Source: Puniceicoccaceae bacterium | GTDB lineage: Bacteria; Verrucomicrobiota; Verrucomicrobiia; Opitutales; JAFGAQ01 | Direction: 5' to 3' | Assembly (NCBI GenBank): GCA_028285755.1 | Contig: JANQOQ010000015.1 | Span: 62,001-126,000 of the forward strand | DNA: 64,000 bases | In this document: piece after piece, positions 1-64,000 of the stretch | How the letters are laid out: every line of letters starts with the position of its first letter | Numbering within the stretch: the first letter of the stretch is position 1 | Notes under the pieces: model-generated | Seen by the model: the letters and a program-made list of their open reading frames with translations, nothing else | Told to the model about the DNA's origin: nothing | The model's database searches: none | Position numbers and translations under genes: made by a program

Positions 1-1
1 C

Positions 2-628
2 GAGTCTGAGTTTATCTACCGTGGGTATGTAGTTGCGGACGACACGTTTACCCCTTCGGTTGAAGGTCGCGTTTTAGGTGAAACGTTTGACCTGTATTTT
101 GGACTGCATACTGCATTGCCTGTTGAGAAAGACGATAATCGCACTAAAATGCATGAGTATTATCTCGGCACTAATTTTGAAGTGGCCGAAGATTTTAAAC
201 TGGATGTCGGCGCAAGCTTTATAGATTTCCAGCCATTCCGGGATGACAGTGCCGTGGAGACATTCCTTGGCTTAACCTGGGAGGGTCCCATTTCGCCTGC
301 CGTTTACTTCTACTATGATGTGGATAATGAGGAGATTACAATTGAGGCATCAGCGGGTTATTCCTTCGTGATCGATACCAACTCTGCAGTCATGCTTACA
401 GGCTTCGCAGGTAATTCTGAGTTTGGCCCGGATGAAGACCTTACCGGGGGAATTGATACAGACTCTACTTACTATGGTGCGATGCTCGACTACTCATATA
501 GTTTTACCCGTTATGCACGCATGACTGTGGGTGTGCGTTTTGCCAATGTAGACAATGACTTCGATCTGAATGAGGATTTGGACGAGTCCCGTTTTTGGTG
601 GGGTGCATCCTTCACTGCGGGTTTCTAA
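2..628 (+). CDS. Outer-membrane beta-barrel protein, 5'-truncated
   Basis: The reading frame is open from base 2, so the start and any signal peptide lie upstream. About 208 residues are visible. They alternate hydrophobic and polar residues with many aromatic, Asp and Gly positions, and the chain ends in Phe, the usual end of an outer-membrane barrel. The visible beginning (SEFIYRGYVVADD) resembles the first strand of Gcw_chp-type (PF09694) barrel proteins; that family match is tentative. A strong terminator follows the stop. Cargo or ligand cannot be told from this part. Confidence 0.7.
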   Translation, partial: ESEFIYRGYVVADDTFTPSVEGRVLGETFDLYFGLHTALPVEKDDNRTKMHEYYLGTNFEVAEDFKLDVGASFIDFQPFRDDSAVETFLGLTWEGPISPAVYFYYDVDNEEITIEASAGYSFVIDTNSAVMLTGFAGNSEFGPDEDLTGGIDTDSTYYGAMLDYSYSFTRYARMTVGVRFANVDNDFDLNEDLDESRFWWGASFTAGF

Positions 629-656
629 GTTATCTTTTAATAACCCTTTGATTTTT

Positions 657-681
657 AAAGCCCTCGCACGAGGGCTTTTTT
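657..681 (+). terminator. Rho-independent terminator after the barrel gene
   Basis: A perfect 10-bp stem (AAAGCCCTCG / CGAGGGCTTT) with a two-base loop runs into a T tract. It separates the barrel gene from the ribosomal protein genes. Confidence 0.85.
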
Positions 682-750
682 ATTTAAATAATTTTACATC
701 CGTTATTGACAGAGAATCAGGTATCAGCCTTAATCTCTCTTTTTTCCGAA

Positions 751-1179
751 ATGAAAACTACACTCGCAAAGAAAGAAGAAGTCACCCGAAAATGGTATGT
801 GGTTGATGCCACTGACCAAATTTTGGGTCGCTTGTCCGTACGCATATCCAACATACTGCGAGGCCGCAATAAGGCAACTTTTACACCTCATGTGGATACC
901 GGTGATTTTGTGATCGTTATCAATGCAGATAAGATCCGCGTAACCGGTAAGAAGGAAGATCAGAAGGAATATATGTTTTATTCCGGCTACATGGGTAATG
1001 AGAAGTATATCAAGCTCTCTGAATTTCGCAGCCGCAAGCCAGATTTTATTATTCATCATTCGGTGAAGGGGATGTTACCCAAAAACAAACTCGCATCCGG
1101 AATGTTGAAACGCCTAAAAGTATATGGGGGCAGTGAGCACCCGCATGCTGCACAAGAACCCGAGGAACTTAAAGTCTAA
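751..1179 (+). CDS. rplM: 50S ribosomal protein L13
   Basis: This is large-subunit protein L13, an early assembly protein that binds 23S rRNA. From the chosen ATG it is 142 residues, the same as E. coli L13. Typical segments are WYVVDATDQILGRL near the start, then HVDTGDFVIVINADKI, and the basic PKNKLASGMLKRLKVYGG end. An upstream in-frame ATG at 706 would add 15 residues foreign to the family, so 751 is preferred. No Shine-Dalgarno sequence precedes it. It lies 3 bases before rpsI, the standard L13-S9 pair. Confidence 0.97.
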   Translation: MKTTLAKKEEVTRKWYVVDATDQILGRLSVRISNILRGRNKATFTPHVDTGDFVIVINADKIRVTGKKEDQKEYMFYSGYMGNEKYIKLSEFRSRKPDFIIHHSVKGMLPKNKLASGMLKRLKVYGGSEHPHAAQEPEELKV

Positions 1180-1182
1180 GCC

Positions 1183-1593
1183 ATGACTACACTTTCAAAA
1201 TCCAAGCAGGATGTATACGTAACCGTAGGTCGTCGTAAGCGAGCGACTGCGCGTGTGCGTCTTACACAGGGAAGTGGCAATATCACCGTAAATGACAAAG
1301 CGGTGGAAGTTTATTGCTACAGTGATGATCTTTATAATACAGCAGTTGCTCCCCTTAAAGAGGTGGATATGCTTAAGGATGTTGATATCACTGTGCGCGT
1401 TTCTGGCGGAGGACCCAATGGTCAATCCGTAGCCATTTCTCATGGTATTGCGCGTGCTTTACAAAAAATGAATGCGGATCACCGTGCGCCACTTAAGAAG
1501 GCAGGGTTTATTAAACGCGATCCCAGGCAAAAAGAGCGCAAGAAAGTGGGTCAGCCGGGAGCTCGCAAAAAGTTCCAGTTCTCTAAGCGTTAA
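1183..1593 (+). CDS. rpsI: 30S ribosomal protein S9
   Basis: Small-subunit protein S9, whose basic C-terminal tail reaches the P-site tRNA. The 136 residues carry the family signature VTVGRRKRATARVRL near the start, the GGGPNGQSVAISHGIARAL segment in the middle and the very basic GARKKFQFSKR end, whose last residues SKR are nearly invariant. It is co-transcribed with rplM and followed by a terminator. Confidence 0.97.
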   Translation: MTTLSKSKQDVYVTVGRRKRATARVRLTQGSGNITVNDKAVEVYCYSDDLYNTAVAPLKEVDMLKDVDITVRVSGGGPNGQSVAISHGIARALQKMNADHRAPLKKAGFIKRDPRQKERKKVGQPGARKKFQFSKR

Positions 1594-1622
1594 TCTTAAA
1601 GATAACACAAACGAATTTAAGC

Positions 1623-1664
1623 AAGACCCTCATCAGGCAATCGCCTACGAGGGTCTTTATATTT
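1623..1664 (+). terminator. Terminator after rpsI
   Basis: The arms AAGACCCTC and GAGGGTCTT enclose a second short stem (AGGC / GCCT), followed by TTTATATTTTT. argC starts only about 20 bases further on, so the argC promoter must overlap this hairpin or lie before it, or argC depends partly on readthrough. Confidence 0.75.
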
Positions 1665-1686
1665 TTAAACATCAGCTATTTTTGAA

Positions 1687-2712
1687 ATGAAAGTCGGTAT
1701 CGTAGGTGCATCCGGGTATTCCGGGGAAGAGCTCGTGCGGTTGCTAGCCAAGCATCCGGATGTTGAGCTAAGCATGATTACCTCGCGGCAGCTAGCGGGG
1801 CAGTCAGCCTCATCTGTATTTCCGGCTTTGCGTAATATGCACGAAGAGCTGGTTATGAGCGATTCGGATGTGGCTTCACTGGTGGCGAGCGATATTGATC
1901 TATTCTTCCTGGCATTGCCACATGGGGTGTCTGTAGAGTATGCAAAGCCGCTGCTTGAAGCAGGTAAACAAATCATCGATCTGAGTGCAGACTTTCGTCT
2001 GGACAGCGCGGATCGTTATTTTGAGTTTTATGGGGAACATCCGGCTCCTGAGCTGCTCAACCAATCGGCCTATATTATTCCGGAGTTGGCGGATAAGAGT
2101 GCTTTTGGTTTTAACTTAATCGCATCACCGGGGTGTTACCCGACGAGCCTATTAGTCCCGCTTGTTCCATTAGCCCGGGCTGGGCTAATAAATGCTCAGG
2201 GCATTATTGCCAATTCGATGAGTGGGGTGAGTGGTGCCGGTAAAAAACTCGCAGATACTTACCTCTTTGCAGAGCGAAATGAGAGCGTGAAGGCGTATGG
2301 TATTCCCAAGCATCGACACCTTTCCGAAGTTGAAGAGCAGCTTGAAAAGGCATTTGGCGCGGAAGCAGTGATCCAATTTATCCCGCACCTGGTGCCGATG
2401 AATCGAGGCATCCAGTCCAGCATTATAGTCAAACCCAAGGCTGGAGCATCCCTGGAGCAGGCTTACGAAGCCTGGGAGGCTGCGTATGCCGATAAGCCTT
2501 TCGTTTCAATTTTAGCCAAAGGGCAGACGCCTGATACAGCGGAGGTCGTTGGCTCGAACCGTGTGGATATTTCTATTGTTGAGGATATGCGAACCGGTAA
2601 TTGGATCATTAACTCTTGTATCGATAATCTCTTAAAGGGAGCCAGTGGGCAGGCTGTGCAGATTATGAACGTGAAATACGGATTTGAGGAAACTGCGTCA
2701 CTCGAACCCTGA
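1687..2712 (+). CDS. argC: N-acetyl-gamma-glutamyl-phosphate reductase
   Basis: ArgC reduces N-acetylglutamyl phosphate to the semialdehyde with NADPH, the third step of arginine synthesis. The protein is 341 residues, normal for the long bacterial form. The NADP-binding GASGYSGEELVRLL motif is at the N-terminus and the catalytic cysteine is Cys150 in SPGCYPTS. HRHLSEVE and the late NLLKGASGQAVQ segment are also family features. It is the first of five closely spaced arg genes. No ribosome-binding site is visible upstream. Confidence 0.97.
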   Translation: MKVGIVGASGYSGEELVRLLAKHPDVELSMITSRQLAGQSASSVFPALRNMHEELVMSDSDVASLVASDIDLFFLALPHGVSVEYAKPLLEAGKQIIDLSADFRLDSADRYFEFYGEHPAPELLNQSAYIIPELADKSAFGFNLIASPGCYPTSLLVPLVPLARAGLINAQGIIANSMSGVSGAGKKLADTYLFAERNESVKAYGIPKHRHLSEVEEQLEKAFGAEAVIQFIPHLVPMNRGIQSSIIVKPKAGASLEQAYEAWEAAYADKPFVSILAKGQTPDTAEVVGSNRVDISIVEDMRTGNWIINSCIDNLLKGASGQAVQIMNVKYGFEETASLEP

Positions 2713-2717
2713 TACCG

Positions 2718-3947
2718 ATGAGCACCTGGAAAATAACCCAATTAGCAGAGAGTGCAGGACTCACCGATGTCCCGTGTTTTGAATGTGCAGGTGTGCATTG
2801 CGATATCCGGGGGAAAGCAAATGATCAACTTGATCTGGGTATTTTATACAGCTTCTACCCGCTCAGTATCGCTGGGGTTTTTACTCAAAATAAGATCAAA
2901 GCAGCACCTGTATTGCTATGCCAGGAACTTTTGGCGGGTGACCAGGCAATCCATGGAGTGGTTGTGAATAGCGGAAATGCGAATGCATGCACCGGCGAGC
3001 TCGGAATGCAGAATGCACGAGAGATGATAGAGCAGTCGCAAAAAGCGGTTAATGGATCCGGTGTGTTCCTTGTGTGCTCGACCGGGCGAATCGGGCGACA
3101 ATTACCGATGGATCATATAAGCAGTGGCATTCAGCACGCAGCGAATTCACTGGATTCTGATGCCCGGAGCGGGCTTGATTTTGCAAACTGCATACTCACC
3201 AGTGATACGCGTAACAAGAAAATCACCGTGCAGATCAGTATTGGTCAGCAAAAGGTAACGATCGCCGGAGTTGCGAAGGGTGCCGGAATGATCCGCCCCG
3301 ACATGGCAACGATGCTCGCCTTTATTACGACCGATTTGAATATCAGTAGCTCGGAGCTTCAGGGATTGCTCAGTAAAGCTAATGAGCGCTCATTTAATGC
3401 GATTACGATTGATGGGGATATGAGCACGAATGATACGGTGTTGGCGTTTGCCAATGGTGTATCGGGTGTTGATTATGCATTGTCTGAAGATGGTTTTAAA
3501 CAGGCTTTTGCCGAGGCACTTCAGCAAGTCTGTGAGCACCTGGCCTATCTCATCGTGGGAGATGGCGAAAAGATCACCAAAGTGGTTACCCTGGAAATTT
3601 CCGGAGCCAAGACTGAACAAGATGCCCGAAAAGTAGGTTATGCGATTGCGCATTCCCCGCTCGTTAAATCCTCCTGGGCAGGATCTGACCCGAATTGGGG
3701 ACGATTGGTTGCTGCTGCGGGGTATTCGGGGGCAGAATTCGAAGAGGCACAGATGAACCTGCAGTATAACGACACACCCGTATATAGTGGTGGGCAATTC
3801 CATGAAGAGTATCTGCAGCAATGGAAGGAGATCGTTTCGCAGAAGGAATTTACCATCCAGCTAGATCTGGGTGCCGGGGATGCGAGTGCTAAGCTCATAA
3901 CCTCTGACCTAACCCCGGAGTATATAACTTTTAACATGTCCGAATAA
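2718..3947 (+). CDS. argJ: Glutamate N-acetyltransferase / ornithine acetyltransferase
   Basis: ArgJ moves the acetyl group from acetylornithine back to glutamate, giving the cyclic arginine route; some members also use acetyl-CoA. The 409-residue precursor has the self-cleavage motif KGAGMIRPDMATML, with cleavage expected between Ala197 and the nucleophile Thr198, giving alpha and beta chains. VVNSGNANACTG near the start and the DPNWGRLVAAAGYSG segment near the end are typical. It starts 5 bases after argC. Whether it is mono- or bifunctional cannot be read from sequence; no separate argA is in the window. Confidence 0.96.
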   Translation: MSTWKITQLAESAGLTDVPCFECAGVHCDIRGKANDQLDLGILYSFYPLSIAGVFTQNKIKAAPVLLCQELLAGDQAIHGVVVNSGNANACTGELGMQNAREMIEQSQKAVNGSGVFLVCSTGRIGRQLPMDHISSGIQHAANSLDSDARSGLDFANCILTSDTRNKKITVQISIGQQKVTIAGVAKGAGMIRPDMATMLAFITTDLNISSSELQGLLSKANERSFNAITIDGDMSTNDTVLAFANGVSGVDYALSEDGFKQAFAEALQQVCEHLAYLIVGDGEKITKVVTLEISGAKTEQDARKVGYAIAHSPLVKSSWAGSDPNWGRLVAAAGYSGAEFEEAQMNLQYNDTPVYSGGQFHEEYLQQWKEIVSQKEFTIQLDLGAGDASAKLITSDLTPEYITFNMSE

Positions 3948-3949
3948 TC

Positions 3950-4864
3950 ATGCAAACCCGACCGCAGCTCGAAGATATTGATGTGATCACCAAGGCAGCT
4001 GTCCTGATGGAGGCGCTTCCGTATTTTCAGCGTTTTCGTGGGTCGATCTTTGTGGTGAAGTATGGGGGCAGCTTTATGGATGACCCGGATATTGCGCTGC
4101 GCAAACGGGTTGCTGCGGACATCACATTCCTGGCGTCTGTGGGTATCCATGTAGTGGTTGTGCACGGCGGGGGTAAGGCCATAAGCCGTGCAATGGAGGC
4201 TGCTGGGGTGGAAGTCGAATTCCGCAACGGGCTGCGCTATACCAGTGAAAAGGCGGTGCGTATCGTGGAGCACACGCTGAATCAGCAGGTCAACCGAGAG
4301 GTTTGCAGTATGATTGAAGAGCTGGGTGGACACGCTGTATCTTTGCCCGGCAATGAAGTGCTCACGAGCAAAAAGCTCGAGCAGGACAGTCAGGGTAACC
4401 CGGTGGATCTTGGCTTTGTCGGTGAAATCACCCAAGTTGCGACCAGTGATATCCGCAAGCATTTGGGCAACCTGGCGGTACCTGTTATTTCACCCGTGGG
4501 TGTTGATAAGGCTGGCAATTTTTACAATACCAATGCGGATCTCGCGGCTGCGAAGGTTGCGAGTGCCCTGGGTGCGCGCCGCCTTGTTTTTTTATGCGAT
4601 GTTGCAGGCCTGCTCGCTGATCCCAAAGACCCTGAGAGCCTGATATCCACTTTAGATGTTGGCGAAGTGTCCGGACTGATTGAGACGGGCGTGATCAGCT
4701 CAGGAATGCTGCCCAAGGTGCAGGGTGCTTGCAATGCGATCGAAGCCGGAGTGAAGCGCGTGCACTTTGTGGATGGGCGCATGCCGCACAGTCTTTTGCT
4801 TGAAATATTTACTGATAAGGGAATTGGTACCGAAATCGTGGATGCTGATTCCCAAGACCTATAA
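3950..4864 (+). CDS. argB: Acetylglutamate kinase
   Basis: ArgB phosphorylates N-acetylglutamate, usually the arginine-inhibited step when the cyclic pathway is used. The 304-residue amino-acid kinase has the ATP-binding VVKYGGSFMDD segment at about residues 36-47, the substrate loop VVVVHGGGKAISRAME and the RNGLRYTS stretch. The N-terminal extension of about 30 residues before the kinase core is the kind seen in arginine-sensitive hexameric enzymes, so feedback inhibition is plausible. It starts 2 bases after argJ stops, implying coupled translation. Confidence 0.96.
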   Translation: MQTRPQLEDIDVITKAAVLMEALPYFQRFRGSIFVVKYGGSFMDDPDIALRKRVAADITFLASVGIHVVVVHGGGKAISRAMEAAGVEVEFRNGLRYTSEKAVRIVEHTLNQQVNREVCSMIEELGGHAVSLPGNEVLTSKKLEQDSQGNPVDLGFVGEITQVATSDIRKHLGNLAVPVISPVGVDKAGNFYNTNADLAAAKVASALGARRLVFLCDVAGLLADPKDPESLISTLDVGEVSGLIETGVISSGMLPKVQGACNAIEAGVKRVHFVDGRMPHSLLLEIFTDKGIGTEIVDADSQDL

Positions 4865-4882
4865 CCCTTAACCCAACTTCCT

Positions 4883-5836
4883 ATGAAAACTCGTCACTTT
4901 CTAAAAGAAACGGACTTCACCTACGAGGAAATCAGTGAACTGTTTGCGATGGCTGCGGACTTTAAACGACACCGCAATCATGGCACACCGCCATCACTCG
5001 ATAAACAATCGTGGGGCATGCTTTTCTTTAAGAATAGTACGCGTACGCGCATATCGTTTGATGTAGGTATTGCTGAGCTTGGCGGGCATAGCCTGTTTCT
5101 CGATAAAAACAGTATGCAGATCTCAAGGGGGGAATCGGTGGCCGATACGGCTAAGGTGGTATCGCGTTATTTGCATGGGATGGTGATCCGTGCGTATGAT
5201 CACAGTCTGCTTGAGGAGTTTGCTGAAGAAGGGAGTATACCCATTGTCAATGCGCTGACGGACTTCCTGCATCCCTGCCAGATCTATACGGATGCATTTA
5301 CAATTGCGGAAAAGCTGGGTGAGAGTGATCTAGCTTCGCTGGTTGGTAAGAAACTCGTCTTTATGGGGGATTGTGACTCGAATATGGCCAACTCATGGAT
5401 ACTGGGCGGTGCCCACATGGGTATGGATATCGTGCTTAGCGGCCCGCCGGAATATCAGCCTGGTGAGCAGATCCTGGAGCTGATGAAAAATACAGAGGTG
5501 CGTGGCAGTTTCGAGTATGTAGAAGATCCCGTGGCAGCAGTTGCTGGGGCGGATGTGCTCTATACCGATGTATGGGTGAGCATGGGCGATGAGGCGGAAG
5601 CTGAAGTTCGTAAGCAGAAGCTGGCCCCTTATCAGGTTAATCTGGATTTGCTGAATAAAGCGAAACCGGGCGCTTTGTTTATGCACTGCCTGCCGGCACA
5701 CCCCGGTGAGGAAGTCACTCAGGAAGTACTTGATACGCCCAATAGTATCATTTTTGATCAGGCGGAAAATCGACTGCACGTGCAAAAGGCAATATTGGCA
5801 GTTTTAGGCATTAACAAGGCTCAAAAGCACTCTTAA
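4883..5836 (+). CDS. argF: Ornithine carbamoyltransferase
   Basis: The enzyme makes citrulline from ornithine and carbamoyl phosphate. The 317-residue protein has the carbamoyl-phosphate motif STRTR at residues 52-56, FLHPCQ in the middle and [11 protein letters not shown] near the C-terminus, which holds the ornithine-site cysteine. The HPCQ and HCLP combination marks a true ornithine rather than aspartate or acetylornithine transcarbamylase. In this operon argF occupies the place where argD often sits. Confidence 0.96.
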
Positions 5837-5840
5837 ACTC

Positions 5841-7064
5841 ATGAAAATAGTATTGGCATATTCAGGGGGACTGGACACCTCCGTTATCGTTCGCTGGCTC
5901 AAAGATAAATACAATGCAGAGGTGATCACCTTTGCAGCGGATGTAGGTCAGCAGGAAGAGCTGGATGGTCTCGAGGAGAAGGCAATCGCCACCGGTGCAA
6001 GCAAACACTATACACTCGATTTGGTGGATGAGTTTGCAGCGGACTACTGCTTCCCTATGGTGCGGGGTAATGCTATTTACGAAGGTCAGTATTATCTGGG
6101 TACGTCCATTGCGCGGCCGCTGATTGCTAAGGCCCAGGTGGATATTGCACGCAAGGAAGGGGCCACTCACCTTGCACACGGTGCTACCGGTAAGGGTAAT
6201 GACCAGGTACGTTTTGAGCTGACTTTTGCAGCGCTTGCACCGGATCTGAAGATCATCAGCCCCTGGCGTATGGATGAATTTCGTGAAATGTTTCCCGGAC
6301 GTAAGGAGATGATTGAGTGGTGTGCGGCCCAGGGTGTGGATGTGGAAGCGAGCGCTTCGAAGCCATACTCGATGGATCGTAACTCCTGGCATATTTCCTA
6401 CGAGGCCGGCATCCTGGAAGATCCGTGGTTTGACCCTTCGACACCGGATAACAAGGCTATGTATAAGCTCTCGGTGGATCCTGAGGATGCGCCGGACGAG
6501 GCTGAGTATGTGGAGCTGACTTTCGAGCAGGGCGATTGTGTGGCGATCAATGGAGAAGCCAAGACGCCTGCTGAAGTGGTGGATACCCTGAACGAGCTGG
6601 GCGGTAAACACGGGGTAGGCCGTGTGGATATCGTGGAGAATCGCTTTGTGGGTATGAAGAGCCGCGGGGTCTATGAAACTCCCGGAGGCACCATTCTGAT
6701 CCATGCACATCGGCAGATGGAAACGCTGACCATGGACCGTGACCTCATGCATACGCGGGACGGCTTGATTTCGCGCTATGCGGAGCTGATTTACAATGGT
6801 TTCTGGTTTGATCCTGAGCGTGAGGCACTACAGGCATTTATTGATAAAAGCCAGGATACGGTTTCCGGGGTTGTTCGTCTCAAGCTTTATAAGGGAAATG
6901 TTTTGACCGTAGGACGAAAGAGTGATCTTTCGCTCTATGATGAAGACATCGCATCCATGGAAGGGGTTGAGAGTGACTATCACCCCAATGATGCGACGGG
7001 CTTCATCCGCCTGCAGGGTTTGAAGCTGCGCATGCGTCAGCTCAACCAACAAAAAAACCCTTAA
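5841..7064 (+). CDS. argG: Argininosuccinate synthase
   Basis: ArgG joins citrulline and aspartate at the cost of ATP to AMP. The 407-residue protein starts with the PP-loop [10 protein letters not shown] at residues 6-15. It also has [15 protein letters not shown] and the [14 protein letters not shown] segment of the tetrameric enzyme. It starts 4 bases after argF and ends in a terminator that overlaps its stop codon. argH, needed for the last step, is not in the window. Confidence 0.97.
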
Positions 7065-7084
7065 GCGTATCGCCTAAGGGTTTC
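7053..7084. terminator. Bidirectional terminator between argG and trxA
   Basis: AAACCCTTAAGC pairs with GCCTAAGGGTTT around a short loop and is flanked by an A run on one side and T residues on the other. It overlaps the argG stop codon and can serve both converging transcripts. Confidence 0.75.
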
Positions 7085-7105
7085 TGGAAATTTAAGTAAG
7101 TCGGA

Positions 7106-7426
7106 TTACAAACCGAGGTTTGCGCGCAGATCGTCCTTGGAAGTCATTCCCACGATTTGCTTGTCCACTTTACCCTTGCGGAAGATCAGGATAGTAGGGA
7201 TCGCACGAATGCTGTATTCGTTGGCGAGTTCGCTGTTATTATCCACATTTACCTTGGCCACCTGCACATTGCCTGCTTCCTCAGCGGCAAGCTCTTCAAG
7301 GATGGGTGCGATTGCCTTACAAGGTCCGCACCAGGGTGCCCAGAAATCAACCAATACGGGAGTTTTGGTTTCTTTGATGGTTGACTTAAAATTGTCTGAA
7401 TTGAGTTCGATGATGTTTTCTGCCAT
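7106..7426 (-). CDS. trxA: Thioredoxin
   Basis: A small disulfide reductase recycled by thioredoxin reductase. The 106-residue protein has the active site WCGPCK with Cys33 and Cys36, an FWAPW lead-in, and the cis-proline segment RAIPTILIF. No signal peptide is present, so it is cytoplasmic. It is the last gene of a minus-strand run (lptD, scpA, small gene, trxA) whose gaps are about 55-60 bases. Confidence 0.96.
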   Translation of the reverse strand: MAENIIELNSDNFKSTIKETKTPVLVDFWAPWCGPCKAIAPILEELAAEEAGNVQVAKVNVDNNSELANEYSIRAIPTILIFRKGKVDKQIVGMTSKDDLRANLGL

Positions 7427-7463
7427 GATTGTAGTTTGCTAAATAGTGCCGTATGTTTACGCA

Positions 7464-7496
7464 AGCAATAACGTATATTAACGTTCGCTTATTGCT
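7464..7496. repeat. Nested inverted repeat between trxA and the small gene
   Basis: AGCAATAA (7464-7471) pairs with TTATTGCT (7489-7496), and inside it AACGT pairs with ACGTT. It covers the stop codon of the upstream minus-strand gene. No T tract follows, so this could be a processing or pausing structure or an operator for trxA; the role is unknown. Confidence 0.4.
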
Positions 7497-7731
7497 GTGA
7501 ATGCTTGATTACGAGGTCCTTGAGTTCCTCGTGATTTGCGGTTTGTATGGTTTTACCGCGCGCTGACAGGTCTTCCACTGTTTTTATGGCAGTCTCTGTC
7601 ATGAGGTCATGCGTTTCCTCAGATCCTCCGACGATCGAAAATTGCTCTGCCTTAGTGATGCGCTTATGCCCGTCTTTATTATCCAAACCGACTCCGAACA
7701 AATGGTTTCTGGGTGGTTGATTATCTCTCAT
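7489..7731 (-). CDS. Small hydrophilic protein of unknown function
   Basis: I do not recognise this 80-residue protein. It is charged, has no signal peptide or membrane segment and no cysteines. It contains HLFGVGLDNKDGHKRIT near the start and a predicted helical second half (EETHDLMTETAIKTVEDL). The spacing within the scpA-trxA run and the coding-like composition support a real gene. It may be a lineage-specific cytoplasmic protein. Confidence 0.6.
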   Translation of the reverse strand: MRDNQPPRNHLFGVGLDNKDGHKRITKAEQFSIVGGSEETHDLMTETAIKTVEDLSARGKTIQTANHEELKDLVIKHSQQ

Positions 7732-7786
7732 ATAGCTTATCGTTGCTTAAATCGGTTTTATTTCAAGTCTCTAATAGATTAGACGG

Positions 7787-8539
7787 TTAACCGACGGGTG
7801 TGCATTCAATATCGGCAAAGGTTTCGCTTTGCTTGAGCTTGAGTTTGCGCAGACGAGTGAGTTCCAGCACTGCGAGAAAGGTCGTAACGACTTTCACGAG
7901 GCTGCTGGCTTTGCTGAAAAGCTCAGAGAACATGAAGGTCTTGCCCTGCTGAATGCGAGTGAGTATAAACTCCATGCGATCGGCTACAGTGACCGGCTCG
8001 TCATCGATTTCGCCGTAGTTCATTTTTTCAGCGAGTCGCAGATAGACCTGATTGATGACGTTCCAGAGATCGAGCTTATCGATGGTTTGCAGGGGACGTG
8101 CGGCCTCTTCGTGCTGAGCGTTTTTGACAATGCGGTCCATCAGCTGGCTGCGGTGGGTGATCTTTTCTTCGATCTGCCCGGCAAGATCCTTGTAGCGACG
8201 GTACTCGAGCAGTTGTTGCACGAGCTCCCAACGGGGGTCTGCCGATTCATCCTCATTTTCATCGATCACCTGCTCTTTGGGGGGGAGGAGCATGCGGCTC
8301 TTGATGTACATGAGCGTCGAAGCCATCACAAAAAAGTCGCCCGCTACTTCCAGATTGAGTTTTTCCATGCTGTGGAGATAATCGATATACTGTGTGGTGA
8401 CAGTCTCCATCGGAATGTCGTAGATATCGATTTCGTTTTTGCGGATCAGGAACAATAGCAGGTCAAGCGGCCCCTCAAAGACCTTGAGCTTGATCGCGAT
8501 ATCGGCTGCTGAGCCGAAAATGTCGTTCCCGTTATCCAT
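7787..8539 (-). CDS. scpA: Segregation and condensation protein A
   Basis: ScpA is the kleisin that bridges SMC head domains with ScpB for chromosome organisation. The 250-residue protein begins with the family hallmark FEGPLDLLLFLIRKNEIDIYDIPM and has the following segment ASTLMYIKSRMLLPP. The C-terminal winged-helix region contains VVTTFLAVLELTRLRKL, which contacts the SMC head. scpB and smc are not in the window. It lies between lptD and a small unknown gene. Confidence 0.93.
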   Translation of the reverse strand: MDNGNDIFGSAADIAIKLKVFEGPLDLLLFLIRKNEIDIYDIPMETVTTQYIDYLHSMEKLNLEVAGDFFVMASTLMYIKSRMLLPPKEQVIDENEDESADPRWELVQQLLEYRRYKDLAGQIEEKITHRSQLMDRIVKNAQHEEAARPLQTIDKLDLWNVINQVYLRLAEKMNYGEIDDEPVTVADRMEFILTRIQQGKTFMFSELFSKASSLVKVVTTFLAVLELTRLRKLKLKQSETFADIECTPVG

Positions 8540-8598
8540 AACCTATAATAAAAACGCTGTGGGGATGAGAATTCAACCTCTCTTTACGTGCAAATGTG

Positions 8599-10935
8599 CT
8601 AAAACTGCGCGGTGACGACCTTGAACTCCAGGCGCAGATCGTTGTTACGGCGCGAGCCGCTACGATCCCGCACGCCAATGAGGATATCCCAATAATTTCC
8701 CACGCCAAACTGGAGGCCGTAACTCTGTTCGTAGAGGTTGCCCTCATCAGCGTCGTAGCCGAGCACGCTGAGGAATTTCACACTTTCGGTGAGCTTGTAG
8801 TCAAAGTAGAATAGATACTGTTGGAGTGCCCGGCTTATGAACTGAGAGCCGATCTGGGCCCGCCAAATATCCCCGTTGGAGATTTCCAGGTTTGCAAAGG
8901 AGTCGCTGAGATTATAATCATTTGCATTAAAACGCGCCTGCCAGTTTAGGTTGATCCAGTGACTCGGGCTTAGATTGAGTTCAGTCGTTACCAATCTACG
9001 AGATCTACCAAATACATTGCTCGCGTAGTGGTCGTAGTAGAGATTTGCCTCAGCAAGATTCTTAATTTCACCTGACTTTAAAGTCTTTGCAAAAAACGTA
9101 TTTTTGAATCCGAGTCTGATTACGTTATCCGATTGAATTAAATCTGTACTACGAAGGTTATTCAATTCTATGTTGGGCAATCCGGTTGTGAAAATGGGTC
9201 TTTCACTGAATTGATACCCCGATAAACCACTCTCATAGAATATACTGCGAAAAGATATTATAGGATTTAAGACGTGCCTCAGTTGATCAATATTCCAAAC
9301 CTTGTTGTTGATATCCCACTCTCTAAATAAGTGGGCAGTTAAGTCGAAACCGACCTCGCTATTGTAAATAGAACCACTTTGCGTTAATCTAATATTTCTA
9401 TTTAAGAAGCCCTGATTATAGTATCTAACCTGAGTAGTGAACGTCGGACTGAAATCTAGCCAATCACTTATGTTAATAACATAATCAGTTTTATAACTAG
9501 TTAAGAATCTATCATATTCACTTATACCAAAATACCACGGAAACCGAATATCTCTTAGTAACTGACCATAAGTTTGGAACTGATCATTTTCGATGTTTTC
9601 TATGTATGTTAACCAATTACCATTTATTCTAGAATAACTGGTTTTGAATGAGTGATACCAATCTTTCAGTAAAAATTGACTGGGTAGTAGCTCAAGGTTG
9701 ATTTCAGGAAGTTTTTCGTTGGCAAATTCAAAATTTTCGAGGGCATAGCGCGTAAATACGCTCGCGACGAAGGGGCCGTATTGGTAGTTGATTTCGGCGA
9801 AATTTTCGGGCTGCTGGATTTGGCGGAAGCGGCCTCCATCGAAATCACGCACAATCTCAGAGTCACTCCAGGATTGCACCTGGCTCATGACCTGTAGATT
9901 GTTGCCATACCGATAGACCAGGTCGAGGTCTGCATAGTAGCGATCAGGCTCAATGGGTCTAAAAAAGATATCTCTGCCAAGTATTCCGGAATCATTGATA
10001 TAGCCGGTCTCCAGATTTGTTCGGAGGGTGTGGTTGTTCAGGTCTTCAAATTCCAGCGAGAAGCCCGGGCCAAAAAGGAAGCCTCGCTCAATATAGTAAT
10101 TGGTATCGGTGTGGAGGGTAAATGCGTTATTGGGCGAGTATTTTGGGCGCAGGCGTAGATATGCGCCAAAATCTCCACTGTAACCGGCACTGCCGCTGAT
10201 GCTGAATTGGCTGCGCTCCAGGTTGTGCGTATAGCGCGGCCAGTAAAAGAACGGTACCGGACCAGCGCTTAAGCGGATGCCCTCCATGCGCAGCTTATTA
10301 TCTTCGGTCTTTGTAATTTTGCGGGCTCTACCCTGGATGGAGAGTGCCTCGGGTTCGCCGAAGAAGAATCGTGCGTTATTGGCAACGAGCACTTCGTCTG
10401 CATAGTTCAGTGCGTCCCCTTCAAGATAAAGCGCGGCCATGCCTACCCGGTACTGTTGGGTTTCAAATGCATTATCCTCGAAGTTGAGCTTTAGATCGCG
10501 CCCTAATACACGGATGAGCCCCAGATTGATTTCAGCGGCTCCTACCGGTTCTACGAGCTGGGTCTGGGTATTAAAGATCAGGCGCTCGGCTTCCAGCAGT
10601 TTGCGTTCAGCCGGAAGATTTTCAGACACCATGAAGGGTTGAAACTCCGGTAATTCGAAATCGGCTTGTTCGGATTCGGTATTATAGTAAAGGCGAACGC
10701 TGCCAATTGCCTGAATGCGGCTAAAGTCTTCCTGCATGAGGATGGAGTCTGAAAGGAGACGAAAAGGGTCCTGAATGATTTCAACATCTCCGGTAATTTG
10801 GAGCGATTGCTCATCGGATGCCCACTCAATATCACCTGAAGAGGTAATGTCTACAGGAGATTCCTGTGCACTCACTGAGAGACCAATTGAGAAGATCAAG
10901 AATGTGAGGAGCCTGGAATTTGAAGTGGAATGCAT
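8599..10935 (-). CDS. lptD: LPS-assembly outer-membrane protein LptD
   Basis: The 778-residue protein has a signal peptide (LLTFLIFSIGLSVSAQ), an OstA-like periplasmic domain at about residues 28-150 and a large beta-barrel that ends in Phe. The late LRHVLNPIISFRS stretch fits LptD. Its role would be inserting lipopolysaccharide into the outer leaflet. It has no cysteines at all, so it cannot form the disulfides that E. coli LptD needs. The stretch coding roughly residues 420-640 is clearly more AT-rich than both ends of the gene, which suggests recombination or fast divergence of the surface part. Confidence 0.85.
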   Translation of the reverse strand: MHSTSNSRLLTFLIFSIGLSVSAQESPVDITSSGDIEWASDEQSLQITGDVEIIQDPFRLLSDSILMQEDFSRIQAIGSVRLYYNTESEQADFELPEFQPFMVSENLPAERKLLEAERLIFNTQTQLVEPVGAAEINLGLIRVLGRDLKLNFEDNAFETQQYRVGMAALYLEGDALNYADEVLVANNARFFFGEPEALSIQGRARKITKTEDNKLRMEGIRLSAGPVPFFYWPRYTHNLERSQFSISGSAGYSGDFGAYLRLRPKYSPNNAFTLHTDTNYYIERGFLFGPGFSLEFEDLNNHTLRTNLETGYINDSGILGRDIFFRPIEPDRYYADLDLVYRYGNNLQVMSQVQSWSDSEIVRDFDGGRFRQIQQPENFAEINYQYGPFVASVFTRYALENFEFANEKLPEINLELLPSQFLLKDWYHSFKTSYSRINGNWLTYIENIENDQFQTYGQLLRDIRFPWYFGISEYDRFLTSYKTDYVINISDWLDFSPTFTTQVRYYNQGFLNRNIRLTQSGSIYNSEVGFDLTAHLFREWDINNKVWNIDQLRHVLNPIISFRSIFYESGLSGYQFSERPIFTTGLPNIELNNLRSTDLIQSDNVIRLGFKNTFFAKTLKSGEIKNLAEANLYYDHYASNVFGRSRRLVTTELNLSPSHWINLNWQARFNANDYNLSDSFANLEISNGDIWRAQIGSQFISRALQQYLFYFDYKLTESVKFLSVLGYDADEGNLYEQSYGLQFGVGNYWDILIGVRDRSGSRRNNDLRLEFKVVTAQF

Positions 10936-11098
10936 CGACTATCGCTAATGATTAATGGAGAAATTCAGTGCACGACAAGCATTGATTCTTCGAAATTATG
11001 CAGCTGAGTCATCAAGATTTGCTCGACTTAATAAAGTAACTCGTGGAAACATGGATGCTACACTGAATAAAGACTAGATTTTTAAGAATCCCATTGTT

Positions 11099-13342
11099 GT
11101 GAAAATTAGTGATCAGGATTTCCAGATGTTGTTGCACTCCCGGCATTACAGCCCGCACTCCGTGCTGGGCATGCATCCATTGGAGGATGGCTCGCTGGTG
11201 GTAAGGGCATTTGTTAATAATGCCATGACCTGTGAGGTGGTCGATGTAGAAAACAAGCCCGAAAAGCGTTATGCGATGGAGAAGATTGCGGATGAAGGCT
11301 TATTCGAATGTGTGATCAAGGATCGCAAGGAGGTCTTCAAATATCGCTTGCGAATCGAGCAGTACAATGGGGAAATACGTCAGTTTTATGATCCTTATCG
11401 CTTTCTGCCGAGTGTAGATGAGACAGGCCTTTACTATTTTAATGAAGGGAGCGACCGGCGGCCTTACCAAAAGCTCGGTGCGCATGTAAAGGAGATGGAA
11501 GGGGTGACGGGCGTTTCATTTGCCGTATGGGCGCCGAATGCACAGCGCGTGTCCGTAGTGGGTGATTTTAATAGTTGGGATGGCCGTTTTCACCCCATGC
11601 GTTCGTTGGGCTCCAGTGGTGTTTGGGAAGTCTTTGTTCCCGGCTTGGGGGACCACCATTACTACAAATACGAGATCATCGGCAAGGATGGTCAGTTGCT
11701 TTTGAAGTCCGACCCTTTTGCGACTTACTTTGAGTCCCCGCCGCATAATTCATCCATTGTTTATACGAACGAGGGCTATGAATGGGGGGATGAAGCGTGG
11801 ATTGAGAAGCGTAGCACAAAGAACTACCGGGAAGAGCCGGTGAGTATCTATGAGGTGCATCTGGGCTCTTGGCGCCGCATCCCAGAGGATGCCAACCGCT
11901 CCTTAACCTATCGGGAGATGGCTCATGAACTGGCGAGTTATGTAAAGGAAAATGGATTCACGCACGTTGAATTCATGCCGCTGGCAGAGCACCCGTTTGC
12001 GGGCTCCTGGGGTTATCAGGTAACTGGGTTCTTTGCACCGACGAACCGCTTTGGCACGCCCAAGGATTTTATGTATTTGGTGGATGTGCTCCACCAGAAT
12101 GACATTGGTGTGATTATTGACTGGGTGCCGGGGCACTTTCCGAAGGATAGTTTTGCGCTCGCGGAGTTTGATGGTACCCACTTGTATGAGCACTCGGATC
12201 CCCGTTTGGGTCAGCATATGGACTGGGGGACGCTGATTTTTAATTTTGGCCGCAATGAGGTGAAGTCATTCCTGATTGGCAGTGCGATTGCCTGGATCGA
12301 CCAGTTTCATATTGATGGGCTCCGTGTGGATGCTGTGGCATCGATGCTGTATCTGGATTACTCCCGTAAGGATGGGGAGTGGATTCCCAATGAGTATGGC
12401 GGGCGTGAGAATATCGCAGCGATCCAGTTTATGCGGCAGGTGAATGATGCCGTGCACGAGGAGTATCCGGGGGTAATCACGATCGCAGAGGAATCAACCG
12501 CGTTTGGTGGGGTTTCCCATCCGACTAAAAACGGTGGATTGGGTTTTGACTTTAAGTGGAACATGGGCTGGATGCACGACACGCTGCAGTATTTTCAGAA
12601 TGACCCGGTTTACCGTAAGTGGGCACACGATGACCTTACCTTCGGAATGATTTATCAGTACTCCGAGCATTTTGTAAAAGTCTACTCTCATGATGAGGTG
12701 GTGCACGGTAAGGGCTCGCTGATGGATAAGATGGCGGCCCCCACCATTACTGAAAAATCCAAGAATCTGCGGGCGCTATACACATTTATGTGGGCGTGGC
12801 CGGGCAAGAAGACCCTGTTTATGGGTTGTGAGTTTGGTCAGATGAGCGAATGGCACTATGATCAGAGCCTGGATTGGCATTTGCTCCAATACAAGGACCA
12901 TGAGGGGGTAACCCGACTTGTGGGGGATTTAAACCGATGGTATTGTAAATACCCGGAGCTTGCGAAGCGTGACCATGATCCCAGTGGGTTCAGCTGGATC
13001 AATTCCAACGACGGTGATAATAGCGTGATCAGCTTTTTGAGGAACGGTTCTACCGCAAGTGAAACCTTTGCGGTGGTTATGAATGCGACTCCGGTCGGCC
13101 GCAGCCATTATCGTATGGGGCTGCCTTTTGATGGCACCTGGGTGGAACACATCAATACCGACGCCATTGTCTATGGTGGGATGGGTGAAGGTAATATGGG
13201 TCAAATTAAGGCCGAACCCATTCCGTACGATAATATGGAGTATTCAGCGAGTATATATCTACCGCCGCTTACCAGCCTGGTCTTCAAGTTTGAACCGGAC
13301 AAAGAAGCAGACTCGGATGCCTCCGACGCCCTTTTTGTTTAA
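11099..13342 (+). CDS. glgB: 1,4-alpha-glucan branching enzyme
   Basis: GlgB makes the alpha-1,6 branches of glycogen. The 747-residue protein has an N-terminal module, a CBM48-type domain ([20 protein letters not shown]), the GH13 barrel and a C-terminal all-beta domain. Catalytic residues are visible: nucleophile Asp411 in [10 protein letters not shown] and acid Glu464 in TIAEESTAF, close to the E. coli positions. It starts with GTG. No other glycogen gene is adjacent. Confidence 0.96.
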
Positions 13343-13350
13343 TTTACAAA

Positions 13351-13380
13351 AAAACCCGAAGCAAGGCGCTTCGGGTTTTT
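13351..13380. terminator. Bidirectional terminator between glgB and rpmA
   Basis: AAAACCCGAAGC pairs with GCTTCGGGTTTT around a five-base loop. A run on the left and T run on the right serve both converging genes. Confidence 0.85.
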
Positions 13381-13402
13381 AGTTTAAAAAATTGTTTTAG
13401 GA

Positions 13403-13654
13403 TTAAGCCTCTGCAGCCACCACGTTAACCTTGCGATGTAGTTTGTCGAAAGCGACTTTACCTTCGGTCAATGCAAAGAGCGTATGATCCTTGCCGATGC
13501 CCACATTTTCACCGGGATGGTAACGGGTGCCGCGCTGGCGTAAAATGATGTTGCCGGGGATAACCGCTTCGCCGCCGTATTTTTTGACGCCGAGCATCTT
13601 GGGATTACTGTCGCGTCCGTTCTTAGAAGTTCCTTGTCCTTTTTTGTGTGCCAT
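13403..13654 (-). CDS. rpmA: 50S ribosomal protein L27
   Basis: L27 sits at the peptidyl-transferase centre. The 83 residues start [16 protein letters not shown] and continue with [21 protein letters not shown], both diagnostic. The N-terminus begins directly with AHKKG, with no cleavable extension as found in Firmicutes. It lies 21 bases downstream of rplU, the normal L21-L27 pair; obg is not next to it. Confidence 0.97.
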
Positions 13655-13675
13655 GGTTCTGCTGGGTTAATCGGT

Positions 13676-13990
13676 TTATCCTACGATTTCTTCGATTTTG
13701 ATTACGGAAATTTCCTGACGATGACCGCGACGGCGTTTGTAGCCCTGGCGGCGTTTCTTCTTAAATACGATGATTTTCTTATCGCGCTTGGTTTCGAGAA
13801 GTTTGGCCTTAACGGATGCGCCTTTGACAAAGGGCTTGCCAAATTTTGCGGATTTGCCATCTCCTACCATGAGCACATCGGTGATCTCAATGGTGTCGCC
13901 TTCCTTGGTTTCCGGGTAGCGGTTAACCGTAAGGACATCGTCCTTTTGCACGGTGAATTGGCGGCCTTGTGTTTTGATTGTTGCTTTCAT
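13676..13990 (-). CDS. rplU: 50S ribosomal protein L21
   Basis: L21 binds 23S rRNA. The 104-residue protein has [19 protein letters not shown] at the start and the signature [15 protein letters not shown] near the end. It is the first gene of the rplU-rpmA operon and is transcribed away from the methyltransferase at 14069. Confidence 0.96.
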
Positions 13991-14068
13991 GGAAAAGATT
14001 CGATCAAACCAAAAAAATATTCATTTGCAAGTCATTATATTCGGAAAATGGTGTTTTAATAGACAGAT

Positions 14069-14815
14069 ATGGACCCTAAAGAGGTAAAGGCTTACTACAT
14101 GCAGGAGGACGTGGTGCATCACTATGCAGTGGCTGTCGACCAGGTTGGGCTGTGGAAAAGTGAGGAATTGCTGTTCAAGCGCTATTTTGATCCTGAGGAA
14201 TCTTTGCTGGAGTTAGGTTGTGGGGCAGGCAGGATTACCTTTGGTTTGCATCAGTTGGGTTACGGGCGAATAACTGCCATGGATTATTCCAAGAAGATGG
14301 TGCAGATTGCCCGGGAAATTAGTCGCATGAAGCGCCTAAAACTCGGTTTTCACTCGGGGGATGCTGCAAATCTGAAATATGGGGATGCCGAGTTTGCAGG
14401 TGCAATCTTTGGCTTTAATGGTTTGATGCAGATACCGGGAGCTGACCGGCGGCAAAACGCGATGCGAGAGATCTTTCGCGTGATCCGGCCCGGCAGCTAT
14501 TTTATATTTACAACCCATGACCGGGAGAATCCCAAGCATCGCAAGTATTGGACTCGGGAGCGCAAGATTTGGAATGCGGATAAGCAGCATGCCGAGTATG
14601 ATGATTTTGGAGATCGCATCGGCGGTACTCCCTGGGGGGAGATGTATATCCACATTCCGCACAAGAACGAGGTGCGGGATGCATTGGTAGATGCGGGCTT
14701 TGATCTTATCAACAGTAGCCCGCGTGCTATGGTCGCGAATGAAAGCCGGGCAGTACGCGACTTTTCAGATGAGTGCTTGTTCTGGGTGGCTAAAAAGCCG
14801 GAAGCTTTTGGGTGA
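14069..14815 (+). CDS. Class I SAM-dependent methyltransferase
   Basis: The 248-residue protein has a Rossmann-type SAM site LLELGCGAGRITFGL (motif I), an acidic DYSKKMVQIA after strand 2 and the post-motif FNGLMQIPG. These assign the methyltransferase_11/25 type but not the substrate. There is no signal peptide. Its last 26 bases overlap the end of dapF on the other strand. Nothing in the context narrows the substrate. Confidence 0.85.
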   Translation: MDPKEVKAYYMQEDVVHHYAVAVDQVGLWKSEELLFKRYFDPEESLLELGCGAGRITFGLHQLGYGRITAMDYSKKMVQIAREISRMKRLKLGFHSGDAANLKYGDAEFAGAIFGFNGLMQIPGADRRQNAMREIFRVIRPGSYFIFTTHDRENPKHRKYWTRERKIWNADKQHAEYDDFGDRIGGTPWGEMYIHIPHKNEVRDALVDAGFDLINSSPRAMVANESRAVRDFSDECLFWVAKKPEAFG

Positions 14816-15653
14816 TTACAGCAGGGTCCATTGAAAAGGTGCCAACCGGGGTAACCGGGCCCAGCATTTTGATGTTCCAATTATCATCGATGGTGATGGA
14901 GAGTGTTCCCCCGGGCATGTGCACGGTGATATTTCCATCGCAATGACCGAGCTTTTTGGCGATTACCGCAGCTGCCGAACTACTGGTGCCTGATGCGAGT
15001 GTATAACCTGCGCCCCGTTCCCAGATCTCGATCTGGATATTGTTGCGGTCGATCACCTTGAGTAGCTGCATATTGATACGATTGGGGAATGCCGGGTGAT
15101 TCTCAATATGCGGGCCCATTTGGTGGGCGAGATCCGCGCTGATTTCCTCGAGCGGGATAACACAGTGCGGATTCCCCACCGAGACACAGCAGCCGGTAAA
15201 TGTACCGATTGACGTATGGAAGAAGTGATTAATGACTTCAAAATCGGGATGATCATTATTCACCGGAATATCCCGGGCCATAAATATGGCCTCACCCATG
15301 CCGACATCGATAAGCTCACCCCCTTCGAGGATTTCAGCAGATACGACTCCGCCGAGTGTTTCTACGGAGAAGGGTATATTCTCCTTCACCATACCTTGAT
15401 CATAAAGGTAGCGACAAAAAATACGCAGCCCGTTACCGCTTTTCTCCGCTTCGCTCGCATCGGGATTAAAAATGCGTAATTTAAAATCGGCCTGTGCCGT
15501 ATCCAGCGGCCCCAGCAAGATACCATCTGAGCCCAGGCCATAATTGCGGTGGCAGATCCTGATGATTTCATCTGCATTTAAATGCTGATTGAGTTCTGCC
15601 GGATTTAGGACAAGATAATCGTTTCCCAGCGCATGGTATTTTTGAAACTGCAT
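14790..15653 (-). CDS. dapF: Diaminopimelate epimerase-like protein with Ser/Ser active site
   Basis: By family this converts LL- to meso-diaminopimelate for lysine and peptidoglycan. The 287-residue protein has the DapF fold markers KYHALGNDYLVL, GSDGILLG, the GNPHCV turn, WERGAGYT and HMPGGTL. Both positions that carry the catalytic cysteine pair are serine: Ser72 in SEAEKSGNGLR and Ser221 in TLASGTSSSA. The codons are AGC and TCA, so this is not a single-base reading error. The start is the ATG at 15653; an upstream alternative at 15719 would run into the next gene. It may be a variant epimerase or a racemase with another substrate. Confidence 0.85.
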   Translation of the reverse strand: MQFQKYHALGNDYLVLNPAELNQHLNADEIIRICHRNYGLGSDGILLGPLDTAQADFKLRIFNPDASEAEKSGNGLRIFCRYLYDQGMVKENIPFSVETLGGVVSAEILEGGELIDVGMGEAIFMARDIPVNNDHPDFEVINHFFHTSIGTFTGCCVSVGNPHCVIPLEEISADLAHQMGPHIENHPAFPNRINMQLLKVIDRNNIQIEIWERGAGYTLASGTSSSAAAVIAKKLGHCDGNITVHMPGGTLSITIDDNWNIKMLGPVTPVGTFSMDPAVITQKLPAF

Positions 15654-15703
15654 GTCTCTCAAAAAAGGGATTCCCGATTCCGGGACAACTTTAAATTCTA
15701 TTC

Positions 15704-16729
15704 TTAATGCGCCAACCACTTTATCCAGCGTCCATGGTAGTCCACCTCAGCCAGATTGATAAACGATTTCCTGCCCGAATAATATAAATCCGAGTCGAGG
15801 TTTAGCCCGTGCAGATAGTTGCTGATATGGATGAGATCCCGCTTGGAGCCTAAGTCGTCAATGACCTGGATTAGCGATTTTCTCTGATCTTCGGTCAACT
15901 GATTGGCCATGAAGGTATGGAAAATACACGGGAGCGTATCTTCGGGAATGGAGTCCAGAATGGCGGGTAAGTCAGTCAGCGCATTGCCTTGGCGAAGATC
16001 AAGATTCACATGGCTTATGTTATTTGCGGCTGCGGCCAGTAGTTCACGTCTCGATTTCTGACCGGGCCAGAGTAGTGCAAGCAGCCAATCTACATTGTCG
16101 GGTACGGATGCATCTACAGGGTTTAAATCCAGGCCAATCCTCTGGTTTATTTGAGGAGGTTTTCCGGCTATAGCAGTTGGTATGTTTCCACTAAACTCGG
16201 CGTTGATTTTAACCGCTGACCGGACATTGCCATAAGTACAGGTTGTGCCGTAATGATAGTAGTAATGATCCCACGCCAGGTTAAACCCAGCACTGCAACC
16301 CAGCTCGATCAATGCAAGCGGGTGTATCGGAAATTTTTTCACCGCATATAAAAAGGAGGGGAGCAAAAATGAGCACCTTCGCACTTCGTTGGTCTGCACG
16401 AGGCGTGTTTTGAGGATATGTATGATGTCAGCTTCATTAGAGAGAGTGAATTCGCGAAAGAGGGAGTACGCCTTTTCGGGAGCTTTCGTTTGTTCAGCCA
16501 GAGATTCATAATATTCACTTAACGGGTGTAGAGGGTTTTTAATGAGCAGGTAGTGCACGGAAGCCAGCAGCAGATTGGGAATGGGCTGTTGATTTTTCGT
16601 TTGTGCAGCAATACGTAGTATCGATTCATCCTCGGCGATCGCATGGCATAAATGAAAATAGAGATCCGATGAATCCTTGCAGTATAGATCGGCAAATTTA
16701 TGGAATTGGTCGTTGAGTGGACGTGGCAT
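15704..16729 (-). CDS. DUF2332 family protein
   Basis: Resembles the DUF2332 family (PF10094), whose function is unknown. From the ATG at 16729 it has 341 residues. The motif IELGCSAGFNLAWDHY looks like a SAM-binding glycine loop, and DLNPVDASVPDNVDWLLALLWPGQ is typical of the family, as is the late CIFHTFMANQLTEDQR. A methyltransferase-like activity is therefore possible but unproven. A TTG at 16774 could extend the N-terminus by 15 residues, but that would leave almost no space before the divergent polymerase gene. Confidence 0.8.
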   Translation of the reverse strand: MPRPLNDQFHKFADLYCKDSSDLYFHLCHAIAEDESILRIAAQTKNQQPIPNLLLASVHYLLIKNPLHPLSEYYESLAEQTKAPEKAYSLFREFTLSNEADIIHILKTRLVQTNEVRRCSFLLPSFLYAVKKFPIHPLALIELGCSAGFNLAWDHYYYHYGTTCTYGNVRSAVKINAEFSGNIPTAIAGKPPQINQRIGLDLNPVDASVPDNVDWLLALLWPGQKSRRELLAAAANNISHVNLDLRQGNALTDLPAILDSIPEDTLPCIFHTFMANQLTEDQRKSLIQVIDDLGSKRDLIHISNYLHGLNLDSDLYYSGRKSFINLAEVDYHGRWIKWLAH

Positions 16730-16784
16730 AGGCTTTTCTGAAAGTATATTTGATCTTTTAGAAGTTTTTGCCAATGCTCAATGT

Positions 16785-18953
16785 ATGGCTGAAACTGAAG
16801 AGACTCCGGGAATATTGACGGGTATATGGGTATCGCCTGAGGGTGAAGTACATTTGCATTATCGGGAGGGTGATACGGTTACCGAGAAACAAGACACCTA
16901 CGAAGGATTTGGGTGGGCCCGTGAGGAGAGCATCCAGGGGATTGAAGTAGACGGGACGCTCGAAGAACTCAATGGTAATGGTCCTTTCAATCGATTACTT
17001 AGCACCCCGGATTTTGGGACGTTCAAGCTCTGGCAGAGTAAGGATTCACCGATTTCGGGTTTTGAAGTGATCAAACCGTTTGAGAGTCAGTATTTGCTAC
17101 AGCATCAGTTGCGCCTGTTCGATAACCTTCGCTTCATGGATTTGAAGCGCTGTCAGCTGGATATCGAAACGGATAGTACCGAGGGCCATTTTTCCAATCC
17201 TTATGGTGATCGGGTACTGGCGATAGGCCTGAAGATGGGAGATAAGACTGAACTGCTCTGTCTGGAGAGGGATGATCGTGAGGCTGAGGAGGCATTGCTT
17301 CGACAATTCAATGATGTCCTTTTGGAATGGGATCCCGACGTGATCGAGGGGCATAATATTTTCTCATTTGACCTGAACTATCTCAAGATCCGCTTTAAAA
17401 AATACAAGTTGCCCTGCAAGTGGGGGCGATTTGGGCAGGAGGCAAAATTTCGCAAGAGCCGACTGAAGGTCGCTGAACGTTGGATTGATTTTGACCGTTG
17501 TGATCTGCCCGGGCGCACGGTGTTTGATTCATACCTGATGGTGCAGCTCTTTGATCTTACTGCACGGGATATGAGCTCTTATGGGCTCAAGCAGGTCGCC
17601 CAGTATTTTGGCGTTACCCAGGAGATGGCCCATGAGCGCACATATCTGGATGGGCATAAAATCCATGAAGCCTGGCGCGAGGATCGTGAATCGTTTCTGG
17701 CTTATCTGAATGATGACCTGCTCGAGACGGAGGGGGTTTGTGACATCCTCTTGCCTACTTATTTTGAGCAGACCAAGAGTTTTCCGGTGCTGCTTCAGGA
17801 AGCCTGTCTGAGGGGCACTTCAAGTAAAGTGGATATGCTTTTTTACGAAAAATATTATCACGCAAGACACGCGTTGCCCGATCCGGTTGAGCAATTCGCA
17901 ATGTTTGAAGGGGGCTTTACCAAGAGTTTTGAGACCGGGGTTTTTCCCAAGGTTTTACACTATGATGTGGCTTCGCTGTATCCCAGTCTATTACTCAAAA
18001 TCAATCGCAATCCCTACCAGGATGATCTGGGTGTGTTTTTACCGATTCTGACAGAACTACGGGAGTATCGCCTGAAGTATAAGAAGCTGGCGCGGACAGA
18101 AGATAGCGAAGCATTGAGGCAGGAGTATGGGGCTAGGCAGGCAAGCTATAAGATTCTTATCAATTCCTTTTACGGATACCTGGGCTTCCCTGGTGCACGG
18201 TTTGGCGACCCGGAGCTTGCCGCGCAGGTGACTGCTGAGGGCCGTGAGTTGCTTCAGCAGGTAATTGAACTGTTGGAGAAGGAAGGAGCGAAACCTTTGG
18301 AGGCGGATACGGATGGTATCTACGTTACATCTGAGGCCTTTTTTGATAAACCGGAGGTGCTGCTTGAGAAAGTCCAGGTGGGCTTGCCTGAAGGGATCGA
18401 GCTGGAGATCGGCGGCGTTTATGAATCGATGCTTTGCTACAAGGCCAAGAATTACGGGCTTTTTGATGGTGAGAAGGTAACGATCCGGGGTTCTGCGTTG
18501 CGCTCCCGGGGGACTGAACCCTATTTACACAATCTTACACGTGTGCTGATTCACTATTTGTTGGGGGCATCGGATGAGTCGCCTCAGAAAGTAATCGCTC
18601 AACATCGCGATAAGATCGAAAAACAGAAGGAGTCTGTCGAGATTTTAGCGAAGACTGAATTTGTAAATCAAAGCCCTGCAAAGTATCTTAAAGCGGCTGA
18701 AGAAGGCAATAAACCAAGGCGTGCAGCCCTGGAGATTGCCGCCCGCATGACACCTCCGTTGAAAATGGGGGACCGTGTGACATTTTACATTGGATCCAAG
18801 GAAAAGGGTAAGAGCGCGATGTGGCAGCGTGCTTATGCCATCCAGGATTATGATCCTAATGAATTTCCGTATGATATTAAGCTCTACCTTAAAAAACTGG
18901 ATGAATGGGAAAAGAAGTATGAGGATCTTATCCAGTTTTCTGATGTCAAATAA
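16785..18953 (+). CDS. Family B DNA polymerase with 3'-5' exonuclease
   Basis: A 722-residue Pol II-type polymerase. The exonuclease has Asp126 and Glu128 (LDIETDS), the ExoII segment GHNIFSFDLNYL and ExoIII YLNDD. The polymerase has motif A YDVASLYPS (Asp394), motif B from Lys456 to Gly (KILINSFYG) and motif C ADTDG (Asp508, Asp510). All metal ligands are present, so both activities are expected. It is slightly shorter than E. coli PolB. The ATG at 16785 is chosen because the upstream in-frame extension runs into the divergent gene. A role in repair or translesion synthesis is inferred from the family. Confidence 0.9.
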   Translation: MAETEETPGILTGIWVSPEGEVHLHYREGDTVTEKQDTYEGFGWAREESIQGIEVDGTLEELNGNGPFNRLLSTPDFGTFKLWQSKDSPISGFEVIKPFESQYLLQHQLRLFDNLRFMDLKRCQLDIETDSTEGHFSNPYGDRVLAIGLKMGDKTELLCLERDDREAEEALLRQFNDVLLEWDPDVIEGHNIFSFDLNYLKIRFKKYKLPCKWGRFGQEAKFRKSRLKVAERWIDFDRCDLPGRTVFDSYLMVQLFDLTARDMSSYGLKQVAQYFGVTQEMAHERTYLDGHKIHEAWREDRESFLAYLNDDLLETEGVCDILLPTYFEQTKSFPVLLQEACLRGTSSKVDMLFYEKYYHARHALPDPVEQFAMFEGGFTKSFETGVFPKVLHYDVASLYPSLLLKINRNPYQDDLGVFLPILTELREYRLKYKKLARTEDSEALRQEYGARQASYKILINSFYGYLGFPGARFGDPELAAQVTAEGRELLQQVIELLEKEGAKPLEADTDGIYVTSEAFFDKPEVLLEKVQVGLPEGIELEIGGVYESMLCYKAKNYGLFDGEKVTIRGSALRSRGTEPYLHNLTRVLIHYLLGASDESPQKVIAQHRDKIEKQKESVEILAKTEFVNQSPAKYLKAAEEGNKPRRAALEIAARMTPPLKMGDRVTFYIGSKEKGKSAMWQRAYAIQDYDPNEFPYDIKLYLKKLDEWEKKYEDLIQFSDVK

Positions 18954-19015
18954 CTTATAAGAAGAGTTAACAATTATAAATATTTAATTATTTATGAGTT
19001 GCATAAACAGGACTA

Positions 19016-19489
19016 ATGGTTAGGTTCGTGTTTATGTCGATCTCGTATCGCATACTTACCTCCAGACAGTTAATATTAGTTAAAAACCATGGTGTGCTCT
19101 ATCGTCATGATATTTTTAACTATATTGCTGAGCTTAGCAAAGATCCTGCGTTTAATACAGGAATGGATGAGATTGTGTCCCTGACTGAGGTATCAGACTA
19201 CAATTTGTCGTTTAATGATATATGTGAGCTCACTAATGTTGAGTTAGAGAATCATAGCCTACTTAAGAATCTTCATCGAACCGCCTTTATCGCGAACGAC
19301 CCGCATATATTGGGAAAACTAACGATCTATAAGCAACTTAGCGGGCTCAACCAGGAGGGGGTAGGTATTTTTCAGCGACTAACTGAAGCTTGTGATTGGC
19401 TCGAACATAAATATGCGGACATCCAAAAAGAGTATAATAATGCCGAGGCAAAATGGGTGACTATCCAAGAGTCAACGGTTTGCAAATGA
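19016..19489 (+). CDS. Protein of unknown function, 157 residues
   Basis: Not recognised with certainty. The first half (ILVKNHGVLYRHDIFNYIA, then DPAFNTGMDEIVSLTEV) has the layout seen in many bacterial STAS-like or PilZ-neighbour small proteins, but there is no firm motif. No signal peptide. The DNA is AT-richer than its neighbours. An internal ATG at 19034 is an equally possible start, giving 151 residues. It ends 4 bases before the flavodoxin gene on the other strand. Confidence 0.6.
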   Translation: MVRFVFMSISYRILTSRQLILVKNHGVLYRHDIFNYIAELSKDPAFNTGMDEIVSLTEVSDYNLSFNDICELTNVELENHSLLKNLHRTAFIANDPHILGKLTIYKQLSGLNQEGVGIFQRLTEACDWLEHKYADIQKEYNNAEAKWVTIQESTVCK

Positions 19490-19493
19490 GGGT

Positions 19494-19946
19494 CTATTTG
19501 GACTGCAGATAAGCTACATACTTTTCCAGCCACTCTTCAAAACCATCCTCAAAATCAATATCGAGGTCTGGTCGTTCGAGCACGCGGGTCGCTCCGAGCT
19601 TGCTAAGAGATTCATCAACTTTTCGGCCACATCCGCAAAAGTCATCATAGGAAGAGTCTCCCAGAGCCACGATCGAATACTTTAATCCTGCCAGTGAATC
19701 CACTTTGCCATCATACAGATCAAAGCAAAATTGCTCAGCTTCGTCGGGTGGGTCACCGTCACCCCAAGTTGAGATGACTATTGAGATTTCCTTTTCTTTG
19801 GCTAAATCCGCTGCCGGATAATCTGCCAGATCGACTAAGTCAGTCTCGTAGCCGAGCTCATCTGCTTTTTCCTGGACCTGGGTTGCAAGATCTTCGGCAT
19901 TCCCCGTCATTGTACCATAAAATACCTTTAAGTATTTATCACTCAT
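19494..19946 (-). CDS. Flavodoxin (MioC/sulfite-reductase type)
   Basis: An FMN-binding electron carrier of 150 residues. The phosphate loop is YGTMTGNAEDLA near the start. The FMN-flanking loops are STWGDGDPPDEAEQFCFDL and ALGDSSYDDFCGCGRKVDE, the pattern of flavodoxin domains in sulfite reductase and MioC. It has no reductase domain, so it depends on a separate partner. It is soluble and cytoplasmic. The acylphosphatase gene lies 103 bases upstream on the same strand. Confidence 0.92.
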   Translation of the reverse strand: MSDKYLKVFYGTMTGNAEDLATQVQEKADELGYETDLVDLADYPAADLAKEKEISIVISTWGDGDPPDEAEQFCFDLYDGKVDSLAGLKYSIVALGDSSYDDFCGCGRKVDESLSKLGATRVLERPDLDIDFEDGFEEWLEKYVAYLQSK

Positions 19947-20049
19947 ATCTAATGCTAAAAACTCGAAACGAATAGATGAGCAGCGCTAAGTCAACTGCAT
20001 ATAAGGGGAAGGGCGATTTTCGATTTTTGCGGCTTAGCCCATAAGGGTA

Positions 20050-20322
20050 TTAGCGAATGGTAAAGCCCGCAAATTCTGCATCACCGGTTTGGGTGCTGAT
20101 ATCCGATTCCCGAATAAAAGGGGAGAGAGTATCGCTAACTTCATCTATGAATGCGGTGACTTCGGACTTTTCGCCCTCAGCTTCAAGAGTTACGGTTCCA
20201 TCGAGTTCGTTCTTTACGTATCCCGAAACGTCGTAGCCCTTGGCGATTTGGACAGTCTGATAGCGAAACCCGACGCCTTGCACGCGGCCTTTGAAGCTTA
20301 TTTTACTATGATAGACTTTCAT
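20050..20322 (-). CDS. acyP: Acylphosphatase
   Basis: Hydrolyses acyl phosphates such as carbamoyl phosphate and 1,3-bisphosphoglycerate. The 90-residue protein has the phosphate-binding loop GRVQGVGFRYQ with the catalytic Arg, and GYVKNELDGTV with the catalytic Asn. The length is typical. It is followed by the flavodoxin gene on the same strand. Confidence 0.95.
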   Translation of the reverse strand: MKVYHSKISFKGRVQGVGFRYQTVQIAKGYDVSGYVKNELDGTVTLEAEGEKSEVTAFIDEVSDTLSPFIRESDISTQTGDAEFAGFTIR

Positions 20323-20389
20323 GAATAGCTGCTGAAAATAATCCCATTTAATGTTTGCTAATAAGTAATTATAAATTAGGTTTTAGGCA

Positions 20390-20407
20390 TAACTTAAAAC
20401 TAAGTTA
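20390..20407. promoter_or_regulatory. Perfect inverted repeat upstream of gene 20420
   Basis: TAACTTA (20390-20396) and TAAGTTA (20401-20407) form a 7-bp perfect repeat with a four-base spacer, 12 bases before the start codon. It could be an operator or a small hairpin. The binding protein is unknown. Confidence 0.4.
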
Positions 20408-20419
20408 AGCGTTAAAGCG

Positions 20420-21136
20420 ATGAACAGTCCGAATTTTGATAATTCCAGCGATAACGACTGGGACGGAGGGAGAGGAGAACTTGAGTGGACTGAGCGGCAC
20501 TGGAAACTATTTCTGCAGGATGCAGATGCTGAGGTCACTCGTTTTCTGAAAATCTATCAATCACTGCATGACAGCAGTCAGCGGCTCGATAAGACCGCTC
20601 AGGTAATGGGGTGGGACTCTGAAGAATGGTCAAACGATTATGATCTATCAGATGAAGCAAGGATCGATTGGATATCTATTGATCTGGAAGCAGATGATGA
20701 GGAAGATGAAGAAGAGATGGATGATATCGAGGATAATGATCCTTACACTATCCACAAGCACCCGCTCTACGTGACTACACGCAGCCTCTTTTTGATATTA
20801 AATCACCATTGGCAGGTGATGCTTAGCGAATTTGTAAATTCTACTGAAGTGATGGACTCATTCCGCTTTGCGGAAGGGCTTCGCAAGGGAGAGACCAATG
20901 CGATTATGGGTATCCATGCGCTTGAGATGGGTGACTACAATCTGGTGGTCTGCCACTTACAGCGTGCATTGGATGGCCTGAATGCTTCGTTTGGGATTTT
21001 CCAGGGCGTCGTCAATGAGTCGGATGAGGAGATCGGACCGCACTTCAAGCAGGAGGTCGCGGCGGCTTGTTTTGATCTGCGTGAGTTATGGTTGCGTGTG
21101 ATACGCGAGTGTCGCAGTAATCAGCAGTCCCGCTAG
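20420..21136 (+). CDS. Acidic protein of unknown function
   Basis: Not recognised. The 238-residue protein has an Asp/Ser-rich start, a strongly acidic run at about residues 93-112, and a helical C-terminal half (HPLYVTTRSLFLILNHHWQV and LRKGETNAIMGIHALEMGDY). No signal peptide, and the only cysteines are two scattered ones. It resembles other single-copy helical proteins of this lineage only in style. The stop overlaps the end of alkD on the other strand by 4 bases. Confidence 0.65.
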   Translation: MNSPNFDNSSDNDWDGGRGELEWTERHWKLFLQDADAEVTRFLKIYQSLHDSSQRLDKTAQVMGWDSEEWSNDYDLSDEARIDWISIDLEADDEEDEEEMDDIEDNDPYTIHKHPLYVTTRSLFLILNHHWQVMLSEFVNSTEVMDSFRFAEGLRKGETNAIMGIHALEMGDYNLVVCHLQRALDGLNASFGIFQGVVNESDEEIGPHFKQEVAAACFDLRELWLRVIRECRSNQQSR

Positions 21137-21837
21137 ATCGTTCCGTTCAGGTATTGCTTCCTGAGCGACTCGGGGAATTTCTCGATTGCATAGCGCAGCA
21201 TTGTGCGAGGCATCGTTTGGTAATGCTTTTTCAGGAAAGACTCTTCAAGCGGTTGGTCCTTTTTGCCAAGCTCACGAAGCATCCAGCCAACCGCTTTGTG
21301 GATGAGGTCATGAGGGTCGTTGAGCAGGATTTGGGAGAAATCGAGAGTAAGCTCAAATTGTTCGCGGTGAATATTGTAGTAGGTGGATATGATTGCGATA
21401 CGGCGTTGCCAGAGATCCTCAGAGTGGGCGAATGTGTAGAGAATGGCTTTGTCCCGATTTTCAAGGTAGGGGCCGACGATTTTATGGGCTGAGGCGTCGA
21501 CGAGGTCCCAATTGTTGATGAATTGGGTATTCGCCATATAGGCCTCGTAGATTTGCGATTTTAGCGAATCGTCTGCCTTGGGGTATTGATAGGTCCAGAT
21601 CAGCAGTGCAGTGAGGCGTTCTTCATGGTATTTGGATTTCAGAAGCTTGAGGACTTCTTGTTGTGGGAGCTTCACAAACTTTCGGGCGATTTTGCGTTGC
21701 TCCGGAACGCGAACCCCGAGGAACTCGTCCCCCTCGGCATACTCCCCCGGTCCTGATTTAAAGAACCGGCTGGAGTGTTCCGCAATCTTGGCATTTGCGA
21801 GGGCTTTAAGCGCTTGGGCTACTGTTGGGTGAGTCAT
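21133..21837 (-). CDS. DNA alkylation repair protein, AlkD-type
   Basis: A HEAT-repeat DNA glycosylase that removes 3- and 7-alkylpurines without flipping the base. The 234-residue protein matches AlkD in length and in key segments: NNWDLVDASAHKIVGPYL with the catalytic Asp, LWQRRIAI, and DLIHKAVGWMLRELGK, followed by MPRTMLRYAIEKF. It is the last gene of a minus-strand run and its first 32 bases overlap the end of the membrane protein gene in another frame, so translation may be coupled. Confidence 0.92.
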   Translation of the reverse strand: MTHPTVAQALKALANAKIAEHSSRFFKSGPGEYAEGDEFLGVRVPEQRKIARKFVKLPQQEVLKLLKSKYHEERLTALLIWTYQYPKADDSLKSQIYEAYMANTQFINNWDLVDASAHKIVGPYLENRDKAILYTFAHSEDLWQRRIAIISTYYNIHREQFELTLDFSQILLNDPHDLIHKAVGWMLRELGKKDQPLEESFLKKHYQTMPRTMLRYAIEKFPESLRKQYLNGTI

Positions 21838-22546
21838 CGTTAAATCCGGTCTCTTCGTTAATCAGTTCATAAGCATGAGAAAGAGACATAATGCCTCCAA
21901 TTAGTGCGAATGTAATTCCAATGTATAGGAAGAATTCTATAAAAAAAGAAGCGAATAAAAAAGGTAGGAAAAATAAAAATGGGGTTATGATTACCGAAAG
22001 GAAAATTAACCACTTATAGTTTTTTGTTACTGCCCAGGATTTTCGAAATGTTATGGTCTTATCAATTGCTATTGCGGGGAAAACTAAACAGAAACGGCTG
22101 CATATTATAGAGATTATTAGGGCAATTATACTCAAAGAGATGAATAAAGTGGTAAAGGTCATCGAACCCATTAATCCGAGAGATAAGATAGTAGCAATCA
22201 CGTGGATAATTATCAATAGCCCTAAAGCATTGAGTATAAATGTAACCTCCCTAAAATCCCAAAATCTTACTCCCAAAGGGCTTACGGATTGAGAGCCCAA
22301 TATTACTACCCGATGGATATTTATTGCTATTAGAGATTGTACGAATGAATACGCAATTTGTAGCAATGTTTGAGATCTGACTGGTTTATAGTAGTCAATG
22401 TAGACTAGAAAGAAAAAAAGTATGAGGTATATCGCTATTCGCGGTAGTATCTGTGGAAGGTGCTTTTTAAAACTCAAAAGTGTTCGAATAAAGACTCTAT
22501 CGTATTTTACAAGGCCTTGAGGATAGGTTGGAGGAGGTTCGCTCAT
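21806..22546 (-). CDS. Integral membrane protein of unknown function
   Basis: The 246-residue protein has about six hydrophobic segments (for example IAIYLILFFFLVYIDYY, ILNALGLLIIIHVIATIL and FLSVIITPFLFFLPFLFA). It loosely resembles DUF975 or glycerophosphoryl-diester-phosphodiesterase membrane-domain proteins, including the FRKSWAVTKNYK stretch before the fifth helix. The gene is strikingly AT-rich compared with its neighbours. It begins 6 bases after the SnoaL gene and overlaps alkD, so it is in their operon. Confidence 0.7.
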   Translation of the reverse strand: MSEPPPTYPQGLVKYDRVFIRTLLSFKKHLPQILPRIAIYLILFFFLVYIDYYKPVRSQTLLQIAYSFVQSLIAINIHRVVILGSQSVSPLGVRFWDFREVTFILNALGLLIIIHVIATILSLGLMGSMTFTTLFISLSIIALIISIICSRFCLVFPAIAIDKTITFRKSWAVTKNYKWLIFLSVIITPFLFFLPFLFASFFIEFFLYIGITFALIGGIMSLSHAYELINEETGFNDDSPNSSPSA

Positions 22547-22552
22547 ATTTAA

Positions 22553-23485
22553 TTACTCATCCAGGCCAAAGGCGTAGATGAAGGGGATGGGGTTGAAGTA
22601 TTCGCGGAACAGGGTGATTTTGCCGTTTTCCACATGGAATAGACCGCCGTAAGTCTGGCTGTATTGGCGTTCGGTTGGCAAGACTTTAACTTCTCCCTTA
22701 AACTCTACGAATATCATCTCCGGATCCTGCATGGGGTGGTAGACGAGATGCGAGGTGAAGTCTGCATCGCCACTTATTTCAGGCCAGGATGAGTAGTGGT
22801 TTATCAGGGCTTCCTTGCCGGCAACACGATTCGGAAAGTTTTCAGGTGCGAAGGGCATTTCCTGAACGGCGTCCTCCGCCCAGACGGATGCGAATTTATC
22901 CATATCTTTTGTTTCAAGCGCATGCAGTAGATCGTAGACGGTTTGCCTCGTTTTTTGCCTCAGGATATAAGCGTTGGGATTAGCTGTCGCATTTTCGATG
23001 GCTGGGCCAAAGATGTCGCGACTGCCGGTCTCGCCTTCGAGGTTGAGTGTGTGATGTGTGATTTGCCACAGGTCATCATTTTTTAACAATCGATATTCAT
23101 AAGTGCCGGTGACCTGCCAAAACATTTCGCCCAGGTAGTGATCGGCTACGAAGTCAGTAGTTGCTGATGCCCGGGATCCGTTGATCTCAATCATGATGTT
23201 TGAGAGCTTGTGGTGCGTGCGGTCAAAGCCAGGGAGGACGGATGCCCATTGTGTCATGATGGCCTGCGGGCTCTTGAGCTCGGGCTCGCCGCCGGCGAGG
23301 GACGTGTAGTCGAGCATGACCTCTTCGGCATAGAGTTTTTCGAGGGCTTCGAAGTTGCCCTGGTCGGCCAGGCTGCCTACGCTTTGGAGGGTGGTGATGA
23401 TGGCAGCCTCGTCGGGGGACGAGGTTGCCATGAGGGCTGCACTGACTGCTAGTATCTTCATTGCTACGATTTTATGAAGTTTCAT
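22553..23485 (-). CDS. Tandem SnoaL-like (NTF2-fold) protein
   Basis: The 310-residue protein has a short hydrophobic N-terminus (MKILAVSAALMATSS) that may be an export signal. Two NTF2-like domains follow at about residues 28-160 and 190-305. Each has the typical helix-strand layout: ALEKLYAEEVMLDY and DKFASVWAEDAVQEM lead into sheets ending in VENGKITLFREYFNP. SnoaL folds include cyclases, isomerases and binding proteins, so activity is open. A longer ORF reaches 23704, but it would read through the hydrolase gene; ATG 23485 lies 10 bases after that gene and is preferred. Confidence 0.8.
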   Translation of the reverse strand: MKLHKIVAMKILAVSAALMATSSPDEAAIITTLQSVGSLADQGNFEALEKLYAEEVMLDYTSLAGGEPELKSPQAIMTQWASVLPGFDRTHHKLSNIMIEINGSRASATTDFVADHYLGEMFWQVTGTYEYRLLKNDDLWQITHHTLNLEGETGSRDIFGPAIENATANPNAYILRQKTRQTVYDLLHALETKDMDKFASVWAEDAVQEMPFAPENFPNRVAGKEALINHYSSWPEISGDADFTSHLVYHPMQDPEMIFVEFKGEVKVLPTERQYSQTYGGLFHVENGKITLFREYFNPIPFIYAFGLDE

Positions 23486-23495
23486 TGTGAGTAGT

Positions 23496-24422
23496 TTAGA
23501 GGGTTTCATTGAAGTGCTTTGCGACCAATGCGTTGGCGATATCCACGCTCTCTTGATCTGAGTAGAAGTCGAACTGAGAGATGTCGTCCAACCATGCGGT
23601 GGATGCGTATTCTCCGAGGATTTCGGCGTATTTGCGGGCTCCCTGTGGGATGGCTGCATCCTCTGAATGCACGAGCAGGTTAGGCTTTTGCAGCTTGCTT
23701 GCACCTGCGATGGCGTCGTAAGTCAACCAGGGCTCCCAGGAAGCAGCGTTGAATTTATTGTCATACTCGGGAACGAGACCGGTCTCCGGATCGGTATAGT
23801 AGGGTACCTGAAACATAACGGAGTTTTCATTAGTCAGGCTCGCAGCTTCCAGGATGTTGGGTGTGTCTTCCGCAGCACGGCTGACTTCGATCAACCCATT
23901 TACGGAGGCGGCACCGCCGTAAACGGCATCCACGATTTCCGCATCGTGCAACCAGGGTGCGACGAGGGCGATGGATTTGAGATTAGGGCTATAGATGGCT
24001 GCATCGCTCATGTAGCCTGCAGAGGCACAGATGCCAAGACCGCCGATGCGGTTACTGTCGATCTTGTCGAGAGATGCGAGGTAATCGATGGCTGCCAGGA
24101 TGTCTTCCGTTTTGCGTTCCGGGCTCTCGAGGTAGCGGAGCTCACCACTGGACTCACCCCAGCCGCGGAAGTCAAAGACCAATGCTGCATAACCCTTAGC
24201 GGCCATTTCGCGAGCGTAGTTGGTGGGCATTTGCTCCTTTACAGTGGTCCATGCACCGGTGATGACGACTGCGGGCATAGTATCGGTTTGAGCTTCCGGT
24301 AGGTAGAGGTGGCCGACTAGGGTTTCCCCGTGGCTTTCGAATGTGATCTTCTCGAAGGTGACCTGAGCGCTTGCGCTGCTCAGGGCGAGTGTTGCGATTG
24401 CGATGTTGAGTGTGTTTTTCAT
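23496..24422 (-). CDS. Exported alpha/beta hydrolase, dienelactone-hydrolase type
   Basis: The 308-residue protein has a signal peptide ending near LALSSASAQ. The fold is shown by VFDFRGWGESSGE and by the nucleophile elbow GLGICASAGY, where the nucleophile is a cysteine rather than serine, as in dienelactone-hydrolase relatives. A late NLLVHSEDAAIPQGA supplies the Asp region. Substrate unknown. It leads a four-gene minus-strand run with the tandem SnoaL gene and lies 102 bases below the AraC regulator, which probably controls it. Confidence 0.85.
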   Translation of the reverse strand: MKNTLNIAIATLALSSASAQVTFEKITFESHGETLVGHLYLPEAQTDTMPAVVITGAWTTVKEQMPTNYAREMAAKGYAALVFDFRGWGESSGELRYLESPERKTEDILAAIDYLASLDKIDSNRIGGLGICASAGYMSDAAIYSPNLKSIALVAPWLHDAEIVDAVYGGAASVNGLIEVSRAAEDTPNILEAASLTNENSVMFQVPYYTDPETGLVPEYDNKFNAASWEPWLTYDAIAGASKLQKPNLLVHSEDAAIPQGARKYAEILGEYASTAWLDDISQFDFYSDQESVDIANALVAKHFNETL

Positions 24423-24524
24423 AAGTATTTTCTTCTATGTGATCAGTTAAATTTAATGAACTTAACGTATCACAAACACACCCATATCTCTTGAACCGGA
24501 TTGCGGAGTTTTTGAATAATCTTG

Positions 24525-25403
24525 CTAAAGTGATTGGCGATATTGCTTGGGGGTCATGCCTTCGAATCGTTTGAATAGCCTGGAAAAATGAGGTTGATCC
24601 GAGAAGCCGCATTCGATCGCAATATCGATAAGGGGGATATCCGGCTGCTGGAGCATTTTCCTGGCTTGTTCTACCCGATACTCCATCACGAAATTGTGAG
24701 GACTTTTGCCGATGGTTTCTTTAAAAAGGCGGGCAAAGTGAAAAGTGCTGAGCGACGCCTGTGCTGCGAGATCTTCGAGGGCGATCGTTTCTTCGAAGTG
24801 GTCTGCCACATAATCGAGCACTTTTTTGTAGTGTTGGGCGGTGAAGCTTTGGCTGAAGGCGATATCCTCTTCGCGTTCGAGACCGTATTTTAAGATGAGC
24901 TTCGTGAGGAAAACCCGTGCGAGGCTTTCAAACATGACTGCTGAGCCGGTTTGATAGCCCATGGCATCCATGAGGATAGTCCCTGCTTGAACGAGGTCTT
25001 CGTCCACAAATTGGGGGATATCCTTGAGTTGCTTGGAAGTGAGAACAACGCCCAGTTCGTTGAGTGCGAAGCGCTCAAATTTAGCAGGATCGAGCGTAAT
25101 TACGATCACTTTGGATTTCGCAAACCAGCGCCAGCCGCTTTCCATGCCTGCCGGGGTGACGATGATTTCGTTCTGCTGATAGCTGAAGTCACGCTCTACT
25201 CCATCCCTCCAGTTGATGACCCTGTGGGGCTCTTTCTTGAGGTTGAGTAAGATGTGATGCTGTTCAAATACATGCTTCGGCATGGAGGATGGCTCCGCCT
25301 CAAAGTATTCCAGAGTAAGTAATTCGGTTGCTATCCGGCTGCCTACATCCTCACTTTTGAGGAGGGGCTCAGTTGGATAAATGTCCTGATAACGCCGACT
25401 CAT
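24525..25403 (-). CDS. AraC-family transcriptional regulator
   Basis: The 292-residue protein has an N-terminal cupin-like sensor region and a C-terminal AraC double helix-turn-helix at about residues 190-292. The first helix unit is LAAQASLSTFHFARLFKETIG and the second is DIAIECGFSDQPHFSRLFKRF, followed by GMTPKQYRQSL, the family signature. It lies upstream of the hydrolase-SnoaL genes in the same direction, and the 102-base gap is the likely control region. Activation by a small molecule is expected, but the ligand is unknown. Confidence 0.9.
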   Translation of the reverse strand: MSRRYQDIYPTEPLLKSEDVGSRIATELLTLEYFEAEPSSMPKHVFEQHHILLNLKKEPHRVINWRDGVERDFSYQQNEIIVTPAGMESGWRWFAKSKVIVITLDPAKFERFALNELGVVLTSKQLKDIPQFVDEDLVQAGTILMDAMGYQTGSAVMFESLARVFLTKLILKYGLEREEDIAFSQSFTAQHYKKVLDYVADHFEETIALEDLAAQASLSTFHFARLFKETIGKSPHNFVMEYRVEQARKMLQQPDIPLIDIAIECGFSDQPHFSRLFKRFEGMTPKQYRQSL

Positions 25404-25469
25404 AGTTGGTAACTTTAAATACCTTTAGCCAAATGCAAATAGTAGCATAGTTTATCCCGGAATTAGCTA

Positions 25470-26537
25470 TTAAGGCGCGGGTCTGATTAGGTAGTTAGTA
25501 TAGTTCGTATGGGGCACTGAGTCCAATACACTGTATTGGATATCCGAGATAAATTGAAGGAAGGCTGGGTCGTGTTGGTGGCGGATTTCGATCATAATGG
25601 CAGGTTGGTGTTTCTGGATGTAATCACGAGCCCCCTCAAGGGTATCGATTTCATATCCGTCGACATCGATCTTTATAAAGTCGTAGGGTTCTTGCAGAAG
25701 ATCGCTAACTGAATGAATGGGGACTTCTTTATTAAAAAATGTTACAGTGCCGTTGGACGCCCCGATTGCTGAGTGGGTGTATTGAACTTCAGGCCCACCG
25801 GCGGGGTCCAGATTCTGCTCAAGATTAGTACGGGTATGCGCGAGACTCGTTTCGCTGGCATCAATGATGTGAAGGTTTTTAAGTGGAAAATGCTTCAGGA
25901 AAAAGACGGAGTGATTCCCTACAAGGCAGCCAATTTCAGCAATGCTCTGAACGCCCTGAAGGTGCTTGCTAAGCATTGCGAGTTCTTCGGATTCTGTGAA
26001 TTGTTGTTTTAGGTGGGTGATGGAGGCTTCGATTTCCTGGGTATTAGAAGTAAACAGCGAAAACTGATACTCTTTACTGTCCTTGTTAAAGCGGATGGCT
26101 CGCTTACCCTCGAACAATAGCTTTGAGAGCTGGTATAGATTCTGGAGTTTAGCCTTTTCCTGACAGTGGAACAGGCCCGTGGAAGCACTGAAGAAGGCCT
26201 CTGCCCATTGATCCGTCTGCAGATAAGCCCAAATGAGCGCTATATAGAGATCTGCCACATTGTTGAGTCGTGAGATCGTTTTCAGGAGGTGGTCGATTGC
26301 CTCGTCGGGTTGATGATGGGTAACCTTGGCGAAGCCCAGGCAAAAGTGCCATTCAGCATTTTGAGCAAAAGCAGATTCCAAAGGTTGGAGTTTTGAAATG
26401 ACATCCGGGTAGTAGTCGTAGTAGCGATTTTGTACCAGAAAATTGGATGCTTTCAGCAATTGACTGTTTGTCGAGTGCTCTCCGAGAAGCCATTGAATCG
26501 CGGTATCTGCATCGGATGGGAGTGGAGTTTCATTCAT
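25470..26537 (-). CDS. TPR-containing FkbM-family methyltransferase
   Basis: The 355-residue protein has an N-terminal helical repeat region of about 160 residues (WHFCLGFAKVTHHQPDEAIDHLLK is one unit) and a C-terminal FkbM methyltransferase. The SAM loop is IAEIGCLVGNHSVFFLKHF, and the family hallmark YDFIKIDVDGYEIDTLEGA follows. FkbM proteins O-methylate sugars or polyketides, so a glycan target is plausible. No neighbour confirms it. Confidence 0.85.
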   Translation of the reverse strand: MNETPLPSDADTAIQWLLGEHSTNSQLLKASNFLVQNRYYDYYPDVISKLQPLESAFAQNAEWHFCLGFAKVTHHQPDEAIDHLLKTISRLNNVADLYIALIWAYLQTDQWAEAFFSASTGLFHCQEKAKLQNLYQLSKLLFEGKRAIRFNKDSKEYQFSLFTSNTQEIEASITHLKQQFTESEELAMLSKHLQGVQSIAEIGCLVGNHSVFFLKHFPLKNLHIIDASETSLAHTRTNLEQNLDPAGGPEVQYTHSAIGASNGTVTFFNKEVPIHSVSDLLQEPYDFIKIDVDGYEIDTLEGARDYIQKHQPAIMIEIRHQHDPAFLQFISDIQYSVLDSVPHTNYTNYLIRPAP

Positions 26538-26736
26538 ACACAGAAGATTCCATAAAAAGGGTGAAACGGGTTCAAGTGTAAAGCTGTGTTAATGTTGGAC
26601 TTATGTAATTTAGCAAAACTGATTATAGCATAATTTGGGTTAATGATTTTAACATGCAGGCAGCAGTGGAATTAATAGCTTGTGGATTATTTGCGCTGAA
26701 ATTTGCGATGCCGTAACCCTTGTTTAGAACTACTTC

Positions 26737-27342
26737 ATGAGTAAAGATATGTGGAATGAGCGATTTGCCCTGGAGGCTTATGCTTACGGCGTGGAACCTA
26801 ATGATTTTCTGAAGGAGCATGAGGCTTATTTGAAGCGTGAATCAAAGGTGCTTTGCCTCGCAGAGGGAGAGGGGCGCAATGCAGTCTATCTGGCGAAGCA
26901 GGGCCATCGTGTTACGGGTATCGATTTTTCTGAAGAAGGCCGTGCCAAGGCGCTAGAACTCGCCGATATCGAAGAGGTGCAGCTCGACTATATCTTAACT
27001 GATCTTGAGGACTTTGATTATGGGACGGATAGTTGGGATGCGGTTATCTTTGTATTTGCTCATACCGGATCAGATGTTCGCCATAAAATCTACGAATCGA
27101 TCAAAACGTGCCTTAAACCTGGCGGAATATTTCTACTGGAGGGTTATACTCCTGATCAGCCGCAATATCAGACCGGCGGTCCCAGAGATGCAGATATGCT
27201 AATACCCATTTCTGAGCTCAAGCAGCATTTCCAAGGATTTGAGATTATTCAAGCGCTTGAAGTGGAGCGTGAGATATACGAGGGAGAATTCCACACAGGG
27301 CTGTCCTTAGTAAGTCAGTTTTTAGTACGCAAACCACTCTAA
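26737..27342 (+). CDS. SAM-dependent methyltransferase, TehB-like
   Basis: The 201-residue protein starts MWNERFALEAYAYGVEPNDFL, the opening typical of this TehB/thiopurine-methyltransferase-like group. It has the SAM motif VLCLAEGEGRNAVYLAKQGHRVTGIDFS, with unusual AEG instead of GCG, which is common in this subgroup. Members are often named for tellurite resistance, but their substrate is usually unknown. It converges on the lyase gene with a 6-base gap. Confidence 0.85.
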   Translation: MSKDMWNERFALEAYAYGVEPNDFLKEHEAYLKRESKVLCLAEGEGRNAVYLAKQGHRVTGIDFSEEGRAKALELADIEEVQLDYILTDLEDFDYGTDSWDAVIFVFAHTGSDVRHKIYESIKTCLKPGGIFLLEGYTPDQPQYQTGGPRDADMLIPISELKQHFQGFEIIQALEVEREIYEGEFHTGLSLVSQFLVRKPL

Positions 27343-27348
27343 CTGATC

Positions 27349-29229
27349 TTACCTCCAGTTTCTCAGAGAGCGAGAAGGGTAAGTATCTTGTTGTATTTCA
27401 TCAGGGCTAAGTAGCACTCTCAGGGTATGATTATTGCCGGGTTCGAGGTCTGCATAGAATCCGACCATGCGAGTGCCGGGGTTTTCGACATCCCACGAAT
27501 TGGGTGGGTTTTCCGTATCAAATTCCTGCCAGGTTGCATTTTCAGGCTCAAGAATGTAGAGATGCATGGATTTGCCATCCTGCATGAGTTGTGCACTTGA
27601 ACCTTCGATTTTCAGGTTTGCTTCTGTGAGCATGCCCCAACGCACCTGAGTATCCTGATCGTGGGTTGTCAGCTCATCCTGAATCAAAACCTTGTTGGAG
27701 TCCAGGATGGCAAAGCCCCGCATGGCGCTTTGGAGCTGATCATGATAGGTGGAGGCCATATCGATGATGGTGTGAGGTATTTCTGCATCTGATGAATGTT
27801 TATAGATATAGGCAAAGCCCTGTACGTTTTGCTGCTTTCCGTTCACCACCAGGGTGTTGTGGCTAAGGCTATTCAGGCGGAACACTCTCCACCGGTCACT
27901 GGTTTGGGCACGTTCCCATAGGTTCATGCCCAGCTCCTCAATAGAGTTATAGTTCTGTGGGCCCATGTCGATGGCCCATCGGACACCCTGACTTTCCATT
28001 ATAAATGAGCCTACGTCCTGATGTCCATGCGGAGCATAGGCTTTGCCTGCTTTGACCCCCAGGAAAAGATCTTCTGTTTCCCAACCGTTGCGATGTATGG
28101 CTATGGGGATACGCCCGCGGCTTACGTAGTGGAGATTATCAGGTGGATCGACATGGTCGATGGGGGGAGCCCAGATCAGCAAAAAAACAAATTGCCTTTC
28201 ATGATGGCTTTCAGGGTTTATCGGAGTGGCATTGGTCGCTTTGAGTTTTTGCAGTTGGCTCCATAGTATTGAGGTATTGTTTCGTTCGCGGGCAAACCAG
28301 AACATCGACGGGGCTACGCTCGATGCTGCGGAGTTATCTGCATAATTAAAAAAATCGCCGCCGGGCGCAGTGACGTTTGCAATGTAGTCTGAAGATTTCA
28401 TAAACCCCTCCGATGCGCTCAGGCCAAAATCTGTGCCGAGTGCGGAGACCATGGCATCGATGTATAGCAGTGTGTAGAGTGTACCGTATTTCCAGTAGCC
28501 GGGGCCTTCCTCGTAGGCTCCGTCTGGAGCGTAGGCGGACATTGCGTTGGGTATTTGATCAATGGCACGTTGCAGGATATTCAGTGCGAGTTTAGGCGCG
28601 TGTTCATAAATGGCGAGTGCACCGATCGCCAGGCCACCATTGCACACGGGATTCCAGTTATTGGTCATGCTAACCCAATGATCATGCTCAATTGAGGTTT
28701 GCAGACCTTTGCTGATAATGGCCTGGCGGATGAAGGCTCTCTGCTCTTCTTCCATGGTGTCGTACAACCAATCGTAGCCAATGCCGAGAGCAGCCGTCAT
28801 TTCACCTACATCCAGGAAGTGACTGGGGTTCCAGTCGCTAAAGTGTGATATGGCGATCATTTCATCAACCGCCCGCTCGGCGTATTGTTGGTTGCCTGTT
28901 GTGTAGTAAGCGTACGCGAGGTATGTAATACGTTTTACCGCTTTACGTGAGACACCTAGCATCCGTTTGCCTTCCAGCTCCCGCTCCAGGGTGGGTAGGC
29001 TCAGCATCGCATCGGCGGTTTTGAGGATGCGATGCTCAAACGCTTTTAGTAATGGATTTGCATTTACCTTTTGTTTTTGAGCGGCCCATTGATCTTTTTT
29101 TAGGAACAGTCTCGGGTGTTCGCTTGGCATGTTTAGGAGCTTATCTTGCAGAGATTCGCCCGGAGCTGCCACCAGAATTGAAGAAGCGGGTATCAGTATG
29201 GTTAGTATGCAGGGGATCAATTTAGGCAT
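27349..29229 (-). CDS. Heparinase II/III-type polysaccharide lyase
   Basis: The 626-residue protein has a signal peptide (CILTILIPASSILVAA). An N-terminal alpha/alpha barrel at about residues 35-370 contains NNWNPVCNGGLAIGALA and DGAYEEGPGYWKYGT. A C-terminal beta-sandwich contains HGHQDVGSFIME and SLSHNTLVVNG, the marks of heparinase II/III-like enzymes. It should cleave an acidic polysaccharide by beta-elimination in the periplasm or outside. The actual substrate (heparin-like, alginate or other uronate) is not decided by sequence. No sulfatase or transporter is adjacent. Confidence 0.85.
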   Translation of the reverse strand: MPKLIPCILTILIPASSILVAAPGESLQDKLLNMPSEHPRLFLKKDQWAAQKQKVNANPLLKAFEHRILKTADAMLSLPTLERELEGKRMLGVSRKAVKRITYLAYAYYTTGNQQYAERAVDEMIAISHFSDWNPSHFLDVGEMTAALGIGYDWLYDTMEEEQRAFIRQAIISKGLQTSIEHDHWVSMTNNWNPVCNGGLAIGALAIYEHAPKLALNILQRAIDQIPNAMSAYAPDGAYEEGPGYWKYGTLYTLLYIDAMVSALGTDFGLSASEGFMKSSDYIANVTAPGGDFFNYADNSAASSVAPSMFWFARERNNTSILWSQLQKLKATNATPINPESHHERQFVFLLIWAPPIDHVDPPDNLHYVSRGRIPIAIHRNGWETEDLFLGVKAGKAYAPHGHQDVGSFIMESQGVRWAIDMGPQNYNSIEELGMNLWERAQTSDRWRVFRLNSLSHNTLVVNGKQQNVQGFAYIYKHSSDAEIPHTIIDMASTYHDQLQSAMRGFAILDSNKVLIQDELTTHDQDTQVRWGMLTEANLKIEGSSAQLMQDGKSMHLYILEPENATWQEFDTENPPNSWDVENPGTRMVGFYADLEPGNNHTLRVLLSPDEIQQDTYPSRSLRNWR

Positions 29230-29337
29230 ACGGTTTATGTAGTGCCAGGATCGCTAAATCTCAACGTTTCTGTACAAATAAACCCTCAATTTCCTATTGA
29301 GTGCTCATTGAGAATGTGTGTGCGTTAAGCGGACGTG

Positions 29338-30132
29338 TTAGCGGTCTCCGTCGAGCATACGTCCAAGACCGCCGAGCACCGAACCTTCACCCTGGCTTTG
29401 GCCTCCCGCTGAAGGTGCGTGCTGGATGATACGGTCTGCCAGACGTGAGAAGGGGAGTGTTTGCAACCATACGGTGCCAGTGCCTTGAAGCGTGGCCAGG
29501 AATAGGCCCTCACCGCCGAAAAACATGCTCTTGAGGTTACCGGCGCGCTGGATGTCATAGCTGATATTATCCTGAAAGGCGACGATGCAGCCGGTGTCCA
29601 CGCGCAACGTTTCTCCCTTAAGCTCTTTTTTAATGACGGTGCCGCCTGCATGAATAAATGCACGACCGTCCCCTTCCAGTTTTTGGAGGATGAAGCCCTC
29701 ACCCCCAAAGAAACCGGCACCCAGCTTACGGTTAAAGGCAATGCTTACACGCGTTCCCAGGGCGGCTGCCAGAAAGGCATCTTTTTGACAAAGGATGCGA
29801 CCGCCGACCTCTGATAGCTCAATGGGTATAATACGGCCGGGGTAAGGGGCTGCAAATGCGACGCGGCTTTTACCGTGACCGGTATTTGTAAAGTGAGTCA
29901 TGAAGATGGATTCACCCGTGATGGCTCGCTTGCCCGCACTGAGCAGGTTGCCGAGAAGTCCTTTATTTGGCTCTGAGCCATCGCCCATTTTTGCTTCAAA
30001 CTGGATACCGGGCTCCATCCAGTTCATGGCACCGGCTTCTGCAATAACGACTTCCTGAGGATCAAGCTCGATCTCGACCGCCTGCATATCGTCTCCAAAT
30101 ATTTCGTAATCTACTTCGTGGCTATTCATCAT
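29338..30132 (-). CDS. TIGR00266/AIM24 family protein
   Basis: The 264-residue protein is rich in short beta-strands and glycines. Family segments include [25 protein letters not shown] near the start, [36 protein letters not shown] and [21 protein letters not shown]. Members form trefoil-like beta barrels; their function is not established (the mitochondrial relative is AIM24). The C-terminal tail is Gly-rich and of low complexity. No signal peptide. Confidence 0.88.
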
Positions 30133-30338
30133 AATAAATGGGTTTTGTAAGTGTTAGACCGGTAAGGTATGTTAATAATTCGTTGGGTGAGGTTATTAAT
30201 TGCTTTTTGCAAAGTCAAGGAATGTGCCGAAAGTGTAACCTGGGGTTTGTGTAAAAGCTTGCGCAACATTACGTTGTCTCATGTTTTTTGAATAATTAGA
30301 AGTAATTGGGTGTCTAATGTTTTACAAATCAATATAGG

Positions 30339-30884
30339 ATGAGCATTCGTATACTGTTTTTATACCACGATGGCATGGAAGAGCTCGAGGCGATCGCACC
30401 TTTGGATATTCTGCGCCGTGCGGGGTGTCAGGTAACGACAGTCTCTGTCAGTAAAAAACAGAAGGTAACGAGTAAGAATGGAGTGCCGATCGAGGCGGAT
30501 GAATTAGCGAATGGATCGCTGGACACTGAAAAGTATCAGGCAATCGTGATACCCGGTGGGCCGGGTGTTGCGGAATTGCGTAAAAAGAGCTTTGTGGGAG
30601 ATGCAGTGGCAGTAATGGCGGTGTCAGGCAAATGGGTGGCTGCGATCTGTGCAGCGCCCCTGGTGTTGCTGGATCAGCAGCTGTTGGAGGACCGCAGTTA
30701 CACAGCGCATCAGTCTACTCTGGATGAACTTCCCTTGCCGCAACCGGGCGCGAAAGTGGTCGTGGACGGTAATATCATTACCTCGCGGGGTGCAGGTACT
30801 GCCCTTGATTTTGGCCTGAAGCTCGTCGAGATTTTCATCTCGCGCAAGAAGGCTCACGAGATCGCGCAGAGTATCGAGGTGTAA
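30339..30884 (+). CDS. DJ-1/PfpI family protein
   Basis: A 181-residue member of the DJ-1 superfamily. The nucleophile elbow VAAICAAPLVLL holds Cys104, equivalent to DJ-1 Cys106, and an acidic residue lies near the start (GMEELEAIAPLDILRRAG). GGPGVAELRK is also typical. Such proteins act as glyoxalase III, protein deglycase or redox sensors; which applies is unknown. It converges on accA with a 3-base gap. Confidence 0.92.
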   Translation: MSIRILFLYHDGMEELEAIAPLDILRRAGCQVTTVSVSKKQKVTSKNGVPIEADELANGSLDTEKYQAIVIPGGPGVAELRKKSFVGDAVAVMAVSGKWVAAICAAPLVLLDQQLLEDRSYTAHQSTLDELPLPQPGAKVVVDGNIITSRGAGTALDFGLKLVEIFISRKKAHEIAQSIEV

Positions 30885-30887
30885 CGG

Positions 30888-31853
30888 TTACTCGCCGACG
30901 AATTCGCCCATTTTGCGAAATTTCTCGTAGCGGTTGGTAATGAGCTGCTCGGTATCCATACCCTGAAGTGACTTAAAGTCCTCCTCGATGCGGCTCTTGA
31001 CGCTCCCAATGGACGCTGCGTGATCCAAGTGTGCACCACCCTTGGGTTCGGGGACTACAAAGTCAACGACTCCGTGCTTGAGCAGGTGCTCGGAGCTGAG
31101 CTTGAGCGCTTCAGCCGCTTCGGGTGCGTTGGCGCGATCTTTCCAGAGGATCGCCGCGCAGCCTTCCGGTGAAATGACCGAGTAGTAAGCGTTTTCCAGA
31201 ATGGAAATCTGGTTACCCACTGCGATGCCGAGGGCTCCGCCGGAGCCGCCCTCACCGATGATCACGGTGATGATGGGCACTTTGAGGGTCGCCATTTCAC
31301 GAATATTGATGGCAATTGCCTCGGAAACGTGCCGTTCTTCCGCTCCGATGCCCGGATACGCGCCCGGAGTATCCACGAATGTGATGATGGGTAGCTGAAA
31401 TTTCTCTGCCTGCTTCATGATGCGCAGGGCTTTGCGGTAACCTTCCGGGTGGGGGCAACCAAAGTTACGCTTGATGTTTCCCTTGGTGTCGCGCCCTTTC
31501 TGATGACCGATTACCATGACCGCTTCGCCATTCAGGAAAGCGGGGCCACCAACCATGGCCGCATCATCCTTAAATGAGCGGTCTCCGTGGAGCTCCTGGA
31601 AATCGGTGAAGATGCCCTGGATGTAGTCGAGCGTGGTAGGTCGCTTGGGGTGGCGGGCGATCTGTATGCGTTGCCAGGGGGTCAGATTGTTGTAAATGTC
31701 GTTACGGGTTTGTTCCAGTTTGGCCTTCATGGCCTCGATCTCGTCACGCATATCCACCTTGGATGACTGGGAAGTCTCCATGAGTGACTCGATTTGCTTT
31801 TCGAGGGCACGTATGGGTTTTTCAAATTCCAGAATAAAATCGTTACTACTCAT
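30888..31853 (-). CDS. accA: Acetyl-CoA carboxylase carboxyltransferase, alpha subunit
   Basis: AccA with AccD transfers CO2 from biotin to acetyl-CoA, the first committed step of fatty-acid synthesis. The 321-residue length is standard. Diagnostic segments are LEFEKPIRALEKQIESL at the start, QEIHGDRSFKDD-like FQELHGDRSFKDD, FVDTPGAYPGIGAEERHVSEAIA and EGGSGGALGIAVGNQ. It follows a TPR gene by 44 bases. accD is not in the window. Confidence 0.97.
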   Translation of the reverse strand: MSSNDFILEFEKPIRALEKQIESLMETSQSSKVDMRDEIEAMKAKLEQTRNDIYNNLTPWQRIQIARHPKRPTTLDYIQGIFTDFQELHGDRSFKDDAAMVGGPAFLNGEAVMVIGHQKGRDTKGNIKRNFGCPHPEGYRKALRIMKQAEKFQLPIITFVDTPGAYPGIGAEERHVSEAIAINIREMATLKVPIITVIIGEGGSGGALGIAVGNQISILENAYYSVISPEGCAAILWKDRANAPEAAEALKLSSEHLLKHGVVDFVVPEPKGGAHLDHAASIGSVKSRIEEDFKSLQGMDTEQLITNRYEKFRKMGEFVGE

Positions 31854-31897
31854 GCTTACGTAAATTAGCCTATGTCAGGGCGCTGATAAATACGAGA

Positions 31898-32248
31898 TTA
31901 ATTCTCAGAGGGGGGAGTTTTCAGCTGTTCTTTCCAGCTTAGCATTTTAGCCTTCGCGCCGTAGGATTCGGCGTTTTCCTTGTTTCCTTTTTCCATCCAG
32001 ATGCGAGAGAGTGTTGTTTTGATATGGATATCCTCCGGCGCCAAGGATTCTGCTTTCTCGGCGTGTGTCAATGCATTGTCGTATTGCTCGAGGGAGAATT
32101 GGACTTCCGCGATGGCGAGCAGGGCATCCACATTTTCAGGTTCACTCTTCAAAACCTGATTCAGCTTTTCCAGTGCCTGATCGTGGTCATTCAGGGTGTA
32201 ATCCAGTATCGCACTCTGGATTATGGACTCTGTAGATTCCTCGCTCAT
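31898..32248 (-). CDS. Small tetratricopeptide-repeat protein
   Basis: From the ATG at 32248 the protein has 116 residues. It is made of about three TPR units, for example NDHDQALEKLNQVLKSEPENVD and LEQYDNALTHAEKAESLAPED. No signal peptide in this form. A longer start at 32293 adds 15 residues unlike the rest. TPRs bind partner proteins; the partner is unknown. It lies just upstream of accA on the same strand. Confidence 0.8.
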   Translation of the reverse strand: MSEESTESIIQSAILDYTLNDHDQALEKLNQVLKSEPENVDALLAIAEVQFSLEQYDNALTHAEKAESLAPEDIHIKTTLSRIWMEKGNKENAESYGAKAKMLSWKEQLKTPPSEN

Positions 32249-32392
32249 TAATAAAAAGGTGTGGATGTTGTGCGTATTTTTCGAAAAATACAACTCCTAT
32301 ATAAAGACTGTTTTATGCATAAAATGCTCAAATTGCGAATCGGACTGAACTTTTCATTGCCAATCTGCGATGCATCGTGGATATAGAGAATC

Positions 32393-33100
32393 GTGCTCAA
32401 TGATAACATTCAATCCCTGCTGATACTCCAGGAGCGCGATACCCAGGTAGTTCGCCTGAATAAGGATATTGCGGCCATTCCGGCAGCGATCCAAAAGCTC
32501 AATGATGAAATCAGCGCGATCAAAGCGGATGTTAAGGCGACTGAGGATGCGCTGAAGGCCAAGGAGGTGAAGCGCAAAGAGCTCGAGCTGGAGGTGGAAA
32601 GCCATGAAGCGCAGATCCTGAAGTACAAGACCCAGCAGATCCAGATTAAGAAAACCGAGGAATTTGAGGCGCTGAATAAAGAGATCGAGACTGCACAGGC
32701 TAAGATTTCTGACCTTGAGGACGAGGAGCTGATGCTAATGGACGAGCTGGATGGAGATCAGGCTCAGCTCAAGGAGGTCAATGAAACCGCTGAGCGACGC
32801 ATCGGATTTGTGAAGCAGCAGATCGATGAATGGCAGGCGAAAGATGAGCGGTTTAAAGCAATGCTACAGGAAGCTGAAGTGGCACTGGAAGACCAAAAGT
32901 CGCGCATGGACGTGGAGCACCTTCGCTTTTTTGAGCGGCTTAAGACGCAGATCAAGCGAACCCCTTATATCGTGGAACTGAGTGGACAACAATGCACAGG
33001 CTGCCATATGCGGGTATCCAATGATATACTCAAAAAAGCCAAGATTGGCTCAGTGGTCGCCTGTGATAATTGTGGGCGAATGGTATACGTGGGTGCTTGA
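32393..33100 (+). CDS. Coiled-coil protein with C4 zinc ribbon (CT398-like)
   Basis: The 235-residue protein is a long coiled coil over about residues 15-180 (many E/K/Q heptads) followed by a zinc ribbon with CTGCHMRVS and CDNCGRMVY. This layout is that of the zf-RING_7/CT398 family found in Chlamydia and many other bacteria, thought to act with secretion or RNA machinery but not settled. Translation starts at GTG 32393. The rnpB gene follows about 50 bases downstream. Confidence 0.85.
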   Translation: MLNDNIQSLLILQERDTQVVRLNKDIAAIPAAIQKLNDEISAIKADVKATEDALKAKEVKRKELELEVESHEAQILKYKTQQIQIKKTEEFEALNKEIETAQAKISDLEDEELMLMDELDGDQAQLKEVNETAERRIGFVKQQIDEWQAKDERFKAMLQEAEVALEDQKSRMDVEHLRFFERLKTQIKRTPYIVELSGQQCTGCHMRVSNDILKKAKIGSVVACDNCGRMVYVGA

Positions 33101-33152
33101 GTGTGCTTTGGGCTTGAGCCTTAGAGCGAAATATGCTTGTTTTAACTACGAT

Positions 33153-33532
33153 CACTTCCTGGGAAGTTGCTCGCTGTTCCTTGACAGAGGGAACAGAGGA
33201 AAGTCCGGACACCATAGGGTAGGATGCCTTGTGAAAGCAAGGGAGGCGTGCGTGAATGTACGTCGACGGAAAGTGTCACAGAAAACAAACCGTTCTGTGC
33301 AAGCAGAATAAGGGTGAAAAGGTGGGGTAAGAGCCCACCGCTCAAAGAGTAATCGATGAGGCAGGATAAACCCCATCCGGTGCAAGGCAGAATAGGAGGC
33401 TGAGTGACCCGCTCAATAGTCTCGGGTATGCTGCACTTTGCCTTTGGGCAGAGAGGGGCATTTATGCTCCTAGATAAATGAGTGACCCCTGATTTATCAG
33501 GTGACAGAATCCGGCTTACATCCCAGGAAGTG
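33153..33532 (+). ncRNA. rnpB: RNase P RNA, bacterial type A
   Basis: The catalytic RNA that matures tRNA 5' ends. The universal core is clear: GAGGAAAGTCCGGACACC about 40 bases in (CR-I) and ACAGAATCCGGCTTAC near the 3' end (CR-V). The P1 helix is formed by CACTTCCTGGGA at 33153-33164 and TCCCAGGAAGTG at 33521-33532, which sets the ends. The interior also shows the AGGGTGAAAAGGTGGGGTAAGAGCCCACC P10-12 type region. About 380 nt, normal for type A. Any ORF within this stretch is spurious. Confidence 0.97.
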
Positions 33533-33660
33533 GTCTCTTTTACCTGAAATTATAAAGCAAATTCTCCAATTATAATAATTTTATTACAAAATTGCCGAAA
33601 ATGCTAAATATAATTAATGATATTACGATAATAGGGTTATCCAATTGATGGTTCCTTTTA

Positions 33661-33717
33661 AAAAAGCCGCCTGGTTTTTCAATTTCCTTCCAACTCATCT
33701 AAACCAGGCGGTTTTTA
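33661..33717 (+). terminator. Terminator 130 nt downstream of rnpB
   Basis: CCGCCTGGTTT (33667-33677) pairs perfectly with AAACCAGGCGG (33701-33711), flanked by A and T tracts, with a 23-base loop. It lies well past the mature rnpB end; the AT-rich stretch between (33533-33660) has no recognisable gene. It could end a long rnpB precursor or a separate small RNA. Confidence 0.75.
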
Positions 33718-33788
33718 TTTTTCTCTAATATATTTAGGAGATTGCAAATCTAGCCGATTTTTAGTAAAGGGAATACTTGAAACCTCCA

Positions 33789-34331
33789 ATGACGGAAATA
33801 CCTAAAGGAAAATGGTTAGAGACGCATCACTTTGACGGGAAGCGGTGGTTGAATCTTGTTTTCTATCATCGCAGCAAAGAGGAGTTAAGCGAGATCATTG
33901 AAATGGGTATTATGCAAGGTAAGCGCTGGAACGGAATTAACCCGGTGAAGCATGGTTTCATGGAGGTTGCTAAGATACCCTACAATAACCCGAGTATTAT
34001 TGGTTTTTATGCCGTACCACGTGAGCAGCTGGAGCTCTATATTTGCGATAAATCTTATCGGGGAAAGTTTATTGTAGCACCCATATTACCGGGTTTAACT
34101 TTTCGCATACAGCCTTCCTTTGTAAAGGCGTTTCTTGTGTTGTGCTTAAATATGGTTTCTTTTTTGGATGAGTATCATGCGATCTTTTTCCCATTGAATG
34201 GATTAGAGCTTTGTTTTTCCGGCGAGATTAATCAGGCGATTCATCAATATGCCTGGAATCATTCCGAAACCGAAGTTTACCCCAAGCCTGCGCCTCCTGT
34301 GAGTAATGCAGCCAGTCTAAGATCGCTCTAA
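33789..34331 (+). CDS. Protein of unknown function, 180 residues
   Basis: Not recognised. From the ATG at 33789 it starts MTEIPKGKWLETHHFDGKRW. It mixes charged segments with two hydrophobic stretches (IVAPILPGLTFRI and FVKAFLVLCLNMVSFL) that might be buried strands or a weak membrane segment, and ends in a Pro/Ala tail. A TTG at 33777 would add four residues. It stands alone between the rnpB terminator and the fumarase gene. Confidence 0.6.
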   Translation: MTEIPKGKWLETHHFDGKRWLNLVFYHRSKEELSEIIEMGIMQGKRWNGINPVKHGFMEVAKIPYNNPSIIGFYAVPREQLELYICDKSYRGKFIVAPILPGLTFRIQPSFVKAFLVLCLNMVSFLDEYHAIFFPLNGLELCFSGEINQAIHQYAWNHSETEVYPKPAPPVSNAASLRSL

Positions 34332-34376
34332 ATGTCGCCGAATTCAGTAAATAATATTGATTTGCGATGGTCTGAC

Positions 34377-34397
34377 TATTAATTATTCTAATTAATA
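34377..34397. promoter_or_regulatory. AT-only inverted repeat abutting the fumarase start
   Basis: TATTAATTA (34377-34385) and TAATTAATA (34389-34397) form a 9-bp perfect repeat with spacer TTC; the last A is the first base of the ATG. It could be an operator, or may reflect an AT-rich promoter. The binding protein is unknown. Confidence 0.4.
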
Positions 34398-36052
34398 TGG
34401 GTACACCTGCATTCTATTATCAAAATCCGATTCCTTTGGGAGCGGATAAAACTGAATACCGCTTGCTTACCAATGATTATGTTTCAGTAGGCGAGTTTGA
34501 AGGCGAGGAGGTCCTGAAGGTTGATCCTGAGGGGTTGAGGCAGCTTTCCAAGGCTGCGTTTCGGGATATCAATTTTTTCCTGCGCACCGAGCATCTGGAA
34601 ATGGTATCTGCTATTTTGGAAGACGCTGAAGCCACCCAAACCGATAAGAATGTGGCCCTGCGCATGCTTAAGAATGCGGAGGTATCCGCTCATGGCATTT
34701 TGCCGTTTTGCCAGGATACGGGTACTGCGATCGTATTTGGTAAGAAGGGACAACAAGTGTGGACCGGCGGCAAGGACGAGGAAGCGCTTTCGCATGGGAT
34801 CTACGATACTTATACGACGGAGCATTTGCGCTACTCTCAGACGATGCCGCTCGATATGTTTAAGGAGAAAAACAGTGGTACGAATTTGCCTGCACAGATT
34901 GATATTTATGCAAAATCGGGTGCGGAGTATGAGTTCCTCTTTGTTGCGAAAGGTGGGGGCTCCGCGAATAAGAGCTTTCTCTATCAGGAGACCAAGGCTT
35001 TGCTCAACCCGAAGAGCCTCATGCAGTTTATGATCCGCAAGATGGGTATGCTTGGTACGGCTGCCTGTCCTCCGTATCACATCGCATTTGTTATTGGCGG
35101 TACCAGTGCTGAGGCGACCATGAAATATGTAAAGATGGCCTCTACCAAGTATTTGGACGAGCTGCCCACGGAGGGGAATGAGCATGGCCAGGCTTTCCGG
35201 GATCTCAAGCTTGAGCAGGAGGTGCTTGAGATGAGCCGCAAGATCGGCTTTGGGGCGCAGTTTGGAGGCAAGTACTTTGCGCTGGATGTTCGGATCATTC
35301 GTTTGCCGCGTCATGGGGCATCCTGCCCGGTGGGGCTGGGGGTTTCCTGTTCTGCGGACCGTAATGTGAAAGCGAAGATTAATAAGGACGGAATCTGGAT
35401 CGAAAAGCTGGAAACCAATCCGGGGCGGTTTATCCCGGATCACATGCGTGAGCCGAATTACGAGGGGGTCGTCAGCGTGGATTTGAATCGCCCGATGAAG
35501 GAGGTGCTCGCGCAGCTCAGTCAATATCCGATTAAGACAGAGCTCAAGCTAACGGGAACTGTCGTAGTTGCTCGGGATATTGCACATGCGAAGTTATTGG
35601 AAATCCTGGAGGAAACCGGAGATTTACCGGAATATTTCAAGAATCACCCCATATATTATGCCGGCCCGGCTAAGAAGCCGGAGGGGATGGCTTCCGGTTC
35701 ATTCGGACCGACAACAGCCGGACGCATGGACTCCTACGTAAAGCGTTTCCAGGCTGTGGGGGGCTCGATGATCATGATGGCCAAGGGGAACCGCAGCAAA
35801 CAGGTGACCGAAAGTTGTGCGGAGTATGGAGGTTTTTATTTAGGCTCGACCGGTGGCCCTGCGGCGTTGATTGCTCAGGATCATATCAAAAAAGTCGAGG
35901 TGCTGGCTTATCCCGAGTTTGGGATGGAGGCGATCTGGAAGATCGAAGTCGAAGATTTCCCCGCTTACATTCTGGTAGATGATAAGGGGAACGATTTCTT
36001 CCAGGAGATCAACGAGGCCTGCGAGCAGTGTGCGCTATCCGTCGTTGCCTGA
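34397..36052 (+). CDS. Fumarate hydratase, class I ([4Fe-4S])
   Basis: A class I fumarase interconverting fumarate and malate in the citric-acid cycle. The 551-residue single chain contains both alpha and beta domains, like E. coli FumA. The cluster ligands are Cys105 in FCQDTGT, the cysteine in TAACPPYH and one in [12 protein letters not shown]. The beta domain has [12 protein letters not shown]. The enzyme would be oxygen-sensitive. Its 3' end overlaps the next minus-strand gene by 18 bases. Confidence 0.95.
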
Positions 36053-36928
36053 GGGGAGATTATCCAGCATTTCGCGACGGGTCCTTAGAAGCGATGTATC
36101 CGTGACGGATTCGATGACTTCACGCGCGTTTGCGTAGTCTTCAAGAGCTGTCAGGACGCGTGCCTTTTGCAAGCGAAAGACATCACGCTCGAATAGGTTT
36201 TGGGTGGTCTCCAGGAGGTTATTCCACAACGTAAGGGCCACTGTCCAATTCGGCTCAGTAATATCAAAAAAGGACTCCGCATAGCGCGCCTGATAATCGC
36301 GGACATCGGGCGCAAGGTAGTGGGCTTCTGCAAAAGAGCGGTGCATGAGGGCTTCCAGTTCTTCCTGAGTAAGCAGTTCACGACCCAGGTAAACGGCGCG
36401 ATAAATGTGCAGAAGCTCACCGAGCTGATAATGATATTGGGCTACGTCGGGCTCGAGGCGAATTGCTGCCCGAAGGTGGTCCAGGGCTTCCTGGATTTTG
36501 CCGGACTCGGCGAGGTAGTTCGCCATTTGTTGCCGGACGACCGCGACGTCTGGATCGATTGCATAAGCTTTCAGGAAATATTCGTGGGCTTCATCCATAT
36601 CATCCACCATGCGCAGGAATTTGCCAAAAAGGATATTACCATAGAGATCGTCCGGATACTTCTCAGTGTAATCTTCATATGCCGTGCGGATGCGGCGGGC
36701 ACGGAGCTCAAACTCGCTGATCAGGTAGTCTTCGCGAATGTCTTCCTGCAGGCGGCCTTTTAGCGCGTTCTCCATCTCAATGATCTCCATGAGTTCCTCA
36801 GCGGGTGTTTTCTCCTTGTCGTCGGCTTGGCTGGAGACCGCGATTAAAAGCGAAATTGTGACTATCGACAGGGACTTAAGAATTCCCGAAAGTAGGATGC
36901 TTCTGAATACTTTCCTTTGTGTTTGCAT
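36035..36928 (-). CDS. Exported tetratricopeptide-repeat protein
   Basis: The 297-residue protein has a signal peptide or N-terminal anchor ([15 protein letters not shown]). TPR-like units follow at about residues 80-190, for example [21 protein letters not shown] and [21 protein letters not shown]. It is probably a periplasmic or lipoprotein-like scaffold, but no lipobox cysteine is present. Function unknown. Confidence 0.8.
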
Positions 36929-37009
36929 AGAGAATGTGCTAATGATTCAGAATAATTTTTATGAGAATTGTTCAAACTCGTTTTTAGAGTGGGTTCTGAT
37001 TTTTGGATT

Positions 37010-38341
37010 ATGGAGTGGATTTATATATTGTCAGTGGTGGTCGTTGTTTTGCTGGGAGCGGTGGCTTATCTGGGGGGCAAGGTCAGCTCTGAGGCGAAGT
37101 TGAGGAGTGCTCTCGGCAAGCAGCTTGAGGAAGCGCAGGCTAAAGCGGAAGCATTGATTGCGGAGAACCGTGAATTTGAAAAACAGGTGGTCGAGCTGAA
37201 GACCCGCATCGAGAAAGATGTAGAGGCTTATGAAGCCAAGCTGGATGCATTTCGCCAGGCGGAACAGAAACTGACGGATGCGTTTAAGGCACTCTCCTCG
37301 GATGCGCTTAAGTCCAGCAATGAGCAGTTTTTGAAGCTGGCGAACGCGACTTTTGAGAAGCTGAAAGAGGGCGCAAAAGGCGAACTGGATGTGAAGCAGG
37401 AGGCCATCAATAATATGGTGAAGCCCATTAATGAAGGCTTGAAACAGTTTAACGAGCGTATTTCGGATATTGAAAAGCGACGGGTGGCTCAGTTGTCGGG
37501 GATCTCTGAGTTGGTACAAAGCCTCATGAAAGCCCATGAGGAAACCCGCCTCGAGACGCATAATCTGGCATCAGCTTTAAAGGCACCTTCCGTCCGTGGG
37601 CAGTGGGGTGAGATTCATCTACGCCGTACGATTGAGATATCCGGAATGATTAACTACGTGGATTTTATCGAGCAGAAGAACATTGCGGGGGATGAGAATA
37701 AGCTAATACCGGATCTGGTGATTAATCTGCCGAATAAACGTAAGGTGATCGTCGATGCGAAAGCTCCCCTTGGAAATTATCTGGAGGCACAAAATACCAC
37801 GGATATTAATGAGCAGAAACGGTTGCTTGATCTTCACGCACGGCAAATCCGCGAGCATTTAAAAAAGCTCGGGCAGAAGGCTTACCATGTGCAGCTTGAG
37901 GAAAGCCCGGAGTTTGTAGTGCTGTTCTTGCCCGGCGAGGTGTTTTATTCAGCGGCGCTTCAACAAGATCCTGAGTTGATTGAGTATGGGGTCGATAAGA
38001 AAGTTCTGATTGCTACGCCGACTACTTTGATCGCGCTACTGAAGTCGATTGCCTATGGTTGGCGTAATCAGGAGATTGCGGAAAAGGCGGATGAGATCAG
38101 TAAGTCGGGACGCGAGCTTTATGACAGTGTGGTGATCATGCTTGAGCACTTTGCCGGCATGCGGCGGAATTTGAATGCGGTCGTGGGACAATTTAACAAG
38201 ACTGTGCGCTCCACTGAAAAACGACTGCTACCGAAAGCGCGTCGATTTAAAAGTCTTAATGCGGGTTCCGAGCGGGATCTGCCTGAATTGAATCTGATCG
38301 ATGAAACGCTGGATGTGATCGAAGAAGACGGGCGTGAATGA
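37010..38341 (+). CDS. rmuC: DNA recombination protein RmuC
   Basis: RmuC limits inversions and short-repeat recombination and has a nuclease-like core. From the ATG at 37010 it has 443 residues: an N-terminal membrane helix (YILSVVVVVLLGAVAYL), a long coiled coil to about residue 170, and the conserved core. Core motifs are SVRGQWGEIHLRRTIEISGM, VIVDAKAPLGNYLEA and VLFLPGEVFYSAALQ. A TTG start at 36968 is less likely. Confidence 0.94.
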   Translation: MEWIYILSVVVVVLLGAVAYLGGKVSSEAKLRSALGKQLEEAQAKAEALIAENREFEKQVVELKTRIEKDVEAYEAKLDAFRQAEQKLTDAFKALSSDALKSSNEQFLKLANATFEKLKEGAKGELDVKQEAINNMVKPINEGLKQFNERISDIEKRRVAQLSGISELVQSLMKAHEETRLETHNLASALKAPSVRGQWGEIHLRRTIEISGMINYVDFIEQKNIAGDENKLIPDLVINLPNKRKVIVDAKAPLGNYLEAQNTTDINEQKRLLDLHARQIREHLKKLGQKAYHVQLEESPEFVVLFLPGEVFYSAALQQDPELIEYGVDKKVLIATPTTLIALLKSIAYGWRNQEIAEKADEISKSGRELYDSVVIMLEHFAGMRRNLNAVVGQFNKTVRSTEKRLLPKARRFKSLNAGSERDLPELNLIDETLDVIEEDGRE

Positions 38342-38899
38342 TCAGGCGCTGACCGCATCCCAAATGACCGGGGGAAACGACGGCTGTGATGCGATGTCGC
38401 TTATCTGTGAATCACAAATGGCGAGGCTGGAGTGGTATATCCACTGCCAGAGCAGCTGAGGTTCGAATTCCCTGATTTCTCCCAGGATCACGGCCTGCTC
38501 GAATAAGTGGAGGATAGGCTCCAGAGGATCGTGGAGATCATCAGAGAGTAACTCGGTACTTACCTGTTGAATGATTGCCTGTTCAAACTGGCGTATGTAT
38601 CCGAGTTGAGTGGAGTTAGCGGTAGTCCACTCAATCAGATTTTCACAGAGCTTCAGGAAGCCTTCTTCTATCGATTCCTGCCAAGTCCATTCAACTTCGC
38701 TAAAAGCGGTTTCGTAGAACTGGTTCAGGCAGTTTTGATAGAGCTCACATGCAACTGCTTCTTTTGAGCTAAAGTGATGAAAGAGAATGCCCGTGGAAAC
38801 CCCAGCCGTTTTAGAAATGAGAGCCGTAGAGGTATTATGGTAACCTTTTTCTACAAACAGGTTGAAAGCGGCTTGCAAAATAAGGGATTTTCTGTCCAT
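38342..38899 (-). CDS. TetR-family transcriptional regulator
   Basis: The 185-residue repressor has an N-terminal TetR helix-turn-helix (ILQAAFNLFVEKGYHNTST, then ISKTAGVSTGILFHHFSSKE). The rest is a ligand-binding helical domain (Trp- and Glu-rich), whose ligand is unknown. It is divergent from the Smr gene and an operator-like repeat lies between them, directly before the tetR start, so autoregulation is likely. The Smr gene may share the control. Confidence 0.92.
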   Translation of the reverse strand: MDRKSLILQAAFNLFVEKGYHNTSTALISKTAGVSTGILFHHFSSKEAVACELYQNCLNQFYETAFSEVEWTWQESIEEGFLKLCENLIEWTTANSTQLGYIRQFEQAIIQQVSTELLSDDLHDPLEPILHLFEQAVILGEIREFEPQLLWQWIYHSSLAICDSQISDIASQPSFPPVIWDAVSA

Positions 38900-38903
38900 A
38901 TAC

Positions 38904-38917
38904 TGACTAATCAGTCA
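38904..38917. promoter_or_regulatory. Candidate TetR operator
   Basis: TGACT (38904-38908) and AGTCA (38913-38917) are perfect arms with a four-base spacer. The site is 5 bases upstream of the tetR start and about 26 upstream of the Smr start. The shape matches many TetR/AcrR operators. Binding is inferred, not shown. Confidence 0.55.
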
Positions 38918-38942
38918 ATATTTCTAGAAAAGCAATCCTATA

Positions 38943-39245
38943 ATGCCTGAAAATGATTTACATGAGGATGATATCGTTGAGTTGCCGGTAGATGGTGTTC
39001 TGGATCTGCATCCATTCAGACCCTCAGAAACAATTGATGTAGTCGAAGAATACATACGCGTCTGCCTGGAAAAGAACATCACCCCGATACGCGTGATCCA
39101 CGGCAAAGGGATTGGGGTGCAGAAAACGAGGGTGCATGCATTTCTCGCAAAACATCCTCAGGTGCTTTCATACGGACTCGACAGTGCGGGCCCTTCGGGT
39201 TGGGGGGCGACTGTGGTCAACCTGAAAGTGGGAAATACCGATTAA
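38943..39245 (+). CDS. Stand-alone Smr domain protein
   Basis: The 100-residue protein is essentially one Smr domain, as found at the MutS2 C-terminus. The key motifs LDLHPF and IHGKGIG are present, so nuclease or RNA-binding activity is possible. The rest of MutS2 is absent. It shares an intergenic region and a likely operator with the divergent TetR gene. Confidence 0.85.
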   Translation: MPENDLHEDDIVELPVDGVLDLHPFRPSETIDVVEEYIRVCLEKNITPIRVIHGKGIGVQKTRVHAFLAKHPQVLSYGLDSAGPSGWGATVVNLKVGNTD

Positions 39246-39422
39246 AGATGTCCCTGTGTTTGGGCCAGAGTGACCCAACTTAGTTGAAATGGTTCCTCTC
39301 AGCTATTTTAGAGTTTTATTAATATTCTCAGGATTTCCCCGGTTACTTACTTGACACTGAAATGCATCCGCACAGCAATTAGTGGTTAATTCTGTTATCC
39401 GTAATTCAGTAAATATATCTCA

Positions 39423-40301
39423 ATGAGCAACGAACTAAAAATATATCTGGACGGTCAACTCGTCGACAAATCGGATGCGAAGATTTCGGTCTTCGATCAT
39501 GGATTGTTATACGGCGATGGAGTGTTTGAGGGCATCCGGGTGTACAATAGTTGCGTCTTTAAGCTGGATGAGCACTTGGAACGGCTTGAGTATTCTGCCA
39601 AGGCCCTGATGTTGGATTTGCCGTGGAGCCGCCAGGAGATTTCAGATGCGGTTTGTGAAACCTGCAGAGTCAATGGTATAACGGATGGATATATCCGCCT
39701 GATCGTTACGCGCGGAGTGGGCAGTCTTGGGTTATCACCCCGGAGTTGCCCGAACCCATCGATCATCATTATTGCGGACCGCATCCAGCTATATCCGCAT
39801 GAATACTACGAGAAAGGGCTCAAAATCATAACTGTTCCGACACGTCGCTCGGGACCGGCCGTGCTGCCACCAATGATCAAATCGCTGAATTACGTGAATA
39901 ATATCCTCGCGAAAATGGAGGCTCATCAAGGGGGATGTGAGGAAGCGATTATGCTCGATGAGGGCGGCTACGTTGCCGAATGTACGGGTGATAATATCTT
40001 TTTGATGCACAAGGGAGTGTTGCTTACTCCTCCACCTTCTACCGGTGCATTGAAGGGAATTACCCGGCAGGTGGCGATCGATATTGCGGAGGAACTGGGT
40101 GTCCCTCTCGAAGAAAAAACCCTGACACGTTATGACGTGTGGATTGCAGATGAATGCTTCCTGACCGGGACGGCCGCTGAGGTGGTTCCCGTGATTGAAG
40201 TCGATGGTCGTACCATCGGAAATGGGGTGCCCGGGGAGACGACCAAAGCATTTCTCAAGCGCTTTCTGGAAAAAGTTTCTGTTGAGGGAACCATGCTCTG
40301 A
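39423..40301 (+). CDS. ilvE: Branched-chain amino-acid aminotransferase
   Basis: A fold-type IV PLP enzyme that makes leucine, isoleucine and valine from their oxo-acids. The 292-residue length is standard. Markers are DHGLLYGDGVFEGIRVY, the PLP-lysine segment PPMIKSLNYVNNILAK, ECTGDNIFLM and ECFLTGTAAEVVPV. A D-amino-acid or ADC-lyase relative is possible, but the EGIRVY start favours IlvE. A likely monocistronic promoter region of 177 bases precedes it. Confidence 0.93.
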   Translation: MSNELKIYLDGQLVDKSDAKISVFDHGLLYGDGVFEGIRVYNSCVFKLDEHLERLEYSAKALMLDLPWSRQEISDAVCETCRVNGITDGYIRLIVTRGVGSLGLSPRSCPNPSIIIIADRIQLYPHEYYEKGLKIITVPTRRSGPAVLPPMIKSLNYVNNILAKMEAHQGGCEEAIMLDEGGYVAECTGDNIFLMHKGVLLTPPPSTGALKGITRQVAIDIAEELGVPLEEKTLTRYDVWIADECFLTGTAAEVVPVIEVDGRTIGNGVPGETTKAFLKRFLEKVSVEGTML

Positions 40302-40374
40302 TTGCGTGATTTGAAAAACAGGCAAGATAAATGCATAGTATTTGCTATATCGATAAACTAGAACATTCTGACTT

Positions 40375-40890
40375 ATGGCACGACCTGAACAGTGTTCGCA
40401 TTGTAATAAGAAGGCGACAATTCACTTTTCCCAAATCGTAAACAACAAAGTTTACAAGTTGGACATGTGTGAGGAATGCCCGCTTAAAAAAGAGGTGATC
40501 GATCCGGGGAACTTTTCGATCTCTGAGATTTTTGACCCTCAGCCCAAGGTGACCAAGATTACGGCGGATAATTCGAGCTGTCCGACCTGTGGTTTCACTT
40601 ACAAAGATTTTGAAAAACGGGGGCGTTTGGGCTGCCCGGATTGCTTTAATCATTTTACGGCTGCCGTGGATGTGATCATCAAGGACATGCACTATGGGGT
40701 AGAGCATAATGGGAAGGCTCCGGAGATTGCGCTGAAGCGGGTAGGGTTGACCAAGGAGATACGGCAGGTACGTTCGGATCTGGATGCTGCGATCACCAAT
40801 GAGGATTTTGAGCAGGCAGCCATTCTCCGGGATAAGATCGTGGAGCTTGAGGAAAGCATGACCGCACTGAGCGAGACAAAGGCATCATGA
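40375..40890 (+). CDS. mcsA: McsA-like activator of protein arginine kinase
   Basis: The 171-residue protein has paired CxxC zinc motifs: CSHC and CEEC in the first half, CPTC and CPDC in the second. It ends in a UVR motif (ITNEDFEQAAILRDKIVELE) that binds ClpC or McsB. This is the McsA layout; UvrB/UvrC are excluded by size. It is first in mcsA-mcsB-clpC and overlaps mcsB by 4 bases (ATGA). Confidence 0.92.
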   Translation: MARPEQCSHCNKKATIHFSQIVNNKVYKLDMCEECPLKKEVIDPGNFSISEIFDPQPKVTKITADNSSCPTCGFTYKDFEKRGRLGCPDCFNHFTAAVDVIIKDMHYGVEHNGKAPEIALKRVGLTKEIRQVRSDLDAAITNEDFEQAAILRDKIVELEESMTALSETKAS

Positions 40891-42017
40891 CGTCCATCAA
40901 CCAGTTATTCAATCGAGAGCAAAGCTCCGCGCTGGAAGCAAGTGGTTCGCAGCCGATTGTATTGATGGGGCGTATCCGTCTCGCGCGTAATTTGAACGGG
41001 TTTTTCTTTCCGGGTTGGTCGGATCGCAATCAACGCGAACGGGTGTTTAACCAGTGTAAGCAGGCGATTGAAAATGTGCCGCAAATCAGCCCATCGGTGA
41101 ATTTTGACATTGAAGCGCTCGATGAGATGGAACGCATGCTCCTGGTTGAAAAGCATTTAATCAGCAAGGAGCTGAGTGAAGGGCAGCCGGGCTCGGGTGT
41201 GGTGATCCATGAGAGCCAGCAGACTTCGATCATGATCAATGAGGAAGATCACCTGCGTATTCAGGTGATGTCTCCTGGCCTAGCGTTTGATGAGCTCTGG
41301 CAATCCGCCAATACACTGGACGATGAGCTGGAGAAGCGGCTCGACTATGCTTACCACGAAAAGTTTGGCTACATAACGGCCTGCCCTACAAACTTGGGGA
41401 CTGCAATGCGTGCTTCTGCGATGCTGCACTTACCTGCATTGGTCGTGAATAAGGAAATGGAAAAAGTGGTGCGTGCGGTCAATCAGCTCGGCATCGTTTC
41501 CCGCGGATTATTCGGGGAATCGTCGGATCCACTGGGCAGTATTTTTCAGATTTCGAATCAGCAAACCCTTGGAGAGACTGAGGATGTCATAATCCAGCGA
41601 TTGCATCATGTGCTCGAGACTATCATTGAGCAGGAGCAGTATGCCCGGATACGGTTATTCGAGCAGGATCGTGCCAAGGTGATGGACCGTATCAGCCGCG
41701 CATTTGGTGTATTAAAATTTTCTAAGCTGCTAAGCTCTTCCGAAGCGATGAATCTACTTTCGTTGCTCCGTCTAGCCAGTGATGTTAATGTGCTCCCGGT
41801 GACGGTGAGGGAAATCGTGGACAGTCTCTTCATTCAGATACAGCCGGCTCATTTGCAATTTTCGAATAAGCGAGTATTAGATACTGAAGCGAGGGATGAA
41901 TTACGTGCGCTCAGAGTAAAGGAAGTTCTCAAGGATATACCCGAGCCGGATGAGATCTCCCTAGATTTTGAGGGTAGTTTTAATAAGAAAGTTGATAATT
42001 TTGATAGAAGCCGTTAG
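40887..42017 (+). CDS. mcsB: Protein arginine kinase
   Basis: McsB phosphorylates protein arginines to tag them for ClpCP degradation. The 376-residue protein has the guanido-kinase features GRIRLARNL, CPTNLGTAMRASAMLHLP with the reactive cysteine, and GLFGESSDPLGSIFQISNQ. It also keeps the allosteric phosphoarginine site RDxxRA, here RDELRA at residues 336-341. So the enzyme looks fully functional. It is coupled to mcsA and followed 49 bases later by clpC. Confidence 0.95.
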   Translation: MTSINQLFNREQSSALEASGSQPIVLMGRIRLARNLNGFFFPGWSDRNQRERVFNQCKQAIENVPQISPSVNFDIEALDEMERMLLVEKHLISKELSEGQPGSGVVIHESQQTSIMINEEDHLRIQVMSPGLAFDELWQSANTLDDELEKRLDYAYHEKFGYITACPTNLGTAMRASAMLHLPALVVNKEMEKVVRAVNQLGIVSRGLFGESSDPLGSIFQISNQQTLGETEDVIIQRLHHVLETIIEQEQYARIRLFEQDRAKVMDRISRAFGVLKFSKLLSSSEAMNLLSLLRLASDVNVLPVTVREIVDSLFIQIQPAHLQFSNKRVLDTEARDELRALRVKEVLKDIPEPDEISLDFEGSFNKKVDNFDRSR

Positions 42018-42066
42018 ATTTATTAATGTGCTTAGTTTTGCTATATTTTAAAGAGAATAGGATTTT

Positions 42067-44574
42067 ATGGAACCGATGAACAATTTCACACCGCGTGCGC
42101 AACAAGTGCTGGCACTTGCACGTAAAGAGGCAGACCGTTTTCACCACAATTATGTAGGCACCGAGCACATTTTGCTGGGGCTCATCAATTTGGGGCAGGG
42201 GGTTGCCGTGAATGTTCTGCAGCGGTTGGGCCTGGGTTTGGATTCTGTTCGGGATGCCGTTGAAAAGCAAGTGCCCAAAGGTCCGGATACTAAGCCGACC
42301 GGTAACATTCCATACACTCCCCGTGTGAAGAAAGTGTTAGCACTGGCGGGTAAAGAAGCGAAGGCGCTCAACCACAGCTATGTAGGCACTGAGCATATCC
42401 TGCTTGGCCTTTTACGTGAAGGTGAGGGTGTGGCGGCTCGGGTATTGAAGTCCCTGGAGATCGATATCGACAGCTGCCGCAATGAGATTCTCGCAGAGCT
42501 TGACCCTGATTTTACTAACGACCGTGGGGAATCGCAGGATGCCGGTGAAAATACACCTGCGGGGGTAGGTGGTAGCGCCGAAGAAAAGAAAGACCCGAAA
42601 ACTCCTGCACTGAAGGCATTTGGTCGTGATTTGACTGAGCTTGCCAAGAAGGGTGAGATGGATCCGGTGGTAGGACGGCAGAAGGAGATTCGCCGTGTAA
42701 TCCAGATTTTATGCCGTCGTACGAAAAACAATCCGGTATTGATCGGAGAAGCGGGGGTCGGGAAAACGGCGATCGTGGAAGGGCTTGCGCAGGAAATCGC
42801 CCAAGGCAATGTGCCTGAGATTATCCTGGATAAGCGAGTCATTACTCTGGACCTCGCACTCATGGTGGCCGGAACCAAATACCGCGGACAATTTGAAGAA
42901 CGCATTAAGGCGGTAATGGATGAAATCCGCCGCACGAAAAACGTAATCATCTTTATAGATGAGCTGCATACGATCGTCGGAGCTGGTGCAGCTGAGGGTG
43001 CTATGGATGCATCCAATATATTTAAGCCGGCATTGAGTCGTGGAGAGCTGCAGTGTATCGGTGCAACGACCCTTTCTGAGTATCGTAAGTATATCGAAAA
43101 GGATAGCGCCCTGGACCGTCGTTTCCAATCTGTGAAAGTCGACGCTCCTTCGGTAACGGATACGGTAGAAATTTTGCGAGGCATCCGCCGCAAATATGAG
43201 GAGCATCATAACGTGGAATTTACGGATAAGGCACTGGAGGTTTCTGCGCGTTTATCAGACCGTTATATCACGGGCCGCTTCCTCCCGGATAAGGCGATTG
43301 ATGTCCTCGATGAGAGTGGCTCGCGTGCGCGCATCGACTCGCTGAAGCGCCCGGAAGATCTGGATGCGATCAGCGAAGAGATCGAGAAGGTATGTGAAGC
43401 GAAAGAGTCTGCAATCAGTGCGCAGCAATTTGAAGAGGCTGCAAAATTCCGCGATGAGGAAAAAAGCTTAACGCAGAAGCGCGAACGCCGCCTCGAAGAA
43501 TGGAAAAAGGAGCGTGAGGAGACGCGTATCATCGTTGATGAAGATGAGATTTTGCAGGTAGTTTCTGACTGGACGGGAGTGCCGTTGAAGCGCATGGGGC
43601 AAAAGGAGAGTGAGAAATTGCTCAAGCTTGAAACTGAGCTTCAGCAGGTAGTCATCGGGCAGGATGAGGCGACCCAAGTAATTGCGAAGGCCCTGCGCCG
43701 TTCACGTGCAGACCTTAAGGATCCACGCAGACCTATTGGTTCATTTATGTTCCTGGGACCGACAGGTGTCGGTAAGACTCACTTGGCGAAGATGCTGGCG
43801 GAGTATATGTTTGGAGATCGGGATGCCATTATTCAGATCGATATGTCTGAATATATGGAGAAGTTTTCGGTATCCCGCCTGATTGGCTCACCCCCGGGCT
43901 ATGTAGGTTATGAAGAAGGTGGTCAGCTTACCGAAGCTGTGCGACGCAAGGCTTACTCTGTAATCTTGCTCGACGAGATCGAAAAAGCCCACCCGGATGT
44001 TGTGCAGCTGTTATTACAGGTGCTCGAAGATGGGCGATTGACTGACAGTCTTGGACGTAAGGTGGATTTCCGGAATACCATTTTGATCATGACGTCGAAT
44101 GTGGGAGCGCACCTGATCCAGAAGAATAACTTCGTGGGTTTCAACATGGACGATAGCGGCGAATTTGAATTTGAGAAAATCAAAGACAAAATTGTGGATG
44201 AAACCAAGAAAGCGTTTAAGCCGGAATTCTTAAATCGTCTCAATGAGATGGTCATTTTCCGCTCACTGAGCCGCGAAGACATGAAGCAGATCGTGAAGCT
44301 TGAAATCGATAACGTTGCCAAACGTCTTGAGCAGCGTGAGATCGAGCTTGTGATTTCGGACGAAGCTCAAGAATTCCTCGTGGAAAAAGGCTACGATGAT
44401 AAGTTGGGAGCCCGTCCGCTACGACGTGCCGTTGAGCGATACATTGAGGATGCATTGGCGGAGTCATTGCTAGCGGGAACGATCAAGGCAGGTGAGCCCA
44501 TTCAGGTAAATGTGGATGAATCGGGCGAGGAGCTAACCTTTCACCAGGAAAGTAACGTAGAGGGAGTTACCTGA
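42067..44574 (+). CDS. clpC: ClpC-type AAA+ protease ATPase
   Basis: The 835-residue unfoldase feeds ClpP. The N-domain has two repeats, each with GTEHILLGL; the glutamates in both match the phosphoarginine-binding Glu32 and Glu106 of B. subtilis ClpC. Walker A motifs are GEAGVGKT (from residue 227) and GPTGVGKTH (from 564). A UVR-like middle region with coiled coil ([14 protein letters not shown]) and a ClpP-docking VGF tripeptide are present. One of the few genes here with a recognisable AGGA before the start. Confidence 0.97.
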
Positions 44575-44614
44575 TTAGGGTAATTCCTGCTAAGTCTCGT
44601 TGAATTTCCGCCGA

Positions 44615-44640
44615 TTAGGAATATATTCCTAAAGGAGGAG
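44615..44640 (+). promoter_or_regulatory. 18-bp perfect palindrome next to a strong Shine-Dalgarno site
   Basis: TTAGGAATATATTCCTAA (44615-44632) is a perfect palindrome, and AAAGGAGGAG follows 4 bases before the ATG at 44644. The right arm ends inside the ribosome site, and ATTCCT could also pair with AGGA of the site. Either an operator or a structure that masks translation is possible. Confidence 0.6.
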
Positions 44641-44643
44641 ATT

Positions 44644-45015
44644 ATGAGAAAATTGCTTGTTTTCTGGGCATTGAGCCTATCCGTGCATTTGGTTGCGCGC
44701 GACGACGTTGTTCAGTTGAATGTGTATGAAGTCGATGGCAACGCACCCATAGCGGTCGTGCAAAGGGTGCCTGAAATTCCAGACTCTATCGTTGGTAAAT
44801 CGGGTGAGGTCATTCTTGAATACAGGATTAATAAGTCGGGAAAAGTACAGAACATTAAGGTACTTACTAGCACGGATCGTGCGTTAACTCGTTTTTCAAA
44901 AAACATGGTAAAGAAATGGCGCTATGAATCGCGTATGAGCAATGCAATTGCTCGACAGCCTATTATTTTTGTGGTTAAGAGTCGCTCCCTACCCACACAA
45001 GTAGCTACCAATTAA
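44644..45015 (+). CDS. Secreted TonB C-terminal-like domain protein
   Basis: The 123-residue protein has a signal peptide (KLLVFWALSLSVHLVA) and one TonB-type domain at about residues 35-115, with IVGKSGEVILEYRINKSGKVQNIKV and the late MVKKWRYESRM. Unlike true TonB it has no proline-rich spanning region, so it cannot reach from inner to outer membrane by itself. It is the only gene of the window with a textbook Shine-Dalgarno sequence. Function unknown; it follows clpC. Confidence 0.8.
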   Translation: MRKLLVFWALSLSVHLVARDDVVQLNVYEVDGNAPIAVVQRVPEIPDSIVGKSGEVILEYRINKSGKVQNIKVLTSTDRALTRFSKNMVKKWRYESRMSNAIARQPIIFVVKSRSLPTQVATN

Positions 45016-45036
45016 GCGGTTCATCTTCTTAATTAT

Positions 45037-45066
45037 AAAAAAATGCGCAATTTCTGCATTTTTTTT
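45037..45066 (+). terminator. Terminator after the TonB-domain gene
   Basis: AAAAAAATGC pairs with GCATTTTTTT around a nine-base loop and the T run continues. The stem has only two G-C pairs, so it may be leaky. Confidence 0.5.
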
Positions 45067-45112
45067 GAATTAAATGAAATACTAGGAGCAATAAGTTCGT
45101 TTTGTAAGGACT

Positions 45113-45589
45113 ATGGCAAATATTACTAAAATCCTTACTCTCGCTGCTTGTGCAGCAATCCTTAGTGTATCAACAGCATTCGCTGGTAATTGCAGTGACT
45201 GCAAGAAGTGTGATTCAGATAAAAAAGCAAAAGCTACAGCAACCGCTGTAAAAGCAGTTGCTTTCCCGGATGTGGATCATGCTACGCTTACGAAGGCTAT
45301 TAAGAAGGGTACTGTTACCTTAATCGATGTGAATGGCTCAAAGTCTTTTAAGAGTGGTCACATTCCCGGTGCGATTGATTTTGCATCCGTTAATAAGGAG
45401 TCATTGATGGCAATGCTCCCGGAAGATAAGAACGCATTCATCGTAGCTTATTGTGGTGGCCCCAAGTGTGGTGCTTATAAGAAAGCAGCTCAATTGGTAG
45501 CTTCCATGGGTTACACAGACGTGCATCACTACTCTGGCGGAATCAGCGGTTGGAAGGCAGCTGGTGAAACCGTAGGTAAGGCTGGCTAA
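45113..45589 (+). CDS. Periplasmic rhodanese-domain protein
   Basis: The 158-residue protein has a signal peptide (LTLAACAAILSVSTAFA), then a short Cys/Lys-rich stretch (NCSDCKKCDSDKK) and a rhodanese domain. The domain has the first-strand DVNGSKSFKSGHIPGAID and the active Cys114 in YCGGPKCGAY. It probably moves sulfane sulfur or acts in redox work in the periplasm. The CxxC pairs before the domain suggest metal or disulfide chemistry. AAGGA lies just before the start. Confidence 0.88.
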   Translation: MANITKILTLAACAAILSVSTAFAGNCSDCKKCDSDKKAKATATAVKAVAFPDVDHATLTKAIKKGTVTLIDVNGSKSFKSGHIPGAIDFASVNKESLMAMLPEDKNAFIVAYCGGPKCGAYKKAAQLVASMGYTDVHHYSGGISGWKAAGETVGKAG

Positions 45590-45620
45590 GCTGTTTCAAC
45601 TTATCGTTGATTAACTTTTA

Positions 45621-45647
45621 AAGGTCCGAGTAATCGGGCCTTTTTTT
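45621..45647. terminator. Terminator between rhodanese and lectin genes
   Basis: AAGGTCCGA and TCGGGCCTT form a 9-bp stem (one G-T pair) followed by seven T residues. It overlaps the end of the converging lectin gene by two bases. Confidence 0.75.
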
Positions 45648-47040
45648 ATTCATCATCGTCGTTGTCTTCTTCCTGCAGCCTCCTAACATCCTCTAAGTGT
45701 TTACGGACGTAAACGGCATGCTGGATCTCATTGAGACGCCCCACAATAAAATAGCACCGATACTCGAATACGTCGTTCGGCTGTAGAGCAAGTTTTATCT
45801 GAGGCGAAATATATGAGGTTTGATCGGACTTTGAATGGCCATAAGGTCTTAAGTAGAGGCCACCCTTGAAATGGCTGATACCGGGTAAATAGACGCCGAC
45901 TCCCCATAATTGATCATCTACGGCAGCCACCCAGGATTCGTGGGTTGTCCAGTCTTCCCAGATTTTGCCGGTTTCCAGGGGGTTTAGCTGAAACGTCCAG
46001 GGATGATCTCCGGTGTAGCTGTAGAAATTGTGCAGATCTGCAATCAGGTAGAGTGCCGGTAGCTCCTGAAGGTGCGGTTTTACCCCCCATCTTTCGTCTG
46101 CAACAAAGCGGGTCATCCTTGCTGTGTAGACGATTTGATTGCCTTCCAGGCTGATCCACTGCTCCATATAAGCCTGGGCAAACTCGTTATCCATATCCCA
46201 GAGAAGGGGACGGGTGCGTGTGTAGAGCACTTCTTGAGTGTTCTCCATGTCCATAACGACGGGTTGATTTTTAAAGAAATCGCCGGATTGTATGGGGTTC
46301 CATGGGAATGGGCTCCAGTGGAAGGATTGGCCTTCTTCTCTTCGACTTAATACTTCTCCGGCATAGTATGATTGCTGGATGTATCTTCCCCGATCAAAGG
46401 TATTTACCAGGTTCTTGTTTATTCTTGGTCCCTTTTCCGAAATCCAGGATATAGCCGCGCCGCTATTAGTATCAATACCCACTCGAAGATGCTCATTTTC
46501 TATGAAGTGCTGACCCCTGAACTCCTGCTCAATGGGAATGATTCTCCAGAGTTGGTTATACTGCTCACTCGGTGGATATACCTTGATGAAGGTATTGTGG
46601 GCGAGGTTACCACCGGGTAGATCCAAGGCTCTTCCAGAGTTCTGATTGGTGAACCGATGGTATCCCCTGAGAAAGTCTGATATCCAGATCTGATTGGATA
46701 ACTGCGTGAGATCCTCCAGCTCGAGATCAGCTCCGGATATACGCGAACGGTTCTTAACGGCCAAGAGTTTTTTAAATTCGCGATTGATAATTTTGTAGTT
46801 ATTGTCGCCGAGCCAGATAATTTCCCACTGTTGTGCATATTCATCATTTTCCGGTACCTGCCACACGTGGAATGAATCCGTGGGGTTATCGCTTTCGTCC
46901 AGTATGCGGGATGCTTCTAAGAATTGACCGCTCCGGACGTTCTGTATTTTTACATAGCCTGGAAATGTCTCACCAGCTTGGAGAGTAAACGTAAACAGCA
47001 GAACACAAACAACCAAAAGACAAGAGGGGTAAGTCTTCAT
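45646..47040 (-). CDS. Secreted ricin-type lectin protein with unknown C-terminal domain
   Basis: The 464-residue protein has a signal peptide (LLVVCVLLFTFTLQA). At about residues 25-170 is a ricin-B-type beta-trefoil with three QxW repeats: QQWEI, QIWIS and QLWRI. The remaining 290 residues are beta-rich and Trp-rich (HWSPFPWNPIQSGDF, DHPWTFQLNP) with no family I can name; they may be a glycan-binding or hydrolase-like fold. The chain ends in an acidic tail. Carbohydrate binding is likely, catalysis is open. Confidence 0.75.
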   Translation of the reverse strand: MKTYPSCLLVVCVLLFTFTLQAGETFPGYVKIQNVRSGQFLEASRILDESDNPTDSFHVWQVPENDEYAQQWEIIWLGDNNYKIINREFKKLLAVKNRSRISGADLELEDLTQLSNQIWISDFLRGYHRFTNQNSGRALDLPGGNLAHNTFIKVYPPSEQYNQLWRIIPIEQEFRGQHFIENEHLRVGIDTNSGAAISWISEKGPRINKNLVNTFDRGRYIQQSYYAGEVLSRREEGQSFHWSPFPWNPIQSGDFFKNQPVVMDMENTQEVLYTRTRPLLWDMDNEFAQAYMEQWISLEGNQIVYTARMTRFVADERWGVKPHLQELPALYLIADLHNFYSYTGDHPWTFQLNPLETGKIWEDWTTHESWVAAVDDQLWGVGVYLPGISHFKGGLYLRPYGHSKSDQTSYISPQIKLALQPNDVFEYRCYFIVGRLNEIQHAVYVRKHLEDVRRLQEEDNDDDE

Positions 47041-47291
47041 GATAAGGAGTTAGGGCGAATTTAACTTTAAAAGGTAGGTTTGAGCGGTGATTGAAAATCT
47101 ACATAGCCATCGAGCGATTGAACAAAATGGAAATACAAGCTTCGGTTCAAGTAAAAAAAGTGTAAATGGCAGGCTTGTAACGTGCTTAGCAGTATAACTG
47201 TTTAGTACTCGCAGTTTGTTTAATCGGAGTAAACACAAACGGATAAGTTTATTCAGGCGAAATACCCTAACGCGCCGTTATTTTGTGCGTA

Positions 47292-47960
47292 TCATTTTCC
47301 TTTTAATTGAATTAGCCAGTTGTACAAACCTTGGAATCTCTTAAATTGCTTCATCAGATTCTGGGGGCCGGATTCGCCAAAAGCTATATCCTGTTGAAGG
47401 TCATCAACCCAAAGATGTATGCCTTTATATTTCAGAAGCTCTGCGCGGGGGCCCTTAGGATCAAAACCAGGTGGGACCTTCTTAAGATCGGGCTCTCTTA
47501 ACTGCAGATTGGACTGATGTGCTTTTTGGAGTATTTGCGATAATTGTTGCCCGGAGTTATCATCAACCACTGCGTTTCTGTAGACTTCCAATGCGGGTTT
47601 CTCAAATTCAAATCGGCCTGCACCTACAGAAATATTATTGGCTTCGAGCGATAAGTAGAAGCCAGGGTTGATTAAAGGTTCGGCCTGGCTCCACCACGCC
47701 ATACGAATATGAGTATTATAGGGAGTTTTATCTTTGGAGAAACGGACGTCCCGATATATTCTGAATACCTTACCGGAGAAGGGAGCAGCAAAATGCTTTT
47801 CTAATTCGGTGCTCACGCTCTGATAAAAGCTTTTGCCCGGTTGCTCCACTTCAGCTTTGTATCGCTTTTTATTTTCGGTGAACCACTCACGGTTGTTGTT
47901 ATCCTGTAATTCAGAGAGGAAATCCAGGGTGCTTTGTTGAAAGGTACTCATCATATTCAT
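47292..47960 (-). CDS. DUF2461 (TIGR02453) family protein
   Basis: The 222-residue protein has FLSELQDNNNREWFTENKKRY, the RIYRDVRFSKDKTPYNTHIRM segment and a late LKYKGIHLWVDD, all typical of DUF2461. The family function is unknown. No signal peptide. It follows the MEKHLA gene by 26 bases on the same strand. The exact start among nearby ATGs (MNMMSTF) is uncertain by a few residues. Confidence 0.88.
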   Translation of the reverse strand: MNMMSTFQQSTLDFLSELQDNNNREWFTENKKRYKAEVEQPGKSFYQSVSTELEKHFAAPFSGKVFRIYRDVRFSKDKTPYNTHIRMAWWSQAEPLINPGFYLSLEANNISVGAGRFEFEKPALEVYRNAVVDDNSGQQLSQILQKAHQSNLQLREPDLKKVPPGFDPKGPRAELLKYKGIHLWVDDLQQDIAFGESGPQNLMKQFKRFQGLYNWLIQLKGK

Positions 47961-47986
47961 GTTTGATAAATTTTATTTAAATTCAA

Positions 47987-48517
47987 CTAAATAGTTGAAT
48001 CATGTTGGCTATTTTGAATTATTCTGACTTCAGAAAAGCGGGCTGCTTGTCCTTTAGACGTATTATGATCATCTATAAGGTTGAATACTGTGGCGTTTGT
48101 AATTTTGAAACGTTTCCCGCTTTTGGAAATTCTTATGCCTGCGTAGTCATCGATGTACCCCTGAGTGTTTACTTTGTAGAGCAGGTTGGCTCGTTCATCC
48201 CGGTGCATGGGCTCAGCCGAATACCGGGAGGGTAGTTGCGTTATTTCAGAAAAGTCCATTTCGAACAGCTTGAGAGCAGCCTGGTTGGCAAAATTGAAGA
48301 CCGGATCAGGTTCGGTGCCATGAGAAAGCTGAACCCATGGTGCATTCCACATTGCCTGTAAAGTATCGGGCTGCTCAGTGCCAAAATAAGCTTTTCCGGT
48401 CAGCTTTTCGTAGGAGCTTTTGATGAGTGCGGCTTGTCTACGTAGTTGATTAATCTGTTGTGAATTCAGACTGGTCTCGAAGGCTTGATAGCTATCGTAA
48501 GGATTCATAATCGACAC
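47987..48517 (-). CDS. MEKHLA-domain protein
   Basis: The 176-residue protein matches the MEKHLA domain (PF08670), a PAS-like fold. Key stretches are VQLSHGTEPDPVFNFANQAALKLFEM, LPSRYSAEPMHRDERANLLYKV and DYAGIRISKSGKRFKI. A light- or ligand-sensing role is proposed for plant relatives; in bacteria the function is unknown. It leads a two-gene unit with the DUF2461 gene. Confidence 0.88.
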   Translation of the reverse strand: MSIMNPYDSYQAFETSLNSQQINQLRRQAALIKSSYEKLTGKAYFGTEQPDTLQAMWNAPWVQLSHGTEPDPVFNFANQAALKLFEMDFSEITQLPSRYSAEPMHRDERANLLYKVNTQGYIDDYAGIRISKSGKRFKITNATVFNLIDDHNTSKGQAARFSEVRIIQNSQHDSTI

Positions 48518-48566
48518 TGAACGAATTTAGCTTGAGCGTCTGTAGGATTTCAACCATTATTCGAAC

Positions 48567-49175
48567 ATGCTGAAGGGGGTTGCGGTTGTAGTTTGTGCGT
48601 GGGTGTTATCCGTAGCATTGCATGCGGATTTCATAGAGACGAGTGATGGGCGTAGAATAGAGTTGGGTGAGATACCCACGGAAAGAGGTGGGCAATTTCG
48701 ATTTGCATGCTGGGGGCAGTACCCTTTTGAGGTTAAGGAATCTGAGCCATGGCGGCTATTAAGCGAAAATGATGACGTTCTTGAGTATCAGGGAAACTTT
48801 AAGCAATATCAGGCGATTGCACGTTATCGTTTTCATTGGGGTCGTTTAGGCGCTGCGGAGTATCAAATTGATCTGCAGCACGATGATGCCCGCCTATACC
48901 TCAATGATTATGAGAATATTTTGGGTATGATCACCCAGATATACGGTGAGCCTATATCTGTGGAGGATGATTGGCTTACGGACTGGTCAAGAAATAATTA
49001 CGTGGACCAAGGCTTGGCGGTTCTGGAGGGTGCCCTTGAAAAATCGGCACGTTGGAATACGCCTGCTACGCAGATCGAGTTAATGATTAAGCAAATCGAT
49101 AGCCAAGTGGTTACACTCGTAAATTACCAAAGCAAGAGCCATCAAGTAATGGCCGACAGTTTTCGCAATAATTAA
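48567..49175 (+). CDS. Exported protein of unknown function
   Basis: Not recognised. The 202-residue protein has a signal peptide (GVAVVVCAWVLSVALHA). The body is soluble with a beta-rich first half and a helical second half (ARLYLNDYENILGMITQIYG, ALEKSARWNTPATQIELMI). One cysteine only in the mature part. It probably works in the periplasm. It is divergent from the MEKHLA gene. Confidence 0.65.
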   Translation: MLKGVAVVVCAWVLSVALHADFIETSDGRRIELGEIPTERGGQFRFACWGQYPFEVKESEPWRLLSENDDVLEYQGNFKQYQAIARYRFHWGRLGAAEYQIDLQHDDARLYLNDYENILGMITQIYGEPISVEDDWLTDWSRNNYVDQGLAVLEGALEKSARWNTPATQIELMIKQIDSQVVTLVNYQSKSHQVMADSFRNN

Positions 49176-49191
49176 GAAGCCGGGAAGCTTG

Positions 49192-50052
49192 TTATTCGAG
49201 CCCTAACCACGCAGCGAGATTGGTGGTGCTGAATTTATCGTCACCCCCATCAATTGCAGTCCTTAATGAATCCCTTGCCTTATCATAGTTACCGATGAGG
49301 GAGTTCAATGCGGCGAGCATGAAGTGATTATCAGTAACCTCTGGATCTGTTTCTGCGAGTTGCTGATATTCTGTAATCAGTGTGAAGATATTATCGTTAA
49401 TAGTAGGATCGTCCGGAATTTGCAACGCGGCCTCAACATCCGTACGGAATGCGGTACGCATCCAACTCGTAGCCCTTTCCAGATTACCCGTAAATCCAGA
49501 GGTGAGTGCATAACCGGTTTTAAACGGTGCATTACTGCCGATGTTCGTCATCGTCGAAAGCGTAGAGAATGCCTGGGATGCATATACGTATTCACCCCGT
49601 GCAAGGAAAGTCCATGCACGCATCGACTCTACCATGACTGAAGATTGATCCCTCTGGGCGCGTGCATCTACGGAACGGTTTGAGTAAGTGCGTTCTTTGG
49701 CGTTATTCAGTACTGCAATATCGTAATAGACGCTGGGGCGTCGATAGCTGCGATATCCGTAAGGGTAGGAGTAACCATAGCTGTAGTCCCGATTACCATG
49801 AAAATCGTAACCTCCGTAGTATCCCGGACCAAAGCGTGAGTAATAATTGATGTGCACACGAGGTCGCCCGTAACTATAATAGCTGCGACCAAACGCATCC
49901 CTATGACTGCCTATATGGAGACCGATTGATCCATAACTCTTCCCGTAATAACCCCCGTAAGAGCTATAACCTCGTGATCCACAATAGCCTGCGTAGGCCT
50001 CCGATGTAAGAATAAAAAAACCAAGTAAGGGGATGAGTAGATATTTTTTCAT
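49192..50052 (-). CDS. Exported Tyr/Gly-rich protein with helical repeat C-terminus
   Basis: The 286-residue protein has a signal peptide (LLIPLLGFFILTSEAYA). Residues about 22-110 are low complexity, very rich in Tyr, Gly, Ser and Arg (repeats like GYSSYGGYYGKSYGS). The second half is helical and TPR-like, with units such as AWTFLARGEYVYASQAFSTL and NSLIGNYDKARDSLRTAID. The Tyr-rich part may be a surface, adhesive or cross-linking segment; this is an inference. Confidence 0.65.
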   Translation of the reverse strand: MKKYLLIPLLGFFILTSEAYAGYCGSRGYSSYGGYYGKSYGSIGLHIGSHRDAFGRSYYSYGRPRVHINYYSRFGPGYYGGYDFHGNRDYSYGYSYPYGYRSYRRPSVYYDIAVLNNAKERTYSNRSVDARAQRDQSSVMVESMRAWTFLARGEYVYASQAFSTLSTMTNIGSNAPFKTGYALTSGFTGNLERATSWMRTAFRTDVEAALQIPDDPTINDNIFTLITEYQQLAETDPEVTDNHFMLAALNSLIGNYDKARDSLRTAIDGGDDKFSTTNLAAWLGLE

Positions 50053-50118
50053 GGCCGTATAGTGTTTAAATAAACGCGTCTCTATATGTATAGACGTAGT
50101 AAGGTTACATCAGATTCA

Positions 50119-51531
50119 TTAATTTTGCAATCCTTCTAAGATTTCGATCGCCGCTTCGTTATTATACTCTTTTGCGAGATCGAGTGCAGTTACCCCCGTG
50201 GACGAAACGACAGTGGGATCAATACCACTCTTCAAAAGAAAGTGGATCATCTCAGCGTCTGATTTCACGGCTGCTTCATGGAGGGGTGTGCCTCCGGCTT
50301 TACTCAGTGTCATAGGTTTCGTCTGGGATGCACTCACGATGATCTTTGCTAAATCCAGTGTGTTTTCAGCGGCTGCATGGTGAAGAGGGGTCCACCCGGT
50401 TTTATCTCGGGTGTTAGAGCTAGCACCGTTATCCAATAATAGCTTCAAAATTTCCGGATTCTTACGCAACATTGCAAGATGTACCAGCGAGCGCTCACTG
50501 CGATCTATTTGGTCAACCTCTGCACCCGCATCAATGAGCTTAGCCGAAATTTCACTGCGGTTTCGCAACACGGCCTGCTGTAGAGGAGTCATGCGAGGAT
50601 TAGCTCCCTGATGCAAGCGCTCTGGGAATAAGGCAATGTGACGATCTATATCCTCAATATTGTTACGCGCAATGGCTTCATCGATCGTCATTGTGCGGGG
50701 ATATTGATCCACGACGATTTCGATCCCTTGCTCAGGAATTTCAGCACCTGCAACCCAGGCAACCGCATTCATGAGCAATCTGCGAAAATCATGGTGAAAG
50801 AAGTTGGCGTGAAAATGGGCTCCAGTGAAACCCATTGCACGTCGCCCATCCACTTCGTAGGTCCATCCAAGGGTTTGGGGTTCATTGTTTTCCAGCGCTG
50901 CACGAACTGTAGGATTCCCCGAACGCGGACCGTCTTCTCTGAGGGACGATAAGGGTGGATGTGCTTGCAGGTACGGCTCAGCCTCATCTAGAAATTCAAA
51001 ATGATAAAACCATTCGTCCCGAATGCTGAATTCCGGTACTCCGGAAGTGATTATGTGGTTGGATAGCAGGGATTTATCCATAGTCCACATAGGATTGACT
51101 GACCAGTCAATTTTGAATCTCCCGCCTATGGCTTCAAGCATTAGATCCGAAAGGCTACCCGCCGTAGGTTCGAGTGCATAATGCATGACAGCAATCCCTT
51201 TTTTAGCTTCCATTAATGCTCGAATATCGGCTTCTTGACCGAGTGCGACATGATTATCCTCACCATCACTGTAGATTACGACTGCATCCGCTTTTTCTAA
51301 CAACGATTGATCGGGCCAACCTTCCGAGTAAGTTGCGCGGAAGGATATGTCAGCAGCGTTAATTGCCTCAACCAACATCTTACTGCTGGTCGTAAATTCA
51401 TGCTCCCCGATCGCGTGACTTACATCGCCGGCGATCCAAAGCACATGGGGGCGATCATCCGCCTGCGTAATGGTTTGAGTTAAAAGTAGAATGACCCCGC
51501 AGATCACTGCGGGGAGGGTATTAAGCTTCAT
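50119..51531 (-). CDS. ThuA-like domain fused to ankyrin repeats
   Basis: The 470-residue protein has a signal peptide ending near TQTITQA. Residues about 28-240 resemble a ThuA (trehalose-utilisation, class I glutamine-amidotransferase-like) domain: HVLWIAGDVSHAIGEHE, IAVMHYALEP and GFTGAHFHANFFHHDFRRLL. Residues 285-470 hold about five ankyrin repeats (TGWTPLHHAAAENTLDLAKII and GGTPLHEAAVKSDAEMIHFLL). Function unknown; the ankyrin part should bind a partner. The pirin gene lies 8 bases upstream in the same direction. Confidence 0.85.
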   Translation of the reverse strand: MKLNTLPAVICGVILLLTQTITQADDRPHVLWIAGDVSHAIGEHEFTTSSKMLVEAINAADISFRATYSEGWPDQSLLEKADAVVIYSDGEDNHVALGQEADIRALMEAKKGIAVMHYALEPTAGSLSDLMLEAIGGRFKIDWSVNPMWTMDKSLLSNHIITSGVPEFSIRDEWFYHFEFLDEAEPYLQAHPPLSSLREDGPRSGNPTVRAALENNEPQTLGWTYEVDGRRAMGFTGAHFHANFFHHDFRRLLMNAVAWVAGAEIPEQGIEIVVDQYPRTMTIDEAIARNNIEDIDRHIALFPERLHQGANPRMTPLQQAVLRNRSEISAKLIDAGAEVDQIDRSERSLVHLAMLRKNPEILKLLLDNGASSNTRDKTGWTPLHHAAAENTLDLAKIIVSASQTKPMTLSKAGGTPLHEAAVKSDAEMIHFLLKSGIDPTVVSSTGVTALDLAKEYNNEAAIEILEGLQN

Positions 51532-51539
51532 GGTGTTTA

Positions 51540-52274
51540 TTATTGATTGGCGAGTTGAAAGATCAACATTTTTGAATCTTCGCTGGCTGCAATCCGAATC
51601 GCTTCAGCCTGGTTTTCGATCGCAAGTCCATCCGCCTTACCAAGTGTATGGCCATCTACGGTGACTTGCCCGGAAATGACCTGCACCCATACGTTGGGCT
51701 GGCTTGCATGCGTAGCTACTTCAAGCTTGTTCCCGCCGTCCAGCTGCCCAAAGTAGATATCGGCTGCCTGTCTGATAGCGGTTGATCCTTCTTTACCATC
51801 CGGAGAAAAGAGCAGGGTCAGTCCGTTTTTGACTGCCATATCTCCCAGAGGTTTTTCCGCATATCGGGGTTCCCCGCCGTTTTCATTGGGGAGTATCCAC
51901 ACCTGGTAGAGCTCCACGCGATTGTCCTTGGAAGGATTAAACTCACTGTGCAATACACCTTTGCCAGCACTCATGTATTGAAGATCGCCGGCCTTAATCA
52001 CCGAGCCATTGCCCATACTGTCTTTATGCTCGAGCTCACCTTCGATCACATACGTGAAGATTTCTGCATTTTGGTGTGGGTGTGTGGGAAATCCACCCCC
52101 AGGTTCCACAATGTCGTTATTCATGACTCTCAGCGAATGAAAGTTCATATGCTGCGGATCAAAATACTCTGCAAATGAGAAGCTGAACCGGGCATGTAGC
52201 CAACCGTGCTCGGCTTGTCCTCGTTCCCCTGCAGGGCGTTTACGATATGTCGTCGGATTTGTGTCTGTTTTCAT
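51540..52274 (-). CDS. Pirin family protein
   Basis: A bicupin of 244 residues from the ATG at 52274. The metal site is in GGFPTHPHQNAEIFTYVIEGE (HxH), followed by GDLQYMSAGKGVLHSEFN. Some pirins are quercetin dioxygenases, others regulate enzymes; the role here is unknown. No signal peptide. It probably forms a unit with the ThuA-ankyrin gene. Confidence 0.92.
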   Translation of the reverse strand: MKTDTNPTTYRKRPAGERGQAEHGWLHARFSFSFAEYFDPQHMNFHSLRVMNNDIVEPGGGFPTHPHQNAEIFTYVIEGELEHKDSMGNGSVIKAGDLQYMSAGKGVLHSEFNPSKDNRVELYQVWILPNENGGEPRYAEKPLGDMAVKNGLTLLFSPDGKEGSTAIRQAADIYFGQLDGGNKLEVATHASQPNVWVQVISGQVTVDGHTLGKADGLAIENQAEAIRIAASEDSKMLIFQLANQ

Positions 52275-52498
52275 GAGGTTATCATAACAAAGCTCCTGCA
52301 AAAATCAAATTTCCATTAGTAAACTTTGTGCCCCCAATCAGTTGATTATCACTACTAATTTGCTTGTCCAGCTACCCTTCAAACTGAGTGCCGAACACGG
52401 TTTTTTGTTAAAATTCTTTGCCAAAAGCCTATACTTTCACGCACTTGGTCGAGCTCCGCTGTTCCCGTCCAAACATAAACTCAATACCGAAACCAAAC

Positions 52499-54391
52499 AT
52501 GAAGACTCACTCACTGTCTAATACTGTCTCCATCGGCAAAAAAGGGGGCAACAGCGGAAAAAACAATGCCGATATTCAACGGGTAGATCAATACCTTGCC
52601 AAGTTCGACTGGCAGGTAAACGAAAACAGCAACATGACTTACTCGTTGCAGGGGTTGAATCATTACCTTTCGAGTGAAGCGACGAAAAGTTATTGGCTGG
52701 AGCAGATTTATGATGCGCCGATTCGCGAAGCCCATTTGGCCGGAGATCTTCACATCCATGACCTTAATTTGCTTTCTGTATATTGTGTCGGCTGGGATCT
52801 GGCAGATTTTCTGAGAAGTGGCTTTAAGGGAGTGCGTGGCAAGCTTTCCGCTCAGCCACCCAAGCATTTCCGCTCAGCCCTGGGGCAGATCGTCAATTTT
52901 TTCTACACCATGCAGGGTGAAGCCTCCGGTGCGCAGGCGTTTTCCAATTTTGACACATTGCTGGCTCCCTATATTCGGTACGATTCGCTCGACGAGGCCC
53001 AAATCAAGCAGGCCCTACAGGAGTTTGTTTTTAATCTCAATGTACCCACACGGGTGGGCTTTCAGACCCCCTTTACCAATATTACGCTTGATCTCACCTG
53101 TCCCGGGCACCTCAAGGAGGAGGCTGTCGTTTACGGGGGGCAGGTCATGATCGATAAGTATGGTGAATTCCAGGCGGAAATGAACTTATTTGACAAGGCA
53201 CTCTTTGAGATCATGAGCGAGGGTGATGCTTCGGGCCGTATTATGAGCTTCCCGATCCCTACAATCAATATTACCCGTGACTTTGATTGGAACAACCCCC
53301 ATTGGGACGATCTTTGGGAAATGACCGCCAAGTATGGGGTGCCCTATTTCTCCAACTTTGTAAACAGCGACATGAGCCCGGAGGATGCGCGTTCCATGTG
53401 CTGCCGTCTGCGCATAGATAATACTCAGCTCGAAAAACGCGGGGGCGGTCTCTTTGGCGCGAATCCGCTGACCGGGAGTGTAGGTGTGGTGACGTTGAAC
53501 CTCCCGAGAGCCGCCTATCAGGCAGAGAATCAGGAGCAGTTTTTTGCGCGCATCTCTGAGTTGATGGATATCGCCCGGGACAGCCTGGAAGTAAAGCGTT
53601 CCGTTCTTGAGCGCCTCACCGATGCAAATCTCTATCCCTATACGCGTTTCTATTTACGTTATATCCGGGAGCGTTTCGAGCGCTACTGGGTCAATCACTT
53701 TTCCACCATTGGCTTGGTGGGAATGAATGAAGCATGCCTGAACCTGATCGGTGAGCCCATTACGACTCCTCGCGGTCACAAACTTGCGCATGATACCCTG
53801 TCATTCATGCGTGAGCGCCTGCTACAGTACCAGGAGCAGACAGGAAATCACTACAACCTCGAGGCTACACCGGCAGAAGGCACTTCCTATCGTCTCGCAC
53901 GGTCTGATCAAAAGAGTTGCCCCGGTATCCAGTTCGCGAATGGAGCCGGGGCAGATGTAAAGGCGCCCTTCTACACAAACTCCAGTCAGATACCGGTGGA
54001 CTTTACGGATGATTTGTTTGAGACGCTGGATCACCAGGATGCCCTCCAGTGCTGCTACACGGGCGGAACTGTGCAGCACCTCTTTCTGGGCGAACGCATC
54101 AACAATATCAATGCGGTGAAAGCTCTTGTGCGCAAAGTCGCGCATGAATATGAGCTGCCCTATTTTTCGATCACGCCTACCTTCTCCATCTGCGAGGAGC
54201 ATGGCTACCTTTCCGGTGAACATCCGGAATGTCCCTACTGTGGTGAGGAAACCGAGGTTTACTCACGCGTTGTCGGATACCTGCGCCCCGTTACCCAGTG
54301 GAATGACGGTAAGCAGGCAGAATTTGACCGACGCAAGACCCTCCTCTTTGACCGGTCAATCGCAAATACACAACCCCATCAATGTGAATAA
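52499..54391 (+). CDS. nrdD: Anaerobic ribonucleoside-triphosphate reductase
   Basis: A class III reductase making dNTPs without oxygen. The 630-residue protein starts directly with the catalytic-domain lead (IQRVDQYLAKFDWQVNEN); no ATP-cone precedes it, and the in-frame extension to 52418 is not one either. HLAGDLHIHDL, an adjacent Cys pair (residues 301-302, SMCCRLRID) and the C-terminal CPYCG zinc motif are present. The glycyl radical is Gly593 in VVGYLRP. nrdG follows 16 bases later. No NrdR box was recognised upstream. Confidence 0.95.
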   Translation: MKTHSLSNTVSIGKKGGNSGKNNADIQRVDQYLAKFDWQVNENSNMTYSLQGLNHYLSSEATKSYWLEQIYDAPIREAHLAGDLHIHDLNLLSVYCVGWDLADFLRSGFKGVRGKLSAQPPKHFRSALGQIVNFFYTMQGEASGAQAFSNFDTLLAPYIRYDSLDEAQIKQALQEFVFNLNVPTRVGFQTPFTNITLDLTCPGHLKEEAVVYGGQVMIDKYGEFQAEMNLFDKALFEIMSEGDASGRIMSFPIPTINITRDFDWNNPHWDDLWEMTAKYGVPYFSNFVNSDMSPEDARSMCCRLRIDNTQLEKRGGGLFGANPLTGSVGVVTLNLPRAAYQAENQEQFFARISELMDIARDSLEVKRSVLERLTDANLYPYTRFYLRYIRERFERYWVNHFSTIGLVGMNEACLNLIGEPITTPRGHKLAHDTLSFMRERLLQYQEQTGNHYNLEATPAEGTSYRLARSDQKSCPGIQFANGAGADVKAPFYTNSSQIPVDFTDDLFETLDHQDALQCCYTGGTVQHLFLGERINNINAVKALVRKVAHEYELPYFSITPTFSICEEHGYLSGEHPECPYCGEETEVYSRVVGYLRPVTQWNDGKQAEFDRRKTLLFDRSIANTQPHQCE

Positions 54392-54407
54392 TCTATCGAA
54401 TATTTCT

Positions 54408-55100
54408 ATGCGCATAGGAGGCTTTATAAAATCATCACTCATCGACTATCCGGATAAGATAGCCGCGGTGATTTTTACCCAGGGCTGCACCTGGCGATGC
54501 CCCTATTGCCATAATCAATCGCTCGTTGAGCCGGCCTGCTATGGCCCTCTGCTGGAGTTGCAACCTATACTTGATTATCTTGAAAACCGGAAAAATCTGC
54601 TGGATGCCGTCGTAATCACCGGAGGTGAGCCGACACTCCAGCAGGATTTGACGGGTTTTCTCTGCCAAGTCAAACAGATGGGTTTTCTTGTAAAGCTCGA
54701 TACCAACGGCATTAAACCCCAAACGCTTCAGCACATCATCAGTGAAGGACTTGTGGACTTCATTGCCATGGACCTTAAGGGCCCGATCGAGGACTATGAG
54801 CGCTTTACAGAGAGTAACATCAAAAAGGAAAATATCCTGCGCTCCGCATGGCTGATCCGCGATTCGGAGCTGGACTATGAGTTCCGAACCACGGTTGTGC
54901 CAGGCCTGCATACACCGGAAGATTTAATTGATGTGTTGAAATGGGCAAAGGGCGTAAAGCGCTTTGCCTTTCAACAATATGTCGCCCGCCGGGGTGACAA
55001 GCGAAACAAAATCTTCCGGGAGGCTGTTTACTCCCGTACTTGGCTAAAGCGTATGGCCGAGGACCACTTGCAAGATGTGGGTCACTTCGAAGTGCGTTAA
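54408..55100 (+). CDS. nrdG: Anaerobic ribonucleotide reductase activase (radical SAM)
   Basis: NrdG makes the glycyl radical on NrdD using SAM and a [4Fe-4S] cluster. From the ATG at 54408 the protein has 230 residues. The cluster motif is CTWRCPYC (Cys27, Cys31, Cys34) and VITGGEPTLQ is the SAM-binding GGE. A longer frame starts at 54126 but lies inside nrdD. It lacks the pyruvate-formate-lyase-type extra ferredoxin domain. Confidence 0.92.
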   Translation: MRIGGFIKSSLIDYPDKIAAVIFTQGCTWRCPYCHNQSLVEPACYGPLLELQPILDYLENRKNLLDAVVITGGEPTLQQDLTGFLCQVKQMGFLVKLDTNGIKPQTLQHIISEGLVDFIAMDLKGPIEDYERFTESNIKKENILRSAWLIRDSELDYEFRTTVVPGLHTPEDLIDVLKWAKGVKRFAFQQYVARRGDKRNKIFREAVYSRTWLKRMAEDHLQDVGHFEVR

Positions 55101-55118
55101 CCCTCAAACAACACCCTT

Positions 55119-55385
55119 ATGAAACGCAATGATTGGAATTTCTTTATCGATTTCACTTCATTTTTGGATTTGTTGTTTCTGCTCCTGACCGGCTTAATCA
55201 TCCATTGGGTTTTGCCCCCGGGCAGTGGCATGCGCAGGACATTTCTGATGCTCAATCGTCACGAATGGGGAGATATTCATTTTTGGCTGTCAATGCTTTT
55301 TCTCCTGCTTATGGCTACTCATATTTATTTACATCGAAAGTTTATCTGGCATCAGATAATGAAACGATGGAGTAGATTGAATTAA
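55119..55385 (+). CDS. Small DUF4405-like membrane protein
   Basis: The 88-residue protein has two membrane helices (FLDLLFLLLTGLIIHWVL and FWLSMLFLLLMATHIYL) and several histidines in the second half (RHEWGDIHFW and THIYLHRKF). These His positions resemble DUF4405 and cytochrome b-like helices, so heme binding is possible. It lies 18 bases after nrdG and may share its operon. Confidence 0.75.
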   Translation: MKRNDWNFFIDFTSFLDLLFLLLTGLIIHWVLPPGSGMRRTFLMLNRHEWGDIHFWLSMLFLLLMATHIYLHRKFIWHQIMKRWSRLN

Positions 55386-55442
55386 GCGGGTACAGAGCAT
55401 AACTGACCGGGAAAATTGAAGCCCTTGGTTGCATACTTAAGG

Positions 55443-55467
55443 AATGCTTATATACACTATAAGCATT
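55443..55467. promoter_or_regulatory. 10-bp perfect inverted repeat before the rhodanese-YceI start
   Basis: AATGCTTATA (55443-55452) and TATAAGCATT (55458-55467) have a five-base spacer; the right arm touches the ATG at 55468. It looks like a dimeric repressor site that would cover the ribosome-binding region. The regulator is unknown. Confidence 0.6.
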
Positions 55468-56373
55468 ATGCTGCCAGAATCCGATAAAATCCAATATACT
55501 TCAATCAACGACTACTCTGCTGACTCAAGTAAAGTATTGGTCGACGTTCGCCTGCCGGATGTTTTTGCGGAATCCCATATTCCCGGCTCCGTGAATTTCT
55601 GTGTATACGAAGTCGCCTTCAATGAAAAAATTGCTGAAGCGTATCCGGAGCAAGATACTCCAATTGTGGTATACGGGGAGAGTGCTGCATTTAAGGCCGC
55701 TGAGTCTGCAATCTACAAGTTGCTGGGTGCGGGTTATCACAATGTTTCCATCCTCGAAGGCGGGCTTCACGCCTGGCAGGTAGCAGGAAACTCGGTGGAT
55801 ACAAGCGGTGAGTCCGCATTCCCTGCAATACAAGGTAAGTTCGCTCTCAATCTTGAAAAAACGAAAATTCGCTGGATCGGCCGTAATCTCGTCAACCAGC
55901 ATGATGGTAAACTTGCCGCAAAATCGGGCTCTATTGAGATTGGTGCATCCGGAGCGCCCATTGCCGGCGAGTTGGTTATCGACATGGCTGATGGTATCAC
56001 TTGTGACGATCTTACTGATGCTGGAGCAAATGCAGGGCTCATCGGGCATTTGAAAAGCCCGGATTTTTTTGAAACTGATAAGTACCCGGAGGCTTCGTTT
56101 ACATTGCTATCTGCTGAGCCTTTGGAAAATAAACTGCCCGGTAGCCCAAACTATGCGGTTAAGGGGACCATGCAGATTAAGGGTTTGCAGGCAGAGCTGC
56201 ACATTCCGGCTATGATCTCTCAATTGGATCAGGGAGTCGGCTTTCAGGCACAATTCGATTTTGACCGCACGAAGTGGAACGTCCTCTACGGCTCCGGCTC
56301 CATTTTTGAAAAGCTGGGCATGCACCTCGTTAATAACCTGGTGAGCCTCCAGGTGATGGCCTTCTTTGAATAA
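55468..56373 (+). CDS. Rhodanese-like domain fused to YceI domain
   Basis: The 301-residue protein has a rhodanese-like domain at about residues 1-115 and a YceI-like lipid-binding barrel at 125-300. The rhodanese shows DVRLPDVFAESHIPGSVNF and a late GLHAWQVAGN, but the active loop is VVYGESAAF with no cysteine, so it cannot carry sulfur. The YceI part has LEKTKIRWIGRN, FFETDKYPEASFTL and VKGTMQIKG. It has no signal peptide, unusual for YceI. An alternative start at 55444 lies inside the repeat. Confidence 0.88.
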   Translation: MLPESDKIQYTSINDYSADSSKVLVDVRLPDVFAESHIPGSVNFCVYEVAFNEKIAEAYPEQDTPIVVYGESAAFKAAESAIYKLLGAGYHNVSILEGGLHAWQVAGNSVDTSGESAFPAIQGKFALNLEKTKIRWIGRNLVNQHDGKLAAKSGSIEIGASGAPIAGELVIDMADGITCDDLTDAGANAGLIGHLKSPDFFETDKYPEASFTLLSAEPLENKLPGSPNYAVKGTMQIKGLQAELHIPAMISQLDQGVGFQAQFDFDRTKWNVLYGSGSIFEKLGMHLVNNLVSLQVMAFFE

Positions 56374-56413
56374 GGGATTGCCTTTATAGAACCGAATTGC
56401 AGGCTGTAACCTT

Positions 56414-58306
56414 ATGAAAGTTACACGCTTGCTGCTTACCTTTGCCCTCAGTTTTTGTTCTGCTTACTTCACTACTGCCGAAACCCTTACGGTTGAAGTC
56501 GATGCGACTGATGTTCCTCGCCAGCTGCTGAAGAGTCGCGTGACGATGCAGGTGGAGAGCGGTGCGTTTACGTTTCGCTATCCTATCTGGATACCGGGTG
56601 TGCATTCACCGGGTGGGCCTATTCAAAATATGGCGGGACTCCGTGTGTTTACTCAGGACGGGGAACGCCTGGAATGGCAACGGGATCTACTGAACCGCAG
56701 CGTATTTCATGTGGATATACCCGAAGGTGCTGAATCGATCATAGTTGAGCTGGATTACATCCTGAATCAACCCAGCGTGAATTCCAAGGGCGTAGACAGT
56801 TATGGGAATGCCAAGCTCGGTGTCATAAACTGGAACACCTGCATGGTCTACCCGGATGCCGTTAAGGACCATAGTGTGGATGTGCAGGCATCCCTTAAAT
56901 TACCGGATGGTTGGAAGTGGGCATCTGCGTTGGATTCGGATGCACCCGATGCCGACATCGTCCAATTTCAACCGCTCACGTTGGAAGCATTTATGGACAG
57001 CCCGCTCATCATGGGTGAGTACCTGCGTACCTTTGATCTGGAGAGCGGCGATATTCTGGGTCCGGTTTATTTGCATGTAGTCTCAGAGGCGAAAGGCGCG
57101 CTGCAGGTGCCCGAGGAGGTTATCACCAAACTCAGCAACATGGTGATCGAGTCGGGCCATCTCTTCGGGACCGCCCATTTTGAAACCTATGATTTCCTTG
57201 TAGTGGCGAGCGACCAGGTCGATAATACCGGCCTCGAGCATCTTGACAGCAGCTTCAACGTCGTTGGAGAGCGGGATCTGCTCGATCCTGAGGATCTCGA
57301 TAACACTTGGATGGGCGGCCTGCTTCCGCACGAGTTTGTGCATTCCTGGTGCGGTAAGTATCACCGGCCCAGCGGCATGGTCACCCATGATTACCACACG
57401 CTTAAGGATACCCAGGGCTTATGGATCTATGAAGGGCTTACCACCTATCTGGGGGATCTGCTTGCCGTGCGTAGCGGCCTTTTCAGTTATGAAGGGTTTT
57501 TGGAGAGCATCGCATCTACCATATCGTTCTTCAAGCATCAGAGCGGTCGCGAATGGCGCTCACTGCTCGATACCACGGTAAGCAGCTACCACTTGCGCGG
57601 GGGCAGCAATGCCTGGAGTAATTTGCGGCGCGGGCAGGATTACTACTCCGAGGGCATGCTTTTCTGGATCGAAGTGGATGCGATTATGCGTAACCAGACG
57701 GATGGCAAAAAAAGTCTGGATGATTTTGTGCAGGTCTTCCTGGGCGCAAAGGGAGACTCCGGCCGAGTGGTCGCCTTTGAGGTGGATGCTATTCCGGATA
57801 TGTTGAATGAAATTGTCGAATATGATTGGGCACCGCTCATCCAGAAACGCATTTATGATACTCAGGAAAAATACGATATGAGCTTTGTGAAGGAGTGCGG
57901 CTATCGGCTGACCTACCGGGATGAGCCCAGTGAATATCAGGAGGATATGCACACGCGCTATAACTATGTGAACCTGCGCGAATCCCTGGGCATCAACGTG
58001 ATGCAGGATGGTAGTATCACAAGCTCGATAGCTGTGGGATCGCCTGCCGATAAAGCCGGATTGGCCCCGCGTATGAAAATTTCGGGCGTAAACGGTCGTA
58101 AGTTTTCGCTCAATCATCTCAAGGATGCGGTTGCAGATTCTGTCGTTGACGGAAAGATTGAGTTGTTGGTGCTTCAGGGAGATGTGTTTGAGGAGTATAC
58201 GCTCGAATATGACGAAGGGCATAAATACCTCGCATTCACCCGTGATGAATCACACCCGGATCGATTTAAAGAGATGTTTGCCGGCAAGCGTAAACAGCCC
58301 GAGTAG
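56414..58306 (+). CDS. M61-family metallopeptidase with PDZ domain
   Basis: The 630-residue protein has a signal peptide (LLLTFALSFCSAYFTTA). An N-terminal beta domain leads to the peptidase with the zinc motif HEFVHSW (His306, Glu307, His310) and the following IYEGLTTYLGDLLAVR, which holds the third ligand Glu. A C-terminal PDZ-like domain at about 530-600 contains LGINVMQDGSITSSIAVGSPADKAGL. This is the glycyl-aminopeptidase (M61) architecture. It probably acts in the periplasm or outside. Confidence 0.93.
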   Translation: MKVTRLLLTFALSFCSAYFTTAETLTVEVDATDVPRQLLKSRVTMQVESGAFTFRYPIWIPGVHSPGGPIQNMAGLRVFTQDGERLEWQRDLLNRSVFHVDIPEGAESIIVELDYILNQPSVNSKGVDSYGNAKLGVINWNTCMVYPDAVKDHSVDVQASLKLPDGWKWASALDSDAPDADIVQFQPLTLEAFMDSPLIMGEYLRTFDLESGDILGPVYLHVVSEAKGALQVPEEVITKLSNMVIESGHLFGTAHFETYDFLVVASDQVDNTGLEHLDSSFNVVGERDLLDPEDLDNTWMGGLLPHEFVHSWCGKYHRPSGMVTHDYHTLKDTQGLWIYEGLTTYLGDLLAVRSGLFSYEGFLESIASTISFFKHQSGREWRSLLDTTVSSYHLRGGSNAWSNLRRGQDYYSEGMLFWIEVDAIMRNQTDGKKSLDDFVQVFLGAKGDSGRVVAFEVDAIPDMLNEIVEYDWAPLIQKRIYDTQEKYDMSFVKECGYRLTYRDEPSEYQEDMHTRYNYVNLRESLGINVMQDGSITSSIAVGSPADKAGLAPRMKISGVNGRKFSLNHLKDAVADSVVDGKIELLVLQGDVFEEYTLEYDEGHKYLAFTRDESHPDRFKEMFAGKRKQPE

Positions 58307-58343
58307 CCTCAAGTTTACTCGGGATATTGCGCTACCTTGAGGC
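58298..58343. repeat. Overlapping alternative hairpins at convergent gene ends
   Basis: CCCGAGTA (58298-58305) pairs with TACTCGGG (58316-58323), while GCCTCAAG (58306-58313) pairs with CTTGAGGC (58336-58343). The two stems interlock and cannot form together. They may act as a bidirectional terminator, but there is no clear T tract. Confidence 0.4.
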
Positions 58344-60132
58344 AAGGAAGCTTCACCTGAAAGTCGAATTGATTATTGCTGGGGCTATGCGCATGGAAGG
58401 CGATTTTACCCCCCATGTTGATCGCCAGTTGCTTGATCAGACGTATTGTGGTGATTTGCGATTTTAGCTCGTTACTCACTTCGAGTTTGTGTGCTATTGA
58501 ATCGTCGCTTCGGTTGAAGCAGATGTCGAAAAAACGCGTATTCGTGTTTTCACTCGAAAAACTAACCTTAAAGCGAATCTCCCGGATCGCATTGATATTC
58601 AGGTTGTCCCCTTCAAACTCTACGGTCTTCGAACTGTCTTCCAGTTCATTGACCAGCTCCGATCCCAGCTCGATACGTATTTCTTCCGGGGTTTCCTGAA
58701 CACCCTCGGTCATCGTAAGATTAATGAGGTTGGTCAGGATCTTTTCGAAATACGGTTCATCCCCCATGACTACGAGTTCTGATTCATCCGCCTGATATTT
58801 CAAGGTTTGGTCATTGCCCGCTACTCCTGAGCTTAGGTCTACAATATTGGATACCAGCTTGCTAAGATGGAAAGGTTTTTCGGCGAGTGCGATTTGGTTT
58901 TTCTGGGCGTTCACGAGTGTAGACATCTCTTCGATTTGAGACATCATGCGATTACTCTTCGCCTGGATTGCGACTGCGTATTTCTTAAGGTGCGGGATCG
59001 CATTCTCGTCCGATGATATGAGCTCTGCAAGTTGCACGATGGACTGCAGTGGCTGATTTAGCTGGGAAGAAATCATCTCCATCGTTTTCGTATCGACCAG
59101 CTTGGTATTGGGCCCACCCTGGGCAGTGGATTGGGCGTCCTGCTTTTTGAGTTTTGGCTTCGGTCGGGGAGGTGGGGGCAGGGGCTTGCGCGGTGCGGGC
59201 ACTTCCACCGGTACTGGAATATCGGCAGCAGGAATAGTCTCTACGGGTTCGGCTTCTACAGGTTCGGGTTCATCGATGGCGACTTCAGGTGCAATAGGTT
59301 CAATAGCCTCCGTCTCCGGTTCAGGGGTGGGTGTTTCGCTGATTTCAGGCTCAGGTTCTTCAGGGGGCTTTTCTTCGAGTAAGAGCATATTCACCAAAAT
59401 AAGGCCATGCTCCCGGTTTGCCATTTCGAGCTCTACATTCAAGGGAAATTGGCTGTCATCTTTTCTTTTGCCTTTGGCGCGTTGCAGCCTGCGGCCATCC
59501 TGAGTATCCTCTTCGTTGATGGGTTCCAGAAAAACGATATCGTCGATCTTCTTGCCCTCGTAGTCCGCGTCACTAAATTGAAACTCATTTTTCGCAGTTT
59601 CGCTCATGGCGAGTATATCTTCCTCGCGGGAAATGATGATAACGGTGGAATCAGCTTTCTCCTGCAGCAGATCAACGATTATCTCAGCCTTGGATTTGAC
59701 TGTGGCCGTATCTTCCTCGGGCACGATTTTCTCGGGTTCGATCGAGTCGACTTCCTCAAGCATCGCGGCCCCCTGATCAACCACTGCTTCTTCCTGGATT
59801 TCAGAGTTGAATACGACAGGTTCGCCGAGATCCGAATCTTCTTCCTCTTCTTTTTCCTGTAGTTTAGGCTTTTTCAGGAAAATTCCCCCGGCATCCTCCT
59901 CCTCGTCTTCATCATCCGGAGGTTGGTGTAACATTCCATCATCGTTACTGGGTTTGAACATGGCTTCGTTTTCAATCCCATAGTCAAATACATCTTCATC
60001 TTCTTCCTGCACTTCCTCGTCATCACCCTTGCGGGCACTTAAAAAAATAACCAGTAATATAGCTACGATCCCAATGTGTATCGAGCCTATGATCAGAAGG
60101 TTGGACTCTATGAGTGTTTCTATGGTTTCCAT
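58315..60132 (-). CDS. Membrane-anchored pseudo-histidine kinase
   Basis: The 605-residue protein has an N-terminal membrane helix (LIIGSIHIGIVAILLVIFL), a strongly acidic linker, and a PAS-like domain at about 150-255 (KKIDDIVFLEPINEED and RKDDSQFPLNVELEM). A Pro/Glu-rich linker to about 340 is followed by HisKA-like and ATPase-like regions. The phosphoacceptor motif reads MISSQLNQPLQSI, with Ser356 where His should be. The ATPase part has ILTNLINLTMTEG instead of the N box and no DxGxG. Kinase activity is not expected; signalling by interaction is possible. Confidence 0.8.
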   Translation of the reverse strand: METIETLIESNLLIIGSIHIGIVAILLVIFLSARKGDDEEVQEEDEDVFDYGIENEAMFKPSNDDGMLHQPPDDEDEEEDAGGIFLKKPKLQEKEEEEDSDLGEPVVFNSEIQEEAVVDQGAAMLEEVDSIEPEKIVPEEDTATVKSKAEIIVDLLQEKADSTVIIISREEDILAMSETAKNEFQFSDADYEGKKIDDIVFLEPINEEDTQDGRRLQRAKGKRKDDSQFPLNVELEMANREHGLILVNMLLLEEKPPEEPEPEISETPTPEPETEAIEPIAPEVAIDEPEPVEAEPVETIPAADIPVPVEVPAPRKPLPPPPRPKPKLKKQDAQSTAQGGPNTKLVDTKTMEMISSQLNQPLQSIVQLAELISSDENAIPHLKKYAVAIQAKSNRMMSQIEEMSTLVNAQKNQIALAEKPFHLSKLVSNIVDLSSGVAGNDQTLKYQADESELVVMGDEPYFEKILTNLINLTMTEGVQETPEEIRIELGSELVNELEDSSKTVEFEGDNLNINAIREIRFKVSFSSENTNTRFFDICFNRSDDSIAHKLEVSNELKSQITTIRLIKQLAINMGGKIAFHAHSPSNNQFDFQVKLPCLKVAQYPE

Positions 60133-60299
60133 TGAAAACTAGTGCGCATGATAGTAGAGTAAGACGATAAATCAATAATCAAGTATTCATATATGTGTGC
60201 TTTTACGGCTTTGTTACGTATCCTAATCTTTTGATTTGCAAACATTAAAGAAGTTATTCACATGAATTTACGCATCAAAACCCACCTTGCTATGCCCAT

Positions 60300-61595
60300 A
60301 TGATCTGGTTGTATCGGTTTATTTTCCCTTTTTTATTTATCTTCCTATCTCCTTATTACATCAAGCGTATGCTCAAACGGGGTGGGTATGGAGCGATGAT
60401 GAAGAGCCGTTTTGGAGACGTGCCCGAACAGCCCAAGACAGCAGGTAAAAAGCGAGTCTGGATACAGGCTGTCAGCGTGGGTGAGCTGCTCGCTTTAGAA
60501 ACATTACTAAAGAAATTGGCAGAGGATCAGAGCATAGAGCTTTACTTATCGACAACGACCAGCACCGGCTACTCATTGGCCCAAGATAAATATGCGGATG
60601 TCGTGGATTGTATATTTGGCTTTCCGCTCGATTTTTGGTGGGTATCGGCAAAGGCGTGGAACCGCATTCAGCCGGATCTAGCCATTGTGACTGAGGGGGA
60701 GTTGTGGCCCGAACATATCCAGCAGGCGAAAAGCAGGCAAATTCCGATCCTGCTGGTGAATGCCCGTATCTCGGATCGCAGTTTTCGTCGTCTGCAGAAG
60801 CAGCGTATTATCTTTCACTTGCTTTACTCGCAGCTCACTTATGTAGGCGTATCTTCACGCTGGGATGAACAGCGATTGACCAATCTTGGTCTGCCCGAAT
60901 CCAAAATTCGATTTACCGGGAACCTGAAATTCGATGCGGTCAGTACTGAACCCATTTCCAAAAAGGAGTTTGCCAACTTATGGTCAGATACCCGCTTTAG
61001 TAATAAAGAAGGCTTCACGCTTATTGGTGCCTCAACTTGGCCGGGTGAAGAGGAACTATTATTAGAAGCGTTAACGTTTTTAAGGCAGCAGGGGCTATCT
61101 GTTCAGCTCATTTTAGTGCCGAGGCATGCTGAAAGGCGGGCTGAGATTCAGCAGTTACTGGAACAATATCCGCAGCTAAAATGGCATTTTCGCTCCACTA
61201 ATATCGGAAACCTGGGATCGGAGGATGGTGATGTCTACATGGCCGATACCACGGGAGAGCTGCGCAAATTTCTACAACTCGCAGATCTAGCTGTAATCGG
61301 CAAGAGCTTCCCACCGCACACCCAGGGGCAAACCCCTGTGGAAGCGGCTGCCTTGGGTGTGCCGATGATTTATGGCCCTGCGATGACTAACTTTCGCACA
61401 CTCTGCCTGGAGCTTGATTCCGAAAAAGCCGCCCTGCGGCTGAAATCCGGAGATGAATTAGCCCCGGCAATATTGCAGTTGCTGCAAGACCCCAAGCAGC
61501 GCGAGCAAATGATCGATGCAGGTAAGCAGGTCATCACGCGCAATCAGGGCAGCACGGAGCGTACATTGGCGTTGATTCACGAATTTTTAGCTTGA
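60300..61595 (+). CDS. waaA: 3-deoxy-D-manno-octulosonic acid (Kdo) transferase
   Basis: WaaA adds Kdo to lipid A precursor at the inner membrane. The 431-residue protein has an N-terminal membrane anchor, WIQAVSVGELLALETLL (with the catalytic Glu), STTTSTGYSLAQDKY, TEGELWPEHIQQAK and a late GKSFPPHTQGQTPVEAAALGVPMIYGP. These cover both halves of the GT-B fold. It supports lipopolysaccharide in this organism. How many Kdo residues it adds cannot be told. Confidence 0.95.
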   Translation: MIWLYRFIFPFLFIFLSPYYIKRMLKRGGYGAMMKSRFGDVPEQPKTAGKKRVWIQAVSVGELLALETLLKKLAEDQSIELYLSTTTSTGYSLAQDKYADVVDCIFGFPLDFWWVSAKAWNRIQPDLAIVTEGELWPEHIQQAKSRQIPILLVNARISDRSFRRLQKQRIIFHLLYSQLTYVGVSSRWDEQRLTNLGLPESKIRFTGNLKFDAVSTEPISKKEFANLWSDTRFSNKEGFTLIGASTWPGEEELLLEALTFLRQQGLSVQLILVPRHAERRAEIQQLLEQYPQLKWHFRSTNIGNLGSEDGDVYMADTTGELRKFLQLADLAVIGKSFPPHTQGQTPVEAAALGVPMIYGPAMTNFRTLCLELDSEKAALRLKSGDELAPAILQLLQDPKQREQMIDAGKQVITRNQGSTERTLALIHEFLA

Positions 61596-61606
61596 TATTA
61601 TACAAT

Positions 61607-61627
61607 TGAGCATTAAACATATGCTCA
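61607..61627. promoter_or_regulatory. Inverted repeat upstream of lexA
   Basis: TGAGCAT (61607-61613) and ATGCTCA (61621-61627) are perfect arms with a seven-base spacer, just before the ATG at 61630. It may be the LexA autoregulatory site of this lineage. It matches neither the E. coli nor B. subtilis box by eye. Confidence 0.4.
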
Positions 61628-61629
61628 TA

Positions 61630-62262
61630 ATGAGAGATATTACAGCCCGGCAACGTGAAATGCTCAACTTCATTCAGTCCTTCCTGAAAAAGCAGGGATA
61701 TTGGCCGAGTATTCGCGATATTCAGCACCATTTTGAGTTTAAAAGCACCAATGCAGTGATGGGCCATTTACGCGCTCTTGAGAAAAAGGGTATGATCAGC
61801 CGCATACCCGGCCAGGCGCGCACTTTCCGCATCACAGATGAGTCTCAGGTAGAGACGGAGCCCGAATTTGAAAATGTTTTTAGTATCCCCGTCTATGGCA
61901 GTATCGCTGCAGGATATCCGGATCGTATTGAAGCCTCCGGTGAAATTGGACGGCTTCAACTGGATATCGAAACTGCCGGCGTGCGCCCGGACAGCAATAC
62001 ATTTGCGCTTAAGGTACGTGGCGATAGCATGATCGATGCAGGGATTTTGGATGGTGATACGGTAATCATCCAGCAAGGCATCCCCAGGGATGGAGACATC
62101 ATTGCTGCATTAATCGATGGGGAAACCACGCTCAAGCGCTTCATCCAAAAGCCGGGTGCGATCCCTTACCTAAAAGCCGAAAATCCGGACTACCCGGAGC
62201 TTTATCCGGTATCTGAACTGGTGGTTCAGGGTTTATGTAAGGCAGTGATCCGCCACTTATAG
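61630..62262 (+). CDS. lexA: LexA repressor
   Basis: The SOS repressor, which cleaves itself when RecA filaments form. From the ATG at 61630 it has 210 residues. The winged helix starts with DITARQREMLNFIQSFL and continues with PSIRDIQHHFEFKSTNAVMGHLRALEKKG. The cleavage bond is Ala94-Gly95 (SIAAGYP), with catalytic Ser133 (GDSMIDAG) and Lys169 (TTLKRF). ATG 61621 is an alternative start. It follows waaA by about 34 bases on the same strand. Confidence 0.95.
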   Translation: MRDITARQREMLNFIQSFLKKQGYWPSIRDIQHHFEFKSTNAVMGHLRALEKKGMISRIPGQARTFRITDESQVETEPEFENVFSIPVYGSIAAGYPDRIEASGEIGRLQLDIETAGVRPDSNTFALKVRGDSMIDAGILDGDTVIIQQGIPRDGDIIAALIDGETTLKRFIQKPGAIPYLKAENPDYPELYPVSELVVQGLCKAVIRHL

Positions 62263-62349
62263 TGCGAAATTGATTTTTTGCATACTTACGCCTTTCCGAT
62301 TGACTTTGCGCATACAGAAGATTTGCTTCTTTTTCTTAACGCATTGAAT

Positions 62350-62427
62350 GGTGGTTGTAGCTCAGTTGGTTAGAGCACCTGATTGTGGTTCAGGGGGTCG
62401 CCGGTTCAAATCCGGTCATCCACCCCA
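62350..62427 (+). tRNA. tRNA-His (anticodon GTG)
   Basis: The cloverleaf is complete, with anticodon GTG in CTGATTGTGGTTCAG. The tRNA-His marks are present: an extra G at position -1 opposite C73, and an encoded CCA end. The T arm is GCCGGTTCAAATCCGGT. The acceptor stem has one T-T mismatch (position 5-68). The 163 bases after it hold nothing I can name. Confidence 0.95.
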
Positions 62428-62590
62428 TTCTTAATTTGAGTGTGAGAGCGTTAAGTCCTTATCTTCGACTATGTAGAGTAGTCAAGGGATTCTTAGGATG
62501 TTACAATCACGTTGCTCATTACTTATGCTGTTGACCGCCACCCCTATCTTCCTCCAAAGGATTTAGTTACCGATACAACTGACTCTATTT

Positions 62591-64000
62591 ATGAAACACC
62601 TCCATTTACTTGTTCTCTTCTGTTTGTCTGCAATACCCGTCTCTTCCGCTTTGTCTGCTTCATCCGATGACTATTCAGAAGATACAGTTACTGCCTTTCG
62701 CGTGCGTACGGATTTCTCTGTGGATTTAGATGATGACCTTGGTTGGGCTGCCGGAATTAGTGAGACTAAAACACTCATCGTCGACACTCCTTTTCGTTTA
62801 CGTTTCGAAGTGGAAAGTGGGCCCAGCTCCGAACGTCGCCAATACTCTCTGCAATATCGCAGGAATGATAGCCCCTGGCTCTATGCGGAAGCCCATCACT
62901 TTCCTTACCCATCTGCAAAATCACCTCCCTTGAGCATTATTGGGTGTGATGCTTACTTTTATGGTGAAGAGGCTGAAGATCTGATCGCGGTTTCACAATT
63001 ACCCTATAAGCCCGGTGCAGGAATCACCCTGGCTCCCACCACACCCGGTTGGACTGATGCGAATGCTACCGCGGAATGGGAGTGGGCTCTGGTCGTCCGA
63101 CGCTGGGCAGATGGGCCTAATCTAGTTCAAACCGGAGATCGTTTTGCAATACGCATGGTGGACCAGCTTGGCAGAGTATTAGGAGGGCCTGCAGTCGAAT
63201 TTACGGTAGAAGTTCCGGACTATCATTTGGGGGGAACTTTTGTGGAGACTCCCATGCGGATAGGCCCCTACGAAGCTAAAAATGGAGAACTGTATTTCAT
63301 CATGGAACCTACGGAAACTGACAATGTGTTCATGATGGTGAAATCTACCGATGGAGGTAAATCCTGGTTTGAAGTGGATGCGGCGAACCGGCCCGGCATC
63401 GCGGATCTTGAGGGAGTGGCATCGGTTCTGTCATCGGACGGAACCATTCATATCCTACATGAGACCTCGGATGCGGTTTATTACCATGCATTCTGCATTT
63501 CCGATCATCCGGAAACTCCGGACCAATGGATCGTAGACTCAGAGGTGGTAAGTCTTATTCAGCAACCCCCTGTGCAAGTAGTGGATGTCGCTCTCAGGCC
63601 TGATGGTAGTTTAGTGAGTGTCTATGCGAATGGTGACCGACTCCTTTATCAGCTCAGGTCACCTGCAGGAGACTGGTTGCAGCCTCGGGCACTCGATGAA
63701 AATATTCCCGCTCCTCAAACCAACCCATCGCTGACTGTTCAAGACGATGGAGCGGTGAATATTGCCTACAAAAGTGGGGATGGCAAAGGATGGTTTCGCC
63801 AGTTGCTCCCATCCAACGAATTAACTTCAGTTCAACAGTTGGCAGAGAGTCTTGGAACCTCTGAAGATGAATCGATGGCGATTCTTCCTTTAGTTTACTG
63901 CAAAACGAAAGGAAACACCTTTGCAGTTTACCGGCAGGCGGACGGATTTTTGTATATGACTCAGAAATCTCTTAAAGGAGACTGGTCCCCACCGATGCGT
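62591..64000 (+). CDS. Secreted Asp-box (BNR-type) protein, 3'-truncated
   Basis: The frame is open from the ATG at 62591 to the window end, at least 470 residues. A signal peptide (HLLVLFCLSAIPVSSALS) is followed by a beta-rich N-terminal domain. At about residues 250-265 is a BNR/Asp-box-like motif, KSTDGGKSWFEVD, typical of sialidase-type beta-propellers. Further propeller-like strands follow (for example SSDGTIHILHETSDAVYYH). A glycan-related role is plausible, but the family is not certain from this part. Confidence 0.75.
   Translation, partial: MKHLHLLVLFCLSAIPVSSALSASSDDYSEDTVTAFRVRTDFSVDLDDDLGWAAGISETKTLIVDTPFRLRFEVESGPSSERRQYSLQYRRNDSPWLYAEAHHFPYPSAKSPPLSIIGCDAYFYGEEAEDLIAVSQLPYKPGAGITLAPTTPGWTDANATAEWEWALVVRRWADGPNLVQTGDRFAIRMVDQLGRVLGGPAVEFTVEVPDYHLGGTFVETPMRIGPYEAKNGELYFIMEPTETDNVFMMVKSTDGGKSWFEVDAANRPGIADLEGVASVLSSDGTIHILHETSDAVYYHAFCISDHPETPDQWIVDSEVVSLIQQPPVQVVDVALRPDGSLVSVYANGDRLLYQLRSPAGDWLQPRALDENIPAPQTNPSLTVQDDGAVNIAYKSGDGKGWFRQLLPSNELTSVQQLAESLGTSEDESMAILPLVYCKTKGNTFAVYRQADGFLYMTQKSLKGDWSPPMR

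Follow-up and report, generated by a model that had tools for sequence, protein, structure and literature searches.

Can a diaminopimelate epimerase (DapF) work with serines in place of its two catalytic cysteines? Enzymes of this class are described as working by a cysteine thiol/thiolate pair (review PMC8142540; PMC12039745), and one gene in the 64,000-nucleotide stretch of Puniceicoccaceae DNA analyzed here (the window) encodes a DapF homolog with serine at both positions. An earlier note on this DNA had suggested that the protein might be a serine-based variant epimerase, a racemase of another substrate, or dead, with another enzyme making meso-diaminopimelate (meso-DAP). From comparisons of sequences and gene content, we conclude that it is probably the working diaminopimelate epimerase of its genome and belongs to a native Ser/Ser clade that is sister to the Cys/Cys DapFs.

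The gene and its two serine sites

The gene occupies positions 14,790–15,653 of the minus strand (864 nt, 287 aa), with an ATG start at 15,653. Alignment to solved DapFs places Ser72 (codon AGC, 15,438–15,440, minus strand) at catalytic Cys73 of the Haemophilus influenzae enzyme (KSGNG against QCGNG) and Ser221 (codon TCA, 14,991–14,993, minus strand) at catalytic Cys217 (LASGTS against QACGSG); the reading frame, coordinates and residues agree with those that the earlier note had given. Each serine lies within a signature of the clade, also on the minus strand: EAEKSGNGLRIF (residues 68–79, 15,417–15,452), in which Lys71 and Ile78 are clade-specific, and ERGAGYTLASGTSSS (residues 212–226, 14,976–15,020), in which Glu212 and Arg213 are common to DapF and Tyr217 and Ser224 are clade-specific. 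The window protein thus lacks the two catalytic cysteines that characterize DapF, and it departs from the PROSITE signature N-x-[DN]-[GS]-[SENGFT]-x(4)-C-[GI]-N-[GA]-x-R (quoted in PMC8225329), reading NPDASEAEKSGNGLR, with Ser replacing Cys and Ala66 replacing Gly/Ser. Among the PDB DapF sequences compared, serine occurs at these sites only in the engineered H. influenzae mutants C73S (2Q9H) and C217S (2Q9J); these resemble the window protein in having Ser at one site, but they are man-made single mutants studied as crystal forms, whereas the native clade combines both serines with re-made surroundings.

The rest of the fold had been described as well kept, and the scores and the structural model agree. 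The window protein scores 235.4 bits on the TIGR00652 DapF equivalog model, over the cut-off of 114.65, and matches PF01678. Its AlphaFold model (pLDDT 94.1) predicts the two-domain DapF fold, has DapF crystal structures as its best structural matches (Z ~33–36), and places Ser72 and Ser221 immediately before helices 73–85 and 222–234, where the DapF cysteines stand at the helix N-termini.

The window protein also has the residues that bind both carboxylates and both amines of DAP. N11, N63, G73, N74, N161, N194, E212, R213 and G222 (N11, N64, G74, N75, N157, N190, E208, R209 and G218 in H. influenzae DapF) are retained in essentially all of the 122 distinct Ser/Ser sequences described below; Gln44 is Gly in Ser/Ser sequences, as it is in most of the Cys/Cys DapFs compared. 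The clade-specific and nearly invariant residues include Tyr6, Ser42, Lys71, Ile78, Gln196, Glu209, Tyr217, Ser223 and Ser224, with Thr at position 223 in the window protein, and many of the clade-specific changes cluster around both catalytic sites. Two reduced genomes lack Lys71 while retaining both serines (L154, L155), so this residue is helpful at most. Compared with DapF (TIGR00652, PF01678, EC 5.1.1.7; H. influenzae 1GQZ/2GKE, Anabaena 9MRO), the window clade is alike in fold, DAP-binding residues, helix-N-terminal catalytic positions and presumed genomic role, and differs in the Ser/Ser pair and in the clade-specific residues listed. Because the gene fits DapF in bit score, fold, DAP-binding residues and genomic place but lacks the defining cysteine pair, we file it under a Ser/Ser variant clade. 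A Cys/Cys DapF subtype in the same order (GVEDETLACGTG; L140–L152, L250–L252) apparently has Val at DAP-binding Asn157 (H. influenzae numbering), which the Ser/Ser clade retains.

Directly upstream on the same strand, ~50 nt from dapF, lies a DUF2332 gene (15,704–16,774, minus strand) that may be co-transcribed with it; we did not count this neighbor as functional evidence, since the relative L003 has no such gene upstream. The 3′ end of dapF overlaps by 26 nt a convergent SAM methyltransferase gene (14,069–14,815, plus strand), to which we draw no functional link. The Ser/Ser DapF had no match in plasmid records.

Extent and conservation of the Ser/Ser clade

The first 60 relatives were collected by scanning genomes with peptide patterns that left out both catalytic sites, and all 60 had Ser at every readable catalytic site, down to ~50% identity. 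After genomes of the order and phylum were added, the set comprised 122 distinct Ser/Ser and 43 distinct Cys/Cys sequences, with the Ser pair invariant in 122 of 122 Ser/Ser-clade homologs. This invariance, in a set whose first 60 members were found with site-excluding patterns, indicates that the pair is neither sequencing error nor chance. Both serine codon families (AGY and TCN) are found at each catalytic site, yet the residue is always Ser, and dN/dS between near pairs is 0.02–0.13, indicating strong purifying selection. The only mixed pair seen was a Ser/Cys DapF (L153, 309–1,211; genome G034), which comes from a 1-Mb genome of the order and sits on a very long branch.

The Ser/Ser sequences form one clade apart from Cys/Cys DapF. 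In a tree built after removal of 23 catalytic-site columns, the split between the two types is perfect, with support of 100/99. Identity between the Ser/Ser clade and Cys/Cys DapFs is mostly 28–41%; all sequences read at identities of ~46% and above were Ser/Ser and those at 41% and below, leaving aside the order's reduced genomes, were Cys/Cys.

The clade spans much of the window's order and is also found in Cyanobacteriota, Bacillota, Desulfobacterales, Chloroflexota and others. A Ser/Ser copy stands beside a Cys/Cys copy in Mastigocoleus, Spirirestis, Sporomusa, Pelosinus and Desulfotruncus, and in two Desulfobacterota MAGs, a Clostridium MAG and a gammaproteobacterial MAG. The clade may thus serve different functions. 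Contexts were mixed at ten loci from other phyla, with no shared neighborhood theme pointing to another substrate. In the gammaproteobacterial MAG, the Ser/Ser gene falls in the order leuD-dapF-leuB-asd (L054, 2,904–8,088), and in Sporomusa malonica it is directly followed by a gene for an isomerase of the PhzF family, which belongs to the same fold superfamily (L053, 4,917–6,791).

The meso-DAP step in the window's genome, its order and its phylum

The window's genome, 97% complete, has one DapF only, the Ser/Ser one. Homology search of this genome found no second dapF and no TIGR01921 match for meso-DAP dehydrogenase (Ddh), leaving neither of the enzymes that the earlier note had proposed as makers of meso-DAP in its stead. 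That note had associated a decaying paralog with a Cys/Cys dapF elsewhere in the genome and an unconserved Ser pair, and we find the reverse, a sole DapF whose Ser pair is invariant. DapL is present (660.6 bits on NF004937, cut-off 585; the same protein falls under the cut-off on TIGR03542), as are a LysA homolog just under its cut-off (280 bits, cut-off 297.9) and a MurE bearing DNPR. The product of DapL is LL-DAP. The dapL bypass that had also been considered is therefore ruled out on biochemistry, and the presence of DapL makes an epimerase more necessary. DapL, the LysA homolog and the DNPR-type MurE, together with the lack of Ddh, suggest that LL-DAP is made and meso-DAP presumably needed, and judging from gene content the Ser/Ser DapF would occupy the step from LL-DAP to meso-DAP.

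We sampled 103 genomes of the order, of which 88 were at least 90% complete and 79 of these 88 had a DapF: 65 Ser/Ser, 10 Cys/Cys, one with both (G064), one Ser/Cys (G034) and two unread (G069, G087). Of the nine near-complete genomes that lack DapF, five had a Ddh scoring over its cut-off, compared to three of the 79 with DapF (Fisher p = 1.6e-4, kinship not corrected); the five belong to two genera (G016, G038, G053, G081, G102). Families f7 and f24 and genus f13/g67 have a Cys/Cys DapF in place of the Ser/Ser one, and in the rest of the phylum all six genomes without detected DapF carry Ddh (G132, G137, G149, G170, G204, G239). Since each replaces another across these genomes, Ser/Ser DapF, Cys/Cys DapF and Ddh appear to be interchangeable. 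In ~59 near-complete genomes, the Ser/Ser protein is the sole DapF, Ddh is lacking and MurE is over its cut-off; in Coraliomargarita sp. SDUM461004 and Cerasicoccus maritimus, both cultured, the sole DapF is again a Ser/Ser protein and Ddh is lacking.

Neither DapF nor Ddh was detected in the near-complete order genomes G044, G061, G075, G080 and G377. G044, G061 and G075 are ~1-Mb genomes that retain MurE. G080, a single contig of 2.3 Mb, had no match for DapF, Ddh, LysA or MurE, and G036, of the same genus, has a Ser/Ser DapF and neither a true MurE nor LysA. Members of this genus may have lost peptidoglycan synthesis, or the assemblies may have gaps.

Alternative readings, mechanism and meaning

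Of the options raised earlier, the serine-based variant epimerase is the best supported and the dead or decaying paralog is contradicted. Several observations count against the epimerase reading: changing a single catalytic cysteine to serine in DapF relatives all but abolishes or greatly reduces their activity, the configuration of wall DAP in Opitutaceae is not established, and there are the genome lacking MurE and LysA (G036), the two-copy genomes and the genomes with neither DapF nor Ddh. Three alternatives were weighed.

The first, which we consider unlikely, is that the protein is a conserved pseudo-enzyme or regulator that binds DAP without epimerizing it, the bacteria living on LL-DAP accepted by MurE and by a divergent LysA. 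The DNPR motif of MurE is not known to distinguish LL- from meso-DAP. LysA scores under the curated cut-off in most Ser/Ser genomes, but families with a Cys/Cys DapF, f7 for example, have a LysA of this low-scoring type too. Mutants of relatives point the same way as this alternative: Cys-to-Ser changes leave PddB with <0.1% activity, a result also cited there for Mycobacterium tuberculosis DapF (PMC8225329), and the activity of HisR mutants is greatly reduced (PMC11602996). DAP was detected by GC/MS in hydrolysates of Opitutus terrae and Lacunisphaera, with low total DAP; TLC of Lacunisphaera, which the authors credited with a DapF, gave no DL-DAP, and the DAP configuration was not fixed (PMC5303756). 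Our Ser/Ser readings in Opitutaceae come from two MAGs (L026, L038). Against life on LL-DAP, the missing gene is replaced within the order by Ddh or a Cys/Cys DapF, which make meso-DAP, and the context of the catalytic sites is invariant under strong purifying selection.

It is likewise improbable that the clade racemizes or isomerizes another amino acid, or acts on a DAP-like compound by beta-elimination or dehydration, with meso-DAP coming from an unrecognized enzyme. Substrate can change within this fold, as in HisR, CntK, PddB and O-ureidoserine racemase; the first three are Cys/Cys enzymes. The distantly related proline racemase superfamily, which includes trans-3-hydroxy-L-proline dehydratase, shows natural replacement of the cysteine pair, with Cys-Thr, Ser-Cys and Ser-Thr types, the last annotated as hydroxyproline dehydratases (PMC4364671); these types differ from the window clade in substrate and in catalyzing dehydration. 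That Mastigocoleus, Sporomusa, Pelosinus, Desulfotruncus and others have a Ser/Ser copy in addition to a Cys/Cys DapF also favors a change of substrate, and this explanation would apply above all to such second copies in other phyla. However, PddB lacks most DAP distal-site residues (PMC8225329), whereas the Ser/Ser clade retains those for the distal carboxyl and amine (N63, N161, N194, E212, R213). The mutual replacement of Ser/Ser DapF, Cys/Cys DapF and Ddh within the order also speaks for the DAP step. Finally, a decaying paralog or artifact, suggested only by the departure of both catalytic residues from the textbook, is so improbable that we regard decay and sequencing error as ruled out, given a single copy, a pair invariant in 122 sequences across phyla and in isolates, dN/dS of 0.02–0.13, and the fact that Ddh or a Cys/Cys DapF takes over in genomes lacking the gene.

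If the Ser/Ser protein is an epimerase, gene content suggests that it would turn the LL-DAP from DapL into the meso-DAP that LysA and MurE use. The substrate would be buried by domain closure, one serine acting as base on the alpha carbon and the other returning the proton, and the base serine might be aided by the helix dipole, backbone amides and the clade-specific Lys71, Tyr217, Ser224, Ser42 and Gln196. We give an even chance to the serines themselves transferring the protons; alternatively, they may do no more than hold a water or another residue in place.

The open-access papers searched contained no description of a native Ser/Ser DapF or epimerase, and automatic annotation would label these proteins DapF without flagging the change from Cys to Ser. 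The case is evenly balanced for a broader proposal, that cofactor-independent amino-acid epimerases include a large natural class that uses a Ser/Ser base/acid pair and supplies meso-DAP to whole bacterial lineages, overturning the view that this chemistry requires a Cys thiolate. A native Ser/Ser clade at the DAP step would matter for inhibitor design, because aziridino-DAP compounds alkylate the catalytic Cys (PMC12039745), and for a long-standing question, namely whether the peptidoglycan of subdivision 4 Verrucomicrobia is ordinary. It would also offer a direct test of the Cys-pair rule and, if active, a two-serine epimerase in many bacteria would challenge the textbook two-Cys mechanism of a step in making an essential building block of the cell wall and lysine.
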